A stretch of DNA of 64,000 nt from Hoeflea marina (GTDB lineage: Bacteria > Pseudomonadota > Alphaproteobacteria > Rhizobiales > Rhizobiaceae): assembly GCF_003182275.1 (NCBI RefSeq), contig NZ_QGTR01000002.1:848237-912236 (forward strand). The letters are read 5' to 3'. Both the position numbers and the translations under genes were made by a program. Of the stretch, positions 1 to 64,000 are shown piece after piece (positions within the stretch are counted from its first letter, which is position 1; the number at the start of each line of letters is the position of its first letter). A model generated the notes under the pieces. That model saw nothing but the letters and a program-made list of their open reading frames with translations. It was not told where the DNA came from and did not search any database.

Positions 1-7
1 GAATTTC

Positions 8-1174
8 ATGTCCGCATGCATTATCGGCTGGGCGCACACGGCGTTCGGCAAACTTGCCGACGAGACGGTCGAATCGCTCGTCACCCGCGTCGCCCGCGAG
101 GCCATCGAACACGCCGGCCTCGAGGCCTCCGACATCGACGAGATCTATCTCGGCCATTTCAACGCCGGTTTCTCGGCCCAGGATTTCACTGCGAGCCTAG
201 TGCTGCAGGCCGATGACGGCCTGCGCTTCAAGCCGACCACGCGGGTGGAAAACGCTTGCGCCACCGGTTCCGCCGCCGTCCACCAGGGCATCAAGGCGAT
301 CCGCGCGGGCGCCGCAAAGCGGGTCCTTGTGGTCGGCGTCGAGCAGATGACGACGACGCCCGGGCCACAGATCGGCGCCAATCTTCTCAAGGCATCCTAT
401 CTGCCGGAGGACGGCGACACACCCGCGGGCTTCGCCGGAGTCTTCGGCAATATCGCCGCCGCCTATTTCCAGCGCTACGGCGACCAGTCCGATGCCCTGG
501 CGATGATTGCCGCCAAGAATCACAAGAACGGCGTCGACAATCCCTATGCCCAGATGCGCAAGGATTTTGGCTACGAGTTCTGCCGCACCGAGAGCGACAA
601 GAACCCCTTCGTCGCCGGACCGCTCAAGCGCACCGACTGTTCGCTGGTCTCCGACGGCGCGGCGGCCATCGTGCTCGCCGATGTCGGCACCGCCATGCAG
701 TCCAGGCGCGCCGTGCTGTTTCGCGCCGCCGAGCATGTGCAGGATTTCCTGCCGATGTCCAAGCGCGACATCCTCGCCTTCGAGGGCTGCGCGGTGGGCT
801 GGAAGCAGGCCTTCGCCAGGTCCGGCACCTCGCTCGACGATCTGTCCTTCGTCGAGACCCATGACTGCTTCACCATTGCCGAATTGATCGAATACGAGGC
901 CATGGGGCTCGCCAAGCCGGGGCAGGGGGCAGGCGTCGCCATGAGTGGCGAGACCGCGAAAGACGGCCGCCTGCCGGTCAATCCGTCGGGCGGGCTCAAG
1001 TCCAAGGGCCACCCGATCGGCGCCACCGGCGTTTCCATGCATGTGCTGTCCTCGATGCAGCTCACCGGCGAGGCCGGCGGCATCCAGGTGCCGGGCGCAA
1101 CGCTCGGCGGCATCTTCAACATGGGCGGCGCGGCGGTCGCCAATTACGTCTCCATCCTCGAGCGGATCCGGTGA
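8..1174 (+). CDS. SCP2-type thiolase family protein (acetyl-CoA acetyltransferase-like)
   Basis: 388-residue thiolase-superfamily protein, expected to cleave or condense acyl-CoA thioesters in the cytoplasm. Visible motifs are the nucleophile-loop cysteine in NACATG (C84), HDCF at 285-288 (typical of the SCP2/SCPx-like subgroup) and GHPIGATG at 334-341. The usual C-terminal CxGGG cysteine loop is replaced by NMGGAA, again as in SCP2-type thiolases rather than FadA/PhaA. The start ATG is only 7 bases into the window, so its ribosome site cannot be judged. The stop overlaps the GTG start of the next gene by 4 bases, so the two are probably one operon. This subgroup often pairs with an OB-fold/zinc-ribbon (DUF35) protein, which would lie upstream, outside the window. 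Substrate unknown. Confidence 0.85.
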   Translation: MSACIIGWAHTAFGKLADETVESLVTRVAREAIEHAGLEASDIDEIYLGHFNAGFSAQDFTASLVLQADDGLRFKPTTRVENACATGSAAVHQGIKAIRAGAAKRVLVVGVEQMTTTPGPQIGANLLKASYLPEDGDTPAGFAGVFGNIAAAYFQRYGDQSDALAMIAAKNHKNGVDNPYAQMRKDFGYEFCRTESDKNPFVAGPLKRTDCSLVSDGAAAIVLADVGTAMQSRRAVLFRAAEHVQDFLPMSKRDILAFEGCAVGWKQAFARSGTSLDDLSFVETHDCFTIAELIEYEAMGLAKPGQGAGVAMSGETAKDGRLPVNPSGGLKSKGHPIGATGVSMHVLSSMQLTGEAGGIQVPGATLGGIFNMGGAAVANYVSILERIR

Positions 1175-1932
1175 GTGACACCGGCTTCGTCAGCGGCCAT
1201 GTGATCGTCACCGGCGGCGCATCGGGCATCGGCGAAGCCACGGTGCTGGCGCTCATCGATGACGGCGCCAGCGTCACCATACTCGACGTCGATGACGAGT
1301 CCGTCATTCGCGCCGAGGAGCGCCACCAGGGCGAGGATGTGCTGGTGCTTTCCTGCGACATCACCGACGAGGACGAGGTGACCGAGGCCATCGCCCGCGC
1401 CGTTGGCGTCTTCGGTCAGGTGACGGGGCTCGTCAATTGCGCCGGCATCGCCCGCGACATGCCCGCCGAAAAGACCTCGATCGAGGCGTTCCGCCAGATC
1501 ATCGACGTCAATCTTACCGGCACCTTCATTGTCTGCAAGGCCGCCCTCGACGAGATGGGGGACAGCCTCGCCATCGTCAATCTCGCCTCGGTCTCGGGGC
1601 TCAGGGCCAATTCCGGCCGTGCCGCCTACGGCGCGTCAAAGGCCGGGGTGGTGATGCTGAGCCAGGTGCTGGCCAATGAATGGGGCGCGTCCGGCGTTCG
1701 CGTCAATGTGGTGGCTCCAGGTCCGATCGACAGCCCGCTGATCCAGAAGCTGCATTCGCCGGACGACCGCAAGACCTGGACCAACCGCACGCCGCTCGGC
1801 CGCTACGGCCGCTCCACCGAAGTCGCCCGCGCCATCCGCTTCCTGCTGTCGGACGAAGCCAGCTACATCAACGGCCATGTGCTCACCGTCGACGGCGGCT
1901 TCACCTCATCCGGGATCATCGCCGGGCGGTGA
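1171..1932 (+). CDS. SDR family NAD(P)-dependent oxidoreductase
   Basis: 253-residue classical short-chain dehydrogenase/reductase. The Rossmann glycine motif TGGASGIG is at 14-21, the NAG-like segment (NCAGIA) near 89, and the catalytic S140, Y153 and K157 (YGASK) are all present, so it should be active. It starts at a GTG that overlaps the stop of the thiolase gene (GTGA), indicating translational coupling. The pairing suggests a beta-hydroxyacyl-CoA or related carbonyl/hydroxyl step next to thiolytic cleavage, but the substrate cannot be read from sequence. The D at the end of beta-2 (ILDVDD) favours NAD over NADP; that is inference. Confidence 0.88.
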   Translation: MSDTGFVSGHVIVTGGASGIGEATVLALIDDGASVTILDVDDESVIRAEERHQGEDVLVLSCDITDEDEVTEAIARAVGVFGQVTGLVNCAGIARDMPAEKTSIEAFRQIIDVNLTGTFIVCKAALDEMGDSLAIVNLASVSGLRANSGRAAYGASKAGVVMLSQVLANEWGASGVRVNVVAPGPIDSPLIQKLHSPDDRKTWTNRTPLGRYGRSTEVARAIRFLLSDEASYINGHVLTVDGGFTSSGIIAGR

Positions 1933-2070
1933 GGGGGACGCCGGGCACGGACATCCGCGCCTTCGGCCTCTGGCGAGCCCTCGCTATCGCGATCCCGGTG
2001 GGGGTCGCGGTGGTCCCGACTGCATCAGATTCGACGTTCCGCCTGCACCGGCCATGATGGTCCATGCGCA

Positions 2071-2913
2071 CTACGCCCGCCGCCGCACGCTCACGCCCAC
2101 CGCCGTGGCCCCGAGCACCAGCGCGATGCCGATCCACTGCCAGACCGAAAACACCTCTCCCAGCGCCACCGCGCCGATGATCGTTGCCACCACCGGGCTT
2201 GCCAGCGCCAGATAGGCCGCCGACGGGCCGAGCTTCGAGATGCCGCGGGTCCAGACGAAATAGGCGAGCGCCGTGCCGAGCAGGATCAGCCAGGCATAGC
2301 CCGCCACGGCGCGCAAATCGGGCGCGGGCGGCACGCCTTCAACGAGCAGCGCCACCGGCAAGAGCATCGCGCCGCCGAGGATGAGCTGCCAGGTGGTCAT
2401 TTCCAGCGGGCTGCCGGCCCGGCCCCAGCGGTCGATCAGCACCGTGCCGATCGCCATCGAACAGGCGCCGAACAGCGCCGCCAGCACGCCCAGAGTGTCG
2501 GGCCGGTCGCCCGGCGACAGCACCAGCAGGCCGACGCCGGCAATACCGGCAAAGGCCGCCAGCAGCTGCAATGGCTTCGGCGCGGTGCGGATCAGCCAGC
2601 CCGACAGCAGGATCACGATCAGCGGCTGCACCGCCCCCAGCGTCGCCGCCAGACCGCCCGGCATGCGGGCGGCGGCGACAAACAGCATGGCGAAGAAGAT
2701 GGTGATGTTGGTCGCCCCCACGGCGGCGTGCCGGGCGAGCGCCGCGCGCGTGGGAAGGCGCGGATTGAGGGAGAGGAGAATCAGGCCTGCCGGCAGCGCC
2801 CGCATGGCGCCGACGAACAGCGGGTGCCCGACCGGCAGCGTCTGGGTGAAGACGATATAGGTCGTGCCCCAGAGCACCGGGCCGATCAGGGTGACGAGAA
2901 TGGTGCGCAGCAT
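2071..2913 (-). CDS. DMT-superfamily transporter (EamA family)
   Basis: 280-residue hydrophobic protein with about ten membrane segments arranged as two EamA repeats, typical of drug/metabolite exporters such as RhtA/YdcZ-like amino-acid or metabolite efflux proteins. The open frame continues upstream to about 3531, but that extension is Arg/Pro-rich and non-membrane. The ATG at 2913, where the sequence becomes MLRTILVTLIGPVLWGTTY, is the sensible start, although no strong ribosome site precedes it. It converges with the SDR gene. Substrate unknown. Confidence 0.82.
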   Translation of the reverse strand: MLRTILVTLIGPVLWGTTYIVFTQTLPVGHPLFVGAMRALPAGLILLSLNPRLPTRAALARHAAVGATNITIFFAMLFVAAARMPGGLAATLGAVQPLIVILLSGWLIRTAPKPLQLLAAFAGIAGVGLLVLSPGDRPDTLGVLAALFGACSMAIGTVLIDRWGRAGSPLEMTTWQLILGGAMLLPVALLVEGVPPAPDLRAVAGYAWLILLGTALAYFVWTRGISKLGPSAAYLALASPVVATIIGAVALGEVFSVWQWIGIALVLGATAVGVSVRRRA

Positions 2914-3095
2914 GGCGGAAAATCCGTTGCAGATCAGTTCCCCAGCAATAGCGCGGATCGGGCCGGCCGCAAGCCGGATCGTTGGAAGGGCGGGGAATTT
3001 TGCCTTGGGAGCTGCGGTGGTCCACCCTTGCCCTTCGAGCGCTGGAGTGGGCCGCAGTCGCATGGTTGCGGAGCGACATGACGGCGGCTCCCCTC

Positions 3096-3233
3096 CGTCA
3101 TGCCGGCCCGGGTCGGTATCCAGCAGGCGAGCGTCCGCGAGCCGGATGACACTTCGGACCATCCGGAAGACGAGCGTCTCGCACCGAGGGGACGCGCGGG
3201 TCTCCGGATCCCGGCTCAAGGGCAGGAGTGACG
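3096..3233. repeat. Dispersed intergenic palindromic-type repeat
   Basis: Non-coding stretch upstream of the DMT gene. It begins with CGTCATGCCGGCCCGGGTC, continues GGTATCCAGCAGG, and ends with GGATCCCGGCTCAAGGG and GAGTGACG. This matches the layout (GTCATgCCGGcc..ATCCAGC ... GGATCCCGGctcaa..GTGACG) of imperfect inverted repeats found in many copies between genes in alphaproteobacteria. Only one copy is in this window, so membership of a family is inferred. The 2914-3449 gap holds no other supportable gene. Confidence 0.5.
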
Positions 3234-3449
3234 GCGTGGAGAGCGCAGTGTGCGAAGATGTCGTGGAGGCAACCAGAACAGTCGCTGTCCCAGAACTCCC
3301 CGCATCGCCGATCCCCATTGTGAAGTGCGCGCCACTCCGGTTCCCTTCTTGGTGAGGTGCCCGGCGGCGGGCCACCGGGCCTCGAACCACGAGGGGCAAG
3401 GTCGAATTGTCACTTCCTTGCTCTCTGGCGCCCCGTATCCGTATCCTCG

Positions 3450-4283
3450 TCACCCCGCCTGCAGCCAGTGCGAATGAACATAGCCGGAAGCGTCGGCGCG
3501 GCCGTCGACGATCTCGCTCACCAGCCACCATTGCCCCTGCCGCTCGATAACCTGCACCCTGGCGCCGTCGGCCAGCAGCTTGCGTGCGGGATGATAGAGG
3601 CCGGGGCCGGAGCGGAGGTTGAGGCCCGAGGGCGAGCGTACGGTGAAGATCTCCGGTTCCTCGGCCCCGTCGCCGCCGCGGCCCGTCACCTCTGCGCGAA
3701 AACGATCGAGCGCGAAGCCCGGGCCGGGATCGATCTTGCGGCCGGGGGCGATGTCGTCATGGCCGAGGATGCCGGCCTCCCCGATGCCGTAGACGGCCAC
3801 AATCGCCTGCGCCGCGGCAACCGCCGCCTGCCATTGCGGCGCCGGAAAGATCTCCCAGGCCTGCTGCCGTTCCGGCGTGTGGCGGTGAGCGGCGAAGATC
3901 ACCCGCTCCGGCTCGACGGCGGCGCCGGTCCAGGAGCAATGGCCCTTCGGTCCGCTCGACAGCAGCCCCCAATTGGCAAGCTCGATTCCGATGGAGCAGG
4001 AATTGAGGCCGGTCACGCCGGCCCACCGGCTCTTGCCGGCATGCCAGGCGGCGCGATCGAAGGCCACCTGCTGGATGATCTCGCCGTCGCGGCCGATCAC
4101 GAGATGCGCCGAGGCTCGGGCGGCGGAGCCGGCGAAATAGCGGGCGGTCGCCTCCGCCGACCCGCCGGCCGTATAGTGCATGATGAGAAACCGCGGGCGG
4201 ATCGTTCCTCCCTGGTGAGTGGCCTGCAGGAAGCGGACGGGCGCGCCGCCCTCGGCGAACAGGCGATGGCTGTGGATCAACAT
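3450..4283 (-). CDS. N-acetylmuramoyl-L-alanine amidase (AmpD/Amidase_2) with C-terminal SH3b domain
   Basis: 277-residue amidase that should cut the MurNAc-L-Ala bond of peptidoglycan or of anhydro-muropeptides. The N-terminal two thirds is an Amidase_2 fold with zinc/catalytic residues recognisable as HYTAGGS, SIGIELAN and GHDDIAPGRKIDPG. The C-terminal approximately 70 residues (FTVRSPSGLNLRSGPG onward) are a bacterial SH3 domain, probably cell-wall binding. The start is fixed by a strong ribosome site (AAGGAGG) before the ATG at 4283; the longer frame upstream is not coding-like. No signal peptide is evident, so it may be cytosolic and act on recycled wall fragments, or be exported another way. 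Divergent from the asparaginase gene. Confidence 0.88.
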   Translation of the reverse strand: MLIHSHRLFAEGGAPVRFLQATHQGGTIRPRFLIMHYTAGGSAEATARYFAGSAARASAHLVIGRDGEIIQQVAFDRAAWHAGKSRWAGVTGLNSCSIGIELANWGLLSSGPKGHCSWTGAAVEPERVIFAAHRHTPERQQAWEIFPAPQWQAAVAAAQAIVAVYGIGEAGILGHDDIAPGRKIDPGPGFALDRFRAEVTGRGGDGAEEPEIFTVRSPSGLNLRSGPGLYHPARKLLADGARVQVIERQGQWWLVSEIVDGRADASGYVHSHWLQAG

Positions 4284-4433
4284 GGCAACCTCCTTGGCTC
4301 GGTTCAGGAATATTATCCCAATATCGCCGCTGTTGGACGAAACCGGCGGCCCCTGAGCCACGGCACCCTTGCCCGCCGCGGTTTTGCCGCGTAGCAATCG
4401 CGGCCACATCCAACGTTTGAACTGGAATCCGCC

Positions 4434-5441
4434 ATGCAGAACCCCGTCCTTGTCGAAGTCACCCGCGGCGCCGTCGTCGAAAGCCTGCATCGCGGCATGG
4501 TCGCCGTGGTCGACGGCGACGGCGGTCTGGTCATGGGTCTCGGCGACATCGACCGGCCGGTGTTTCCGCGCTCGGCCACCAAGTCGATGCAGGCGCTGGC
4601 GCTGGTCGAGACGGGTGCGGCGGACGCCTACGGCTTTGGCGAGCGGGAATTGGCGCTCGCCTGCTCGTCGCATTCCGGCGAGCCCGGTCACATGGCGCTC
4701 GCCGGCGACATGGCGGCCCGCGCGGGACTGGGCGAGGCCGATTTCGAATGCGGCCGGCACTGGTCGTCGGAGCAGTCGGTGCTCATCGAGCAGGCGCGCG
4801 CCGGCGACAAGCCGAACCAGCTCGGCAACAACTGCTCGGGCAAGCATGCCGGCTTCCTCTGCCTCTCCTGCCATGCCGGCGTCGACCACCACGGCTATGT
4901 GGGCTACGACCACTTCGTCCAGTCGACCATCCGCGACACGGTCTCGAGCCTCACCGGCGACCCGATGGGCGTCGACAATTGCGGCACCGACGGCTGCTCG
5001 ATCCCCACCTATGCGAGCCCGCTCAGGGGCATCGCCCACGGCTTCGCCCGCATGGCCACCGGTACCGGGCTCGGCCCGGTTCGCGCCAAAGCCGCCAAAC
5101 GGCTGATGTCGGCCTGCATGGCCGAGCCCTGGTATGTCGCCGGCACCGGCCGGGCCTGCACGGAGCTCATGCAGATCGCGCCCGGCCGCATCTTCGCCAA
5201 GACCGGCGCCGAGGGCGTCTTCTGCGCCGCGGTCCCCGAAAAGGGCGTCGGCATCGCGCTCAAATGCGAGGACGGCGCCGGCCGCGGCGCCGAGACGATG
5301 GTCGCCGCCGTGCTGGCGAAACTCTTCGCCGACGACGGAGAGATTTGCGGCAAGCTCGGCGCCATGGCGTCGCGCACCATGCGGAACTGGAACGGCATCG
5401 AGGTGGGCACTGTGCGCCCGGCCGGCGAACTGGCCGGCTGA
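4434..5441 (+). CDS. L-asparaginase, rhizobial (type II / ReAV-like) family
   Basis: 335-residue asparaginase of the PF06089 family, the class of Rhizobium etli ReAV, unrelated to E. coli AnsA/AnsB. It hydrolyses L-asparagine to aspartate and ammonia. Key residues are in place: the SxxK pair S47-A-T-K50, S79 in SSHSGE, and the zinc-site residues C134 and K137 (NNCSGKH) and C188 (CGTDGCS). These sit one residue before the published ReAV numbering. The length fits the family. It is divergent from the amidase gene across 150 bases. Confidence 0.9.
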   Translation: MQNPVLVEVTRGAVVESLHRGMVAVVDGDGGLVMGLGDIDRPVFPRSATKSMQALALVETGAADAYGFGERELALACSSHSGEPGHMALAGDMAARAGLGEADFECGRHWSSEQSVLIEQARAGDKPNQLGNNCSGKHAGFLCLSCHAGVDHHGYVGYDHFVQSTIRDTVSSLTGDPMGVDNCGTDGCSIPTYASPLRGIAHGFARMATGTGLGPVRAKAAKRLMSACMAEPWYVAGTGRACTELMQIAPGRIFAKTGAEGVFCAAVPEKGVGIALKCEDGAGRGAETMVAAVLAKLFADDGEICGKLGAMASRTMRNWNGIEVGTVRPAGELAG

Positions 5442-5588
5442 CGCGGCGTCCGGCCGTCGCCGCTGCGGATTGACAGCCGCCTGGCGGCGAAGCAGGTTGT
5501 CGCCTGGCGAGGAACGCAGTCCCTATCTGCATCTAGGGTCACGCCGCGCCCGGCGGTCGCGCGCCGCTTCCTCCTTCGGAGCATTGAC

Positions 5589-6068
5589 ATGAGCCAAGAC
5601 CTGCCGCCGCTCGCCATCGTCGCCGCAGAAGCGGCTCCCCGAACCAGGCGATCCAATTATCCCGAGCCCTTCTTCAGCCGCATGGCGGGCCGCGAGAAGC
5701 GGCCGCTGGGCGATCTCTTCGGGCTCGGCAATTTCGGCGTCAATCTCACCCGGCTCTCTCCGGGCGGCGAGACCGCGCTCCTGCACCGGCATTCGCGTCA
5801 GGACGAGTTCGTCTACATTCTCCAGGGCGAGGCGGTGCTGGTCACCGACCGCGGCGAGGCGGTGCTGACGCCGGGCATGTGCGCGGGCTTTCCCGCCGGC
5901 GGCGTCGCCCATCAGCTGCTCAACCGCTCGGAGGCCGATGTGGTCTATCTCGAGATCGGCGACCGCACGCCCGGCGACGAGGTGAGCTATCCGGAGGATG
6001 ATATCCAGGCCGTGTTTGGGGAGGGCGGCAAATGGGACTTCACCCGCAAGGACGGCACGCCGTATTGA
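5589..6068 (+). CDS. Cupin domain-containing protein
   Basis: 159-residue single-domain cupin. Cupin motif 1 is visible as LLHRHSRQDEFVYILQGE (metal-ligand histidines and glutamate) and motif 2 as FPAGGVAHQLLNRS. Such stand-alone cupins of rhizobia are usually of unknown function, sometimes acting as isomerases or transcription-linked sugar/metal binders. It lies 147 bases after the asparaginase with no overlap, so co-transcription is possible but unproved. Confidence 0.8.
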   Translation: MSQDLPPLAIVAAEAAPRTRRSNYPEPFFSRMAGREKRPLGDLFGLGNFGVNLTRLSPGGETALLHRHSRQDEFVYILQGEAVLVTDRGEAVLTPGMCAGFPAGGVAHQLLNRSEADVVYLEIGDRTPGDEVSYPEDDIQAVFGEGGKWDFTRKDGTPY

Positions 6069-6366
6069 GGGACGAGGGAATGAAGCACTGAAAATGCACT
6101 CCCCACTGCGGCCCACTGGAGCGGCTGCTGATATCCAATCGCTAGACGGAAAGCGAATCCGTCGGGGCGGTTACTGGCCTGTCGGTAAATGCAGTTCTGT
6201 GTTGCTTCTCCGCATTGAGTGAACGTGCCTCTACCATCGAGTCCTATCCCAAGCGTTCCGCCTGGATTTCGTGCTCAATTACCTCCGGTCATTTCTGTGG
6301 CCATATAGACAGTATTGATCCTAAAAACGCGAATTGGATCGCAAATATAAGGGAAATATAAATATC

Positions 6367-7461
6367 GTGATTGAGAAAAAAATACCGTCAGTCAAACTAA
6401 TTTATCTTGAGGCGATGCGAGGTATAGCGTCGATAATCGTAGTATTTCATCATATATGTATAGCTTTCTTGCCAAACATAAAGGAAAATTTCCCGCGTGG
6501 CTTGGGTAAAACTCCGCTTTACTTTTTGATAAATGGTTCTGCTGCAGTGAATTTTTTCTTCGCCCTGTCGGGATTTGTATTGACTTATCGTTTCTTCCAA
6601 AGTCCTAGTTTAAATTACCTTATAGTCTCATCCTTGAAACGACTCCCCCGCCTGATGCTACCTGCGTCGATCACCATAGCTGTTGGTTATCTTATATTGG
6701 ATTTCGGAAGTACAAACTATTTGGATGCAGCAGAAATCACCGGATCGAAGTGGTTGGCCACATTTGGGAATGCCAACTTCCCCAACGGGTTCACAGCCAC
6801 AAGCGCCGATGCATTGTCACAGGTTTGGCGCGTTTTTCTGATTCCCCGGAACAATTACTACAATAGTAATTTATGGACCATGCGGCCCGAATTCCTTGGA
6901 TCTTTGATTGTTTTCGCCACTGCAACAGTGGCATTTCTTGAGCACCGTTGGGCAGGGTTCGTGATGCTGACCCTTTTGGGCTGCGCTACACGGTTTGCCT
7001 ATCCGATAGCTTTCCCATTTTTGGCTGGATCGCTACTTGCCTTCGTCCTCGCAAATTGGCCGACGCTAATCATAGGTGTGAAGCCACGACCTCTCGTCCT
7101 GCTGGGAATCCTGGTAATCGGAATGAGTAGGACCAAGGCGGACTATCAAGTGCTGGCGTCCGTCTTGCTGATTGCTGGATTGATAGCCATGCCAACGGTT
7201 TCAAGGGTACTTTCAGGCAGCGCCAGCATCGTTCTGGGGAAGATCTCTTTCCCACTCTATCTGGTCCACACGCTCGTTATTCTGAGTGTCTCAAGCTACG
7301 CTTACGTTGAGGCTGGTGTATTTGCTGCGGTGGTGACCACTTTTGTTGTGTCGGGAATAGCTCTCGTTCCAATTGTAATGCTTGAAGAATGGTGGGTTCC
7401 ATTTTTGAAGCGCGTTGCCAGGGCAAGGCTTGGTGGCGATGAAAAAGCGCCAAATATATAA
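6367..7461 (+). CDS. Acyltransferase 3 family membrane protein (AT-rich, probably acquired)
   Basis: Membrane O-acyltransferase (OAc/Acyl_transf_3 family), with about ten membrane helices and the conserved start RGIASIIVVFHH, whose histidine is the family's catalytic residue. These enzymes usually O-acetylate sugars of LPS, exopolysaccharide or peptidoglycan. The GTG at 6367 is the preferred start, with AAGGGA about 12 bases upstream; a TTG at 6334 in the same frame is possible. The gene and its upstream 130 bases are much richer in A+T than the neighbours and use AT-ending codons (ATA, TTA), which points to lateral transfer. It stands alone, convergent with the polyamine operon. The acceptor substrate is unknown. 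Confidence 0.82.
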   Translation: MIEKKIPSVKLIYLEAMRGIASIIVVFHHICIAFLPNIKENFPRGLGKTPLYFLINGSAAVNFFFALSGFVLTYRFFQSPSLNYLIVSSLKRLPRLMLPASITIAVGYLILDFGSTNYLDAAEITGSKWLATFGNANFPNGFTATSADALSQVWRVFLIPRNNYYNSNLWTMRPEFLGSLIVFATATVAFLEHRWAGFVMLTLLGCATRFAYPIAFPFLAGSLLAFVLANWPTLIIGVKPRPLVLLGILVIGMSRTKADYQVLASVLLIAGLIAMPTVSRVLSGSASIVLGKISFPLYLVHTLVILSVSSYAYVEAGVFAAVVTTFVVSGIALVPIVMLEEWWVPFLKRVARARLGGDEKAPNI

Positions 7462-7479
7462 TTTGGACACACCACCCAC

Positions 7480-7507
7480 AAAAAAGGACGGCCCGCGAGA
7501 GCCGCCC
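7480..7507 (-). terminator. Rho-independent terminator of the polyamine ABC operon
   Basis: Read on the minus strand, GGGCGGC, an 8-base loop, then GCCGTCC (one G-U pair) is followed directly by six T residues. It lies 23 bases past the potD stop. It could also act weakly on the convergent acyltransferase transcript. Confidence 0.8.
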
Positions 7508-7529
7508 CCTTCAACTGCGCAACCCGGAC

Positions 7530-8561
7530 CTACTTCTGCAGTTCGGTCCAGATCGCGGTGTAGATGTCGCGTGCCGATTTCGGGCAGACCGGAAGGAACT
7601 GGCCGGCGGCCTGCAGGTCTTCCGGTGTCTCGAGCTCGGGCGCTCCCTTCATCTTCTCGGGCATGAACTCGGCCGAGCCGGAAATCCCGTTGGCGTAGCC
7701 GGCGAACGAGGAGATCATCGCCGCGTTCTCGGGCTCCATGAGGAAGTTCTGGAACAGCTTCGCATTCTCGACGTTCTTGGCGTCCTTGAGCACGGCGACC
7801 GCGTCCATCCACAGCGGATAGCCTTCCTTCGGATAGCCGTAGGCCACGTCCGGGTTTTCCTGGCGTGCCTTGAAGGTCGAGCCGTTCCAGTTCACGGTCG
7901 CCTGGTATTCGCCGTTCTTGAGCTTGTCCGTGGTGCCGTAATCCATCGACTGCCACTTCGGCTTGGCGGCGACGAGCAGATCGCGCACCTTCCTGAGCAC
8001 TTCCTTGTCTTCCGTGCAGGCCTCGCCGCCGACATAGAAGATGGCGAGGTTCATCACGTCGCTCATTTCCGGAACCACATTGACCTTGCCGACCAGTTCG
8101 GCCGGCGGATCAAGGAAGATGGCCGAGGTGTTGATGTCGCCCGAATAGCTCTTCTTGTTCACCGCGATGCCGGTCGTGCCCCACTGCCACGGCACGGTGT
8201 AGTGACGGCCCATGTCCCACGGCACGTCGACCCAGCGCGGCGCCACGTTCTTGAAGTTTTCCATTTCGTCGGGGCGGGTTTCGAGCAGCAGGCCCTTCTC
8301 GACATAGATCGGCACATAGTTGCCCGTCGGCACGACGATGTCGAAGCCGTGGCCGCCGGCCTCGATCTTGGTCAGCGCCGTGGTGTTGGAATCGTAGTCC
8401 GTGAGCGTCACCTTGACGTCGAACTTCTCCTCGAATTTCTTGATCAGGTCGGGGTTGGTGTAGTTGCCCCAGTTGTAGATGTTGAGCTCGCCGGCGGCGA
8501 ACGACAGCGTCGTCGTGGCCAGCAGCGCGGCTGCGGTCATGGTCAGTGTTGAAAGGCGCAT
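7530..8561 (-). CDS. potD: Spermidine/putrescine-type ABC transporter periplasmic binding protein
   Basis: 343-residue extracellular solute-binding protein that captures polyamine in the periplasm for the PotABC permease. It has a cleavable signal peptide (MRLSTLTMTAAALLATTTLS, then FAAG) followed by the PotD/PotF-typical opening ELNIYNWGNYTNPDLIKKFE and DIVVPTGNYV. A strong AAGGAGAC ribosome site precedes the ATG. It is the last gene of the potA-potB-potC-potD order on the minus strand, 31 bases after potC. Exact ligand (putrescine, spermidine or a related cation) cannot be fixed from sequence. Confidence 0.88.
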   Translation of the reverse strand: MRLSTLTMTAAALLATTTLSFAAGELNIYNWGNYTNPDLIKKFEEKFDVKVTLTDYDSNTTALTKIEAGGHGFDIVVPTGNYVPIYVEKGLLLETRPDEMENFKNVAPRWVDVPWDMGRHYTVPWQWGTTGIAVNKKSYSGDINTSAIFLDPPAELVGKVNVVPEMSDVMNLAIFYVGGEACTEDKEVLRKVRDLLVAAKPKWQSMDYGTTDKLKNGEYQATVNWNGSTFKARQENPDVAYGYPKEGYPLWMDAVAVLKDAKNVENAKLFQNFLMEPENAAMISSFAGYANGISGSAEFMPEKMKGAPELETPEDLQAAGQFLPVCPKSARDIYTAIWTELQK

Positions 8562-8592
8562 GGGTTGTCTCCTTGGGTGGGCGAAAATGTCT

Positions 8593-9414
8593 TCAGCTTC
8601 TTGCCGTGTTCCTCCCCGACAGGATGAAGAAGACGGTGAGAAGCAGCACGGTCAGCGCCAGCAGCGCCGTGGAGATCGCGTTGACCTCGGGCGTCACCGC
8701 GCGGCGCAACTGGCCGAGCATGTAGGTGGGCAGCGTGTCCTGGCCGGCGGACTTGACGAATTCGGTGATGATGACGTCATCGAGCGAGACGACGAAGGCG
8801 AGCATGGCGCCGGCGGCGATGCCCGGCGCCATCAGCGGCAGGGTGATGCGGCGGAAGGTTTGCCACGGCGTGGCGTAGAGATCGGCGGCAGCCGACTCCA
8901 GCGCCAGATCCATGCCTTCCATGCGTGCCCGGATCGGCAGATAGGCGAAGGGAATGCAGAAGGCGGAATGCGCCAGGATGAGGTAGCCCAGCCCCGAATA
9001 GCCGGTGGCGATCTTGATCGAGGAGAAGAAGATCAGCAGAGCCACCGCGGTGACGATCTCCGGCACCATCAGCGGCTGGTTGATCAGCATGTAGATGAGC
9101 GTCCGGCCGCGGTAGTTGCGGGCCCGCGTGGTGCCGAGCGCGGCCATCGTCGCGAGCACTGTGGAAATGCCCGAGGCCCACAGCGCGATCACCAGCGAGC
9201 GCAGCGTGGCCTCCTGGACGATCTGGTTGCCGGCGGCGACCGTGTACCACTTGGTCGAGAATCCGCGCCAAAGCGCCACTGAGTCGCCGGCATTGAAGGA
9301 GTAGATGACGATGGTGACGATCGGCGCGTAGAGCAGCACGAAACAGGTGATGGCGATGGCTGTGAAGCCGGGCAGGCGGCGAACCGAGAACGGCCGGGGG
9401 CTTGTCCTAGTCAT
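8593..9414 (-). CDS. potC: Polyamine ABC transporter permease, PotC type
   Basis: 273-residue inner-membrane permease with about six helices. The BPD/EAA loop is recognisable near AAADLYATPWQTFRRITLPLMAPGI (EAA-G-like), where the ATPase docks. The chosen start is the ATG at 9414 (MTRTSPRPF); the longer frame upstream runs into potB. The 3' end of potB overlaps this start by 8 bases, so the two are translationally coupled. It forms the membrane channel with PotB. Confidence 0.88.
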   Translation of the reverse strand: MTRTSPRPFSVRRLPGFTAIAITCFVLLYAPIVTIVIYSFNAGDSVALWRGFSTKWYTVAAGNQIVQEATLRSLVIALWASGISTVLATMAALGTTRARNYRGRTLIYMLINQPLMVPEIVTAVALLIFFSSIKIATGYSGLGYLILAHSAFCIPFAYLPIRARMEGMDLALESAAADLYATPWQTFRRITLPLMAPGIAAGAMLAFVVSLDDVIITEFVKSAGQDTLPTYMLGQLRRAVTPEVNAISTALLALTVLLLTVFFILSGRNTARS

Positions 9415-10357
9415 GGCTCGACCCCCGCGTCGACGCCCGCACATAGTAGAGCAGCGCCACCATGACGATCAGCAGCAGGAAGATCGACAGCGATGCCCCC
9501 AGCGGCCAGTTGCGGCCCTGGCCGAACTGCAGCTCGATGAAGTTGCCGATCATCATGTTCTTGCCGCCGCCGAGCACCCGAGGCGTCACATAGGCGCCGA
9601 GCGAGGGCACGAAGACGAGGATCGAGCCCGCCACGATGCCCGGCTTGACGATCGGCAGGATCACCCGGCGGAGCACCTGCAGGCGGTTGGCGTAGAGATC
9701 GTAGCCCGCCTCCACCAGCCGGAAGTCGAAGCGCTCGATGGCGGCATAGAGCGGTAGCACCATGAGCGGCAGGTAGACATAGGCCATGCCGATGAGCACG
9801 GCGGTGTCGGTGTACATGATTTGCAGCGGGCTCGCGATCACGCCGAGCTTGATCAGCCAGGTGTTGAGCAGTCCCTCGTTGCGGATCATCTCGAGGATGG
9901 CGAAGGTGCGCACCAGGAGATTGGTCCAGAACGGAATGGTGATCAGGAACAGCCAGAAGGTCCGCGCCCGCCCGGGGCGCGTGGCGATGAACCAGGCCGT
10001 GGGCAGGCCGAAGACGATGGTGATGGCTGTGGTCAGCAGCGACAGCCGCACCGAGCGCCAGAAGATCGACAGATGCGCGTCGGCGAGCCCCAGGGTGTCG
10101 TCGAAGATGTCGCGGGTGAAGAAGATCTGCACCCATGCGTCGAAGGTCGGGGTCCACTCGACGCCGCTGAAATCCCCCGGCGTCATGAAGGAATAGACCA
10201 GCACGATGATGAGCGGCCCGGATGCGCCGATCACCAGCAGCGCCAGCGCGGGCGCCGACAACAGCCAGTTGCGGCGTGTCCGCTCGCGCTCTGCCCGGCG
10301 CTCCATGACGCCGCTGTCGGAGCGGTGGGCCGTCGCGGCGGGCTTGGCGCTGGCCAT
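9407..10357 (-). CDS. potB: Polyamine ABC transporter permease, PotB type
   Basis: 316-residue inner-membrane permease. After a charged N-terminal tail (ERRAERERTRRN) it has six predicted helices and an EAA loop (VEAGYDLYANRLQVLRRVIL). The start at 10357 (MASAKPAAT) lies 3 bases after the potA stop, and the gene overlaps potC by 8 bases. Together with potA and potC this forms a standard polyamine importer. Confidence 0.88.
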   Translation of the reverse strand: MASAKPAATAHRSDSGVMERRAERERTRRNWLLSAPALALLVIGASGPLIIVLVYSFMTPGDFSGVEWTPTFDAWVQIFFTRDIFDDTLGLADAHLSIFWRSVRLSLLTTAITIVFGLPTAWFIATRPGRARTFWLFLITIPFWTNLLVRTFAILEMIRNEGLLNTWLIKLGVIASPLQIMYTDTAVLIGMAYVYLPLMVLPLYAAIERFDFRLVEAGYDLYANRLQVLRRVILPIVKPGIVAGSILVFVPSLGAYVTPRVLGGGKNMMIGNFIELQFGQGRNWPLGASLSIFLLLIVMVALLYYVRASTRGSSHD

Positions 10358-10359
10358 GG

Positions 10360-11448
10360 TCAGGCTCCCACGATGCGCAGGGCGCCAGGGGCGAAGGAGA
10401 CGCCGGCGATGGCGCCGGTCTCCAGCCCTTCCTTGCCCGACAGGCCGGAAGGGATGCGGGCCACCAGCTCTTCGCCGCTGTCGAGCGTGAGGTGGCAATG
10501 CATGTCCGTGCCGAAATAGATCAGGTTGGTGATCCTGCCGCTGAGCGAGCCGGGTGCGTCGAAGGCCCCGAGCAGCACATATTCGGGGCGCACGGCCAGT
10601 GTCACCGGCTGGCCGGCAGCGGGGCTGTCGGCAGTGTCGATTGAGAGTTCCTGTCCACCGCCGAGCGCGATCCGCGCCGGTGGTCCGGCGGCAAGCACCG
10701 TGCCGTCGAGAAAGTTGGATTCCCCGATGAAGCCGGCGACGAAACGGTTGGCCGGGCGCTCGTAGATGTCGCGCGGACTGCCGATCTGCAGGATATGACC
10801 CGCATCCATCACCGCGATCCGGTCCGACATGGTCAGCGCCTCCTCCTGGTCGTGGGTGACGAAAACAAAGGTGATGCCGGTGTCCTGCTGCATGCGCTTG
10901 AGCTCGATCTGCATCTGCTTGCGCAGCTTGAGGTCGAGCGCCGACAGCGGCTCGTCGAGCAGCAGCACCGAGGGCCGCGGCGCGAGCGCGCGGGCCAGCG
11001 CGACCCGCTGCTGCTGGCCCCCGGAGAGCTGCGCCGGCAGCCGCGCAGCCATCGCCTCCATCCGCACCAGCGCCAGCATCTCAGCCGTCGTCGCCTTGAT
11101 CTCGTCCTTGCCGCGGCCGAGCATCTCGAGCCCGAAGGCGATGTTCTGCGCCACGGTGAGATGGGGAAACAGCGCGTAGCTCTGGAACACCGTGTTGACC
11201 GGTCGGCGGAAGGGCGGTTCGGCAGTGATGTCGGTTCCGTCGAGTTCGATGGCGCCGTTGGTTGGAGTCTCGAAGCCGGCGATCATCCGCAGCAGCGTGG
11301 TCTTGCCACAGCCCGATGGGCCGAGCAGCGTGAAGAATTCGTTGCGGCGGATGTCCACGGAGACGTTGTCGAGCGCCTTGAGGCCGGTTTCGACGGGGCC
11401 GAAGATCTTGGAGACGCCGCGGATGGCGATGGCTGTTTCATGCGTCAT
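10360..11448 (-). CDS. potA: Polyamine ABC transporter ATP-binding protein
   Basis: 362-residue ATPase that powers the importer from the cytoplasmic face. Walker A GPSGCGKT is at 43-50, followed by the Q-loop (FQSYALF), signature LSGGQQQR, Walker B VLLLDEP and the switch histidine in [10 protein letters not shown]-terminal TOBE/OB domain (about 280-362, including LAVRPEYV) is as in PotA. The ATG overlaps the stop of a short upstream frame by ATGA. First certain gene of the potABCD operon. Confidence 0.92.
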
Positions 11449-11678
11449 CGTGCGAGCCCCTGCAGTGGCGCGGTGGTCGGAAGATCGATAACCTTCAGGA
11501 TGACCGGGTGGGATTGCAGGCCCGCCCTGGCGGCGGTGTCGGAAGTGCCGCCGGCCCGGCGGGGGACAAAGGAACAGAAGGGCGCATTCACCCGTACGGC
11601 GTGCGCGTCAAGCCCGGTCTGCAATCGGTATTCTCCCGGAAACCTGCCGGTCGCGTCCCCTGCGACCACTGCCAGCAT
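11445..11678 (-). CDS. Small hypothetical protein overlapping potA (doubtful)
   Basis: 77-codon frame whose TGA overlaps the potA ATG in an ATGA arrangement, which would couple translation. No recognisable domain, signal or membrane segment; composition is unremarkable. The only support is its position at the head of the pot operon. It could equally be chance in high-GC DNA. The rest of the 11679-11987 gap holds no gene I can support, only a 7-bp hairpin GCGGGCC/GGCCCGC near 11952-11971. Confidence 0.25.
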
Positions 11679-11987
11679 GTTTCTCTCTTTGAGAGCCTCT
11701 TGCCCGCGCCGGTGTTGAAATCACCGGCTGCGGGGTCGAATGAAGTCGTGGCGGGCATGTCATGCCCTCGGTTCGCTTCGCTCCGCGTTCCTTCTCAAAA
11801 ACCGCAGCCGGCGTGCCGGTCGCGATCTCGTTGACGTTTCGCCGGGATGGTCGGATTTAAAACCTTCTGCGTCAAGCAATCATTGCTGCGGGTTGAGCTT
11901 CGACAGCCCGGCACCCGGAGGATGCATCGTGCCGGTGGAAGCCGTACGCTGCGGGCCTGTAACGGCCCGCCATTGCCACTCGACGCG

Positions 11988-13313
11988 TCAGTGCGAGCGC
12001 ACGAAATGCACGCCCGAAAACTGTCCGCGCCGCCAGGCCACTTCGGTGGCCAGCGCCGCCGGGTCGTTGGAGCGGATGGCCCGCGCGATGAGGTCGGCCA
12101 GCATGTCGGCGTCTTCCACCGTCACGCCGCGCCGGACCAGTTCCGGCGTGCCGATTCTCAGCCCGTTCATGTCGCCGGGCACCTCCGCGACCGGCAGGCC
12201 GATGCCCGAAGCCAGAAAGCCCGCCTGCGCGAGCTTCCTGGCCAGGGTCTGGCCGCCGCCGAATTCGGCCGCCTCGATGGCGAACTGGTGCGAGCGGGTG
12301 AAACCGTGGGCGTCGCCATGCACAGGAATGCCGCGCGCGGCAAGACCGATGGCCAGCGCCTGCGCCACCGAGATCATCATCTCGGCATAGCCGGCGCCGA
12401 ATTCGCGCCAGTCGATGAGCGTCAGTGCCAGCGCGGCGGTTTTGCCGGCGTCGAAATTGGCAGTCATGCCGGGAAAGGCGATGGCGTCAAGCCGTTCGGC
12501 GAGGTCCATGTCGCTGCCGACGATCAGCCCCCCGGCCGGTCCGCCCAGGCTCTTGTAGGTGCTCATGGTCATGAAATGCGCTCCCTCGGAGAGCGGATTG
12601 GGCCACGCCCCGCCGGCAATGATGCCGCACTGGTGGGCCGCGTCGAACATCACCTTGGCGCCGACCGAATCGGCGATGGCGCGCACCTTGGCCACCGGAT
12701 GCGGATAGAGATTGAGGCTGCCGCCGAGCGTGATCAGCTTCGGCCGCACCCGATGGGCCAGCTCGGCGAGCGCATTGAGATCGACGGTGAAGCCGTCCGC
12801 ATTGACCGGTGCGTGATGGATCTCGAGCCCGTATAGCCCGGCGCAGCCTGCCTGGTGGTGGGTGACGTGGCCGCCGATGCTGGAGGGCGGCGCGATAATC
12901 GCGTCACCCGGCTTGCAGGTGGCCATGAAGCCGTAGAGATTGGCCATCGCGCCCGAAGCCACCCGGATCTCGGCAAATCTGGCATCGAAGATCTCGGCGG
13001 CAAGCTCCGCGCAGATGACTTCGATTTCCTCGATTGCCTGCAGCCCCATCTCGTACTTGTCGCCGGGATAGCCGAGCGACGGCCGCGAGCCCAGGCCTGA
13101 TGCCAGCATAGCTTCGGCGCGCGGGTTCATCACATTGGCAGCGGGATTGAGGTTGAAGCAGTCGCGGTCGTGAATCTGCCTGTTGACATCGATCAGCCGG
13201 TCGAGCCGGGCGGTGATCTCGACCGCGCCGGCCTCGGCGGTGCGGCCTGCGATCTCCATCACCCGGGCCTCGCAGGCCGCCGGGACCCAGGCCCGCTTCT
13301 CAAGATGTGCCAT
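11988..13313 (-). CDS. Serine hydroxymethyltransferase-family PLP enzyme (non-canonical GlyA)
   Basis: 441-residue fold-type I PLP enzyme of the SHMT family. Recognisable elements are the early YPGDKYEMG segment, GAMANLYGF, the FDAAHQCG aspartate/histidine region and the PLP-lysine loop MSTYKSLGGPAGG. In standard GlyA that loop reads TTTTHKTLRGPRGG, so this protein is clearly divergent. It may be a specialised member acting on alpha-methylserine, another beta-hydroxy amino acid or an aldolase substrate rather than the folate-linked housekeeping enzyme. It stands alone, between the polyamine operon and the metal-efflux locus. Confidence 0.75.
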   Translation of the reverse strand: MAHLEKRAWVPAACEARVMEIAGRTAEAGAVEITARLDRLIDVNRQIHDRDCFNLNPAANVMNPRAEAMLASGLGSRPSLGYPGDKYEMGLQAIEEIEVICAELAAEIFDARFAEIRVASGAMANLYGFMATCKPGDAIIAPPSSIGGHVTHHQAGCAGLYGLEIHHAPVNADGFTVDLNALAELAHRVRPKLITLGGSLNLYPHPVAKVRAIADSVGAKVMFDAAHQCGIIAGGAWPNPLSEGAHFMTMSTYKSLGGPAGGLIVGSDMDLAERLDAIAFPGMTANFDAGKTAALALTLIDWREFGAGYAEMMISVAQALAIGLAARGIPVHGDAHGFTRSHQFAIEAAEFGGGQTLARKLAQAGFLASGIGLPVAEVPGDMNGLRIGTPELVRRGVTVEDADMLADLIARAIRSNDPAALATEVAWRRGQFSGVHFVRSH

Positions 13314-13422
13314 GCCATTCCCCTGTATGATTCAGGCTGTTGCGCCGGATCAAAGCCGGAATCGGCAAGCTTCGCAATGGGCAATGACGCTGCGGGGATC
13401 GAGCGGAGTGGCTGTGGGGCGA

Positions 13423-14106
13423 TCAATGAGAATGCTGCGCCGCCGGTTTCGCTTTGGCATGGTCATGGTGGTCATCGTGCTCATCCCCGTCATGCGCCTT
13501 GCCGTGCATTTCCGCCCAAGCCTGGCGGATGATCTGGAAGGAGGAGGTGAGAAAGAGGCCGGACATGATTCCGGCGACGATGAGGTCGGGCCAGCCGGTG
13601 GCCGATCCCCAGACGCCGAGCGCGGCGATCATGACGGCGACATTGCCGATGGCGTCGTTGCGCGAGCACAGCCAGACCGAGCGCACATTGGCATCGCCAT
13701 CCTTGTAGGCCATCAGGATGAGCACGCTTGCGACGTTGGCGGCCAGCGCCATGAAACCGATGGTGCCCATCACCTCCGCAGAGGGCAGGCCGACATGAAA
13801 CAGGTTCCAGATGGTGGTGCCCGCCACCCAGGCTCCCATCAGCAACAGGCTCACCCCCTTGAACATGGCCACCCGGCTGCGCACCGCGATTGCCGAGCCC
13901 AGCACCGCCAGAGACAGGCCGTAGGTCATGGCATCACCGAAGAAATCCAGCGAATCGGCCAGCAGCGCCTGGGACCCGGCGATGCGGCCGGCCGTGATCT
14001 CGACCAGGAACATGCCGGCATTGATGGCAATGACCAGCCACAGCCGGATCTTGTAGTCCTTCGTCATGCCGTCGAATGCGACATCGTGGGAATGGCCCGC
14101 GCCCAT
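13423..14106 (-). CDS. Cation diffusion facilitator (CDF) metal exporter
   Basis: 227-residue CDF-family antiporter with six predicted helices, expected to export Zn, Cd or Co from the cytoplasm. Acidic transport-site residues are visible in ADSLDFFGDAM (helix 2) and SRNDAIGN (helix 5). The C-terminal tail is rich in His and Asp (HDGDEHDDHHDH) and probably binds metal. It lacks the usual approximately 90-residue cytoplasmic CDF domain, so it belongs to a short form. It is divergent from a MerR regulator and carries a MerR-type promoter, so metal induction is very likely. Confidence 0.88.
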   Translation of the reverse strand: MGAGHSHDVAFDGMTKDYKIRLWLVIAINAGMFLVEITAGRIAGSQALLADSLDFFGDAMTYGLSLAVLGSAIAVRSRVAMFKGVSLLLMGAWVAGTTIWNLFHVGLPSAEVMGTIGFMALAANVASVLILMAYKDGDANVRSVWLCSRNDAIGNVAVMIAALGVWGSATGWPDLIVAGIMSGLFLTSSFQIIRQAWAEMHGKAHDGDEHDDHHDHAKAKPAAQHSH

Positions 14107-14135
14107 GAAAGCTCTCCTTGAAATTGGCTCGCACA

Positions 14136-14166
14136 GTCATAACTTCTCTAGTGACTAGAGCTACAA
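14136..14166 (-). promoter_or_regulatory. MerR-type promoter/operator driving the CDF exporter
   Basis: On the minus strand, TTGTAG (-35, 14161-14166) and TATGAC (-10, 14136-14141) are separated by 19 bases, the long spacer characteristic of MerR-activated promoters. The spacer contains a perfect inverted repeat, CTCTAG-TCA-CTAGAG (14146-14160). It points at the CDF gene and sits just upstream of the merR-like gene, which probably also represses itself from this site. Confidence 0.82.
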
Positions 14167-14178
14167 GGGAAAAATTCC

Positions 14179-14625
14179 ATGATGTCGATCGGCGAACTGT
14201 CGCGGCGCACCGGCGTGAAGGTGCCGACCATCCGCTACTACGAGCAGACCGGCTTGATCGCGCCGGCGGAACGGTCCGCCGGCAACCAGCGGCGCTACGG
14301 CAAGGATCATCTGGCGCGACTCTCCTTCATCCGCCATTCACGCCAGCTCGGCCTGTCGATCGAGGCCATCCGCGAACTGGTCGAATTTTCCGCCACCCCC
14401 AACATGCCCTGTGAACGCGCGCACCGCATTGCCCGCGCCCATCTCGACGTTGTCAGCGCCCGCATAGTCCAGTTGCAGCGGCTGCAAGCGGAACTCGTGC
14501 GCATCGCAGCCGTCTCCGACAACGGCGATATCGGCCAATGCCAGGTCATCGAAGCGCTGTCGGGACATCATTTATGCGACGGCGAGCATGTCGCCGCGCG
14601 GCCTGTCGATACCGCGGCCTGGTGA
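14179..14625 (+). CDS. MerR-family metal-responsive regulator
   Basis: 148-residue MerR-type activator. The N-terminal winged HTH is complete (IGELSRRTGVKVPTIRYYEQ, residues 4-23), followed by a dimerisation helix and C-terminal metal-loop residues C121, H130, H131, C133 and H137. C78 sits at the position used by Zn/Cd sensors (ZntR/CadR/CzcR-like). Two adjacent ATGs are possible; the first is 8 bases after AAGGGA. It is divergent from the CDF exporter, whose 19-bp-spacer promoter it should untwist on binding metal. Confidence 0.88.
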   Translation: MMSIGELSRRTGVKVPTIRYYEQTGLIAPAERSAGNQRRYGKDHLARLSFIRHSRQLGLSIEAIRELVEFSATPNMPCERAHRIARAHLDVVSARIVQLQRLQAELVRIAAVSDNGDIGQCQVIEALSGHHLCDGEHVAARPVDTAAW

Positions 14626-14716
14626 ATCGCCGCGCGTATTCGGGAACGGGCGCGCGGCTTGGTCGTTAACCAAGAGCACGGACAATCGCGTCCGTGCCCT
14701 GACAGGAGTATGCGCC

Positions 14717-15061
14717 ATGACCCAGATCAATGTTCAGGATCTTGAGCGGCGGCTCTGGCTGGAAGGATCGCCTGCCTACGAGGAAATCCTTGCGCCCGAT
14801 TGCATCATGGCCTTCGCGGCCCCGGTCGGCATTCTGCGCGGCGCGGCAATTCACCAGAGTCTCAAGGCGCTGCCGCGCTGGGACGATGTCGAGATCAGCG
14901 AGACGGATCTCGCACAGCCGGACGATTCGACCCTGGTGCATGCCTACCGCGCCGTCGGCCACCGCGAAGGCGACGCGCCCTATCGCGCCTACTGCACCTC
15001 CACCTACCGCCGGACTGGCGAGGGCTGGTGCTTGATCCAGCACCAGCAGACACCCGACTGA
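14717..15061 (+). CDS. NTF2-like/DUF4440-type small protein
   Basis: 114-residue protein starting at the ATG at 14717, preceded by CAGGAG. The pattern DLERRLWLEGSPAYEEILAP ... HAYRA ... YRAYCTSTYRR ... GWCLIQHQQTP is typical of the SnoaL/NTF2-like fold used by DUF4440 proteins, a cone-shaped ligand pocket of varied use. No catalytic set can be assigned. It lies alone between merR and a diguanylate cyclase. Confidence 0.7.
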   Translation: MTQINVQDLERRLWLEGSPAYEEILAPDCIMAFAAPVGILRGAAIHQSLKALPRWDDVEISETDLAQPDDSTLVHAYRAVGHREGDAPYRAYCTSTYRRTGEGWCLIQHQQTPD

Positions 15062-15310
15062 GGTCCTGCAGTGAAGCGATCGGCCCGGCCAGTAGCTGGA
15101 ATGCCAATTCCACAACTCCTGCAACGGCTTCGAAGCCGTCCGCCGGGCAGAGATGGTTTCCACGAAGAATTCCCTCAAATCTGGGGGTAATCGCGTTCAG
15201 TTTCGATTAATCCACCGCACGGATAGTGCTTGATGAAACAGGCCTCGTTGGTTTCATGGTGATGTCGGTTCATCATGGATGAGCGAGATGCGGCTGCCGC
15301 GAGGACGTGA

Positions 15311-16699
15311 ATGCCAGACAATCCAAGGCCAGCCAACGAGCATGAACGGCTCAAGCGACTGCACGACTACGGCGTCCTCGACACCCTGGCGGAAGAGTCG
15401 TTCGACCGGATCACCCGGCTTGCCGCGCAATTGCTCGAAGCCCCGATCTCCCTGATCTCGTTCATTGCCGAGGACCGCCAGTGGTTCAAGTCGCGCGTCG
15501 GCGTCGACCTGTCGGAGACGCCGCGCGAGCATTCCTTCTGCGCCCATGCCATCTGCCAGGATGGCGTCATGGTCATCGAGGACATGCGTCTCGATGAGCG
15601 GTTCCGCGAGAACCCTTTTGTGACCGATAGCCCGCATCTGCGGTTTTATGCCGGCGTGCCGCTGCGCAGCCCCGACGGCCACAATGTCGGCACCCTGTGT
15701 GCCATCGACACCAAGCCGCGGAGCCTCGACGGCCCGAAGCGCGCCCTTCTGGCCGATCTCGCTGCGATCGTTCTCGACCAGTTGGAAATGTGCAAACTGG
15801 CCGATCGCGCGCAACGGGCCGAGGACCGGCTGACCGACGCCATGGAATCGTTGCCCGACGGTTTCGTGCTCTACGGCGCGGACGACAGGCTGCTGATATG
15901 CAACCGGCGATATCGCGAGATCTACGCCGACAGTGCCGACCTGATGACCCCCGGCACGGCGTTCGCCGACATCATCCGCATCGGCGTGGAGCGCGGCCAG
16001 TATCCGGACGCGGTCGGCAACGAGGAGAAATGGCTGCGTCAGCGCATCTTCGAGCACCTCAATCCGGGCGAGCCCATCGAACAGCAATTGCCCGGCGACC
16101 GCTGGCTGAGGATCCAGGAGGGCCGCACCCGCGAAGGCGGGCTGGTCGGCTTCCGCTTCGACATCACCGAACTCAAGCGCCAGCGCCGCGAACTGACGCG
16201 CCTGGCCTGGACGGATTCATTGACCGGGGCGCTCAATCGGCACCGGTTCATGGAACTGGCGGAAACGGAAGTCGGCAGAGCGAGTCGGTCCGGCAAGAAC
16301 CTCGCGATGCTGCTCATCGATGCCGATCATTTCAAGCAGATCAATGACCGCTTCGGCCATGCCGCCGGCGACTGCGTCCTGCAGGAGCTCGTGCGGCGCT
16401 GGCAGCGTGTGCTGCGGGCGGAAGATGTGCTCGGCCGCATAGGAGGCGAGGAATTCTGCGTGCTGCTGCCAGAGGTCTCAGTCAGCAATGCGATGGCCAT
16501 CGCCGAGCGGCTGCGCCGGGTTGCGGCCGACCTGCCGGTCGCCATCGAGGGCCAGTTGCTCAATGTCAGCGTCAGCATCGGCCTCACCGGATTCCTCGGC
16601 AAGCAGGACAGCTTGAGCGTGATGCTGGCGCGCTCCGACAAGGGCCTCTACACGGCCAAGGACGGCGGGCGCAACCGCCTTTCGCTGCAGGCTGCCTGA
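15311..16699 (+). CDS. GAF-PAS-GGDEF diguanylate cyclase
   Basis: 462-residue soluble c-di-GMP synthase. Residues about 20-165 form a GAF domain (SLISFIAEDRQWFKSRVG ... GVPLRSPDGHNVGTLC), about 175-290 a PAS-like domain ending in GFRFDITELK, and about 295-460 a GGDEF domain. The active motif is GGEEF, preceded five residues earlier by RAED, an RxxD inhibitory site, so product feedback is expected. Start ATG follows GAGGAC. An imperfect dyad ATGAAAC/GTTTCAT lies about 55 bases upstream (15233-15257). Convergent with the beta-helix gene. No membrane segments, so the signal is probably cytoplasmic. Confidence 0.9.
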   Translation: MPDNPRPANEHERLKRLHDYGVLDTLAEESFDRITRLAAQLLEAPISLISFIAEDRQWFKSRVGVDLSETPREHSFCAHAICQDGVMVIEDMRLDERFRENPFVTDSPHLRFYAGVPLRSPDGHNVGTLCAIDTKPRSLDGPKRALLADLAAIVLDQLEMCKLADRAQRAEDRLTDAMESLPDGFVLYGADDRLLICNRRYREIYADSADLMTPGTAFADIIRIGVERGQYPDAVGNEEKWLRQRIFEHLNPGEPIEQQLPGDRWLRIQEGRTREGGLVGFRFDITELKRQRRELTRLAWTDSLTGALNRHRFMELAETEVGRASRSGKNLAMLLIDADHFKQINDRFGHAAGDCVLQELVRRWQRVLRAEDVLGRIGGEEFCVLLPEVSVSNAMAIAERLRRVAADLPVAIEGQLLNVSVSIGLTGFLGKQDSLSVMLARSDKGLYTAKDGGRNRLSLQAA

Positions 16700-16726
16700 A
16701 GTCGATCCTGCGTCGGCGCGGCTCGG

Positions 16727-18118
16727 TCACCCGACCGCGTTGTCCGCGATTGTCAGATGGCTGAAGCGCTCGGCGCCCGGCCGTGTCAGGTCGCCGGTGA
16801 CCACCTCGTTCCAGCGGCAGCCGACAACGGCGCCGTCTGGTGTGTCCTGGAATACGTTGTCCGATATCAGCGCGCTGCCGGAGTCCTCGACCACTGAGAC
16901 GGCGACGCCCGCGCCCGACCGGCGGACCACGTTGCCGGAGATGTTGACGGCCCTCAGATAAGGTCCCCAGCCGGCGAGGATGCCCCATTTCGGCGCCCCA
17001 TCCACGGTGTTGCCGGTGACACTGCAATCGGCCTCGATGCCGATGCCGATCCCGAAGCCGGCGTTTTCAGCCGGGTAGGGGCCTTGCGTGACGAGGTTGC
17101 GCACGATGTTGCCCGACACCACGGCCAGCCGGCCGCCCTCGTTGAAGTTGGCCACCGAGATGCCGAGCGTGGCGCCGTCGACGACATTGTTGGCAATCAG
17201 CGCGCCCTGGAACTCGAATTCGGCATAGAGGCCGGTTTCGCCCGAACGGATCGCCTGGTTGCCGACGATCTGGATGTTGTCGGCGGAATTGGCACGGATG
17301 GCCGAGAACGCGCAGTCGCTGACATGGTTGCCCGTCACCATGACATTGCCGGCGCGGAAGATGTTGATGCCATTGCCGTTCTGCCCGGTGCCGCCGGCGC
17401 GCGCGGCGATCCGCATCACCCGGTTGCCCGAAACGATGGTTCCGTCCTCATCGGGACTCCAGCGATGCACCAGGATGCCGCCATTGCCGCAGTCGCTCAC
17501 CACATTGTCGCGAATCGCCAGTCCTGTGGAGCCGACGGCGTAGAGCCCGACCTGCGCCGCGCCGGAGAAGTGGCAGCCCGAGACATGGCCGCCGCAGCCC
17601 TCGAGAGTCAGCGCATGGCCCGACGAGCCAGTGATGTCGACATCCTCGATGACCGCTTCGCTCACACCGCGCAGATGCACGAGGCCGGTGACATGCTCGC
17701 CCAGCCTCTGGTTGGCACCGTCGATGACGAGGCCGGAGAGTTCGATGCGGCCGCCGCCTTCCGCGACGAAGCAGTGACCCCTGCCGCCATAGATCAGCCG
17801 CGTGGCGCCCGCGACGCCGGCGATGCGCGCGCCATCGGGCAGGTCGATGTTGGAGACCACGTAGGATCCCGCCGGCAGCCACAGGATCTTGCCGTCGCGC
17901 GCTGCACCGTTGATCGCCTGCTGCAGCATCCGGCTCTGGTCGTCGGCCACATCGGGCAGGAGGCCGTTGAGGTCGGCGTCGAGCGCGCCGCGCAGGCCGA
18001 TGCGGGAAAACAGCTCCTGCGCCCGCGCCGGCCGGGCGAGGCATGCCGCAAGGGCGGTGGAGCCGATCAGGCCGCCGACAAAGCCGCGGCGGTTAAATGT
18101 GGGACGATGCTCTCTCAT
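16727..18118 (-). CDS. Tat-exported right-handed beta-helix repeat protein (TIGR03808-like)
   Basis: 463-residue protein with a twin-arginine signal (FNRRGFVGGLIGSTALAACL) and then many PbH1-type repeats (pattern NxVxxxGxxGI, for example SGNIVRN, TGNHVSDC, SDNVFQDT). These build a parallel beta-helix as in pectate lyases. Length and layout match the rhizobial family named twin-arg-translocated uncharacterized repeat-containing protein. No clear lyase catalytic set is visible. The ATG at 18118 is chosen because it puts the RR motif about ten residues in; the longer frame upstream is not signal-like. Likely periplasmic, polysaccharide-related by fold only. Confidence 0.82.
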   Translation of the reverse strand: MREHRPTFNRRGFVGGLIGSTALAACLARPARAQELFSRIGLRGALDADLNGLLPDVADDQSRMLQQAINGAARDGKILWLPAGSYVVSNIDLPDGARIAGVAGATRLIYGGRGHCFVAEGGGRIELSGLVIDGANQRLGEHVTGLVHLRGVSEAVIEDVDITGSSGHALTLEGCGGHVSGCHFSGAAQVGLYAVGSTGLAIRDNVVSDCGNGGILVHRWSPDEDGTIVSGNRVMRIAARAGGTGQNGNGINIFRAGNVMVTGNHVSDCAFSAIRANSADNIQIVGNQAIRSGETGLYAEFEFQGALIANNVVDGATLGISVANFNEGGRLAVVSGNIVRNLVTQGPYPAENAGFGIGIGIEADCSVTGNTVDGAPKWGILAGWGPYLRAVNISGNVVRRSGAGVAVSVVEDSGSALISDNVFQDTPDGAVVGCRWNEVVTGDLTRPGAERFSHLTIADNAVG

Positions 18119-18377
18119 GCGGGCAACAATGCACAAGCCGTGCCAGGATGATCCTGTGCCGGAACGGCACAGCCGGTGCGGCACAGCCGGTGCGGCACCG
18201 CCGATCGCCACACCCCCGACGGTGCGCCGAAAATCAGAAACTGCTTGAGCTATGTCAAGGCGCAGCCGCTGCATTGCGCTAGTCTTCTGCAACCCGCGGC
18301 GCAACGCGTCGCCGCGCCGGCGGATCCGTCCGGTTCATGGGGGACAGGTCGTCGGAGCCGACGCAACGGAGAGAGCC

Positions 18378-18572
18378 ATGCTGAAGTTGAGTGCCGTCGT
18401 CTACCTGCCCGTCGCCAGCATGGCGGCCGGCAGCCTCGTCATCGCCGCCCTTTCGATGGGCCGGGTCGATGCGGTGAGCATTGCCGTGGCGGCCATCGCC
18501 GGAGCCGTCATCGGCCTGCCTGCATCCTGGCTGATCGCCGGCCGCATCAACACCGTCATACGGCCCCGCTGA
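18378..18572 (+). CDS. Small two-helix membrane protein (of the kind mis-named CTP synthetase)
   Basis: 64-residue protein with two predicted transmembrane helices (about 5-25 and 33-55, the latter GAVIGLPASWLIAGR). The ATG follows GGAGAGA. It resembles the approximately 60-residue alphaproteobacterial membrane proteins that databases often label CTP synthetase. It has no amidotransferase or synthetase domain and cannot be that enzyme. Function unknown. Confidence 0.6.
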   Translation: MLKLSAVVYLPVASMAAGSLVIAALSMGRVDAVSIAVAAIAGAVIGLPASWLIAGRINTVIRPR

Positions 18573-18771
18573 CGGCCGCCCTTCGGGGCAGGCGAGGAGG
18601 CGCGGCGCCGGCCGGGATCGGTTCGGGGGAGCCGGTCCCGGTATCCTTGCGGTGATTGGCACGTCAATGATCCGCGATGGCACGGCGGTTCTTAAGGCAT
18701 TGGGAACCAAGCCACTTAGCCCGATATTCAGCACTTCCGCATAGGCTGGCGTTCGAAACAGGAACCTCGCC

Positions 18772-20289
18772 ATGCCAAGCTCCCCACGAACCGGTCCGAC
18801 CAGCAGCATCGCCTTCGGTGTCTATGCGCTCTGCGTCGCCGTCGTCATCGTCTTCGCGGCCTCCAATCTCCAGGTCCTGTCCTTTGCCGGCGGCATCGCC
18901 GACGATGTCCGCGCGGAAGTCGAGCACAACCTCGTTCAGGCGGAAATCCGGCGGCAGATGGAGATTCTCGCCCGCGACCAGTCGCAGATCTCGCAGTGGG
19001 ACGACACGGTGCGCGCCCTTGGGCCGACCATCGACACCGATTTCGTCGAGGCGGAAATCGCCGACTGGATGTGGGAGGATTTCGGCATCGAGTCCTCGGT
19101 CGTGCTCGGCGCCGACGACAGGCCGGAACTGACCGTCTTCAAGTCCTCCATGCTGGATCCGGAAGCGGGTGCTGCCTATGTGGCGCACAGCCGCGACCTG
19201 GTCAGGACCGCCCAGGAGAAATACCTGGCCCAGCGCACCGCCAAGGGCGCGGGCTTCGTGGTCGCCGGGCATCGGGTCCGGTCATTGCTGCCGCTCTACG
19301 TCGCCGACATCCGGCTCGTCGAGGGCGAGTTCGGCGTCGTCGTCGCCCAGGCCATCGTGCCGGACGATGTGGCGGTTCTGCCCGACGGATTGCCGAAGGT
19401 GCTGCTCACCTTCAAGCCGCTTGACGGGAAGGCGTTCGCCGAAATCGGCCGCGATCTCGGCCTTGAGGACTTCCGCATCGAGGCGGCCGACGCGCCCGCC
19501 GCCGGTCGCGGCTCGATGATCGTCAGCCAGGTCGCCGGCCAGCCCTTGCTGAAGGCGAGCTGGAAGGTGGACCTGCCCTCGGACATCATCTGGAGCCGCT
19601 CCATAGGCGCGCTCGCCGTCTCCTTCGTCATGGTGGTGCTGTCGCTGGCGCTGGTCGCCTATCGTTACGGCCGCGCATTGAAGGCGCTGCAGTCGAGCGA
19701 TGCCGAGAACCGCCACCGCGCCCTGCACGACAGTCTTACCGGCCTGCCCAACCGGCTGCAGTTCGATCAGGCATTGGACGACGTCATCGACGAGCGCCGC
19801 CAGGACCGCTGCGCGATCCTCTGCCTCGACCTCGACCGGTTCAAGGCTGTCAACGACACCTTTGGCCACCAGGCGGGAGACGTGGTGATCAGGACCGCGG
19901 CGCGGCGGATCGCCGATGCGGTCGGACCGGCCGGCATGGCGGCGCGCGTGGGCGGCGACGAATTCATGATCCTGCTTCGCGACGGCCTCGACCACGACAG
20001 CGTGCTCGCCCGCTGCGAGGGAATTATCGCCAGCCTCTGCGAGGACATCGCCGTAGACGGCGGCATCGCCCGCATCGGTGCCAGCATCGGGGCCGCCTGG
20101 TGGCCCGACGATGCCCTGACGGCGAAGGCCGTCATCCGCGAGGCCGACCAGGCGCTCTACCGCGCCAAGGACAACGGCCGCGGCCACGCCTGGTTTGCCG
20201 GCGGCAGCGGCAAGGACGCTCCGGTCGCAGCCGAACGGCGCAAGGCGACCGGGAAGTCCGCGCCGGGCAGGGGGCCGCTCGCCGCCTGA
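18772..20289 (+). CDS. Membrane CHASE4-GGDEF diguanylate cyclase
   Basis: 505-residue inner-membrane protein. It has a helix at about 12-38, a periplasmic sensor of about 230 residues resembling CHASE4 (DQSQISQWDDTVRAL near the start), a second helix at about 277-300, then a GGDEF domain from about 320. The active motif is VGGDEF; there is no RxxD inhibitory site at the usual spot (GPAGMAARVGGDEF), so product inhibition is not expected. A basic 25-residue tail follows. Start ATG follows AGGAA. It senses an unknown periplasmic signal. Confidence 0.88.
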   Translation: MPSSPRTGPTSSIAFGVYALCVAVVIVFAASNLQVLSFAGGIADDVRAEVEHNLVQAEIRRQMEILARDQSQISQWDDTVRALGPTIDTDFVEAEIADWMWEDFGIESSVVLGADDRPELTVFKSSMLDPEAGAAYVAHSRDLVRTAQEKYLAQRTAKGAGFVVAGHRVRSLLPLYVADIRLVEGEFGVVVAQAIVPDDVAVLPDGLPKVLLTFKPLDGKAFAEIGRDLGLEDFRIEAADAPAAGRGSMIVSQVAGQPLLKASWKVDLPSDIIWSRSIGALAVSFVMVVLSLALVAYRYGRALKALQSSDAENRHRALHDSLTGLPNRLQFDQALDDVIDERRQDRCAILCLDLDRFKAVNDTFGHQAGDVVIRTAARRIADAVGPAGMAARVGGDEFMILLRDGLDHDSVLARCEGIIASLCEDIAVDGGIARIGASIGAAWWPDDALTAKAVIREADQALYRAKDNGRGHAWFAGGSGKDAPVAAERRKATGKSAPGRGPLAA

Positions 20290-20375
20290 AACTTGTGCGC
20301 AGGAGGTTCGCCGGGGCGGCCGCGATCGGATATCCCTCGTCTATTCCATACGCGTCCGAACCCCGAAACGAAACA

Positions 20376-20395
20376 CCCGGCGCTTGCGCGCCGGG
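20376..20395 (-). terminator. Hairpin terminator between convergent genes
   Basis: Perfect 8-bp stem CCCGGCGC/GCGCCGGG with a 4-base loop. On the minus strand it is followed by TGTTTCGTTT, giving a moderate U-tract for the DUF2267-like gene. It also stands 86 bases after the convergent cyclase gene. Confidence 0.6.
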
Positions 20396-20423
20396 AGTTG
20401 CTGCATCCGGATGTGCCGGTCGT

Positions 20424-20795
20424 TCAGACGAACTGGCTCAGCCCCGGGATCGAGGCCACGACGTCGTCGACCGCATCGCCCTGGCCGTTCTCGCGCGCAT
20501 AGGCCATGGTTTCCTTGGCGACGCCCGAAATCTCGCCCATGCCGAGGCCAAGGCTCATCAGCTTGGACCCAAGTCCCATGATGCCGTTGCCCATCAGGTT
20601 GCCGAGCATGCCGCCGCCCGTGTCGCCCTGGGCGGAGACCATGGCGTCGGAACCCGGAATCGCCTTCATCATCTCGTGCACCTTGTCCTTCGGGCCTTCC
20701 TGCAGCAGGAAGGCGAGGATCATGCCGACCGCCTTGGTTGCGGTGGCGGGGTCGATGCCGACATTGGTGGAAATGCGCTGGATCAGGTCGTCCAT
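20424..20795 (-). CDS. Small DUF2267/DUF2780-like protein
   Basis: 123-residue protein with a short helical N-terminus (MDDLIQRISTNVGIDPATAT ... AVGMILAFLLQEGP), a central Gly/Met-rich stretch (GGGMLGNLMGNGIMGLGSK) and a C-terminal helix. The organisation resembles the DUF2267/DUF2780 family of small proteins of unknown function. GAGGAG precedes the ATG. No signal or membrane segment. Confidence 0.65.
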   Translation of the reverse strand: MDDLIQRISTNVGIDPATATKAVGMILAFLLQEGPKDKVHEMMKAIPGSDAMVSAQGDTGGGMLGNLMGNGIMGLGSKLMSLGLGMGEISGVAKETMAYARENGQGDAVDDVVASIPGLSQFV

Positions 20796-21396
20796 GGGAG
20801 GCTCCTCGAAGAAAGAATGACGTTAACGTAAGGGTAAATGGCGGTGCAGCCGTTTGCAAGCATGCGGAGGGACATTCAAGGCGAACGGATGATTTTGCAA
20901 TCGCCATCCACGCCCGCACCACTCATCCCCCGGCAATCTGATCACGGGCTGCCGGGGCGGCTTGGCCACCGTCACCCTGTTCACGCTGCTGCTGGCCGCC
21001 TCCTCGTGGTCCTGGCGCCCGATCACCGGTCCGCGGATCACGCGTCCGATCGAGGAGGCGCTGATCGACGCGCCGCTGGCACAGTTCGCATAAGCCCCAA
21101 GCCCTGGTGCTCCGTTTCGAGGACAGCGGAATGGCGACCACCTCGCCGCAGTCGACCCGGGATTTGGAGCTGACCTCGGGCGCGGATGAAAACCTGCTGC
21201 TTGCCATCGTGGCCTGCCCTGACCGGGTCGGCCCGACGCAATCCGCACGTCCCGCCGCGGCCGCTTCCGCATCTGTGAGGCCGCTTGCCTCCGCAGCCGC
21301 TTTCCGCATTGTTTGCCCAACCTCACTTCCCTATAAGTGAAACCCGGCGCGCCGGCCGATGACGACTGCGGTGCGGATCAAAGGGGAAGGGATATC
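20796..21396. other. 600-base gap, possible coding remnant
   Basis: No convincing gene. On the plus strand, 20941-21093 reads as a protein-like tail (LATVTLFTLLLAASSWSWRP, then ITGPRITRPIEEALID, ending at TAA) with one apparent membrane helix. It has no ATG, and an in-frame stop lies at 20890. It is either a 44-codon gene starting at TTG 20962 or the eroded end of a longer gene. The remainder should carry the promoter of the DUF853 gene. Confidence 0.3.
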
Positions 21397-22983
21397 ATGC
21401 TCGAGGACGGCAAGATCTATATCGGCACCAGCCGCAAGGCCGACGATTCCATCAACAAGGGCGAATATCTCGACCTCAAATATGGCAACCGGCACGGGCT
21501 GGTCACCGGCGCCACCGGCACCGGCAAGACGGTCACCCTGCAGATCCTCGCCGAAGGTTTTTCCAATGCCGGCGTGCCGGTGTTCTGCGCCGATGTGAAG
21601 GGCGACCTCTCGGGCATCGCGGCGCTTGGCGAGCACAAGGATTTTCTCGACAAGCGCGCCGCCCAGATCGGCCTCGACCCCTACGACGTGCAGGAATTTC
21701 CGGCCATCTTCTGGGACCTGTTCGGCGAGAAAGGCCACCGCATCCGCACCACGGTGACCGAGATGGGGCCGCTGCTTCTCTCGCGGATGATGGACCTGTC
21801 GGAAGCCCAGGAGGGCGTCATCAACATCGCCTTCAAGCTCGCCGACGAGAACGGCCTGCCGCTGCTCGATCTGAAGGACCTGCAGTCGATGCTCGCCTAT
21901 ATGGCGGGCGAATCCGAAAAGCTCTCGGCCCAGTTCGGCAATGTCTCCAAATCCTCCGTCGGCGCCATCCAGCGCAGCCTGCTGGTGCTCGAGCAGCAGG
22001 GCGCCGCGAATTTCTTCGGCGAGCCCGCCTTGCGCATTCCCGACATCATGCGCACCACCAATGACGGACGCGGCGCCATCTCCGTGCTCGCCGCCGACAA
22101 GCTGATGATGAACCCCAGGCTTTACGCCACCTTCCTGCTCTGGCTCTTGTCGGAGCTGTTTGAGGAACTGCCCGAGATCGGGGATCCGGACAAGCCGCGG
22201 CTGGTGTTCTTCTTCGACGAGGCGCATCTGCTCTTCGACAATGCGCCGAAGATCCTCATCGACCGGGTCGAGCAGGTCGTCCGGCTGATCCGCTCGAAGG
22301 GCGTCGGCGTCTATTTCGTCACCCAGAACCCGCTCGACGTGCCCGAGACGGTGCTCTCGCAGCTCGGCAACCGCATCCAGCACGCGCTGCGCGCCTATAC
22401 GCCGCGCGAACAGAAGGCGGTCAAGGTGGCGGCCGAGACCTTCCGCCCCAATCCGGATTTCGACTGTTTCGAGGCGATCACCCAGCTGGGCGTCGGCGAG
22501 GCGCTGGTCTCCATGCTCGGGCCGAAGGGCGTGCCCTCGATGGTCGAGCGCACGCTGGTGCGGCCGCCGGCGTCAAGGCTGGGTCCGATCACCGATGTCG
22601 AGCGGCAGAAGGTGATGGCGGTCAGCCCGGTCGCCGGCCAGTACGACACCGATGTCGACCGCGAGAGCGCCTATGAAATCCTCGCCAAGCGCGCCGAACA
22701 GGCAGCCGTTGCGGAGGAAAAGGTGCGCCAGCAGGAAGTGGAAGTGACCACCGAAGTGAAGGAAAGCCGTCGCTGGACGCTGCCGGGCTTCGGCGGCGAG
22801 GACGACGACGAGCGCCAGTCCGACGGCCGCCGCGCGCCCGACCGCAAGCGCACCACCCGTGTCGGCTACCAGCGCCAGACGGTCACCGAGACGGTGATCA
22901 AGTCAGTCGCCCGCACGGTGGCAAGCTCGCTCGGCCGGGCGCTGGTGCGCGGCATTCTCGGAAGCCTGAAGAAGGGGCTCTAG
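21397..22983 (+). CDS. HerA-like ATPase, DUF853 family (YjgR-type)
   Basis: 528-residue P-loop ATPase. Walker A GATGTGKT is at 38-45 and Walker B LVFFFDEAH near 270, followed by FVTQNPLDVP and an arginine-containing NRIQHALRAYTPREQ segment, as in the HerA/FtsK-like DUF853 family. A charged linker (about 420-490) and a C-terminal helix (VARTVASSLGRALVRGILGS) follow. The start at 21397 follows AAGGGGAAGGG. In bacteria these proteins are mostly uncharacterised; a DNA-translocase or helicase role is inferred from fold. No nuclease partner (NurA) or defence genes are adjacent. Confidence 0.87.
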   Translation: MLEDGKIYIGTSRKADDSINKGEYLDLKYGNRHGLVTGATGTGKTVTLQILAEGFSNAGVPVFCADVKGDLSGIAALGEHKDFLDKRAAQIGLDPYDVQEFPAIFWDLFGEKGHRIRTTVTEMGPLLLSRMMDLSEAQEGVINIAFKLADENGLPLLDLKDLQSMLAYMAGESEKLSAQFGNVSKSSVGAIQRSLLVLEQQGAANFFGEPALRIPDIMRTTNDGRGAISVLAADKLMMNPRLYATFLLWLLSELFEELPEIGDPDKPRLVFFFDEAHLLFDNAPKILIDRVEQVVRLIRSKGVGVYFVTQNPLDVPETVLSQLGNRIQHALRAYTPREQKAVKVAAETFRPNPDFDCFEAITQLGVGEALVSMLGPKGVPSMVERTLVRPPASRLGPITDVERQKVMAVSPVAGQYDTDVDRESAYEILAKRAEQAAVAEEKVRQQEVEVTTEVKESRRWTLPGFGGEDDDERQSDGRRAPDRKRTTRVGYQRQTVTETVIKSVARTVASSLGRALVRGILGSLKKGL

Positions 22984-23011
22984 GGCAGGGCTGCCCGGCC
23001 GCTGGCACCAA

Positions 23012-23131
23012 CCTCCCCCTTGAGGGGAGGTCGCGCCAAAGGCGCGGGTGGGGGTAAGCCAACGATCCGCGAATGCGGAATTTACGGGTGGTCCCTACCC
23101 CCACCCTCAATCCCTCCCCTCAAGGGGGAGG
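23012..23131. repeat. 120-base inverted repeat, rhizobial CTCCCC/GGGGAG type
   Basis: Perfect 19-base arms at 23012-23030 and 23113-23131 (CCTCCCCCTTGAGGGGAGG and its reverse complement). A second nested inverted repeat, GGGTGGGGGTA/TACCCCCACCC, lies inside (about 23044-23106). Each arm is itself nearly palindromic. The element lies directly after the DUF853 stop and could fold into a long hairpin that ends transcription. It looks like one of the multicopy intergenic palindromes of rhizobia. Confidence 0.75.
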
Positions 23132-23210
23132 GAGGAGAGCCGCAGGCGCCAGACATTCCGGACCCGTGGAAGGAAGCCGCGACCCATCGCATTCCGCCGG
23201 CGCCTTTTCC

Positions 23211-23262
23211 TCCCCCGCATTCGGGGGAGGTGCCGGCGCAGCCGGCGGAGGGGGGAGGAGCG
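23211..23262. repeat. Second CTCCCCC/GGGGGAG repeat
   Basis: CCTCCCCCGCATTCGGGGGAGG is a 9-bp-arm hairpin with a short loop. It is followed by GCCGGCGCAGCCGGC and another GGAGGGGGGAGG. It is a variant of the element about 80 bases upstream. The whole 22984-23400 gap has no supportable gene. Confidence 0.6.
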
Positions 23263-23400
23263 GTCCGCAGAGCGGAGCAATCGTTGCCGTGAATCGATTG
23301 CAGCTACAAACGCCCTGAACTCAAGCAAAGGGCCGAGAACACGACCCTACCCGTCACTTCGGGCCACCCTCCCCTGAAGGGCAGGGAAACCCGCGCGCCC

Positions 23401-24015
23401 CTACCGGCATCCCACCGGATAGGTCAAGCGAAACCCTGTCGTCTCCGCCGGCGCCGCCGGATCGAAGCACGTCACCCGGCCCGGGCCGTTGGCCCAGGAG
23501 CGCTGCGGATCGACGGGGTGGCGCCGCTTGCCGGTGCCGCGCCAGACCTCGAAATGCAGATGCGGGATGCCGCCGCCAAGCGCCCCGGTAACGCCGAGCG
23601 TGGCAATCTGCTGGCCGCGTTCGACCTGCTCGCCGGGCTGGACCAGCCGCTTCTCGAGATGCTTGTAGACGGTGTAGGTGCTCACGCCACCCGTGACGGG
23701 GCCGTGGTCGATGACCACCCGGTTGCCATAGGCCGGTTCGTAGAACGAGGCGTCGACCTGGCCGGCCGCGACCGCAATCACCGGCGTGCCGACCTTGTCG
23801 ATGACGTCAATGCCGAGATGGCCGGCTGTTACACTGCTCTCGAAGAACTCCTGGGCGATGGACGGCGCCTCCGCCGGCATGACAACGGCGATCTTGGGGT
23901 CCTGCGCCTCCTTGTAGCTCGCCGCCCAGCCATGGTCGTGCGGCACGCAACCGGCCAAGCCTAACAATCCCGCAAGACATGCGATCGAGCCGGACACTCG
24001 GCAAAGTCGTCCCAT
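23401..24015 (-). CDS. M23 (LytM-type) metallopeptidase lipoprotein
   Basis: 204-residue lipoprotein. The N-terminus has a hydrophobic segment and lipobox (LAGC at about 20-23). An M23 peptidase domain follows, with the zinc ligands visible as H and D in GHLGIDV and the HxH of HLHFEVW. It should be a peptidoglycan endopeptidase, or a wall-binding relative, in the outer or inner membrane. All three ligand positions are intact, so activity is plausible. C-terminal tail has two cysteines (VTCFDP, VGCR) that may form a disulfide. Confidence 0.82.
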   Translation of the reverse strand: MGRLCRVSGSIACLAGLLGLAGCVPHDHGWAASYKEAQDPKIAVVMPAEAPSIAQEFFESSVTAGHLGIDVIDKVGTPVIAVAAGQVDASFYEPAYGNRVVIDHGPVTGGVSTYTVYKHLEKRLVQPGEQVERGQQIATLGVTGALGGGIPHLHFEVWRGTGKRRHPVDPQRSWANGPGRVTCFDPAAPAETTGFRLTYPVGCR

Positions 24016-24089
24016 GCATCAGTCCCCCGAACTGAATAGCACCAAACTGAGTCGCGAAGCATATTAGCAATACGCGGCGGCCCCAGCCA

Positions 24090-24125
24090 GCCGGAACCCC
24101 GTCCTGCCGAAAGGGAGGTTCCGGC
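24090..24125. repeat. Inverted repeat between two minus-strand genes
   Basis: Perfect 9-base arms GCCGGAACC (24090-24098) and GGTTCCGGC (24117-24125) around an 18-base loop. It lies after the 1045-residue gene's stop and before the M23 gene. There is no T-run, so it may be an operator or a factor-dependent terminator. Confidence 0.45.
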
Positions 24126-24204
24126 GGCCCACCCGATTCAGTCAGAGGTAAGGGTCCCTGGCGGGCGAGGGTGAATCACCTTAGCTGCCGGACAAATGCA
24201 TGGT

Positions 24205-27200
24205 CTATTCGGCACTCCAGCGACTTTCGAATTTCCGGCTTTCCTGCCACGCCGTGATCGCTGCGCTGCTATCGCAACTGTCGATGAAAGAATCGCGCAT
24301 CTGTCCGAATTCCGAGTCGATCAGGTATCCGGCTGTAAAGCAGTCATTGGAGTATTCGCCGCGAACGCTGTTGCTGGCGTCGATCGTCATGTCGACCAGC
24401 ACCACTTCGGTCCGGCGCCCCTTCCAGTCGCCAGTTCCGTAGTCGCGCAATTCGCCGGAATATTTGGTGAACAGCCAGCCGTTGCTGAGTTTGTCGCTGG
24501 CCCAGGAATTGGCCGCCGGAAAAAGACGCGGGAACTCTGACTGGACGCGGTCCTGGAAAAACGCCACGCCGAGATCGTTGAGGCCGTTGTAGGCAGCCTT
24601 GGCTTCCGAACCAAACTGCGCACGAAGTTCCGCAGTCTTGCGGGCACGCACTGCAGCCGCGGTGTTGTCGTCAATCGCCTGTTGCGCTGCACGAGCCTGT
24701 TTTTCCTGATCCAACGCTGCCCTTTGCCGCTCTTGTTCTGCGCGCCGTGCGGCTAGTGTACGGACCGTCTGATCCCTTGCCGCGGCGATCGCGGTCTTGG
24801 CTCCGGCAACGCGTTCGTCATTGAACCAGAACGGCAGCATTCTCACACTCAGGCCAGCGCGTTCGGCACCTGTCAGTACCATTTTGAGGTTGGTCGCGTC
24901 GGTATAAATGGCGGCGCAGTTGTTACGCTGGGCGGTGATGAAGGCCCGCTCCAGATCCATTACTTCCGTTGTGAGCGCACCTTGGAACTCAAGGTCAAGC
25001 GTCGCATTTTCCGATGCCAGCAGATCAAGATGCGCGCTCTCGTCGGCTCCGGGAATGGCGAGGCAGATCTGCAGTGCTTGGTTGGCGAAGCGAACCACGC
25101 CGTAACCGCTGCGTACGCCGCCGAGGATCTCGGACTGCACCAGTTCGGCGGTCTCCCTGGCCTGAACGGATTTTGCGCCGACATCTGCCCAGAGTACCGA
25201 GGCGATTTCTCGAATGTCGCGCTGCTCGTACCCGGCAATGAAGGTCTTCACGTTCAAAATGTCGTCGGCGAGCAGCTTGCCGCGCTCCAGCAGCACAACA
25301 TCGATACGGTCGAGCCCGGCTGTCGGGCAGCGGCCCGCATCTTCGAACCTGTTCACGCCCATCGCTTCCAGTTCGCGGACGGCCAGTTTTACCGGCACAG
25401 TGAGGTCGGAGACGCCGCTCTGCCAGCAGAAGCGGGCAGTCGCGGCGGTAAAGGTGACGTCGCCGATAAGATTTATGGCCAGATGCGGCGCCGCCGGTGT
25501 GAAATTGCCCAGTATCAGGATGTCGCGGCTTTCGCCGGTCAAAAGTTCCTTGTTGAGCCCCGTCACGGCCAAGCCGTTATCGGCCTGCTCGATATTCGCG
25601 GCCTTTGCGGCGGTGTCGACTAACACGAAATCAGCCAACGCGCTGGTAAGCTTGAGCTCGCCGAGTCTGGCCAGACCCTTGGTGCCGGCGATGAGGATCC
25701 TGTCGGAATTCCCGGATTCTCGAGCCTCGGAAAGATCTGACTGCACCGCAAGCAGGTCGGCCACCTCCGGCGCAACGATATTGCGGGTGACATAATCCTC
25801 GATGAAGGCTTCCATGCGTTGCAGTTCGGCTTCTGCTGCGGCATTGGCGTTGACTGCGGCAATCTCGGTAGCGCGCTTGGTCTGGTCGATGAAGGTCTGG
25901 AAACCGGTTTCGGAGGCGACGAGTTCTTCCAGCGCCAGGGCAGCCTGTTCGATCCCTTTGAAGTCTTCGGTTTCGGTCTGCTTGCGGAGTTCCACGGTTG
26001 CGCGTGCGATCGGCAGCGGATTGGCAAAGCGACCGCCGCTTGAGGCATAGTCGCCAAGCGAAGTCTGCAAGGCGGTCGCGCGTTCAAGCGCCGTGGAAAG
26101 CGCGATGCGTGTCCGTTCGGCTTCGGCCGCAGCCCGCTTGCGCTCCGCCTCTGCCGACGCCTGTTGCGCCTCTTCCAGTTGGTTGGACTTGGCGATCGCG
26201 GCCAATTGCGCCACGCCCGGATTGGCCTCGTTGTCCGCCGTTGCACAGGTGCTTGCAGTTGTGGCCCACTGGGCGCTCAGATAAGCGTTGCCGCATTCAT
26301 AGACCTTCAGTGCCGCATCGACCGAAGCCAGCTCGACCAGAAACGCTCCCGCGTCCGGTGAGGATTCCGGCCGGGCTGCATCGGTTGTCGAAGCAGATCC
26401 GGCACTGGAGGCCAATTCCTTGGGTGCTGTGGTGAGTTCGAACAATGTTGCCCGCCGTTCGGCGAGATAGGCACCGATCTCGGCAAAACGGCGCTGCAGG
26501 GCAGGGTCATTTGATGCTGCCAGACCCAGCGCCACGACGCAGGGTTGAAGCGCGTTTGCCACTGGTGCGTCGATGCATTCCGCGATGTTGGACTGCGCCA
26601 GTTCTTTCTGCCGGGTGATGACCTGAAATTCCTGCTTGTCGGCTGCACCTGATTGCACGAAGGCGCTGTATTCGTCCTTCCTGTCAAATCCCTTTGCAGC
26701 CGCCTGCTTGTAGTCAGCCGGGCTTTCGAATCCGCCACGCTTTGCGGCCATGAAATCCGAGACCTCGGTAAAGCCGGAGCGTTTGAAGCCCGAATAATCG
26801 TCGTAACTCCCGATGCCCATCGCTTTGGCGTCGCGGAATTCCGCTGCATTGGAAAAGCCGCTGCGCTCCGCCGAAACCAGCTCATCTCGGGTATAGAATC
26901 CGCCGGCATCTGCCTTTTCGGCTTCCATCTGGTTGCGGAAGCCGGCCGAAGCATAGCGTTCAACCATCCTGACGTCGTTCTCGCTGAGCGAAAGCTGTGG
27001 CAGCCCGAATGCCATGGAAAAGCGCCGTTCCGCCGCCAGTGTGCCTGGTCCACGATCTCCGTCGATCTTGGAGGTGTAGAAGCCAAGCGCCTGCAGCCCG
27101 GTCTGAAGCCGCTTTGCCAGCTCGATTTCCGCGCGTCTTTGCTCGTCGTATTGTCTTTTCTGCTCATTCTTGCGGGCTTGGAATTCGAGCTCCCGTTGCC

Positions 27201-27342
27201 GGTCCTGACGCTTGGTTTGGATATCGTTTTCGATCACCTTGCCCATCAGATTAATGAAGCCGTTGATGTTCTGCGCGAACCCGCTTGCGGGTCTGCCGAA
27301 CACGGCAAAAAAGGCCAACATGACTATAGCAAGTTTCTTCAT
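24205..27342 (-). CDS. Large exported protein with PG-binding domain and 14-residue repeats
   Basis: 1045-residue secreted or periplasmic protein of unknown function. A signal peptide (MKKLAIVMLAFFAVFG, cleaved near GFAQ) is followed by a charged coiled coil (about 40-78), a peptidoglycan-binding type 1-like segment (LQTGLQALGFYTSKIDGDRG, about 79-115) and eight tandem 14-residue repeats at 134-245. After these come long Ala/Glu-rich helical stretches (about 400-560, 880-940). The C-terminal approximately 100 residues look globular (GVAFFQDRVQSEFPRLFPAA ... SRKFESRWSAE). The ATG at 27342 is preferred over a GTG at 27354 because GGGGGAT precedes it. Slightly lower GC than its neighbours. No catalytic motif seen. 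Confidence 0.8.
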   Translation of the reverse strand: MKKLAIVMLAFFAVFGRPASGFAQNINGFINLMGKVIENDIQTKRQDRQRELEFQARKNEQKRQYDEQRRAEIELAKRLQTGLQALGFYTSKIDGDRGPGTLAAERRFSMAFGLPQLSLSENDVRMVERYASAGFRNQMEAEKADAGGFYTRDELVSAERSGFSNAAEFRDAKAMGIGSYDDYSGFKRSGFTEVSDFMAAKRGGFESPADYKQAAAKGFDRKDEYSAFVQSGAADKQEFQVITRQKELAQSNIAECIDAPVANALQPCVVALGLAASNDPALQRRFAEIGAYLAERRATLFELTTAPKELASSAGSASTTDAARPESSPDAGAFLVELASVDAALKVYECGNAYLSAQWATTASTCATADNEANPGVAQLAAIAKSNQLEEAQQASAEAERKRAAAEAERTRIALSTALERATALQTSLGDYASSGGRFANPLPIARATVELRKQTETEDFKGIEQAALALEELVASETGFQTFIDQTKRATEIAAVNANAAAEAELQRMEAFIEDYVTRNIVAPEVADLLAVQSDLSEARESGNSDRILIAGTKGLARLGELKLTSALADFVLVDTAAKAANIEQADNGLAVTGLNKELLTGESRDILILGNFTPAAPHLAINLIGDVTFTAATARFCWQSGVSDLTVPVKLAVRELEAMGVNRFEDAGRCPTAGLDRIDVVLLERGKLLADDILNVKTFIAGYEQRDIREIASVLWADVGAKSVQARETAELVQSEILGGVRSGYGVVRFANQALQICLAIPGADESAHLDLLASENATLDLEFQGALTTEVMDLERAFITAQRNNCAAIYTDATNLKMVLTGAERAGLSVRMLPFWFNDERVAGAKTAIAAARDQTVRTLAARRAEQERQRAALDQEKQARAAQQAIDDNTAAAVRARKTAELRAQFGSEAKAAYNGLNDLGVAFFQDRVQSEFPRLFPAANSWASDKLSNGWLFTKYSGELRDYGTGDWKGRRTEVVLVDMTIDASNSVRGEYSNDCFTAGYLIDSEFGQMRDSFIDSCDSSAAITAWQESRKFESRWSAE

Positions 27343-27528
27343 CTGATCCCCCACCCGATGCGGAGAGCCTACAGAAAAGTATCAACGATACAACTCAAAA
27401 TTCCCAATCCATAAGCCACCAACCCAAAGATGATTAAGAATATCTGCCGATGCGAACATATGTCGTCCGATAGACACTGCAGACTAGAATTCAAGGAGCG
27501 GCGGGCACCTCCGCTGGAGGGCTCGGGG

Positions 27529-29133
27529 TCAGTGCCCGCCGCCGCCTCCGGCCGCCGCGGCCGGCGGCCTGCGCATCAGCATGGCAAACATCGCCAGCGA
27601 TGCGAACAGCAATGAGAGGAGGTAGAAGACGTCGATGAAGCTCATCACCGTCGCCTGCTGGTGCACCCGGCCCATCATCTGCGTGAGCGCGCCCGTGCCG
27701 CCGTCGATGCCGTGCGCGCTCAGGTTCTGCGCCATCATCTTCATCTGCCGCATCGCTTCCGGGTTCGACCAGGTGATGCTTTCCGACAGCCGCGCATAGT
27801 GCAGCTCCTCGCGATTGACGAGCACCGTGTTGATGAGCGCCAGCCCCACGGCGCCGCCGAGATTTCGCGTCAGGTTGAACAGGCCGGAGGCGTTCTTCAG
27901 CCGCTCGGGCGGCAGCGTGCCGAGCGCCAAGTTGTTGATCGGCACCATGCACAGCATCAGCGAGATGCCGCGCAGGATCTGCGGCACCAGCAATTCGCCA
28001 AACGCCCAGTCGGCGGTGAGCGAAGTGAGCATCCAGGTCGAGGCGCCGAAACCGAGGAAGCCGGTCATGATCATCACCCGCGGGTCGAGCTTGCTCGACA
28101 GGATGCCGGCGACGGGCGCGGTCAGGAACATGGCAAGCCCGCTCACGAACACGGTCTCGCCGATCATCAGCGAATCATAGCCGCGGATGCGCCCGAGATA
28201 GAGCGGATAGAGATAGGTCAGCCCGTAGAGGCCGACGCCGAGCACGAAGGAGAACGCCGAGCCGAAGGCGAAGTTGATGTCGAGAAAGGCCTTCAGATCG
28301 ACCACCGGCACCGCCGAGCGCAGGCTGCGCCAGAAGAACACGATCCCGCCGACGCTCATGACGATGGCAAACACCAGCACGGCCCGGTCGTTGAGCCAGT
28401 CATTGGTCGGACCTTCCTCGAGCACATATTCGAGCGAGCCCAGAAACGCCGCCATGGCGGCGAGCCCGGTCCAGTCGAAGCGCTTGAGCAGCGAGGGTTC
28501 GCCCTCGTCGAAATCGATCAGCTTCCAGGCGGCGACCGCCACCAGGATGCCGGGGCCGACATTGACCAGGAACAGCCAGTGCCAGGACAGCGCGTGGCTG
28601 AGATAGCCGCCAACCGTCGGTCCTATCGTCGGGGCCAGTGTCGCCACCAGCCCGATCATCGGCGAGACGATGGCGCGCTTGGAAGGCGGGAAGATGGTGA
28701 AGGCGGCGGCGAACACCGACGGGATCATGCCGCCGCCGATAAAGCCCTGGATCGCGCGGTAGACGATCATCTGGTCCATGTTGGTGGCCGTGGCGCAGAG
28801 CAGGCTGGCGGCGGTGAAGCCGGCAGCGGCGCTGGTAAACAGAACCCGCGTCGACAGAAGCCGGCCCAGGAACCCCGACAGCGGGATCATGATTACCTCG
28901 GCGATCAGGTAGGATGTCTGCACCCAGGAGATCTCGTCGGCAGAGGCGTTGAGCCCGGCCTGGATTTCGGCCAGCGAGGCGGAGACCACCTGGATGTCGA
29001 GAATCGCCATGAACATGCCGAACACCATCGCCAGGAAGGCGAAGACGCGGCGCGGGTCCATGGTTTCCGACACCGCCGGACGTGGCCGTGCGGGCGGAGC
29101 CGGCGGGAAGGGGGCTGTGGTCGCGGTGGCCAT
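27529..29133 (-). CDS. DHA2-family MFS multidrug efflux transporter (EmrB type)
   Basis: 534-residue inner-membrane exporter with about 14 helices. Family signatures visible are LDIQVVSASLAEIQ in helix 1, the RAIQGFIGGGMIPSV motif and the GPTVGGYL motif-C element. The ATG at 29133 follows GGAG; residues upstream in the same frame are low-complexity. It lies 22 bases after the HlyD-type adaptor, so the two form an EmrAB-like pump that needs an outer-membrane TolC encoded elsewhere. The His/Gly-rich C-terminus (AAAAGGGGGH) is unremarkable. Confidence 0.9.
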   Translation of the reverse strand: MATATTAPFPPAPPARPRPAVSETMDPRRVFAFLAMVFGMFMAILDIQVVSASLAEIQAGLNASADEISWVQTSYLIAEVIMIPLSGFLGRLLSTRVLFTSAAAGFTAASLLCATATNMDQMIVYRAIQGFIGGGMIPSVFAAAFTIFPPSKRAIVSPMIGLVATLAPTIGPTVGGYLSHALSWHWLFLVNVGPGILVAVAAWKLIDFDEGEPSLLKRFDWTGLAAMAAFLGSLEYVLEEGPTNDWLNDRAVLVFAIVMSVGGIVFFWRSLRSAVPVVDLKAFLDINFAFGSAFSFVLGVGLYGLTYLYPLYLGRIRGYDSLMIGETVFVSGLAMFLTAPVAGILSSKLDPRVMIMTGFLGFGASTWMLTSLTADWAFGELLVPQILRGISLMLCMVPINNLALGTLPPERLKNASGLFNLTRNLGGAVGLALINTVLVNREELHYARLSESITWSNPEAMRQMKMMAQNLSAHGIDGGTGALTQMMGRVHQQATVMSFIDVFYLLSLLFASLAMFAMLMRRPPAAAAGGGGGH

Positions 29134-29155
29134 CGGGGTGCTCCGTCGCCGCCGC

Positions 29156-30406
29156 TCAGTTGGCGGCGGGCGCGGTGCGGCTGTCGATATCGACAACCAC
29201 GCTCATGCCGGCGCGCAGCTTGCCCGTCGCCAGCACGTCCGCCGGCAGGTCGATGCGCACCGGCACGCGCTGCACCACCTTGGTGAAGTTGCCGGTGGCG
29301 TTTTCCGGCGGCAGCAGCGAGAACACAGCGCCCGAGGCCGGCGCAACCGAGGCCACCGTGCCGTGGAATTCGCGGTCGGGCAGCGCATCGACATGGATGC
29401 GGACATCCTCGCCGGCGACGATCTCGCCCAGTTGCGTCTCCTTGAAATTGGCCATCACGTAGAGCCGGCTCAGCGGCACCACGGCGGCAAGCTGCTGGCC
29501 GGGGCTCACGAGGTCGCCATGGTGCACGGCGACATTGCCGACCACGCCGTCGAGCGGCGCCTTCAGCAGCGTGAAGGAGAGATTGCGCTCGGCCTGGCTC
29601 AGCGCCAGTTCGAGGCTCCTGACCTGGCTTTCGGCTTCGGCATATTCCGCCTTCAGCACCGCGACATTGGCCTCGGCGCTGGCAATCTGCGCATCGGCGC
29701 CGGCAAGCCCGGCCTGCGCCTGGTCGAGTGCCGCCTGGGCATCATCGACCTTGGACTGCGCCACCACATTGGTCTTGAGCAGGTCCCTGGCGCGTCCGTA
29801 GCCGAGTTCGGCATTGCGCAGCGCCGCCGCCGCTGCCTTGCGGTTGGCCTCGGCCTGGCCCACCGCGGTCGCGGCCGCGTCGGTCTGGGCGCTGATGCGG
29901 TTGAGCGTCTGCTTCTGGGCCTCGATCTTGGCGCGCGCATTGTCGATGGCAATCGTGTAGTCGCCGTCATCAAGCCGGAACAGCAGGTCGCCCGCCTTCA
30001 CCTGCTGGTTTTCGCTGACAAGGATCTCCTCGACATAGCCCTGCACCTTCGGCGAGACATCGCTGATGTCGGTCTGCAGATAGGCATCATCGGTGTTGAT
30101 CATGAAGCGGCCGTCGGTCCAGTAATCGTAGCCGTACCAGCCGGCGCCCGACAGGACCGCCAGGCCGATGATCGGCAGGATCGCCGAGCGGATGCCGCGC
30201 TTTTGCTTTGCCGGTGCCGCAGCCGCCGGCTTTTCTGCCGTGACGTCCGGCACGGTCCGGCTGAAATCGACGGGCGGATGCGCGCCGTCGACATCGCCGG
30301 AAGGCGCGGCGGCGGGCATCTTGGCCTCGCGTCCGGGGAAGCTTGTGATCTTGCCGCCGGCATCAAGCGGGGCGTCTGCGGCAGCGATGCGATCTTCCGA
30401 CTTCAT
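29156..30406 (-). CDS. HlyD/EmrA-type membrane fusion protein
   Basis: 416-residue periplasmic adaptor. It has a cytoplasmic tail, one helix at about 85-107 (AILPIIGLAVLSGAGWYGYD), a biotinyl-lipoyl-like half motif (VSENQQVKAGDLLFRLDD), a long alpha-hairpin rich in Ala/Gln, then beta-barrel segments (VVPLSRLYVMANFKETQLGE). AGG nine bases upstream favours the ATG at 30406; 30415 is an alternative. First gene of the efflux operon, directly downstream of a TetR operator and divergent from the TetR gene. Confidence 0.88.
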   Translation of the reverse strand: MKSEDRIAAADAPLDAGGKITSFPGREAKMPAAAPSGDVDGAHPPVDFSRTVPDVTAEKPAAAAPAKQKRGIRSAILPIIGLAVLSGAGWYGYDYWTDGRFMINTDDAYLQTDISDVSPKVQGYVEEILVSENQQVKAGDLLFRLDDGDYTIAIDNARAKIEAQKQTLNRISAQTDAAATAVGQAEANRKAAAAALRNAELGYGRARDLLKTNVVAQSKVDDAQAALDQAQAGLAGADAQIASAEANVAVLKAEYAEAESQVRSLELALSQAERNLSFTLLKAPLDGVVGNVAVHHGDLVSPGQQLAAVVPLSRLYVMANFKETQLGEIVAGEDVRIHVDALPDREFHGTVASVAPASGAVFSLLPPENATGNFTKVVQRVPVRIDLPADVLATGKLRAGMSVVVDIDSRTAPAAN

Positions 30407-30428
30407 TGCTCTCATCCTGTAATCAAAC

Positions 30429-30502
30429 CGAACCGTTCGGTTCGAACTTGACATAGACCAGCATTGGCATCATATCAAGTGCAAATCGAACCGCATGGTT
30501 CG
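30429..30502. promoter_or_regulatory. Divergent promoters with two TetR operators
   Basis: Two copies of CGAACC-N4-GGTTCG lie at 30429-30444 (spacer GTTC) and 30487-30502 (spacer GCAT), 58 bases apart. Between them, the plus strand has TTGACA (30448-30453), 17 bases, then CATATC. The minus strand has TTGATA, 17 bases, then TATGTC. Each operator therefore sits at about +1 of one of the divergent promoters: the left one blocks the efflux operon, the right one the tetR gene. Confidence 0.82.
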
Positions 30503-30572
30503 AAAAAGATTCGCCCACCCGTCCGCCGCGGCGTGGACCGGGGAGTTGGCCAGCACGTGGCCGGGAATTTGG

Positions 30573-31268
30573 ATGGAGCCCATGAACGACAAGACCGATC
30601 TGCCAGGCTGCCCCGGAGAACTGCTCCGGCAGGGCCGCCGTGTCGCCGGCCAGGATCCGGTCAAGCGCGACCAGATTCTGGACGGCGCCCACCGGGTGTT
30701 CACGCGGCTGGGCTTTGACGCGTCCTCGATGAACGACATCACCCGCGAGGCCAATGTCTCCAAGGGCACCATCTATGTCTATTTCGCCAACAAGGAAGAG
30801 CTGTTCGAAACGCTGATGGAGCGCGAGCGCCAGCGGATTTTCTCGGATTCGGAGATGGCGCTGACGGGGCAGGGCACGATCGCCGAACGGCTGATGCGCT
30901 ACGGCACGTTGATCGTCAGGCTGGTCTGCTCGGATGTCGTCATCCGCGCCCACCGGGTTATCCTCGGGGTCGGCGAGCGCATGCCGGAAATGGCCGCGCG
31001 CTTCTACGAGCGCGGACCGCAAAAGGGCAAGCAGGCCCTGGCGCTGTTCATGAAGGCGGAAGTCGAGGCCGGCAATCTTGTCATCGATGATGTCGAGTTT
31101 GCCGCCCATCAGTTCAGCGATCTCTGCATGGCGGCCATCTTCCGCCCCCGCCTGTTCGGGTACATGGCAAACGAGCCGACCACCGCCGAGATTGAACGCT
31201 CCGTGGGCGGCGCTGTCGCGATGTTCATGGCGTACTACGCGCCCCGGCCCGGCGCCGGCGCAGCCTGA
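30573..31268 (+). CDS. TetR/AcrR-family repressor of the efflux operon
   Basis: 231-residue regulator. The N-terminal HTH is complete (DQILDGAHRVFTRLGFDASS ... ITREANVSKGTIYVYFANKE), followed by an all-helical ligand domain resembling TetR_C. ATG 30573 has GGGA six bases upstream; ATG 30582 (MNDKTD) is an alternative. It is divergent from the emrAB-like genes and flanked by the two matched operators, so it should repress both itself and the pump until a toxic ligand binds. Confidence 0.88.
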   Translation: MEPMNDKTDLPGCPGELLRQGRRVAGQDPVKRDQILDGAHRVFTRLGFDASSMNDITREANVSKGTIYVYFANKEELFETLMERERQRIFSDSEMALTGQGTIAERLMRYGTLIVRLVCSDVVIRAHRVILGVGERMPEMAARFYERGPQKGKQALALFMKAEVEAGNLVIDDVEFAAHQFSDLCMAAIFRPRLFGYMANEPTTAEIERSVGGAVAMFMAYYAPRPGAGAA

Positions 31269-31405
31269 ACCACCACTGCACGACCCCAGCATGCAAACGC
31301 AAGCCGTGATTGCGCTTGGCCTGCGCCTCTTTTGCTGCGATTATCCCTAGAAAGCTGGGGATTTGGAGCGTGCGGCCTTCGGGCGCCAGGCTGGAGGAGC
31401 GAGAG

Positions 31406-33712
31406 ATGCGGCGCATATTGCGGGCCAGTCCGGTTGATCTGCTCATTGGCGTGGTGCCGTTCGTGACCGGTGCGTTCGTCAGCAGCGTCTGGCTGCTTCA
31501 GCTCGATGCCGTCGCCCGGCACATGCCGGTCATCCTTGCCATGCAGTTCAACACCGCGCTCTGCTTCATGCTGTGCGGCGTCGGCTTCGTCCTTTCGAAC
31601 CACTGGAACCACCGGATCTCGCAGGCGCTGGCCGTGGTCGTCGCCATTGTCGCGGGCCTCACCCTGGTGCAGTATTTCGGCGCGGTCGATCTCGGAATAG
31701 ATACCCTGCTGATCGAGCCGTTCGCCAGTGTCGGAGCCAGCAGCCCGGGAAGGATGGCGCCCAACACCGCTTGCGCCTTCCTGCTTATCGCCGCCGCGAT
31801 CGGCCTGCGGGCGGCCGACCGGGCTCCGACCTTTCAGCAGTTCCTGGGTTTCCTGACCGCCGTCATAGCCACCATCGCCATCAACGGCTATCTCATCAAT
31901 CTCGATCGCGCCCATGACTGGGTCAATCTTGCCCGGATGTCGCCGCACACGGCACTGTGTTTCCTCAGTCTCGGGCTCGGCCTGCTGGCCCGGCCGCCGC
32001 ATGCCAGCCACAAGAATCTCAGCCTGATCACCGCCGCATTGGCCTTCGTCACCTATCTCGCGCTTCTGACGCTGACCTATATGGAGCTGCGCGACCAGGA
32101 GGATCAGCTCAATCTGAATCTGGTGCTGTCGGGCGACCATGTCCGCCACACGGTCTCGTCGCTGATCCTGATTTCCGGCGTCATTTATGCGGGGCTGATC
32201 CTCTATGCCTACTGGTATTCACGGCAATTCCGCATCAGTGCCGCGGCGCTCACCGCAAGCGAGGCCCGCCTGGCTGCCGTCATCGACAATGCCGTGGAGG
32301 GCATCGTCACCATAGACCGCAAGGGCATCATCCAGTCGGTCAACCGGGCCTGCGAGCGGATGTTCGGATACCGGTCCCGGGAAATGATCGGACAGAATGT
32401 CAAGATGCTCATGCCGCAGCACTACAGCGGGCAGCACGACACCTATCTGAAGAACTACTCCCGCACCGGCCAGGCGCGGATCATCGGCATCGGCCGCAGC
32501 GTCGAGGGTTTGCGCAAGGATGGAAGCGTGTTTCCGCTGGACCTGTCGGTGGCGCGAATCGAGCTGGCCGATGGCGTGATCTACAGCGGCATCCTTCGCG
32601 ACATCTCCGAACGGCAAAACCTGATCCGCGAGGTGGCCGAAAGCAGCGAACGGCTAGCGGCGGTCATCGACAATGCGGCTGACGGAATCCTCACCGTCAG
32701 CGCCACGGGCATCATCCTCAGCGCCAACGCGGCTTGCGAACGGATCTTCGGCTATGCGGCACAGGAACTGATCGGTCAGGAGGCGAGGCTTCTCCGCTCC
32801 CTGGCCTATGACGCCGAGCGCACCCGGCAGAACCGCCCAAATCCCGACGGCCTGGATCTGCAGAAGGACGCCGCCGGACGCGTGGTCGAGGCCCGCCGCA
32901 AGGACGGCACAGTCTTTCCGCTGGACGTGGCCATAGCCCGCATCGATCTGCCGTCCGGACCGATCTACAGCAGCATCGTTCGCGATGTGTCCGAACGGAA
33001 GCACTTCGAAGACCAGTTGCTGGCTGCCAATGCGGAGCTCGAGGAGTTCGCCTATCGCACCTCGCATGACCTGCGCTCGCCGATCGCATCGTCCATCGGC
33101 CTGCTGCGGATCGCAAAGGACATGCGCGCCTCGGCCGATACCGCAGCGCTTGGCGACATGCTGGATCGGCTCGACAACAACCTGCAGCGACTCGACAAGC
33201 TGGTGCAGAACATCATGGTCCTGACCCGCAACCGGCTGATGCCGGAGCAGGACGAGGAGATCGCCGTGCGCGCCATGGTCGAGGACGCACTTCAATCGGT
33301 CGCCCATCTCGAGGGTTTCGCCGACATCAGGATCGACAACCGCATCGACCCCGGAGCAACGCTTGTCACCAAGCCATTGAAATTTCAGATTATCGTTGCC
33401 AACCTGATCTCCAATGCGGTGAAATACAGCGATTTCAGTCAGGCCCAGAAGCCCGAGATCGTCATCACCGCTGCAAAGCAGGGCGACCGCTTCATCTTCG
33501 CCGTGGAGGACAACGGAATCGGCGTGCCGGCGAAAAGCCGGCCGATGCTTTTCAAGATGTTCAAGCGCCTGCATCCCGAGCGTGCCTTCGGCAGCGGGCT
33601 TGGGCTTTACATCCTGTTGAAGAGCGCCGAAGCTCTGGGCGGCACGGCGTCCTACGAACCGAAAATCAAGGGCAGCCGCTTTGCGGTCGAATTGCCTGCA
33701 GGGAGAAAGTGA
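31406..33712 (+). CDS. Membrane sensor histidine kinase with two PAS domains
   Basis: 768-residue hybrid-free histidine kinase. The N-terminal approximately 270 residues hold about seven or eight helices, an integral-membrane sensor I cannot assign to a named family. Two FixL-like PAS domains follow (about 283-405 and 410-540), each with GTxFPLD-type and YSxIxRDxSER segments. Next are the dimerisation/phosphoacceptor helix FAYRTSHDLRSPIASSIG and a HATPase with N box NLISNAVKY, G1 DNGIGVP and G2 GSGLGLY. A histidine for haem is not obvious in the PAS domains. The start at 31406 follows GGAGGAG. The stop overlaps an alternative GTG start of the response regulator. Confidence 0.88.
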   Translation: MRRILRASPVDLLIGVVPFVTGAFVSSVWLLQLDAVARHMPVILAMQFNTALCFMLCGVGFVLSNHWNHRISQALAVVVAIVAGLTLVQYFGAVDLGIDTLLIEPFASVGASSPGRMAPNTACAFLLIAAAIGLRAADRAPTFQQFLGFLTAVIATIAINGYLINLDRAHDWVNLARMSPHTALCFLSLGLGLLARPPHASHKNLSLITAALAFVTYLALLTLTYMELRDQEDQLNLNLVLSGDHVRHTVSSLILISGVIYAGLILYAYWYSRQFRISAAALTASEARLAAVIDNAVEGIVTIDRKGIIQSVNRACERMFGYRSREMIGQNVKMLMPQHYSGQHDTYLKNYSRTGQARIIGIGRSVEGLRKDGSVFPLDLSVARIELADGVIYSGILRDISERQNLIREVAESSERLAAVIDNAADGILTVSATGIILSANAACERIFGYAAQELIGQEARLLRSLAYDAERTRQNRPNPDGLDLQKDAAGRVVEARRKDGTVFPLDVAIARIDLPSGPIYSSIVRDVSERKHFEDQLLAANAELEEFAYRTSHDLRSPIASSIGLLRIAKDMRASADTAALGDMLDRLDNNLQRLDKLVQNIMVLTRNRLMPEQDEEIAVRAMVEDALQSVAHLEGFADIRIDNRIDPGATLVTKPLKFQIIVANLISNAVKYSDFSQAQKPEIVITAAKQGDRFIFAVEDNGIGVPAKSRPMLFKMFKRLHPERAFGSGLGLYILLKSAEALGGTASYEPKIKGSRFAVELPAGRK

Positions 33713-33714
33713 CA

Positions 33715-34098
33715 ATGGCCATAGGCAAGATCCTGATCGTCGACGACGACGAGAACGACCAGTTCATCTGCGAATACACGATCCGCAAGTTCGACCCTTC
33801 GATCGTGATCCACAAGGCCTATGACGGCACCGAGGCGCTCGCCCTGCTCAGGGTGTCGATGCCCAACGCCATCATTCTCGACATCAACATGCCGGTGATG
33901 AACGGCTTCGAATTCCTCGACCATTACGCCACCGAGTTCATCAATCATGCCCCGGTGGTCGCAATGCTGACCAGTTCCCATCTCGACAAGGACCGCGAGA
34001 GGGCGTTGCGCTACGACTTCGTGAAATCCTATTTCGAAAAGCCGCTGACGCTCGACCACCTGCAGGTCATGAAGGATCTGCTTGACGATGTGAGGTAG
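33715..34098 (+). CDS. Single-domain response regulator (CheY/Rcp-like)
   Basis: 127-residue receiver domain with no output domain. The acid pocket is D10-D12, the phosphoacceptor D56 (ILDINMP), with T86 and K109 (YFEKPLT) in place. AGGGAGA upstream supports the ATG at 33715 rather than the GTG six bases before it. It lies 2 bases after the kinase stop, so it is almost surely that kinase's partner; its target is probably another protein. This layout resembles kinase/Rcp pairs of phytochrome systems. Confidence 0.9.
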   Translation: MAIGKILIVDDDENDQFICEYTIRKFDPSIVIHKAYDGTEALALLRVSMPNAIILDINMPVMNGFEFLDHYATEFINHAPVVAMLTSSHLDKDRERALRYDFVKSYFEKPLTLDHLQVMKDLLDDVR

Positions 34099-34101
34099 GC
34101 C

Positions 34102-34863
34102 TCAGATCACCACGATGTTGGTCTTGGACGGCACCCGGTCGTAGAGATCGCAGATGTCCTGGTTGATCAGCCTGACGCAGCCCGAGGACACGGCCTTGCC
34201 GATGGACTTGTATTCGGGGCTTCCGTGCAGCCGGTACAGCGTGTCTTCGCCGTTCTGGAAGATGTAGAGCGCGCGGGCGCCGAGCGGATTGTCGAGGCCG
34301 GGCGGCATGCCGCCGTTGGCGGCCGAATACATCGCCAGTTCCGGCTGGCGCGCGATCATTTCCTCGGGCGGTGTCCAGGTCGGCCATTTCTTCTTCCACT
34401 GCACGATGGCGCGGCCCGACCAGGAAAAGCCGTCGCGACCGATGCCGACGCCGTAGCGCAGCGCGCGTCCGTTCTCGCGCACATGGTAGAGAAAGCGTTG
34501 GCCGGTATCGACCACGATGGTGCCGGGGCGTTCGCCCGTGGGGTCGGCGACTTCCTGGCGCAGGAACTGCGGCTCGATCTCGGTATAGGGGATGGCCGGC
34601 AGCGGATAGGGCTCGTCATATTTCGGACCGTACATCTCGTCGTAGAGCGGGGACCGTCCGGTCAGGCCGTAGGACGGATTGGTCTGGGATCGAAATTCCG
34701 GTGCGGTCTGCATGGTGAAGCGCTCGGTGCTGATCGGACCCGCGCAGCCGGCGAGCATGGCGGTCGCGGTGCCGGCACCGAGTTGCAGGAAGCGGCGTCG
34801 GCTGCTGCTGGCGAGAGCGCCGGCCATGGCCGGGCGGAAGTCGGGCTTGCTGGGATATTTCAT
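34102..34863 (-). CDS. L,D-transpeptidase (YkuD family) with Tat/lipoprotein signal
   Basis: 253-residue exported enzyme that makes 3-3 crosslinks in peptidoglycan or attaches proteins to it. The N-terminus carries a twin-arginine motif (SRRRFLQLG) and then a lipobox-like AGCAG. The YkuD catalytic signature HGSPEYKSIGKAVSSGCVRL, with the nucleophilic Cys, is complete. The ATG at 34863 is chosen since it places RR near residue 22; the upstream extension is not signal-like. It is convergent with the response regulator, 3 bases apart. Confidence 0.87.
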   Translation of the reverse strand: MKYPSKPDFRPAMAGALASSSRRRFLQLGAGTATAMLAGCAGPISTERFTMQTAPEFRSQTNPSYGLTGRSPLYDEMYGPKYDEPYPLPAIPYTEIEPQFLRQEVADPTGERPGTIVVDTGQRFLYHVRENGRALRYGVGIGRDGFSWSGRAIVQWKKKWPTWTPPEEMIARQPELAMYSAANGGMPPGLDNPLGARALYIFQNGEDTLYRLHGSPEYKSIGKAVSSGCVRLINQDICDLYDRVPSKTNIVVI

Positions 34864-35067
34864 CAGGTGGAACGGGTCCTTACGCGTCTTCGAACTTGCG
34901 GCTTCGGGCGGGCGGCTGCACCAACGCAGCCTGCCAGCGTGTCTCCGACCGATCCACGCCAATTGTGACCATTGCGCGGCTGGCTTGTGGCTAACTGGCT
35001 ACACAAGGCGCCAGCCCGGCCTTGGTTCCATCGGCTGCGGTCAATTGACCGTGATGATGCGGATTTG

Positions 35068-36486
35068 TCACCCGATCGCGTTGAGCCTGAGATTGAGGTC
35101 GGGAAACCGCGCCACCCGGTCCAGGCCGAGGTCATCGACCTTTTTCAGGCGCTTGAGGAAGGCGGCGCTCCAGTGCGCCACGTCGTGGACCTTGAGATGG
35201 GCGTAGAGCGCCTGGTGACGCTCGATCCGCTCCGCTGCCGGCATGTCGAGCGCAGTTCGGATCGCCTCGGCGATGTCGTGGGGATCATGCGGATTGACGA
35301 TCAGGGCTTCCGGCATCTCTTCCGCGGCGCCGGCAAATTGCGACAGGACCAGCACGCCCGGATCGGCGAAGTCCTGGGCGGCGACATATTCCTTCGCCAC
35401 CAGATTCATGCCGTCGAACAGCGGCGTCACCAGGCCGACGCGGGAATAATGAAACAGCACCGCCAGTTCGTCGCGCGGCAGCGCCCTGTGGATATACTGC
35501 ACCGGAGTCCATTCCACGGTTCCGAAACGCCCGTTGATCCGCCCCGAGAGATGTTCGAGCTCGGCCCGGATCGATCGGTAGGCCTGCACCTTGTCCCGGG
35601 TCGGCGGCGCAATCTGCAGCAGCGTCACCTTGGAGCGATACTCCGGATGATTGGCCAGGAACGTCTCGTATCCGGAAAGCCGCTGCGGCAGTCCCTTCGA
35701 ATAGTCGAGCCTGTCGACGCCGATCAGCCGCGGCAACGGCGCCGGGTCGGTGGATTGCGCTCCGTTCATGGCGAGTTGCCGGAAACCCTCGACATCAATG
35801 GAGATGGGGAAACATCCGATGGCCACCTCCCGGCCGTTGATGCCGATATGGCCGTTGGCGCGTAACTCTCCGCGCAGCGCGTGCCGGAATATGTTGATCA
35901 TGTTGGCGAGGTCCCGGCGGGTCTGGAACCCGACCAGATCATACTGCCCGAACCAGGCTGCCACATCCTGCCAGTCAGGTATGGCCATGAACGTGTGCAG
36001 GTCGGGCAGGGGAATGTGCAGGAAGAAACCGATGCGGTTCTTCACCCCCAGCGACTTGAGTTCGCTCGCCAGAGGGATGAGCTGATAGTCGTGCACCCAG
36101 ATCTGGTCGTCGGGGCGCAACGCCGGCGCCACCATCCGGGCGAGCCGCTTGTTGACCTCCCTGTATGCCGACGCATAGCGGCTCTGCACGTCGATGAGGT
36201 CGACGCGGCCGTGAAACGCGGGCCACAGCACCGAATTGGAGTAGCCGAGATAATAGTCGCTGTAGATCTGCGGATCTGTCTCGAACAGCGCCACGTCGAA
36301 ATCTGGCCTTTCGTGAAACCGCAGGGTCTGCGCGGGCTCTTCGACCTGGTCGGCCGCGCCGCCGATCCACAGCCCGCCATTCTTGCTCAGGGCATCCTTC
36401 AGCGCCACCACCAACCCGCCGGAATCGGCACTCCCGTCCACCGAGGGAGCCCGGTTCGATATGATCACCAGACGGCCCACGCTCAT
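35068..36486 (-). CDS. otsA: Trehalose-6-phosphate synthase
   Basis: 472-residue GT20 glycosyltransferase joining UDP-glucose and glucose-6-phosphate. Recognisable segments are VIISNRAPS at the N-terminus, [34 protein letters not shown] and [16 protein letters not shown]. The start at 36486 (MSVGRLV) follows AAGGGGG and overlaps the otsB stop as ATGA. Second gene of an otsB-otsA operon; makes a compatible solute under osmotic or desiccation stress. Confidence 0.94.
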
Positions 36487-37292
36487 GCCCCCTTGCTTGC
36501 GGACTTCAGCTGCTCGCGCAGCCACTTCTTGAAGCTCGCAGGGTTCCTTGTGCGATAGCGCGCCAATGTCAGGCCATCGCCGATCTTGATGGTAATGCCG
36601 CCCTGTTCGTTGACCCATGAGAAGGCGATCTCGTCGGTGTCGTCGTCACCCGCAAACAGGATCGTGCGGCGGCGGAACTCCTTGAACTTCATGATCCGTT
36701 CGATCGCCATCGCCTTGGATATGCCCTTCGGCTTGATTTCCAGTGCCATCTTGGCCTGCTGGATTTCGAAATCCGCGTCGCCGCCCACCAGGCTCCTGAC
36801 GAAATCGCGCACCTTGCCTTCGAGCTCCGGGTGCTGGCGGAAATGCAGCACGATGCCGAAGCTCTTGTCCTCGGCGAGAATACGCGGATCGACGGCGGCA
36901 AACTCGCGCACGGCGCACTTGATGTGCTCAAGCCGCTCGAGATCGCACTTGATTGTTGGCAACGCCTTGGCCTCGCGGCGCATCTCTGCGCCGTGGCCGC
37001 CCGAAACCGTGCCCTGGAAGTCACTGAGATAGCTGTCGATCTCGTGCAGGTTGCGCCCCGATATGACCGAGACGGCGCCGCTGGTGCGCTTGCTCAACTG
37101 ATCGAGCAGCGTCTTGTCGCGGTCGGTCACCCTGATTGCGTCTGGTGTGGGGGCGATATCGACGAATGTACCATCGAAATCGAGGAACAACGCCGTCCTT
37201 TCCGGTTCGATCCTCAGGCGCGCAAGCTCGTCCGGCGAAGTCGAGCCGGATTTGAAACCGACCAGACTGTAATAATCCAAGCGTTGTTCCAT
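36483..37292 (-). CDS. otsB: Trehalose-6-phosphate phosphatase
   Basis: 269-residue HAD-superfamily phosphatase. Motif I LFLDFDGTFVD holds the nucleophilic aspartate, then SGRNLHEI, GGHGAEM, the lysine region KPKGISKA and the acidic motif FAGDDDTDE. The start at 37292 (MEQRLDYYSL) follows GGAGAG; the 65 residues upstream in frame are not coding-like. The gene precedes otsA and overlaps it by ATGA, so the two are coupled. Confidence 0.92.
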   Translation of the reverse strand: MEQRLDYYSLVGFKSGSTSPDELARLRIEPERTALFLDFDGTFVDIAPTPDAIRVTDRDKTLLDQLSKRTSGAVSVISGRNLHEIDSYLSDFQGTVSGGHGAEMRREAKALPTIKCDLERLEHIKCAVREFAAVDPRILAEDKSFGIVLHFRQHPELEGKVRDFVRSLVGGDADFEIQQAKMALEIKPKGISKAMAIERIMKFKEFRRRTILFAGDDDTDEIAFSWVNEQGGITIKIGDGLTLARYRTRNPASFKKWLREQLKSASKGA

Positions 37293-37546
37293 GATTTGCT
37301 CTCCGGCTGTTGGAAAGCAAACCATTCTGGCGTGAAAATCGTTCCGAAAAATGGCAAAAAAAAGAATCGGTTTGGCAAACACCCGCCGCTTGAAGCCGGG
37401 CTGATCCGGCAACCACCACGCGGCGCGACACCAGGCAGCAGGCCACCGGGACCTCCGGGACGCCGAAATTGCCGGTTGCACATTCACGGATGCTCAGATA
37501 GCTTGCGCCAAGGTTCAATTCTGACCGCAACCCGTCGAGGCGACCC

Positions 37547-37642
37547 ATGATCAAGCGCGTTTATGTCAAGCCGGCTCTTACCAAGGCCACAATGACCCTC
37601 CAGGCCGTCGTCTCCGCGATGTCCGGCCTCATCGAATTATAG
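37547..37642 (+). CDS. RiPP-precursor-like short peptide, copy 1
   Basis: 31-codon gene preceded by GAGGCG. The peptide begins MIKRVYVKPALTK and ends TLQAVVSAMSGLIEL. The YxKPxLxK segment resembles the YxxPxL leader motif that lasso-peptide and other RiPP recognition elements bind; the MSG and following residues would be the core or its start. It has a close paralogue 203 bases downstream (16 of 30 residues identical), which argues that it is real. No cyclase, protease or RRE gene is adjacent. Its promoter may be TTGCAC-17-TAGCTT near 37475-37505. Confidence 0.6.
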   Translation: MIKRVYVKPALTKATMTLQAVVSAMSGLIEL

Positions 37643-37845
37643 AATAGTCTGATCGGCCTCTGCGCTTCGCTGCGATCTGCTGGGAAGACGCAGGCGGGCG
37701 AGGCCTCAAGGACCTGCAACCGGATGCAAGGGGCCGGAAATGCCACCCTTCACGACGCGTCGGCCTTATTGATTGGCAGCCGCGACGGATATAGCGTGCG
37801 TTCCACGCGACACGCTGGATGAGTCCGGATCAAGGGGAGAAGAGC

Positions 37846-37938
37846 ATGATCAGGCGCCTCTACACCAAGCCTTCGCTGTCGAAGTCCGCGGTGACACTCC
37901 AGGCGATCGTCGCCGACATGTCAGGCGTCCCGGCCTGA
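37846..37938 (+). CDS. RiPP-precursor-like short peptide, copy 2
   Basis: 30-codon gene with an excellent ribosome site (AAGGGGAGA, eight bases or so before the ATG). The peptide starts MIRRLYTKPSLSK and ends LQAIVADMSGVPA. It aligns without gaps to the copy at 37547-37642, keeping Y6, K8-P9, L11, K13, T17-L-Q-A, V22 and M25-S-G. Charged, leader-like first half and small-residue end. Could be an unmodified small regulatory peptide instead. Confidence 0.65.
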   Translation: MIRRLYTKPSLSKSAVTLQAIVADMSGVPA

Positions 37939-38116
37939 GCAGCCGCGAGCCCGACGTCGAGGCTTCGCCTGCATGCGCGGCGGGGCCTTGGCCAGTGCGC
38001 CGTCGACTGCACGTTTGCCTGCCTTCTCGGTCTTTGCCCGCTTCCGCCCGGCTGCGACCGCCCCGGCCGTTCGCATGTCGCCGTTCTGATCTCTTTCCGA
38101 TTGCCTTTCTGCCCCC

Positions 38117-38770
38117 TCAGGCCACCCCGTTGAGGTCGGGCAGAATCAGCGACGGCGACAGGTCGAGATATTCGTCGGGCATCTGCGCCCGGTTGATCCA
38201 GACCGTTCGGAAGCCGAACTTCGTCGCCCCCGCCACGTCCCAGCGGTTGGACGACTGGAAGCTCATGGCCGAAGGATACATGCGATAGCTGGTGGTCACC
38301 ATGTCGTAGACCTGCGGCGCCGTCTTGAAGGTCCTCAGGCTGTCGACCGAAAAGACATCGTCGATCACCTGGCCGAGCGCCGCATTCGATACCGCCGACT
38401 CGAGCATCGCCGGCGAGCCGTTCGACAGGATGGCGACCCTGGCGCCGCCTGCCTTGAGCGACTTGAGCACGGCGGGCACTTCCGGATAGCAGTCGAGCGA
38501 CCAGTAGGCTTCCAGCAGTTCCCCGCGCAGCGAGCGATCCGCCGACGGCACGCGCGCGAAGGCATGGTCGAGGGCTTCCTCGGTCAGCGCCCAGAAATCC
38601 TTGTAGGCGCCCATCAGCGCCCGGGTCCATGAGTATTCGAGCTGCTTGGCGCGCCAGATCTCCGACAGCAGCTGACCGTCGGGGCCGATCCGCTGGGAAT
38701 GCCGCCGCACAGCCGCATGCACGTCGAACAACGTGCCATAGGCATCAAACACATAGGCAGCATGCGGCAT
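38117..38770 (-). CDS. Haloacid dehalogenase, type II (L-2-haloacid dehalogenase family)
   Basis: 217-residue HAD hydrolase of the L-2-haloacid dehalogenase group. The nucleophile D9 is in VFDAYGTLFD, followed by ILSNGSP, the lysine in FKTAPQVY and SFQSSNRWDVAGA, all matching DehII-type enzymes. The ATG at 38770 has GGAGGAG before it; an earlier in-frame ATG is less well placed. True dehalogenase activity versus a general phosphatase-like role cannot be settled by sequence. Stands alone, next to the RiPP-like peptides. Confidence 0.85.
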   Translation of the reverse strand: MPHAAYVFDAYGTLFDVHAAVRRHSQRIGPDGQLLSEIWRAKQLEYSWTRALMGAYKDFWALTEEALDHAFARVPSADRSLRGELLEAYWSLDCYPEVPAVLKSLKAGGARVAILSNGSPAMLESAVSNAALGQVIDDVFSVDSLRTFKTAPQVYDMVTTSYRMYPSAMSFQSSNRWDVAGATKFGFRTVWINRAQMPDEYLDLSPSLILPDLNGVA

Positions 38771-39001
38771 CGGTCGCTCCTCCATTCCGGTTGGGGTCAC
38801 GATGCCCGTGTTGCATTGCAACAGTCAAGGGCAACAGACAGGCGCTGGCTGCCGAGCGGCGGCGGGACGCAAAATGGCGTCAAACGCTTTTGCCGCGCAA
38901 TCATCCTGCAAAGCATCGATGCCGCGGCGATTTGCGCACGGTCAGCCTTGACGCAAGTCGGATTTGCCTGACTTCTGGCTGTCTGCAGTGGGAGAAGCAT
39001 C

Positions 39002-39871
39002 ATGGCCGTCAATACGAGCGCACGCACACCGACCTGGACCTATGTCGACGGCGAATGGCTGTCGGGCAATCCGCCGCTGATCGGCCCGGTCAGCCACGCC
39101 ATGTGGCTCGGCTCGACGGTGTTCGACGGTTCGCGCTGGTTTGACGGCGTCACCCCCGATCTCGACCTGCACTGCCGGCGGGTCAACCGCTCGGCCTCGG
39201 CCCTCGGCATGAATCCGACGATGCAGGCGGAAGCCATCGAGGCGCTGGCGCGCGAGGGCCTGAAGAAGTTCGACGGCAGGACCGCCGTCTACATCAAGCC
39301 GATGTACTGGGCCGAGCATGGCGGCTACATGGGCGTGCCGGCCGATCCGGACTCCACCCGGTTCGCGCTGTGTCTCTATGAATCGCCGATGATCGCCTCG
39401 TCGGGTTTTTCGGTCAGTGTGTCGCCGTTCCGCCGTCCGACCTACGAGACCGCGCCGACCAACGCCAAGGCCGGCTGTCTGTATCCCAACAACGGCCGCG
39501 CCATCATGGAGGCCAAGGCGCGCGGCTTCGACAATGCGCTCGTGCTCGACATGCTCGGCAACGTTGCCGAGACCGGCACCTCCAACATCTTCATGGTCAA
39601 GGATGGCGTGGTCTTCACGCCGGCCGCCAACGGCACCTTCCTGTCGGGCATCACGCGGGCGCGCACGCTCGGCCTGCTCCGGGAGGCGGGCGTCGAGGCA
39701 GTGGAAAAGTCTCTCTCGGTTGCCGATTTCCTCGACGCCGACGAGATCTTCTCCACCGGCAACCACTCCAAGGTGGTGCCGGTCATCCGCATCGAGCAGC
39801 GCGAACTCCAGGCCGGGCCCATCGGCCGCAAGGCGCGTGAACTCTACATGGACTGGGCGCACGCGGGCTGA
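39002..39871 (+). CDS. Branched-chain amino acid aminotransferase (class IV)
   Basis: 289-residue fold-type IV PLP transaminase. The Schiff-base lysine is in TNAKAGC and the PLP-binding glutamate in NVAETGTSNIF, with the terminal GITRARTLGLL loop. The opening WTYVDGEWLSGNPPLIGP ... AMWLGSTVFDG is typical of rhizobial BCAT paralogues. It should transfer amino groups among Leu/Ile/Val and 2-oxoglutarate; a D-amino-acid or aromatic preference is possible. A potential biosynthetic operon is not evident; it stands alone. Confidence 0.85.
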   Translation: MAVNTSARTPTWTYVDGEWLSGNPPLIGPVSHAMWLGSTVFDGSRWFDGVTPDLDLHCRRVNRSASALGMNPTMQAEAIEALAREGLKKFDGRTAVYIKPMYWAEHGGYMGVPADPDSTRFALCLYESPMIASSGFSVSVSPFRRPTYETAPTNAKAGCLYPNNGRAIMEAKARGFDNALVLDMLGNVAETGTSNIFMVKDGVVFTPAANGTFLSGITRARTLGLLREAGVEAVEKSLSVADFLDADEIFSTGNHSKVVPVIRIEQRELQAGPIGRKARELYMDWAHAG

Positions 39872-40055
39872 ACCGCCGCGCCCCCTCGGCGCTGGAGGCG
39901 AGGGGAGCCCGTGCGGGCGGATGGGTGGCTTCATCCTCGCCCTTCGCGGCTCGCTCGCGCCGTTACCCCTCCGAAATGTGTGAATCGCGTGCGGGATGGA
40001 TTTTATCCACGCGAACTGGTAGCATTGCCAATAACTTGACAGTCCCGGCAACACT

Positions 40056-40748
40056 GTGCTGACCGCATTCGCATCCGAAATCTGGCTCGCTGACGGACCC
40101 GCGGTGACGGTGCCGGGGGGATTTCGCTATCCGACGCGGATGGCTGTCATCAGGCTGCGCGGCGGGGACCTCGTGCTCTGGTCGCCGGTGGCGATCTCCG
40201 ACGAGCTTCACGCCGCCGTCGACGCGCTCGGACGGGTGCGTTATCTCGCGCCGCCCAACTCGCTGCACCACGTCTTCCTGGGCGACTGGCAGCGGGCCTA
40301 TCCGGATGCCGTGGTCCTTGCGCCTCCAGGCCTGAGGCGCAAGCGCCCGGACATCCGCTTTGACAGCGATTTCGCCGATGGCCAGGTCCAGGCCTGGGCG
40401 GGCGAGATCGAGCATGTCGTGGTGGGCGGAAACTGGATCACCACCGAAGTGGTGTTCTTTCACTGGCCGAGCCGCACCGCCATCTTCACCGATCTGTTGC
40501 AGCAGTTTCCGCCGGGCTGGTTTGGCGGCTGGCGGCGACTGGTCGCCCGGTTCGACCTGATGCTGTGCGACGAACCGTCGGTTCCGCGGAAATTCCGCCT
40601 TGCCTTCCGGGATCGCGCCGCGGCGCGGAGGGCGCTGGCGCGCAGTCTCGCCTGGCCGGCGGAAAGAGTCCTTATGGCGCACGGCGAACCGGTGACGTCG
40701 GACGGGCAGGCCTATCTGCGCCGCGCCTTCAGCTGGTTGCGTCCCTGA
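40056..40748 (+). CDS. DUF4336 domain protein (metallo-hydrolase-like)
   Basis: 230-residue protein of the DUF4336 family, distantly related to the metallo-beta-lactamase fold. The pattern LWSPVAISDEL ... YLAPPNSLHHVFLGDW ... VVFFHWPSRTAIFTDLL ... VLMAHGEPV is typical. Metal ligands of true MBL enzymes (HxHxDH) are absent, so catalytic activity is doubtful. It begins at a GTG with a weak ribosome site; the next in-frame ATG is at 40140. Function unknown. Confidence 0.7.
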   Translation: MLTAFASEIWLADGPAVTVPGGFRYPTRMAVIRLRGGDLVLWSPVAISDELHAAVDALGRVRYLAPPNSLHHVFLGDWQRAYPDAVVLAPPGLRRKRPDIRFDSDFADGQVQAWAGEIEHVVVGGNWITTEVVFFHWPSRTAIFTDLLQQFPPGWFGGWRRLVARFDLMLCDEPSVPRKFRLAFRDRAAARRALARSLAWPAERVLMAHGEPVTSDGQAYLRRAFSWLRP

Positions 40749-40962
40749 TGCATGTCGCTCCTGTGGGCGCGGGCGTTTCGGGATCACGCCAGGCATGGCT
40801 GAGAACAGCCTGGCCGTTGCATGACCGGGCGTTCACGCGATGTGCCTCAACCCGCCCGACGGAACATTTCTCGCCGATGCCCGTTGTCACCTTGAAGCCG
40901 CGACACTATGCTCGCCGCACCGGTGCATTCGCGCCAAAATCAACCCTGAACTGGAGAGACCC

Positions 40963-41565
40963 ATGGCCCTCGAACTGCCCGCATTGCCTTATGACTACGA
41001 TGCGCTCGCGCCCTATATGTCGCGCGAAACGCTCGAGTTTCATCATGACAAGCACCACCAGGCCTATGTCACCAACGGCAACAAGGCCCTTGAAGGCTCG
41101 CCGCTGGAAGGCAAGTCTCTCGAGGAGATCTGCAAGGTCGCCTATGCCGAGAAGAACGCTCCGCTGATCAACAATGTCGGCCAGCACTACAACCACCTGC
41201 ATTTCTGGAACTGGATGAAGAAGGGCGGCGGCGGCAAGAGCCTTCCCGGCGCTCTGGCCAAGGCGGTCGACAGCGACCTGGGCGGCTATGACAAGTTCCG
41301 CGATGATTTCATCAATGCCGGCACCACGCAGTTCGGCTCCGGCTGGGCCTGGCTCGCGGTCAAGGACGGCAAGCTGGCGGTGATGAAGACCGCCAATGGC
41401 GAGAACCCGCTGATGCACGGCGCCTCGCCGATCCTCGGCTGCGATGTCTGGGAGCATTCCTATTACATCGACTACCGCAATGCGCGTCCGAAGTATCTCG
41501 AGGCCTTCGTCGACAACATGATCAATTGGGATTATGTCGCCGAAATGTACGAAGCCGCCCGCTGA
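40963..41565 (+). CDS. sodB: Superoxide dismutase (Fe type by residues)
   Basis: 200-residue Fe/Mn superoxide dismutase, cytoplasmic (no signal peptide). Metal ligands are H27, H78, D161 and H165 (DVWEHSYY). Q74 in VGQHYNH is where iron enzymes carry the water-binding glutamine, while manganese enzymes have Gly there, so iron (or cambialistic) use is likely. The ATG follows GGAGAG and a terminator hairpin follows the stop. Confidence 0.93.
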   Translation: MALELPALPYDYDALAPYMSRETLEFHHDKHHQAYVTNGNKALEGSPLEGKSLEEICKVAYAEKNAPLINNVGQHYNHLHFWNWMKKGGGGKSLPGALAKAVDSDLGGYDKFRDDFINAGTTQFGSGWAWLAVKDGKLAVMKTANGENPLMHGASPILGCDVWEHSYYIDYRNARPKYLEAFVDNMINWDYVAEMYEAAR

Positions 41566-41589
41566 GATCGATCGGTCCCCTGAGCTTTC

Positions 41590-41619
41590 GACGCCTCGCC
41601 GCTTGCGCGGCGGGGCGTC
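41590..41619 (+). terminator. Terminator-like hairpin after sodB
   Basis: GACGCCTCGCCGC, loop TTGC, GCGGCGGGGCGTC forms a 13-bp stem with one T-G pairing. It lies 24 bases past the sodB stop. The T-run after it is short (TCTTGCCGTTT). Confidence 0.7.
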
Positions 41620-41757
41620 TTGCCGTTTCGGCGCCCGGCGCCACCGTGTGAACGCCGGTAACGCAGTGTTCACGTTTTATTGACTTCTCAGGCGTGACCT
41701 TCGTGCAATCATGCCTGTGAGGGCAATGGGCTCACATAGTTCAAACAGGAGGCGTGC

Positions 41758-42204
41758 ATGAAATTCAGGATCGTTATGACGGCCACTTTGCTCGGGCTTG
41801 CCGCGGCGACATTCGCCCACGCCGCGGATGAACCGCAGGTGGTGCGCCAGGAAATGATGAAGAAGATCGGCGGCGCCACCGGCGCGATGGCCAAGATGGT
41901 CAAGGGTGAAACTCCCTATGATCAGGCTGCCGCGATCGCTGCCCTTCAGACCATTGCCGACACCATCACGTTGTTCCCGGAGCAGTTTCCCGAGGGCAGC
42001 GAAACCGGCATGGAGAGCGAGGCGGCGCCGGCGATCTGGACGAACAAGGCGGATTTCGAGGCCAAGGCCATGAAGTTGCACGCCGACGCTGAGGCGGCCA
42101 TCGCCGCCAATCCGGCGGATGTCGACGCGCTCAAGGCCGTCTTTGGACCGCTGACCCAGAACTGCGGCAGCTGCCACGAAACCTACCGTCTCAAGAAGGG
42201 CTGA
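41758..42204 (+). CDS. Cytochrome c' / c-556 family protein
   Basis: 148-residue periplasmic haem protein. A signal peptide (MKFRIVMTATLLGLAAATFA, cut after AHA) precedes a four-helix-bundle domain. The single haem site CGSCHETYR lies at the very C-terminus, as in cytochromes c' and c-556. The N-terminal haem-side residues (RQEMMKKIGGATGAM) include Met, so six-coordinate c-556 is more likely than five-coordinate c'. The adjacent diheme cytochrome lies 37 bases downstream, so they are co-transcribed electron carriers. Confidence 0.9.
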   Translation: MKFRIVMTATLLGLAAATFAHAADEPQVVRQEMMKKIGGATGAMAKMVKGETPYDQAAAIAALQTIADTITLFPEQFPEGSETGMESEAAPAIWTNKADFEAKAMKLHADAEAAIAANPADVDALKAVFGPLTQNCGSCHETYRLKKG

Positions 42205-42241
42205 TGGGCGACGCGGCTCACCTCATTGAGGCAAGCGGCCG

Positions 42242-43174
42242 GTGAGGGCGCTTCTCAAGATCCTAGTCGCGCTGGCGGTGATCGCCGGCGCGGCTTTCTG
42301 GTTTCTCACCGAGCCGCAGCCGGTCGAATTCTCGCGGGTGCAGCAACTCATCACCATGCGCAGCGATGCGGCGCGCGGCGAACAGGTGTTCTGGGCGGGT
42401 GGCTGCGCCTCCTGCCACGCCGCCGCCGGCGCGGAGGGCGATGCCCGGCTCGTGCTGTCGGGCGGCGTGCGGCTGAAGAGTGACTTCGGCACGTTCGTGG
42501 CTCCAAATATCTCCCCCGACCCGGTCGCCGGCATCGGCAACTGGACGATAGCGGAATTTGCCAATGCGATGCTCGCCGGCGTCGCGCCCGATGGCGGCCA
42601 CTACTATCCGTCCTTCCCCTATGGCTCCTACAGCCGGATGAGCGATGCCGATATCGCCGACCTGTATGCCTTCCTGAACACCCTTCCGCCCAGTGGCGTT
42701 GCGTCGGCGCCGCACGAACTTGCCTTTCCGTTCTCGGTCCGGCGCCTGGTCGGCGGCTGGAAGCTGCTCTATTTCAACGCCGCGCCGCGCGTCACGCTCG
42801 CCAGTGCCGATGCCGTGCTGGCCCGCGGCCAGTATCTGGTCGAGGGTCCCGGCCATTGCGGCGAGTGCCACACACCGCGCGACCTCATCGGCGGCTTCCG
42901 CTCCGGCGAGTGGCTGGCGGGCGCGCCCAATCCCGAGGGCGAGGGGATCATCCCGAACATCACGCCGGGCGGCAGCGACATTTCGGGCTGGAGCGCCGGC
43001 GACATCGCCACCTATCTCGAGACCGGCTTCACGCCGGACTTCGACACCGTCGGCGGATCGATGGTCGAGGTGGTCAGGAACCTGGCGCATCTGCCGGCCT
43101 CCGACCGCGAGGCGATCGCCGCCTATCTCAAGGCCATCCCGGCCCGCCCCAACGGCTACTCGGCCGCCAACTGA
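42242..43174 (+). CDS. Diheme c-type cytochrome, membrane anchored
   Basis: 310-residue protein with an uncleaved N-terminal helix (about 4-22) and two cytochrome c domains. Haem motifs are CASCH in GGCASCHAAAG and CGECH in GHCGECHTPRD. Distal Met residues are likely in the YGSYSRM and GGSM segments. The organisation resembles the cytochrome subunits of membrane alcohol or aldehyde dehydrogenases and small diheme electron-transfer proteins. It starts at a GTG. No dehydrogenase gene is adjacent, so the electron donor is unknown. Confidence 0.85.
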   Translation: MRALLKILVALAVIAGAAFWFLTEPQPVEFSRVQQLITMRSDAARGEQVFWAGGCASCHAAAGAEGDARLVLSGGVRLKSDFGTFVAPNISPDPVAGIGNWTIAEFANAMLAGVAPDGGHYYPSFPYGSYSRMSDADIADLYAFLNTLPPSGVASAPHELAFPFSVRRLVGGWKLLYFNAAPRVTLASADAVLARGQYLVEGPGHCGECHTPRDLIGGFRSGEWLAGAPNPEGEGIIPNITPGGSDISGWSAGDIATYLETGFTPDFDTVGGSMVEVVRNLAHLPASDREAIAAYLKAIPARPNGYSAAN

Positions 43175-43191
43175 GCGGCGGCCGGTTGCGG

Positions 43192-44319
43192 CTATTCGAC
43201 CAGCAGCGCAATCATCTTCGAAGCCCTGAGGCCGATATTCCTGAAGGCGCGCGCCAGGTCGGCGCTGTTGCGGGCATCGAAGTAATGCTGGGTCGAGGTG
43301 GCGCAGTAGGACAGCAGGTCCCGGCCGCGGCTGGGCGCGTCGAAGGCCACGGTGTAGATTTCCACCTTCGCCACCTTGGCCGCTTCGCACAGCCGTCGCG
43401 TCGAGGAATCGGCCGAACTGTAGGTGTTCTCGCCATCGGTCATGAACACGAGCATGCGGTCGGGAATGAGCTCGTTCCGGATCTTGTGCGCCTCGGTCTC
43501 GCTGTCGTCGAGGACTGCGGCAAGCGCCCATTTGAAGGCATCGGTCGAATCGGTCCGGCCTTCGGGCTGCAGTCCCTCCACGAACGCCCGCGCTCCCGTC
43601 GTGCCCCAGTCCAGCGGCTGCGTGGCGGACAGCGCGCTGTCATAGGAATCGGCGCCGGTGCGGACGAATTTCGACTCGGGGTCGGCTTCGTCGAGCTGGG
43701 CCATCAGATCGCCGACGGACGCCTTGAGCAGGTCGATCTTGCGCCGGCCGTCGACGTCGCTCTTCATCGAACCGGACTTGTCGAGCACCAGCACCATCGA
43801 CAAGGCGCTCTTCGAAGAGGCGGCACTCACCGAGGCGCCGTGAACCCGGATGTTCATCATGCCGCTGCCGACGAAATTCGACATCGGCGACAGCGACTGG
43901 CTGCCGGTGACATCGACCGCCACCCGCCACAGCACCCGGCCGTCGTCATCGGTGTGGCCGATGCTGATTTCCGGCACCGCGCTCATATTGCTGAATGCCT
44001 GGTAGTCCGCGAAGATCTGGCCCTGGAAGAACTGCGTCGCGAAGGCCGCGGCGTCAGCCTCGAGGATTTCCGACATTGCAAGCCGCGTCGACGTGGCCAG
44101 CGCGGCGCTGTCGGCGGCATTTTGCAGCCGCACCTTGAGCGAGGTGACATTGGCGGTGTCGATGGCCAGGCTCGCCGCCATCATGAACAGCGGAATGCTG
44201 ATGGCGCTGAACACCGCAAAGTTGCCGCCGCGTCTGGATTTCCAGGCCCGCAGCCTCGCCATGCCGGCTTTGAGGGAGCGGGTGAGATGATGGACGGGGC
44301 CGGTTGAAAATATCTGCAT
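43192..44319 (-). CDS. Tad-domain / von Willebrand factor A protein, copy 1
   Basis: 375-residue pilus-assembly-like protein. A TadE/TadG-type N-terminal helix (GGNFAVFSAISIPLFMMAAS) anchors it. The Tad motif DTANVTSLKVRLQNAADSAAL follows, then a VWA domain with MIDAS motif DKSGSM and the later FMTDGEN. These proteins face the periplasm and are thought to help Flp/Tad pilus function or envelope adhesion. The rest of a tad locus is absent here. Second of two tandem paralogues; the other lies 135 bases upstream. Confidence 0.85.
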   Translation of the reverse strand: MQIFSTGPVHHLTRSLKAGMARLRAWKSRRGGNFAVFSAISIPLFMMAASLAIDTANVTSLKVRLQNAADSAALATSTRLAMSEILEADAAAFATQFFQGQIFADYQAFSNMSAVPEISIGHTDDDGRVLWRVAVDVTGSQSLSPMSNFVGSGMMNIRVHGASVSAASSKSALSMVLVLDKSGSMKSDVDGRRKIDLLKASVGDLMAQLDEADPESKFVRTGADSYDSALSATQPLDWGTTGARAFVEGLQPEGRTDSTDAFKWALAAVLDDSETEAHKIRNELIPDRMLVFMTDGENTYSSADSSTRRLCEAAKVAKVEIYTVAFDAPSRGRDLLSYCATSTQHYFDARNSADLARAFRNIGLRASKMIALLVE

Positions 44320-44454
44320 GCTCGCTTCTAAGCCGCAAACAAGCAGACTTTGGCCGATTATTCCCTAAAGTTTTAAGGGTCGGCGCCTGGCCACGCGGGG
44401 CGCTCGCAGGCCGGTTCCCGGGATCCGGCCTGCGTGATCCTTCACGCCATTGGC

Positions 44455-45546
44455 CTACTGGGTGAGCCGGGTGACCATGTTCGAGGCGCGCATGCCGATG
44501 TTCTTGAACGCCGCGATCAGTTCGGCGCTGTTCTTGGCATCGAAATAATGTTGCGTCGAGGTGGCGCAATAGGACAAGAGCGCCTTGCCGCCGCTGGGTG
44601 CTGCAAAGGCGACGGTGTAGACCTCGACCTTGTCGGCCCTTGCCTCGTCGCAGAGCTTCTTGGTCGAGATGTCGGCGGAATCGTAGTTGTTGTCTCCGTC
44701 GGTCATGAACACCATGATCTCGGTCGGCACCAGCCCGGTCGAAGCCTCGTGCTCGGTCAGCTCCTTCTTGGCCGAGACCTGGTCGTAGCCCCAGCTGAAC
44801 GCATCGGTCGAGTCGGTGCGGCCATCGGCCTCGAGCTTGCCGACGAAGCTCCGGACCTTGGAGGTTCCCCATTTGATGTTGCTCTTCTTGTCGAGCTGGT
44901 CGTCATACGAGACGGCGCCGGTGCGCACGTATTTCTGCTTCGGATCGGCCTCGTCGAGCTGATCGAGCAGGCTTCCGACGGCGGTCTTGAGCGCCTCGAT
45001 CTTCTCCACGCCGCCGGAGTATTCCCCCATCGATCCGGACTTGTCGAGCACAAGCACCATCGACAGCGCGCTCTTGGTGGCCGCCTGGCTTTCGGACTTG
45101 CCCAGCACCGAAACGTCGAGCGTGTCGCGGCCCATGATGCGGGCAAGCTTGGTCGATGCCATTTGGCCTTGCATGGTGATCGCAACGCGCCAGACGATGT
45201 TGCCGTCGGCATCGGTAACCGGCGTCACCACGACCGCCGGCGTCACCGTGAGGTCGGTGAAGGCCGAGTTGTCCTCGGTCAGTTGGCCGGATAGAAACTG
45301 TTCGGCAAACGCCACCGCATTTGTCTGGATCAGGTCGCCCTTGGCCAGTTGCGCCGATGTGGCGAGCGCCGCGCTGTCGGCGGCGTTCTGCAGCCGTACG
45401 CGCAGCGACGTCATGTTGGCGGTATCGAGCGCCAGGCTGCCGGCAATCAGCATCACGGGCAGTGCCACGGCGGTGATCATGGCGAAATTGCCGCGCTCCT
45501 GCTTGAAAAGCGCGCGCAGCGTGGGTCGAAGATCGGTCTTGCGCAT
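44455..45546 (-). CDS. Tad-domain / von Willebrand factor A protein, copy 2
   Basis: 363-residue paralogue of the next gene, with the same plan. It has an N-terminal helix after ERGNFAMITAVALPVMLIAG, DTANMTSLRVRLQNAADSAA, MIDAS DKSGSM, FMTDGDN, and the shared ending LLSYCATSTQHYFDAKNSAE. The ATG at 45546 has AAAGGA eight bases before it; the upstream in-frame extension is not protein-like. Probably arose with the neighbour by tandem duplication. Confidence 0.86.
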   Translation of the reverse strand: MRKTDLRPTLRALFKQERGNFAMITAVALPVMLIAGSLALDTANMTSLRVRLQNAADSAALATSAQLAKGDLIQTNAVAFAEQFLSGQLTEDNSAFTDLTVTPAVVVTPVTDADGNIVWRVAITMQGQMASTKLARIMGRDTLDVSVLGKSESQAATKSALSMVLVLDKSGSMGEYSGGVEKIEALKTAVGSLLDQLDEADPKQKYVRTGAVSYDDQLDKKSNIKWGTSKVRSFVGKLEADGRTDSTDAFSWGYDQVSAKKELTEHEASTGLVPTEIMVFMTDGDNNYDSADISTKKLCDEARADKVEVYTVAFAAPSGGKALLSYCATSTQHYFDAKNSAELIAAFKNIGMRASNMVTRLTQ

Positions 45547-45818
45547 TTCGGCAGTCCTTTCTGCGTGAACTGCCTGAAAATTAGCATTCGCGCTCAAAGG
45601 AAGCCTTAAAAATCCCTGCAATCGCGCGGGATGCTGAACGGTCCGTCTGCGCGAAAGCTTGGATTTGATGGATTGTCTGTCAAATCACTGGAATTGCATG
45701 CGCCGCCGCCGGGATGTCCGACCGGACGTGGCCGGCGTCCGGTCGGTTCGGTCGGCCTTCTTTCAGGCCCGGTTGCCTCCGGCGGCGCCGACCGCGGTCG
45801 CCGGCGGTTGCGAGATGT

Positions 45819-47912
45819 TTACATCCTGCCCGTCACCTTCAGCGCGAAGGCATACTCGAAAGCGATTTCCTCGAGCCGCTGGAACCGCCCGGAGGCGCCG
45901 CCATGGCCGGCCGCCATGTTGATCTTGAACAGCACCGGGGCATTGCCCGTGCCCATTTCCCTGAGCCGCGCCACCCACTTGGCCGGCTCCCAGTAAGTCA
46001 CCCTCGGATCGGTGAGGCCGGAGATGGCGAGAATCGGCGGATAGGCCTGGCGCGAGACATTGTCGTAGGGTGAGTAGGACGCGATCATCCTGTAGTCGCG
46101 CTCGGAGGCCACCGGGTTGCCCCATTCCGGCCATTCCGGCGGCGTCAGCGGCAGCGTGTCATCGAGCATGGTGTTGAGCACGTCGACGAAGGGGACGGCG
46201 GCGATGATGGCGCCGAAGCAGGAGGCCGCCATGTTGGCGACCGCCCCCATCAGCATGCCGCCGGCGGAGCCGCCCTGGGCGACGATGCGCTCATGGCGGG
46301 TGAAATTCTGCTCGACGAGATGCTTTGCCGCCGAGATGAAGTCGCGGAACGTGTTGGCCTTGTGTTCGCGCTTGCCCGCCTCGTACCAGCCGAACCCCTT
46401 TTCCTTGCCGCCGCGGACATGGGCGATGGCATAGACGAAGCCGCGATCGACCAGCGACAGGCAGTTGGTGTTGAAGCTCGCCGGAATGGCGATGCCGTAG
46501 GAGCCGTAGCCGTAGAGCAGGCAGGGTGCAGTGCCGTCGAGCGGCGTGTCGCGGTGATAGAGCAGCGTCACTGGCACGCTCTCGCCGTCATGCGCCGGCG
46601 CCATCACCCGGCGGGTGACATAGTCGTCGGGATTGTGGCCCGACGGCACCGTCTCCTGCTTGAGCAGGGTGCGCTCGCGGGTGCGCAGATTGTAGTCGTA
46701 GAGCTGCGTCGGCGTTGTCATCGAGGAATAGGTGAAGCGCACCACCTCGGTGTCGTATTCCATCGAGCCGTGGAAGCCGAGCGAGAAGGCCTCCTCGTCG
46801 AAGGCTATGGCGTGCTCCTCGCCGCTGGTGCGGTCGCGGATGACGATGCGCGGCAGGCCGTTTTCGCGCTCCATCCAGACCAGGTGGTTGGCGAAGGCGG
46901 ATTCGGCGAGGATCAGCCGGCCCGGCTTGTGCGGCACCACCTCTGTCCAGTTCTTCGGCGCGGGATCGCTCACCGGCGCCTGCATGATCTTGAAATCCTT
47001 GGCGCCGTCGGCATTGGTCAGGATGAAGAAGACGTCGCCGCCTTCCGACAGCGAATACTCAAGCCCGGTCTTGCGCGGCGCCACCAGCTTCGGCTTGGCC
47101 GAAGGGTCGTTCGCCGGCAGCACCCACATTTCGGTGGTCTCGTGGTCGTTGATGCCGATGAAGATATAGTCGTCGAGCCGCGAGCCGTGCACGCCCATGA
47201 AGAAGCCGGAATCGGTCTCCTCGTGGATGGTGAGGTCGGCGGACTGCTCGGTGCCAAGGCGGTGATAGAGGATCTTGTTGGGGCGGTGGTTGTCGTCGAC
47301 GGCGGTATAATAGAAGCCCTGCGAATCCGCGCCCCAGGCGGCCCCGCCGCCGGTGTTGGCGACCGTTTCCTCGTGGTCGGCCCCGGTGTCGAGATCGCGC
47401 ACCTTGATGGTGAAGAACTCCGAGCCCTTGTCGTCATAGACCCAGAGCATGCGCGAATGGTCGGGCGAATGGTCGGTGCCGGCGAGGCGGAAATAGTCGA
47501 AGCCGTGGGCTTCGTGATCGCCGTCGAGCAGCAGCTGCTCGTCGCCGCCGGTGAGCGGCTCGCGGAAATGCAGCGGCTGCTCGCCGCCGGTGACATAGCG
47601 CACGCCGTAGCGCCAGGGACCGTCGGGCGAGGGAACCGAGGAATCATCCTCCTTGATGCGGCCGCGCATTTCGGCGAAGAGCGTTTTCTGCAGTCCGGCC
47701 GTGTCGGCCATTGCCGCCTGCTGGTAGGCGTTCTCCGCCTCCAGATGGGCGCGGATCGCCGGATCGAGCAGCGTCGGGTCCTTGAACATCGCCTGCCAGT
47801 TGTCGTCGCGCAGCCAGCCATAGGGGTCGGTGCGGGTGATGCCGTGGATCGCGGCACTCACCGGCCGCTTGTCGGCGTGCGGCGGGGTGGGCAGGGTGTC
47901 GAATACAGCCAA
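45819..47912 (-). CDS. ptrB: Oligopeptidase B (S9A prolyl-oligopeptidase family)
   Basis: 697-residue serine peptidase with an N-terminal beta-propeller (about 70-420) and a C-terminal alpha/beta-hydrolase domain. The nucleophile elbow is GGSAGG, with the acid in GLTDPRVTYWEP and the His in AAGHGGASGR. It cleaves after basic residues in short peptides; cytoplasmic, no signal peptide. Glu residues typical of oligopeptidase B are in the YGSYG ... VRGG(K/G) loop (HVRGGKEKGFGWYEAG). Length is normal. Confidence 0.92.
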   Translation of the reverse strand: MAVFDTLPTPPHADKRPVSAAIHGITRTDPYGWLRDDNWQAMFKDPTLLDPAIRAHLEAENAYQQAAMADTAGLQKTLFAEMRGRIKEDDSSVPSPDGPWRYGVRYVTGGEQPLHFREPLTGGDEQLLLDGDHEAHGFDYFRLAGTDHSPDHSRMLWVYDDKGSEFFTIKVRDLDTGADHEETVANTGGGAAWGADSQGFYYTAVDDNHRPNKILYHRLGTEQSADLTIHEETDSGFFMGVHGSRLDDYIFIGINDHETTEMWVLPANDPSAKPKLVAPRKTGLEYSLSEGGDVFFILTNADGAKDFKIMQAPVSDPAPKNWTEVVPHKPGRLILAESAFANHLVWMERENGLPRIVIRDRTSGEEHAIAFDEEAFSLGFHGSMEYDTEVVRFTYSSMTTPTQLYDYNLRTRERTLLKQETVPSGHNPDDYVTRRVMAPAHDGESVPVTLLYHRDTPLDGTAPCLLYGYGSYGIAIPASFNTNCLSLVDRGFVYAIAHVRGGKEKGFGWYEAGKREHKANTFRDFISAAKHLVEQNFTRHERIVAQGGSAGGMLMGAVANMAASCFGAIIAAVPFVDVLNTMLDDTLPLTPPEWPEWGNPVASERDYRMIASYSPYDNVSRQAYPPILAISGLTDPRVTYWEPAKWVARLREMGTGNAPVLFKINMAAGHGGASGRFQRLEEIAFEYAFALKVTGRM

Positions 47913-48233
47913 GACATAACTCCGGGATCAGAAACAGTGGCCCCGCACATAGACCCGGGGGCCGCGATGTTCAAGCCGGAGGGGTGAGGGGAGGGGCCGC
48001 CAGGTTTTCCTCCACCGCTTGCGGGGGCTTCGGAGCGGTGGCCACGGGCCAGAAATCGGCGAAGCCGATTTTAGCGAACGAAGGCCTGAGCGCGACGCCG
48101 CGCGAAGGCTGCATAGCGCTGCGGACGGAGGGAGGTCTCCCGTCTGCAATGGCTCCGACATCCGCCTCGACCCCATCCCCCGGCTGCGCAGGACCCTCTC
48201 CTTGCAGGGGAGGGAAAGCCCGGTATCCGCCCC
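47913..48233. other. Intergenic region without a gene
   Basis: 321 bases between oligopeptidase B and the LysR gene. It holds only low-order G-rich runs and a short CTCTCCTTGCAGGGGAG hairpin-like element near 48195-48215, similar to the palindromic repeats elsewhere in the window. No ribosome-site-supported frame seen. Confidence 0.5.
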
Positions 48234-49082
48234 TCACAACCCGGGCAGCGTCGCCCGGATGTGTTCCCCCAGCGCAGCGGCCGCCAGCGATGGCCGGGGA
48301 TCGGCGAATTCCATGGCGATGCCGATTTCCGGCAGCGGCGGGAGCCCGACCGAGATGATGTGCAGGTCGGGCGGCACCGCCGTTCGGGTGAGCACGCTGA
48401 TGGCGTGGCCGGACCGGGCAATCGCGATCAGGCCCGCCAGGCTGTTGCTGGCGAATGCCACCCGGTAGCGGCGGTCGACCGCGGCCATGGCGTCGCAGGC
48501 GGCGCGGTGGTCGAGCGTCATCGGCGCCGACAGCGCCAGCGGCAGGATCGGGCTCGCAAGAATCGCGGGCTCGGGCGCATCGCCGACCCAGACGAAACTC
48601 TCCTGCCGGATGACGGCTGGATCGGCGGCGTCGGGCAGCGACACCAGCGCCATGTCGATCTGGCGGCGCCGCAAGAGCGGCTTGAGATCGAGCGTCGGCG
48701 CGCAAACCATGCGCAACTCGACACCCGGATGCTGCGCACAGAAGTCCCGCAGAAGGCCTGGCAGGAAAGCGATGGAATAGTCTTCCGGGCAGCCGAGACT
48801 GACCATGCCGCTCAGCGTCCTGCCGCCCATGTCGGCGAAGATCTCGTCGTGGCGCGACATGAGCGCCTCGGCGTGGACGCGCAGTTTCTCGCCTGCCACC
48901 GTCAGACGCACGCCCGAGCCCGTGCGGTGCAGGATCTCCTGGCCGACGAGATCGCCGAGCCGTTGCATCTGCATCGACAAAGCCGACTGTGTCCGCCCCA
49001 CCTGGGCCGCGGCCAGACTGATCGAGCCGGTGCGGGCGACGATGGTGAAATTTCTCAGAAGCGCGAGGTCGAGCGTTCTCAT
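48234..49082 (-). CDS. LysR-family regulator (DgdR-like)
   Basis: 282-residue LTTR. The winged HTH is RNFTIVARTGSISLAAAQVG ... SALSMQMQRLGDLVGQEIL, followed by a periplasmic-binding-protein-like effector domain. It is divergent from dgdA with a 97-base gap, the arrangement of dgdR/dgdA in Burkholderia cepacia, where DgdR represses dgdA until a 2,2-dialkylglycine binds. Assignment to DgdR is by context. The start at 49082 is chosen by alignment to the usual LTTR N-terminus (MRTLDLALLRNF). Confidence 0.82.
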   Translation of the reverse strand: MRTLDLALLRNFTIVARTGSISLAAAQVGRTQSALSMQMQRLGDLVGQEILHRTGSGVRLTVAGEKLRVHAEALMSRHDEIFADMGGRTLSGMVSLGCPEDYSIAFLPGLLRDFCAQHPGVELRMVCAPTLDLKPLLRRRQIDMALVSLPDAADPAVIRQESFVWVGDAPEPAILASPILPLALSAPMTLDHRAACDAMAAVDRRYRVAFASNSLAGLIAIARSGHAISVLTRTAVPPDLHIISVGLPPLPEIGIAMEFADPRPSLAAAALGEHIRATLPGL

Positions 49083-49084
49083 GT

Positions 49085-50490
<1,406 letters not shown>

Positions 50491-50527
50491 GGGCAGGGAG
50501 CGGGGAGCTCCGGAATACCAGGAGCCC

Positions 50528-50688
50528 GCTCTCCCCCTTGCGGTGGGGTCCGAAGGACGGGGAGCGGCCGGTGACGCGAGCCTGTCGCCGAAGCGACAGA
50601 GGGGGGCATTGATCCGGATTCGCTGTTTGCGGCGTCACCCCCTCTGTCTGCTGCGCAGACATCTCCCCCGCAAGGCTGCGGCATTCAC
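50528..50688. repeat. Palindromic intergenic repeat (CTCTCCCCC/GGGGGAG type)
   Basis: GCTCTCCCCCTTGCGGTGGGG opens and CATCTCCCCCGCAAGG closes a stretch with internal CCTGTCGCCGAAGCGACAG and CCCCCTCTGTCTGCTGCGCAG elements. It resembles the repeats at 23012-23262. Part of the 50491-51267 gap, in which no gene is supported. Confidence 0.5.
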
Positions 50689-50855
50689 ACATCGTTGTGG
50701 TGGCCCATCGGCGAAGATGAAAGGACGAGATTTCAGCGTCCTGATCGACTCGCGCGCGGCATACATTGCAGGCAAGGGATGTTGCGGATGCCTCCGGACC
50801 CCCTCACCAACAAAATCTACAGCTTGGCCCTTCGGTCCAAGGCTGTGATTTTGTA

Positions 50856-50927
50856 TCCTCTCCCACCAAGGGAGAGGTAGAAATGCGGAACCCGCGGCGT
50901 GTCCCCCTCTCCCTTGGTGGGAGAGGA
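50856..50927. repeat. Inverted repeat with perfect 22-base arms
   Basis: Arms at 50856-50877 (starting TCCTCTCCCACC) and 50906-50927 (ending GGTGGGAGAGGA) are exact reverse complements around a 28-base loop. Each arm is also partly self-complementary. Same compositional class as the other CTCTCCC elements in the window. Nothing coding lies on either side for several hundred bases. Confidence 0.75.
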
Positions 50928-51267
50928 AGCAATTTCAGCGTCTTAACGCAGTTAAGCGCTAGAAATTGCAGGTGAGGGGGTGTGGCCGCCCGCCGCCTGG
51001 CTCTTGTCATCTAGCCCCACGCTGTCAACATGCCCAGCCACCTCCGGAATGTGTGAATCTCGCAGCCCCCAAAAGGGGGGGCGACGGGAGCCCTGCCATG
51101 CGCCTCCCGGCAACTGCCTTGCCGCTCTTACCAGTTTGTCATTTGGCGCTGGCGGGTTTTCGAGGAGCCCAAAATCAACAAGCTGTCGCGCTCGCTCAGT
51201 GGTACGGCTCTCCGCTCAGCACTATTCTTCACAACCTTCTTCGAAACCATCCCGCTCTTGAGCGCCC

Positions 51268-51681
51268 TCACTCCGCCTTGTCGAAGTTCATCGCCACGCC
51301 GTTCATGCAGTAGCGCAGGCCCGTGGGCTTGGGGCCGTCGGGGAAGACGTGGCCGAGATGGGCGTCGCAATCGGCGCAGCGGATCTCGGTGCGGGTCATG
51401 AAGAAGCCGCGGTCGGTGTGCTCGCTGACGGCGTCGGGAGCAATCGGTGCATAGAAACTCGGCCAGCCGGTGCCGGAATCGAACTTTGTCTCGGACGAAA
51501 ACAGCGGCCTGTCGCAGCACACGCAGGTATAGGTGCCACGGGCGTGCTGGTCCCAGTTGGGGCCAGTGAAGGCCCGCTCGGTGCCGTGCTTGCGCGCCAC
51601 CTTGAACTGTTCGGGCGTCAGCTGCTCGCGCCATTCGGCTTCCGTCTTCTGCACTTTCAGGGGTGTTGTCGTGTCGGACAT
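51268..51681 (-). CDS. msrB: Peptide-methionine (R)-S-oxide reductase
   Basis: 137-residue MsrB, repairing methionine-R-sulfoxide in proteins with thioredoxin. The zinc site is two CxxC pairs (TCVCCD and CADCDAH), and the catalytic cysteine is in [18 protein letters not shown] and the [10 protein letters not shown] motif are intact. No signal peptide. The ATG at 51681 has GAGG ahead. It is divergent from the Mrp operon across 299 bases. Confidence 0.92.
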
Positions 51682-51980
51682 GGAACCTCGCTTTCAGTGT
51701 GGAAAATAGGGCGGGCCGCACGCCAGTGCAACACGCGCGGCGACCGGCTCGTGCCGGGTCCGGTCAATTTCCCGCGAGCGGTCGTGACCGCGGCAGTGCT
51801 GTGGCGTGAGGTCGCAGACGATGAAGAAGATCCCTCCGCCACTGTATTGGCGCGGAATTCGAAAGATCGTTTTCCACCCTTTATCCCGCCCTTTCCCTTG
51901 CGATATGACAAGCGGGTCCTTAAGTGTCTGACACTGAACAACCGGCCCGATGAAGTGGCTGGACCAATCGGGAATACCTC

Positions 51981-54392
51981 ATGAGCGCCGCAGCGCCAAG
52001 CCTGACGTTTCTTGCCCTGTGCCTGCCGTTTCTGGCGGCTCTTGTCGCACCGGCGCTCACCAGGCGGATGGGCCACAATGCGGTATGGATACTGGCGTTG
52101 GCGCCGGCTCTCGCCTTCATCCATTTTCTCGGATTTCTGCCTGCCGTCGCCGATGGCGGCGCGATCACCGGCGGATATGCATGGGTGCCGTCCTTTCGGG
52201 TCAGCTTCTCCTGGCTGATCGACGGCCTGTCGCTGACCTTCGCGCTGCTGATCACCGGCATCGGCACGCTGATCGTTCTCTATTCCGGCGGCTATCTCAA
52301 GGACGACGCCCATCTCGGCCGCTTCCTCAGCTTCATGTTCATGTTCATGGGCGCCATGCTCGGGCTTGTGGTGTCCGACGGCTTCCTCATGCTGTTCGTG
52401 TTCTGGGAGCTGACCTCGATCACCTCGTTCCTGCTCATCGGCTTCGACCACACCAGAGAGGCCTCGCGCCGCGCCGCCATCCAGGCACTGGTTGTCACGG
52501 GAACCGGCGGCCTGGCGTTGCTGGCCGGCCTCATCGTGATCTGGAACATCACCGGCGTCACCCAGCTCTCCGAGCTCATCGGTCTGGGTGACGTGCTGCG
52601 CGAAAGCCCGTTCTATCTCATGGCTCTGGTCCTGGTGCTTGGCGGCGCCTTCACCAAATCGGCGCAGTTTCCGTTCCACTTCTGGCTTCCCAATGCCATG
52701 GAGGCGCCGACACCCGTTTCGGCCTATCTGCACTCCGCCACCATGGTGAAGGCAGGCATCTATCTGCTGATGCGGCTCAACCCGGTGCTGGGCGACACCG
52801 CGGCCTGGACCACGATCCTGCCGGTCTTCGGCGGCGTGACGCTGCTCGTCGGCACCTTTCTCGCCATCCGCCAGACCGACCTCAAGCAGATGCTGGCCTA
52901 CACGACGGTCTCGTCGCTGGGCCTCCTGGTGATGCTGACCGGCTTCGGCTCCGACCACGCCATCGCCGCGGCCGTGCTCTACCTGGTGGCGCACTCGATG
53001 TTCAAGGGCTGTCTGTTCATGGTCGCCGGCCTCATCGACCACGGCACCGGCAGTCGCGACATCACGCGGCTGGGCGGACTGCGGGCCGCCATGCCGATCA
53101 CCTTCGCCGCCGCCATGGCGGCCGCCTTCTCGATGGGCGGCCTGCCGCCCTTCTTCGGCTTTCTCGGCAAGGAAGAGATCTACGAGGCGCTCTGGCACGC
53201 CGACACCTGGTCGCTGGCCTTTGTCGCCGTCGCGGTGATCGGCAACGGGCTGATGTTCGTCATCGGCTTTGCCGTGGCCATCAAGCCCTTCTTCGGCCCC
53301 GTCCGGGAGACGCCGCTGCATGCGCATGAAGGGCCGGCGCTGATGTGGATCGGGCCGGCAGTGCTGGCGCTCGGCGGCCTGGTCGCGGCTCTTGTCTCGC
53401 CGGTGACGCACCGTTTCGTCAGTTCGCCCATGGCCAGCGCCGTCCACGGAGCGCCGGAACTGGTGACGATCTCGCTCATTCCGCATATCGGCGCGCCGCT
53501 GCTGCTGTCGCTGATCACCATCGTCTTCGCGGTGGCCGTCTATCTCGGCCTCGATCGCGCGCGCCGTTTCGCCGATCGAAGCCTCAGGGCCATCGGCTGG
53601 GGCCCCGACCGCGGTTTCGATCAGTTCATGTCAGGCCTGGTGCGGGGTTCACGCCGCATCACGGGGGTCATGCAGCCCGGTCGGCTCGACATCTACATGG
53701 GGGTGACCTTCGTCTTCATAGCCCTGGCTCTGCTGGTGCCGATGGCGGTCTATGACGAATGGCCTGCCAGGCCGGTCTGGCCGGAGGATGCGGCGTTCCA
53801 CGAACTGACCATCATGGCCATTGCCTTCATCGGCCTGCTGGCGGTCATCTATGCCCGCGACCGGCTCACCGCCATCGTGTCGTTGGGGATCCAGGGATTT
53901 GCGGTGGCGCTGATCTTCATGCTCTTCGGCGCCCCCGACCTGTCATTCACCCAGTTCATGGTGGAGACCCTCTCGGTCGTCATCCTGGCGCTGGTGATGA
54001 CCCGTCTGCGGCTGACCGCGGCCGACCACCGGCCGACCGGGCAGAAGCTCATCGATTTTTCCATCGCGCTCGCCTGCGGCACCGGATTCATGCTGTATCT
54101 GCTCGCGGTGACCCAGCAGCCGTTCCGGCCCTATCTGAGCGAGTTCTTCGAAGCCTATTCGAAGGTGATCGCCCACGGCGGCAACATCGTCAACGTCATC
54201 ATCGTCGACTTCCGCGGCACCGATACGCTGGGTGAGATCGCCGTCGTCATGATCACGGGGCTGGCCATCCTGTCGCTGATCAGGGTGCGGGCGTCGCGCC
54301 CCGACCAGCCCATTGTCGACAATGATCCCGATTCCGAGCCCACGCCCACCGGCGCCTGGCGCAAGGGCCGCAAGCTCGGCGAGGGAGCCTGA
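51981..54392 (+). CDS. phaA: Mrp/Pha Na+(K+)/H+ antiporter subunit A
   Basis: 803-residue multi-helix protein (about 20 helices). The N-terminal two thirds is homologous to NADH-dehydrogenase subunit ND5 (MVKAGIYLLMRLNPVLGD, LKQMLAYTTVSSLG, HSMFKGCLFMVAGLIDH). The C-terminal extension carries the MrpA-specific segments (YDEWPARP and FMLFGAPDLSFTQFMVETL). It is the largest subunit of the heptameric Mrp complex, which exchanges Na+ or K+ for H+. First gene of the seven-gene operon, followed 3 bases later by subunit B. Confidence 0.92.
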   Translation: MSAAAPSLTFLALCLPFLAALVAPALTRRMGHNAVWILALAPALAFIHFLGFLPAVADGGAITGGYAWVPSFRVSFSWLIDGLSLTFALLITGIGTLIVLYSGGYLKDDAHLGRFLSFMFMFMGAMLGLVVSDGFLMLFVFWELTSITSFLLIGFDHTREASRRAAIQALVVTGTGGLALLAGLIVIWNITGVTQLSELIGLGDVLRESPFYLMALVLVLGGAFTKSAQFPFHFWLPNAMEAPTPVSAYLHSATMVKAGIYLLMRLNPVLGDTAAWTTILPVFGGVTLLVGTFLAIRQTDLKQMLAYTTVSSLGLLVMLTGFGSDHAIAAAVLYLVAHSMFKGCLFMVAGLIDHGTGSRDITRLGGLRAAMPITFAAAMAAAFSMGGLPPFFGFLGKEEIYEALWHADTWSLAFVAVAVIGNGLMFVIGFAVAIKPFFGPVRETPLHAHEGPALMWIGPAVLALGGLVAALVSPVTHRFVSSPMASAVHGAPELVTISLIPHIGAPLLLSLITIVFAVAVYLGLDRARRFADRSLRAIGWGPDRGFDQFMSGLVRGSRRITGVMQPGRLDIYMGVTFVFIALALLVPMAVYDEWPARPVWPEDAAFHELTIMAIAFIGLLAVIYARDRLTAIVSLGIQGFAVALIFMLFGAPDLSFTQFMVETLSVVILALVMTRLRLTAADHRPTGQKLIDFSIALACGTGFMLYLLAVTQQPFRPYLSEFFEAYSKVIAHGGNIVNVIIVDFRGTDTLGEIAVVMITGLAILSLIRVRASRPDQPIVDNDPDSEPTPTGAWRKGRKLGEGA

Positions 54393-54395
54393 TCC

Positions 54396-54815
54396 ATGCG
54401 CACCGTCATCTTCCGCACCGTCGCACCCTATCTCACCAGCCTGATGGTGCTGTTTTCGATATTCGTGCTGCTGCGCGGCCACAACGAGCCCGGCGGCGGC
54501 TTCATCGGTGGGCTGATCGCGGCCTCAGCCTTCGCCATCTACGGCATCGCCTGCGGCGTCGCACCGGTGCGACGCGCCATCCATTTTCACCCCATGGCCA
54601 TCGCCGCCTTCGGTCTGTTTCTCTCGGGCATGGCCGGCGTGCTGTCGATCTTCGTGTCCAGGTCCTACATGTCCGGATTGTGGACCAGTGTCCATTTCTT
54701 CGGCAACTGGATCGATCTTTCCACGGTGCTGATCTTCGACATCGGCGTCTATCTTGTCGTCGTCGGCGCGATCACCTCGATCGCGCTCGCGCTGGAAGAA
54801 AGGGACCGCGACTGA
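54396..54815 (+). CDS. phaB: Mrp/Pha antiporter subunit B
   Basis: 139-residue, four-helix MnhB-type subunit. The family motif HNEPGGGFIGGLIAASAFAI is clear. GGGAG lies nine bases before the ATG. The stop overlaps the subunit C start (TGATG). In the Mrp complex it sits beside subunit A and is needed for cation transport. Confidence 0.9.
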   Translation: MRTVIFRTVAPYLTSLMVLFSIFVLLRGHNEPGGGFIGGLIAASAFAIYGIACGVAPVRRAIHFHPMAIAAFGLFLSGMAGVLSIFVSRSYMSGLWTSVHFFGNWIDLSTVLIFDIGVYLVVVGAITSIALALEERDRD

Positions 54816-55192
54816 TGGAAGCCCTGTTTGCATTGCTGGTGGGCGCGCTGTTCACTGTCTCGATCTACCTGTTCCTGTCCAAGCACATCATCCGCATCCT
54901 CATGGGCGCGGCCATCCTCGGCAACGCCGTCAACCTCCTCATCTTCACGGCCGGGCGCGTCACCCGCGAGGTGCCGCCGATCATCCCGCCGGAGTTCGAT
55001 GTGCCGCAGAGCGTGGTCGCCAATCCGCTGCCGCAGGCGCTGATCCTGACGGCGATCGTGATTTCCTTCTCCTTCTTCGCCTTCCTCCTGGTGCTTGGCT
55101 ATCGCGCCTATCAGGACCTGGAAACCGACGATTCCGACGAAATGCGCGTGGCCGAGCCGGTGGACGACGTTCCGCCGCCGCTCGGTTACTGA
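54815..55192 (+). CDS. phaC: Mrp/Pha antiporter subunit C
   Basis: 125-residue, three-helix protein homologous to NuoK/ND4L. The start YLFLSKHIIRILMGAAILGN and the PQALILTAIVISFSFFAFL segment are diagnostic. It starts inside the stop of subunit B (TGATG), so translation is coupled. The acidic C-terminal tail (DLETDDSDEMRVAEPVDD) is cytoplasmic. Confidence 0.9.
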   Translation: MEALFALLVGALFTVSIYLFLSKHIIRILMGAAILGNAVNLLIFTAGRVTREVPPIIPPEFDVPQSVVANPLPQALILTAIVISFSFFAFLLVLGYRAYQDLETDDSDEMRVAEPVDDVPPPLGY

Positions 55193-55206
55193 GGGCGGAT
55201 GCAAGA

Positions 55207-56802
55207 ATGGCCATAACAAGCGAACCGCTCAAGGACCTGTCCGTCGCCATGGTGACCGAACCGGTGACCATGGCCCAGTGGCTGCTGATCGCGCCGGTGG
55301 TCTGGTGCCTGCTGGTCGGCGCGGTGCTGCTGATGCTGCGCAAGCACACCTGGCTGCAGCCGCTCATCGCGATTCCGGCGCTGGCCGTGCTGTGTCTGCT
55401 CGACGGGCTGTTGCTGGCCCACGTGATGGTGTCGGGGCCGCTGACCATGACCATGGGGAGTTGGTTGCCGCCCTTCGGCATCTCGTTCACCACCGACAGT
55501 CTCGGTGCGCTGTTCGCTCTCACCTCGGCACTGGTGGCGCTAGCCGCTGGCGTCTTCGGTCGCACCGATGTCGACGACACCGGCCGCCGTTACGGGTTCT
55601 ATCCGTTCGTGCTGCTGATGATGGCCGGCGTTTCCGGTGCGTTTCTCACCGGAGACATCTTCAACCTCTATGTCTGGTTCGAGGTGCTGCTGATCGCCTC
55701 CTTCGGCCTTCTGGTGCTGGGCTCGGAAAGGGCGCAGCTTGACGGAGGGGCCAAATACGCCTTCCTCAACCTGATCGCCACGACGCTGTTTCTGGTCGCC
55801 ACCGGCTATCTCTACGGCCTCTTCGGCACCCTCAACATGGCCGACATCATCGTCAAGGCTCCGGAACTGCGCTCCAGTGCGCCGCTGATGACGCTGGTGA
55901 CGCTGTATCTGCTCGCCTTCGGTATGAAGGCGGCCGCCTTTCCGGTCAATTTCTGGCTGCCCGCCTCCTATCACACGCCGCGACTTGTCGTGTCGGCGCT
56001 GTTTGCGGGCCTTTTGACCAAGGTCGGCATCTACGCACTGCTGCGCACGCTGGTCATGCTGTTTCCCTTCGAGCGGACCGGTCTGGCCGACATCATCGCC
56101 ATCGTGGCCGCCGCCACCATGCTCTCGGGCGTGATCGGTGCGCTGGCGCAGAACGACATCCGCCGTTCCCTGGGGTTCCTCATCATATCCGGCATCGGCG
56201 TCATGCTGGCAGGCCTCGCTCTGGGAAGCGCCGCCGGCCTCTCCGGCACGGTGTTTTACGCCGTCCATTCGATGGTGGTGATGGCGGCGCTGTATTTCGC
56301 GGTGGGGCTCGCCGCGCGCATCAACGGCGGCTTCACCCTGAGCGCTGGCGGCGGCATCTACCAGGCCCACGCCGGACTGGCCTTCGTCACCCTGGCGCTG
56401 TTCTTCTCCGTCGCCGGCCTGCCGCCTTTTTCGGGCCTGTGGCCCAAGGTGATCCTCGTCAAGGCGTCGCTGGACGTCGGGGCCTGGTGGCTGGCCGCGG
56501 CGATTCTCGTGACAGGCATTCTCACCACCGTCACGGTCGGCCGGATCTGGGCACTCGCCTACTGGCGCCCGGCGCCGGTGGACGACTTGACCCGGTCGGC
56601 GTCCGAGCATGACGCCGAACCGCCGCAGCCCGTCCGGCTGCCGCGCGGCGCCATAGCGGCACTGGCGGGTCTGCTGCTTCTGACGACGGCATTCGGCGTC
56701 TGGCCCGAGCCGCTGATCCGCCTGTCGCAGGACGCCGCCATTGGCCTGCTCGATCCGTCGGCCTATGTGCTGTCGGTGTTTCCCGGTGAGGTGCCCCGAT
56801 GA
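55207..56802 (+). CDS. phaD: Mrp/Pha antiporter subunit D
   Basis: 531-residue, about 14-helix protein homologous to NuoN/ND2 and ND4-type antiporter subunits. Recognisable are FNLYVWFEVLLIASFGLLVL, the lysine helix FGMKAAAFPVNFWLP, the HTPRLVVSALFAGLLTKVGI loop and LAQNDIRRSLGFLIIS. The start at 55207 lies 14 bases after subunit C. Its stop overlaps the subunit E start by ATGA. Confidence 0.92.
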   Translation: MAITSEPLKDLSVAMVTEPVTMAQWLLIAPVVWCLLVGAVLLMLRKHTWLQPLIAIPALAVLCLLDGLLLAHVMVSGPLTMTMGSWLPPFGISFTTDSLGALFALTSALVALAAGVFGRTDVDDTGRRYGFYPFVLLMMAGVSGAFLTGDIFNLYVWFEVLLIASFGLLVLGSERAQLDGGAKYAFLNLIATTLFLVATGYLYGLFGTLNMADIIVKAPELRSSAPLMTLVTLYLLAFGMKAAAFPVNFWLPASYHTPRLVVSALFAGLLTKVGIYALLRTLVMLFPFERTGLADIIAIVAAATMLSGVIGALAQNDIRRSLGFLIISGIGVMLAGLALGSAAGLSGTVFYAVHSMVVMAALYFAVGLAARINGGFTLSAGGGIYQAHAGLAFVTLALFFSVAGLPPFSGLWPKVILVKASLDVGAWWLAAAILVTGILTTVTVGRIWALAYWRPAPVDDLTRSASEHDAEPPQPVRLPRGAIAALAGLLLLTTAFGVWPEPLIRLSQDAAIGLLDPSAYVLSVFPGEVPR

Positions 56803-57272
56803 GCCTGTTCCTGATCAATGTCCTCCTCGCGCTTGCCTGGGCCGCCGTCACCGGCTCCTTCACATTCCTCAACCTCGCTTTCGGCTTCGTGCTTGCCACG
56901 GGTGCGCTGTCGCTCATTCGCGAACAGGTGGGGTCGGTGGGATATTTCTCCCGCGCGCGCCGTGTGATCTCGTTGATGCTCCTGTTCGTCTATGAACTCA
57001 TTCTGTCGGCCTGGAAGGTTGCGGTGCTGGTGCTGACGCCGCGGATGGATCTCAAGCCGGGCATCTTTGCCTATCCGCTCAAGCTCGACCGCGATTTCGA
57101 GATCACGCTGCTGGCCAATCTCATCACGCTCACCCCCGGCACGTTGTCGGTGGACGTCTCCGATGATCGCCGCTTTCTGTATGTGCATGCCATCGACTGT
57201 TCAGATCCCGATTCCATTCGCCGCGATATCGCCGAGGGGTTCGAGCGCAAGATCATGGAGGCCTTCCACTGA
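56799..57272 (+). CDS. phaE: Mrp/Pha antiporter subunit E
   Basis: 157-residue MnhE subunit. Two or three N-terminal helices are followed by a cytoplasmic domain. The family segment [20 protein letters not shown] is typical. It overlaps subunit D (ATGA) and its stop overlaps the subunit F start (TGATG). Confidence 0.9.
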
Positions 57273-57646
57273 TGGATCCAACGGCCATACTCGACATGGC
57301 GGTGACGATTGCGCTGATCCTCCTCAGCCTGTCCTTCCTGCTCACCATCTTCCGAATACTCAGGGGGCCGACCCTTCCTGACCGTATCGTCGGCCTGGAC
57401 ATGCTGGTGGCCATTGCCATTGGATTCATCGCCGTCATCGGCATCAAGACCCGCTATGCCCTCTATGTCGATATCGCCATCGCGCTGGGGCTGGTCGGCT
57501 TCCTCGCGACCGTGGCGTTCGCCCGCTTCGTGCTGTCGCGCGGCAAGACGGAGGACGACATCCTGACCGAATCGCGCAATGCGGCGCAACGCGCCGCGAA
57601 GGACGCGCGGCGCGCGGCCGGAAACAACGGCAAGGGGAATACATGA
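57272..57646 (+). CDS. phaF: Mrp/Pha antiporter subunit F
   Basis: 124-residue, three-helix MnhF subunit with the family motif [15 protein letters not shown]. The C-terminus carries an unusually charged 35-residue tail ([20 protein letters not shown], then more Lys/Arg/Asn). It overlaps subunits E and G at both ends. Confidence 0.9.
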
Positions 57647-57987
57647 TGGCTTCACTGCTCACGCTGGTCTCTGCTGCCCTAGTCGTCATTGGAGCGTTCT
57701 TTGCACTTGTCGCCTCCATCGGCCTGCTCAGGCTGCCGGACGTCTACACGCGCATGCATGCGGCTTCCAAGGCCGGAACCATGGGCTCCGGACTGCTCCT
57801 GATCGCGCTTGCCATTCACGCCGGCGACACCGGAACCATGAGTCGGGCGCTGGCGGGTGTCGTCTTTTTCCTGCTCACAGCGCCGATCTCGGCGCACCTG
57901 CTCGCCAAGGCCGCCTATAGTGTCGGATATCGGCTTGATGCCATTTCCGTTCGCGACGAGATGGCCGAAAACGTGACTAATGACTGA
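57643..57987 (+). CDS. phaG: Mrp/Pha antiporter subunit G
   Basis: 114-residue, three-helix MnhG subunit. The conserved [19 protein letters not shown] is intact. Last gene of the operon; it overlaps subunit F by 4 bases (ATGA) and is followed by an AT-rich region rather than another pha gene. All seven subunits A-G are present and intact, which supports a working alkali/sodium antiporter. Confidence 0.92.
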
Positions 57988-58248
57988 TTAAAGAACACAT
58001 TTAAGCCACAAAATACAACTTATATGATATATCAGGATAATTATCTACTGAGACATGTAGTAGACTTCATGAAAGTACCATCGATTATTGACATTTGATG
58101 TTTTTGCTAAATCTAACACTTGTGTACTGCGTAAATCTATGTAATCCCCAGCACTGGGTGGATGCATGTATATAGTTGAATAGTTAAACCGTGAAACAAG
58201 AAAAAGCGTCCAGCTTTTCGCGTCCGCCCCAACCGTTAGGACCCCGAC
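57988..58248. promoter_or_regulatory. AT-rich leader of mucR
   Basis: 261 bases of strongly AT-rich DNA, unlike the rest of the window, with TATA-like runs (TATATGATATATCAGGATAA, GCATGTATATAGTTGAATAG). TTGACA is at 58088, but no good -10 is spaced from it. MucR proteins bind AT-rich sites with T-A steps and repress their own genes, so this is a plausible autoregulatory region. GAACC-like and TTTTCG elements lie just before the mucR start. Confidence 0.55.
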
Positions 58249-58674
58249 ATGAACGAACTTGCACCTGAGAACAATTCAGAATTTCTCATCGAACTGACCT
58301 CGGAAATCGTTGCCGCTTTCGTGACCAACAATTCGGTCGCAGCTGCTGATCTCCCGTCACTGATCATCAACGTCCACGGCGCTCTTGGCGGCGTTTCCGG
58401 TGCTTCCATCGCGGAAGTCGTCGAGAAGCCCAAGCCGGCAGTTCCCGTGCGCCGTTCGATCCAGCATGAATATCTGATCTGCCTTGAAGACGGTCAGAAG
58501 TTCAAGTCGCTCAAGCGCCACCTGATGACCCACTACGGCCTTTCGCCTGAACAGTACCGCGAAAAGTGGGAACTGCCCGCCGATTATCCGATGGTTGCCC
58601 CGGCCTATGCCGAAGCGCGTTCGCGGCTTGCCAAGGAAATGGGCCTGGGCCAGAAGCGCAAGCGCGCCAAGTAA
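58249..58674 (+). CDS. mucR: MucR/Ros-family zinc-finger transcription regulator
   Basis: 141-residue regulator of exopolysaccharide, motility and surface genes in rhizobia. The Ros/MucR zinc-finger region is [20 protein letters not shown], with MTH and [20 protein letters not shown] after it. It has one Cys followed by Asp three residues on, then the two His; this C-x2-D form is known in some MucR/Ros homologues. The basic end GQKRKRAK is normal. A terminator lies about 120 bases after the stop. Confidence 0.94.
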
Positions 58675-59236
58675 GGACGCCGGGCAGTTCCAGAATGGCG
58701 GCGGGTGCGTCAACCGCCCTCCGCCTGAACCGGAGCGGCCCGCCCTGCGCGTCGTTCCGTCGCGCGCAGCGGCTTGATAATCCCTCAGAGGAAAAATGCC
58801 GTGGCTTGCGCCGCGGCTTTTTTCGTTGTGGCGGCGGCCTCGGCGCAGGAGATGCCGGCTGGGTCCGCACGCAAAGAGGCCTGGCCGTTCCCGATTGCCG
58901 GGCGACACCTCGTGATCCGCCGGAGGCCGCGTGACCGTCCCGATCCTGCCCGCCGGTGCGGCGCCAAGGGCAGGGATATCCAATCGGTCCTTGCGGGTGC
59001 TGCCGCGCGCGCCGGGCTCGGCCCGCGCTTAGACCCGCCCCTCATTCATGGCTCACGCAGGCCGATCAAGCGCGGAGTCTCACGCCAGTGCGAGTGTAGG
59101 AAAAAATTCCGAAAATTCTTGTGACAAGGTTGAAAGAATGACGCAATATCAATCACTCTACCCGTTTCAGGAGTGACGCGCGTCCCTAGGGCTGGTATAA
59201 GGTGTATGAATAAAATCCTATCACGGAGGATTTTTC
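58675..59236. other. 562-base gap with mucR terminator, no other gene
   Basis: After the terminator at 58798-58823 the stretch has open frames with a signal-peptide-like start (about 58774), but they begin at TTG and read through the terminator hairpin, so I do not call them. A promoter for the DnaA-like gene is expected near 59100-59210 (AT-rich TATAAGGTGTATGAATAAAA). Confidence 0.55.
58798..58823 (+). terminator. Rho-independent terminator after mucR
   Basis: GCCGTGGC, loop TTGC, GCCGCGGC (one G-U pair) followed by six T residues. A strong, textbook intrinsic terminator about 120 bases past the mucR stop. Confidence 0.85.
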
Positions 59237-59755
59237 ATGACAGACAAACACCGCTCTGCTTCCGCACCGGACCCCGCAGCGCCCGCACAGGGCGATGCGG
59301 CCGCCGCTGCTGCATCGGCGCCCGCTCTGCGAAAGCGCCGCCTCGCGCCTGACGTCGATCACCGCCACGGCTCGGCTGTGCTGGTGCCGATGACCCCCGC
59401 CCTTGACGATCTTCGCTCCGCTCCCGCCGTCGCTCATTGCTGCCGCGCAATCCGGCGGCTGGTGGGCGAACTCTTTGAGCTGGCCTGCATGCAGCAGGTG
59501 CTGGAGCCGGGAGCGGTACGCCGGCCGCAGTGTCATGTCCGGCAGATCTCGATGTATCTGTGCCGGGTGGTGCTGTCATTGTCCTATGGCGCCATCGGCA
59601 GGGCAATGGGCCGCGATCGCTCCACCGTGGTGCATGCCTGCGCGGCGGTCGAGGACCGCCGAGATGACCGCGCCTATGATGCCTTTGTCGAACGCTGCGA
59701 GCGCTGTGTGCTCGCCGTCTTCGCGACGCGGGAGTCCGGCCATGGCGAAGCCTGA
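59237..59755 (+). CDS. DnaA domain IV-like DNA-binding protein
   Basis: 172-residue protein with an N-terminal low-complexity Ala/Pro stretch. Its C-terminal segment, YLCRVVLSLSYGAIGRAMGR then DRSTVVHACAAVEDRR, matches the DnaA C-terminal (domain IV) helix-turn-helix signature that binds DnaA boxes. There is no AAA+ domain, so it is not the initiator but a small DnaA-box-like binding protein, a type common in rhizobia next to DUF6456 genes. It overlaps the next gene by 14 bases. GGAGG precedes the ATG. Confidence 0.78.
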   Translation: MTDKHRSASAPDPAAPAQGDAAAAAASAPALRKRRLAPDVDHRHGSAVLVPMTPALDDLRSAPAVAHCCRAIRRLVGELFELACMQQVLEPGAVRRPQCHVRQISMYLCRVVLSLSYGAIGRAMGRDRSTVVHACAAVEDRRDDRAYDAFVERCERCVLAVFATRESGHGEA

Positions 59756-60577
59756 TGCGAAGCCGCTCTCCGAGCGCAATCTGGCGGCCACCCGCAAGGC
59801 TTTTGCCGGCCTGCTTCGCTTTCTGGTCCGCTCAACCGCGCGGCTCGAGGCGACCGGAGGCGGCGAGGGGCTGCTGGTGCGCGCCGATCACCAGAGCCGC
59901 CGCTTTGCGCTCCCGGTCATTGCCGCGGCCCGGGCACGCGGACTGCTTGAGGGCAACGACGCCGAAGTCAGGCTGTCGATGGCGGGCAGGGCCGCGCTGC
60001 GGCGCCTGCTTGCCGATCCCGACAGCGCCTTTCAGGACCAGCACCGCGATCTGGCGCGCCGCGCCGATGCCTCCGGCGACACGATCCTCGTCAACTCGCT
60101 GGAATCGCCGCTGGCTGCGCTTGGCCGGATCAGGACAGGAATGGCAAGCGCTGGCTGACCGACGCAATGGTGGCGGCGGGAGACCGCTTGCGCCGTGATT
60201 TCGAACGCGGGCGGCTGATGCCGGGCGTCTCCCAGCGCTGGGAGCCGGTGACGGCGCGCGGCGGTTCCGGCGCGGGCGGCATGGCCGAGCTCGCCGATGC
60301 CGCGATTGCCGCCCGCGGTCGCGTCGAGCGCGCACTGGATGCGGCAGGACCCGAATTCTCCGGCCTGCTGGTGGATGTCTGCTGCTTCCTCAAGGGGCTC
60401 GAACAGGTGGAGCGCGAGCGGCAATGGCCGCAGCGGTCGGCCAAGCTCATGCTCGGGGCAGGACTTCGTATCCTGGAGCGCCATTACAACCCGCCGCAAC
60501 TCCCTCGCCACTCCAGCATGCGCGTGTGGGCCGGCGAGAATTACCGGCCCGGGCTTGGCGACGGGATCGATGTCTGA
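59742..60577 (+). pseudogene. DUF6456 protein split by a one-base frameshift
   Basis: Two adjoining frames together give a typical approximately 275-residue DUF6456 protein. The first frame (from ATG 59742) reads to SLESPLAALGR and then ends in a spurious tail at 60158. The second frame contains DQDRNGKRWLTDAM, VAAGDRLRRDF, GGAGGMAELADAAI and VDVCCFLKGLEQVERER. Joining at CGG-GAT (60126-60130) needs one extra G. The site has no slippery heptamer, so it is a deletion or sequencing error rather than programmed frameshifting. The C-terminal half resembles a phage-like DNA-binding region by family knowledge. Confidence 0.75.
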
Positions 60578-60592
60578 TTGACCCCGCTGGCT

Positions 60593-60614
60593 GCGCCGGC
60601 TCGTCAGCCGGCGC
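60593..60614. terminator. Perfect hairpin at the convergent DUF6456/sufE ends
   Basis: GCGCCGGCT, loop CGTC, AGCCGGCGC: a 9-bp perfect stem overlapping the sufE stop codon. No T-run on either strand, so it is a possible bidirectional terminator of low certainty. Confidence 0.45.
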
Positions 60615-61029
60615 GCGCCCGGGCTGCTTCGGACTTGATCCGGCGCACCATGGACCTAAGTCCGTTGGCGCGCTGCGGCGTCAGGTTTTCGGCCAGCCCC
60701 AGTCCGCTCAGCAGCGCCGCCTCGTCGAGGTTTTCCACATCGGAGGCCTTGCGGCCGGAACTGGCCGCCAGGACGATGGCCACCAGACCGCGCACGATGT
60801 GGGAATCGGATTCGCCGCGGAAGTGCATGACCGGATCGCCCGGTTCGGCAGGTTCTGTCGCGGAGACCAGCCAGACCTGGCTGACGCAGCCCTGCACCTT
60901 GCTCGCCTCGGTGCGTTCGCTTTCCGGCATTTCCGGCAGCGCCTTGCCCAGTTCGATGACATAGCGGTAGCGGTCCTCCCAGTCGTCGAGATAGGCGAAG
61001 TCGTCCTTGATCGTCTGCAGGTCAGCCAT
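60604..61029 (-). CDS. sufE: SufE family protein (cysteine-desulfurase sulfur acceptor)
   Basis: 141-residue SufE. It accepts persulfide sulfur from SufS and passes it to the SUF scaffold for Fe-S cluster assembly. The acceptor cysteine is in KVQGCVSQVW. The start at 61029 (MADLQTI) follows AAAGGAAAC, seven residues inside the longer frame. No other suf gene is adjacent. Confidence 0.92.
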   Translation of the reverse strand: MADLQTIKDDFAYLDDWEDRYRYVIELGKALPEMPESERTEASKVQGCVSQVWLVSATEPAEPGDPVMHFRGESDSHIVRGLVAIVLAASSGRKASDVENLDEAALLSGLGLAENLTPQRANGLRSMVRRIKSEAARARAG

Positions 61030-61269
61030 GAAGTTTCCTTTGCTTGTCACGATATAGGCCAGGCAGGCGCCGAAATCACCCCGGCATTGCCGCGCGGCCG
61101 CCGAATTTCGCGTCGGCGTCGTCGTCCCGATTGAAAATTCGCGACGATGCTAGGAAGCTCGCGGGAACACCGGCGGGAGCGAGTCGCGCCCGTCGCCATG
61201 GCATGCACCGACTGTCATCAGCGGGTCATGGTTGCGCGGCATGGGCAGACAGCAGCAGCGGAGAACGCA

Positions 61270-62082
61270 ATGAAACTCGTCCATATTTCCGATATCCACA
61301 TCCACCCTGAAACCATCCTCGATCATGACCCGGTGGCCAATTTCAGGGCCTGCCTCGCCTATGTCGAGGCCCACGATGCCGATGCCGATGCCGTCGTCAT
61401 TTCCGGCGACCTCACCCATCGCGGCGATGCCGAAAGCTACCGCATGCTCAACGACATCCTCGCCGCAAGTCCGCTCAAGCCGCGCCTGATGATCGGCAAC
61501 CATGACATCCGCGGCAATTTCATCGCCGCCTTTCCTGGCACGCCGCGCGATGACGACGGATTCATCCAGTGGACCGAGACCACGCCCGCCGGTCTTTTCG
61601 TCTACATGGACAGCGTTGACGAGGGCCGCCATTCCGGCCTCTACTGCCATCGTCGGCAGGCCTGGCTCCAGGCCGCTCTGGCGCGGGCCCGGGCGGCCGG
61701 ACAGAAGGCATGGCTGTTCATGCACCACAACCCGGTGCGGGTGCATGTCGCCAATGCCGACGTCATCGGCTTTGCCAACGAGGCAGAACTGCAGACGCTG
61801 CTTGCGGCCAACCGCGATGTCATCGCCCACATGTTCTTCGGCCATTGCCACTACTCCCTGAGTGGCACGATGGCGGGCATTCCGTTCTCCGCGCCGCGCT
61901 CGACCAATCATGTCTGCTGGCCGGATTTTTCCGGCGTCATCGAACGCATGGGCCATGGCGATCTGGCGCAGAACTACAATGTCTGCTTCCTCGAAGCCGG
62001 GTCCACGGTGATCCATTCGCTGGATTTCGGCGATGCCGCCAAGGTGAGGTGGAAGATCGAATCTGCCGCGGAGCTCGCCTGA
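61270..62082 (+). CDS. Calcineurin-like metallophosphoesterase (CpdA-like)
   Basis: 270-residue class III cyclic-nucleotide-phosphodiesterase-type enzyme. The dinuclear metal motifs are all present: HISDIHIHPE (D-x-H), SGDLTHRGD, GNHD, HHNP and GHCHYSLSG. The start at 61270 (MKLVHISD) follows GGAGA; the upstream in-frame extension lacks this motif context. Family members hydrolyse cAMP/cGMP or other phosphodiesters; substrate not settled. Preceded by a 240-base gap holding nothing supportable. Confidence 0.88.
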   Translation: MKLVHISDIHIHPETILDHDPVANFRACLAYVEAHDADADAVVISGDLTHRGDAESYRMLNDILAASPLKPRLMIGNHDIRGNFIAAFPGTPRDDDGFIQWTETTPAGLFVYMDSVDEGRHSGLYCHRRQAWLQAALARARAAGQKAWLFMHHNPVRVHVANADVIGFANEAELQTLLAANRDVIAHMFFGHCHYSLSGTMAGIPFSAPRSTNHVCWPDFSGVIERMGHGDLAQNYNVCFLEAGSTVIHSLDFGDAAKVRWKIESAAELA

Positions 62083-62158
62083 GCGGGTCGGCACCTGGTG
62101 GACCGCGTGCCGGGCAGGGTGCCTCAGGGGTGACCCAAGGGCAATCCACGCGACCGGT

Positions 62159-64000
62159 TCAGTCGGCCTTGCGCCAATGGTTGGTGGAGATGAACTCCAC
62201 CAGAGCCGCGGCCGGCATCGGCCGGGCAAAGTGAAAGCCCTGCAGGCTGTCGCAGCCAATGTCGCGCAGGATCTCCGCGTGCCGGGCGCTTTCCACGCCC
62301 TCCGCGCAGACCTCGATGCCCTGGGACCGGCCGATCTCGACGATCGAACGGATCAGCCGCCTCTGCTGTTCGCTGTGCACGATCGGCGCCACCAGCTGGC
62401 GGTCGATCTTGAGCCTGTGCGGGTTGAGCTTGAGGAGGCTGACGATCGAGGCATGGCCCGAGCCAAAATCATCGATGTCGATGTCGATTCCCATCTTCCG
62501 GATGCCGTCGATGTTGACCGACATGATGTCGTCGCCATCATCGAGGAAGATCGATTCCAGCAGTTCGAACGACACGCGGCCGGGCTGTATCGGCAGTGAT
62601 TTGAGGCTTTCGATCAGTCTTGAATCGCCGAGCCTGCGGGCCGACACATTGACCGAAATCTTGGGGATGCCGAGCACCATCCCGTCCCAGCCGGCCAGGT
62701 CGACCAGCGCATGCTCCAGGATGGCCCGGTCGATGCTGCCGACGACGTTGAGGTCCTCGGCGACGGACAGGAACTTGTCGGGTGTGAGAAGTCCGCGTTC
62801 GGGGTGATTCCAGCGCGCCAGCGCCTCCACGCCGATGACGTTGAGGCTGGTGGCGTGGAATTGCGGCTGATAGAACGGCACGAATTCGCCCCGCTCCAGA
62901 CCCTTGAGGATGTCGTCGGCGCATTTCTTGCCGGCGATGACTTCCGTCTGCAGCCCGTAGGTGAAATAGGCCGCGCAATTGCGCCCGTTGCGTTTGGCGC
63001 GGTAGAGCGCGATGTCGGCATTGACCAGCAGCTGCTTCGGATCGACACTGCCGCTGGCCTTGGCTATGCCGATGCTGGCGCCGGTCCTGCATTCCTGGCC
63101 TTCCCAGCGCATCGGGCGGCTGGCGCGGCTGATGATCCGGTTGACGAGACGCTGCAGCCGGTCTTTGCGCGGCGCCGGACTCAGCACGACGATGAACTCG
63201 TCACCGCCGATCCGCGCCACCATGTCGGTGTCGCGCACGGTGGCCGTCAGCAGGTCGGCGATGTGGCACAGCATGGCGTCGCCGGCGGCGTGACCCATCG
63301 TGTCGTTGATCTGCTTGAACCGGTCGAGATCGATATGCAGCAGGGTCAGGCCATCGGACCCGGCGCCATCGCCGGTGTATTGCGACAGGGTTTCGTCGAG
63401 GCAGCGCCGGTTGGGCAGCCCGGTGAGCGAATCGTGCAGCGACGCGAATTCCATGTTGGCGCGCGCCGTTTCCAGCTCGCGGTTGCGCTCCTCGGCCAAC
63501 TGGTTGGCATGCCTGAGCGCATCGGCGCGCTGGACATCCTCGCTGATGTCCCAGTTCACGCCGAGAATGGTCTCGCGGCCGTCGGGATTGGTCACGAAGC
63601 GGCCATGGCTGCGGACATGACGGCATTCGCCAGTTGGCGTCAGCACCCGGTATTCGCAGGTGTAGTCGGCGCGGCTGGCGATGGCCGCCTGACTGATCTT
63701 CAGCGTGGCTTCTCGATCGTCTGGGTGGAGCAGCTCGCTCCAGGCGTTTGCCGGAAGGCGTTTCATCGGCTCCCCGACGCCGAACATCAGGCAGGTGCGC
63801 TCGTCCCAGACCGGCTGCAGGGTTTCGATGTCGGTTTCCCAGACACCCACCCTTGATGTCGTCAGCGCCATCTCCAGCCGCCGCGACATCGCGGCGAAAT
63901 CGAGTTCGCGCTGCTTGATGTCGGTGATGTCGGTATCTGTGCCGATGATGCGCTTGGGCTTGCCGTCCGCCTGCCATTCGACGCACCGGCCGCGGGCGAG
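62159..64000 (-). CDS. PAS-GGDEF-EAL c-di-GMP protein, cut by the window end
   Basis: Partial gene: the reading frame stays open to the window edge, and the residues past the last internal Met ([20 protein letters not shown], then [11 protein letters not shown]) are the end of a further PAS/PAC domain. The visible part has PAS (about 560 residues from the stop), GGDEF with intact IGGDEF, and EAL with catalytic signatures ([35 protein letters not shown]). Both cyclase and phosphodiesterase sites look intact, though one usually dominates in such hybrids. No RxxD site at the normal position. Confidence 0.9.

Follow-up and report, generated by a model that had tools for sequence, protein, structure and literature searches.

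Two very short tandem ORFs in a 64,000-nucleotide stretch of the Hoeflea marina genome (the window, meaning this whole stretch) encode peptides with a YxKPxLxK motif that recalls RiPP leaders, and they raise the question of whether these are precursors of a modified peptide and, if so, which enzymes they would serve. Judging from sequence comparisons, we consider it probable that both genes make substrates for a lasso-like RiPP pathway that lacks a cyclase and is encoded elsewhere in the genome. The features of the pair are as follows.

37537..37540, forward strand: Shine-Dalgarno-like GAGG of gene 1, a plausible ribosome site read from the sequence.
37547..37642, forward strand: precursor peptide gene 1, 31 aa (MIKRVYVKPALTKATMTLQAVVSAMSGLIEL), ATG start and TAG stop.
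37562..37579, forward strand: YVKPAL, the YxxPxL motif of gene 1 and predicted RRE-binding site; Y, K, P, L, and K are invariant in the nine paralogues of this genome.
37616..37639, forward strand: predicted core of gene 1, AMSGLIEL, with the aligned Ser-Gly; from the paralogue alignment and a predicted cleavage site, boundary ± one residue.
37832..37839, forward strand: Shine-Dalgarno-like AAGGGGAG of gene 2, a plausible ribosome site read from the sequence.
37846..37938, forward strand: precursor peptide gene 2, 30 aa (MIRRLYTKPSLSKSAVTLQAIVADMSGVPA), ATG start and TGA stop.
37861..37878, forward strand: YTKPSL, the YxxPxL motif of gene 2, from the paralogue alignment.
37915..37935, forward strand: predicted core of gene 2, DMSGVPA, with the aligned Ser-Gly; from the paralogue alignment and a predicted cleavage site.

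The role of the YxxPxL motif in RRE binding is taken from two studies (PMC10368454, PMC13381572). A first-pass annotation had proposed that both ORFs are real genes, and their coordinates, ATG starts, and Shine-Dalgarno-like sites were confirmed; the alignment of the two peptides likewise showed all 16 invariant columns that it had listed. An alternative in-frame ATG of gene 2 at 37819 would give a product of 39 aa. On the opposite strand, the pair is flanked by genes for a trehalose phosphatase and a HAD hydrolase, and neither hints at a functional link to the peptides. No match to a sigma-70-type promoter or a terminator was found in 37250-38200, which says little in this bacterial group. 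At the position taken as -2, Val is found in both peptides. Neither matched a curated NCBIfam family, including the lasso leader families NF033521 and NF033528, which were matched at E ≤ 0.1 by 2 and 6 of 25 members of the wider peptide family (E-values only). With Pfam DUF5972 (PF19397), peptide 1 scored 15.0 bits, below the cut-off of 22.6, and peptide 2 had no match; 10 of the 25 family members reached E ≤ 0.1 (best 0.0012, again E-values only). A DUF5972 search of the genome was discarded as unspecific, with matches in 10 of 14 control genomes and 0 above the cut-off.

A six-frame search of the genome (96.6% complete) with peptide 1 recovered peptide 2 at E = 6.2e-6, and the resemblance between the two is not chance. 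The same search found eight further places, namely seven intact paralogues and one decayed copy (E 3e-4 to 0.8), so that the family has nine intact copies and one decayed copy at five loci.

Locus 1, the window: the pair described above, two precursors.
Locus 2, contig C4: three intact precursors and a decayed fourth, adjoining a bluB-like gene and a phosphonate (phn) cluster (names read from translations); the decayed copy, the tenth of the family, is MKRVHSRPALSKSSGTPQTVIPGAS (7319-7432 of C4 stretch L028) and adjoins the three intact ones.
Locus 3, contig C2 at ~424-427 kb: two precursors.
Loci 4 and 5, contig C1: a single precursor at each of two places.

All copies combine the YxKPxLxK leader with a variable tail of 7 to 11 residues, and the precursors of this genome are 30 to 33 aa long. 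Six positions (Y, K, P, L, K, Q) are invariant in the nine intact copies, and the YxxPxL motif is present in 9/9. A profile recovered the nine at E-values of 8e-15 to 2e-17, which are partly so by construction because the same nine built it. Per 20 leader codons, 7.25 differences fell on first, 4.89 on second, and 11.17 on third codon positions, and for the 31 of 36 pairs whose dS was usable the median dN/dS was 0.30 (window pair: dN 0.28, dS 0.94), as would be expected of translated sequence. Mean pairwise identity, ungapped, was 0.59 in the leader and 0.14 in the core; a leader that is kept next to a core that is free is the pattern of RiPP precursors. A further match at C10:33600 was set aside for its internal stop. 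Near one of the C1 precursors lies a gene for a 1509-aa leucine-rich-repeat protein with a GTPase-like part (L030 7652-12181; read from the translation).

The first-pass annotation had reported no cyclase, protease, or RRE gene in the window, and this held: genome-wide PqqD, B2, and Asn-synthetase matches all lie outside it. It had also suggested a maturation cluster elsewhere, with small regulatory peptides as the alternative, and a search for a stand-alone RRE, and a PqqD-like RRE was found on contig C3. Whole-genome searches with PF05402 (RRE) and PF13471 (B2) each gave one place, and the two are adjacent there. Gene order is PqqD-like RRE (105 aa), B2 leader peptidase (155 aa), HprK-like kinase (335 aa), and nucleotidyltransferase (347 aa), all on one strand and overlapping or abutting. 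The RRE scored 45.7 bits on PF05402 PqqD (cut-off 23.4), and its profile matched TfuB1, PqqD, and TbiB1 best in the PDB. The B2 protein scored 48.4 bits on the lasso B2 model NF033537 (cut-off 33), and a PDB search with its profile was negative; in six homologues, the Cys, His, and Asp columns that we take to be the catalytic triad are invariant. The nucleotidyltransferase scored 78.5 bits on PF14907 NTP_transf_5 (cut-off 31.2). By curated cut-offs the HprK-like assignment of the kinase is weak, with 24 bits against an NCBIfam HprK-related cut-off of 200 and no Pfam match. Its P-loop is invariant in six homologues, HPr kinases are its first three PDB matches (weak, E 0.002-0.005), and AlphaFold models it with confidence (mean pLDDT 89). 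At this cassette, a query with a lasso ABC exporter matched nothing. Since no precursor adjoins the cassette in this genome, the link between the two rests here on leader similarity and on other genomes.

In those genomes, the B2 gene tracks the peptides, and comparative genomics thus supports the idea of a maturation cluster elsewhere. Searching 60 relatives with a single peptide yielded nothing but weak matches outside the genome itself (8 genomes, E 0.9-2.6), so a nine-row profile was needed. Among 21 chosen genomes, B2 was over the cut-off in 12/12 precursor carriers vs 0/9 others, and PqqD in 12/12 vs 3/9; the RRE family by itself is not specific to carriers. Across 297 genomes of the family, B2 occurred in 13/14 genomes with precursors vs 12/283 others (Fisher 4e-15), at a carrier threshold of E ≤ 0.01 that was set after the list had been viewed. 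The one carrier lacking B2 (G133) was counted despite a partial match that is probably chance, and genomes with a best E of 0.01 to 0.5, many of them with partial matches, were not counted. Eight of the 12 B2 genomes scored as precursor-free are covered by our breakdown, which leaves out G117, G211, G227, and G311. Seven of the eight hold the cassette (G066, G125, G171, G203, G216, G263, and G316), and G106 has a lasso cyclase (locus L183). Precursors are present in G216 (E 0.0134) and weakly in G066 (0.46), whose below-threshold matches adjoin a cassette; the narrow profile found none in the other five. Two further cassette stretches (L130 and L131) had no precursor by motif.

A second sample came from a broader, 25-row profile run on 397 genomes of the order, which gave 16 carriers. 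B2 was over the cut-off in 9/9 newly found carriers vs 1/17 non-carriers (by hand, Fisher ~3e-6); the test left out five genomes already in the first (G000, G113, G194, G255, and G308) and two more (G583 and G499, E 0.006 and 0.009). The 17 were those used of 20 listed from 381 genomes without a match, and several had been in the first test; the 297-genome search had matched three of them (G107, G179, and G233) partially, at E 0.16-0.46. The single non-carrier with B2 (G609) had a high, canonical-type B2 score. These statistics overstate independence because peptides and genomes are related. Precursors also lie beside RRE and kinase genes in seven other genomes (G079, G190, G216, G273, G282, G301, and G251). 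The last of these also has a ten-precursor tandem array with the pattern RKSYEKPxLRKSxxLLQSVTAQ... on contig C49 (L062, C49:622000-641000, positions 8940-10747), with RRE and kinase genes on C13 and B2 on C46, and another genome (G678) gave 16 profile matches over several contigs.

Within the genus, precursors were found in 1 of 18 genomes, the one studied here included. The first-pass annotation had named absence from close relatives as grounds against the two genes, and they are literally absent from the 17 other species genomes; B2, however, is likewise missing from all nine of them in which it was sought, so the absence reads as gain or loss of the whole system and not as noise. With its patchy occurrence, the system looks like an accessory trait. 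The kinase alignment, run against named genomes, matched at 8 loci, two of them distant short matches; the named ones belong to a marine alphaproteobacterial MAG, Mesorhizobium sp. MAG-134, a Hyphomicrobiales MAG, Aquibium sp. ELW1220, an uncultured Rhizobiaceae, and an uncultured Rhodobacteraceae MAG. Among plasmids, a G194 peptide matched 3 Mesorhizobium records, whose best places were annotated as none, none, and hypothetical protein (from an incomplete gene table), and a peptide of the type found here matched no record.

Leader, RRE, and B2 are all of the lasso type, which would favor reading the window genes as canonical lasso precursors cyclized by an Asn-synthetase-like enzyme encoded elsewhere. 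So would the matches of 6 of the 25 family members to NCBIfam lasso_cyano at E ≤ 0.1 (best 1e-4), the Glu at core position 7 of window peptide 1 (under the predicted boundary), and an Asn-synthetase-like gene directly after one precursor in another genome (G304). We consider this reading very unlikely in view of the cyclase. Among 31 stretches of 17-21 kb with RRE and kinase (L066-L071, L102, L104-L106, L130, L131, and L164-L182), none had an Asn-synthetase-type match (four queries, E ≤ 1e-4), whereas an independent lasso locus (L183) matched the queries (51%), one lasso locus (L107) having supplied the query. One of the stretches (L180) also holds the end of a neighboring lasso-type cluster, whose cyclase would fall outside it. 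Nucleotidyltransferase and B2 were each present in 30/31, and the genome of the stretch without B2 has that gene elsewhere. The search for a lasso cyclase that the first-pass annotation had advised led only to two substantial Asn-synthetase proteins. With NF033535, the model for lasso cyclases (cut-off 525), their scores were 110.7 and 212.2, vs 781.8 for the lasso control (L107); two weak partial matches on C5 and C8 were left out of this scoring. One of the two is an N-acetylglutaminylglutamine amidotransferase (1008.6, cut-off 570.1), and the G304 protein reached 164.4 on NF033535, also below the cut-off. Ring-closing candidates are similarly sparse, with Asp or Glu at core positions 7-9 in just 17/70 cores (3/9 in this genome) and absent in window peptide 2. 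In a tree, 31 cassette RREs split from 4 canonical ones at 100/100, on a very long branch that calls for a long-branch warning; the B2 tree was uninformative, as canonical proteins were represented in it by one row, a weak match of 16 bits whose branch was very long. The likeness to lasso precursors noted at first thus stands for leader, RRE, and peptidase and fails for the cyclase.

Some of the surroundings of these genes are recorded here for their own sake. An Asn-synthetase-like gene on C2 (~102-106 kb; L119 5322-9355) belongs to an arginine-catabolism-like trio with a 5-guanidino-2-oxopentanoate decarboxylase match (over the cut-off) and a dimethylargininase match (below it); the idea that the C2 Asn-synthetase is part of an antibiotic pathway was dropped after scoring with lasso and family models. 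In four genomes, two B2 genes share a contig at a distance of ~12 to 26 kb (G194 C67, stretches L106/L107; G113 C45; G308 C33; and G255 C1), one with a high lasso-type score and the other of the cassette, and in G194 the former belongs to a lasso cluster with a cyclase and an ABC transporter. This paired layout recalls the LPP/paeninodin neighborhood in Bacilli.

The cores point to the chemistry that the kinase may perform. From 71 hand-picked peptides, obvious non-members having been left out, one without a boundary was dropped to give 70 cores, with the boundary predicted by rule ~15-16 residues after Tyr and a few rows one residue off. Ser or Thr occurred in 70/70 (shuffle mean 64.9, equaled in 0.3% of 5000 shuffles) and at core positions 2-6 in 67/70 (shuffle mean 51.4, maximum 63 of 5000, never reached). 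The dipeptide [ST]G was present in 28/70 cores (shuffle mean 16.8, never reached) and in 7/9 of this genome (shuffle mean 1.3). BsfK, aided by its RRE, phosphorylates core Ser3 (PMC10368454), which is likewise the target of LppK in a system without a cyclase (PMC13381572). An early core Ser is thus the site of related kinases, and the Ser/Thr at positions 2-6 are compatible with Ser3 phosphorylation of the LPP type.

Could the window peptides be relics, i.e., duplicated orphan copies whose expression or processing has been lost? The decay of one of ten copies, the distance of the window pair from the cassette, and Val instead of Thr at -2 would fit this. We nevertheless regard it as unlikely: the dN/dS values given above, for the 31 pairs and for the window pair itself, speak against it, as do the frames, starts, and mostly Shine-Dalgarno-like sites preserved in nine copies, and Val at -2 loses weight given that another, related kinase system is functional with Ile(-2) and that precursors with Ile/Val(-2) were identified in silico (PMC10368454). 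That the peptides are instead short regulatory or membrane-active products, their likeness to RiPP leaders being incidental, would suit their very short length and a window free of PqqD, B2, and Asn-synthetase matches, but is extremely improbable in light of their co-occurrence with B2 in two samples and their physical linkage to RRE and kinase genes in seven other genomes.

Under the preferred reading of substrates for a cyclase-free, lasso-like pathway, the stand-alone PqqD-like RRE of C3 would bind the YxKPxL leader, the HprK-like kinase would phosphorylate a core Ser or Thr (the Ser of MSG in both window peptides), and this phosphate may be decorated by the NTP_transf_5 enzyme. Cleavage after V-[T/V]-[A/S] by the lasso-type B2 cysteine peptidase would release a product of ~7 to 11 residues, which would stay linear because no macrolactam cyclase belongs to the system. 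We infer RRE binding, phosphorylation, and the cleavage site from homology; glycosylation, acylation, and a biological role are speculative. More tentatively, and with slightly less than an even chance in our estimate, this is a distinct RiPP class of Hyphomicrobiales and relatives in which one RRE/B2/HprK/nucleotidyltransferase cassette serves a genome-wide, prochlorosin-like library of ~30-residue precursors, yielding very short linear phosphopeptides that a dedicated ligase/ACP/GNAT module acylates in some genomes, including this one.

The nearest published system that we found is that of the linear polyphosphorylated peptides (LPPs; Popov et al. 2026, PMC13381572). It has in common with the present one a discrete RRE, an HprK-like kinase, an NTP transferase, no macrolactam cyclase, a YxxPx leader, and a variable core with an early Ser. 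LPPs, however, have an SpI-like signal peptidase and an MsbA-like exporter, in contrast to a lasso-type B2 and no exporter match at the cassette here; their precursors are 35 to 200 aa long with one to three per cluster, compared with many scattered precursors of 30-33 aa and cores of 7-11 aa; and they are said to be restricted to Bacillota, whereas these genes are from Hyphomicrobiales. The kinase-bearing lasso peptides (paeninodin, pseudomycoidin, and Bsf) share RRE (B1), B2, HprK-like kinase, nucleotidyltransferase, a YxxPxL leader, and T or I/V at -2, and are set apart by a cyclase (C), in most cases an exporter (D), and a ring-closing core Asp/Glu (PMC8498205, PMC10368454). Prochlorosins and synechococsins also pair many genome-scattered precursor genes with one enzyme set but use a ProcM-group lanthipeptide synthetase with other chemistry and another host (PMC10783134). 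Phospeptin is likewise a linear RiPP modified by phosphorylation (predicted here), but its producer is a maturase homologous to a lanthipeptide dehydration domain instead of an HprK-like kinase (PMC9259500). The best reading of the gene content is a variant of the linear, phosphorylated, lasso-related RiPPs that would be neither a lasso peptide nor an LPP proper, because LPPs come with larger precursors, an exporter, and a leader peptidase that resembles signal peptidases. No published description of this alphaproteobacterial variant was found in the open-licence literature.

The system bears on RRE-Finder results, in which almost 8000 proteins matched the discrete lasso RRE model and ~4000 co-occur with peptidase and cyclase (PMC7470986): it may explain part of the remaining RREs and supply their substrate. 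It suggests lasso-type leader handling without ring closure outside Bacillota, and possibly a natural combinatorial route to short phosphopeptides, testable with four genes. Precursors so small and scattered can be missed by gene callers and cluster-based mining.

An optional module accompanies some of these genes. On C2 of this genome, an AMP-dependent ligase, a GNAT, and an acyl carrier protein are encoded between two precursors (L029 6507-8843), followed on the opposite strand by a beta-ketoacyl-ACP synthase II gene, and this detached module may acylate the peptide. Selidamides offer a parallel in a GNAT enzyme near RiPP precursors, which there attaches fatty acyl groups to the side chains of lysine or (hydroxy)ornithine (PMC9505594), whereas the module here adds its own ligase and carrier protein. 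GNAT was found in 6/12 carriers vs 0/9 others, and 12 of the 31 cassette loci, including that of a Rhodobacteraceae MAG, have ligase, GNAT, and acyl carrier protein next to RRE and kinase; a formyltransferase-like gene is present in some loci.
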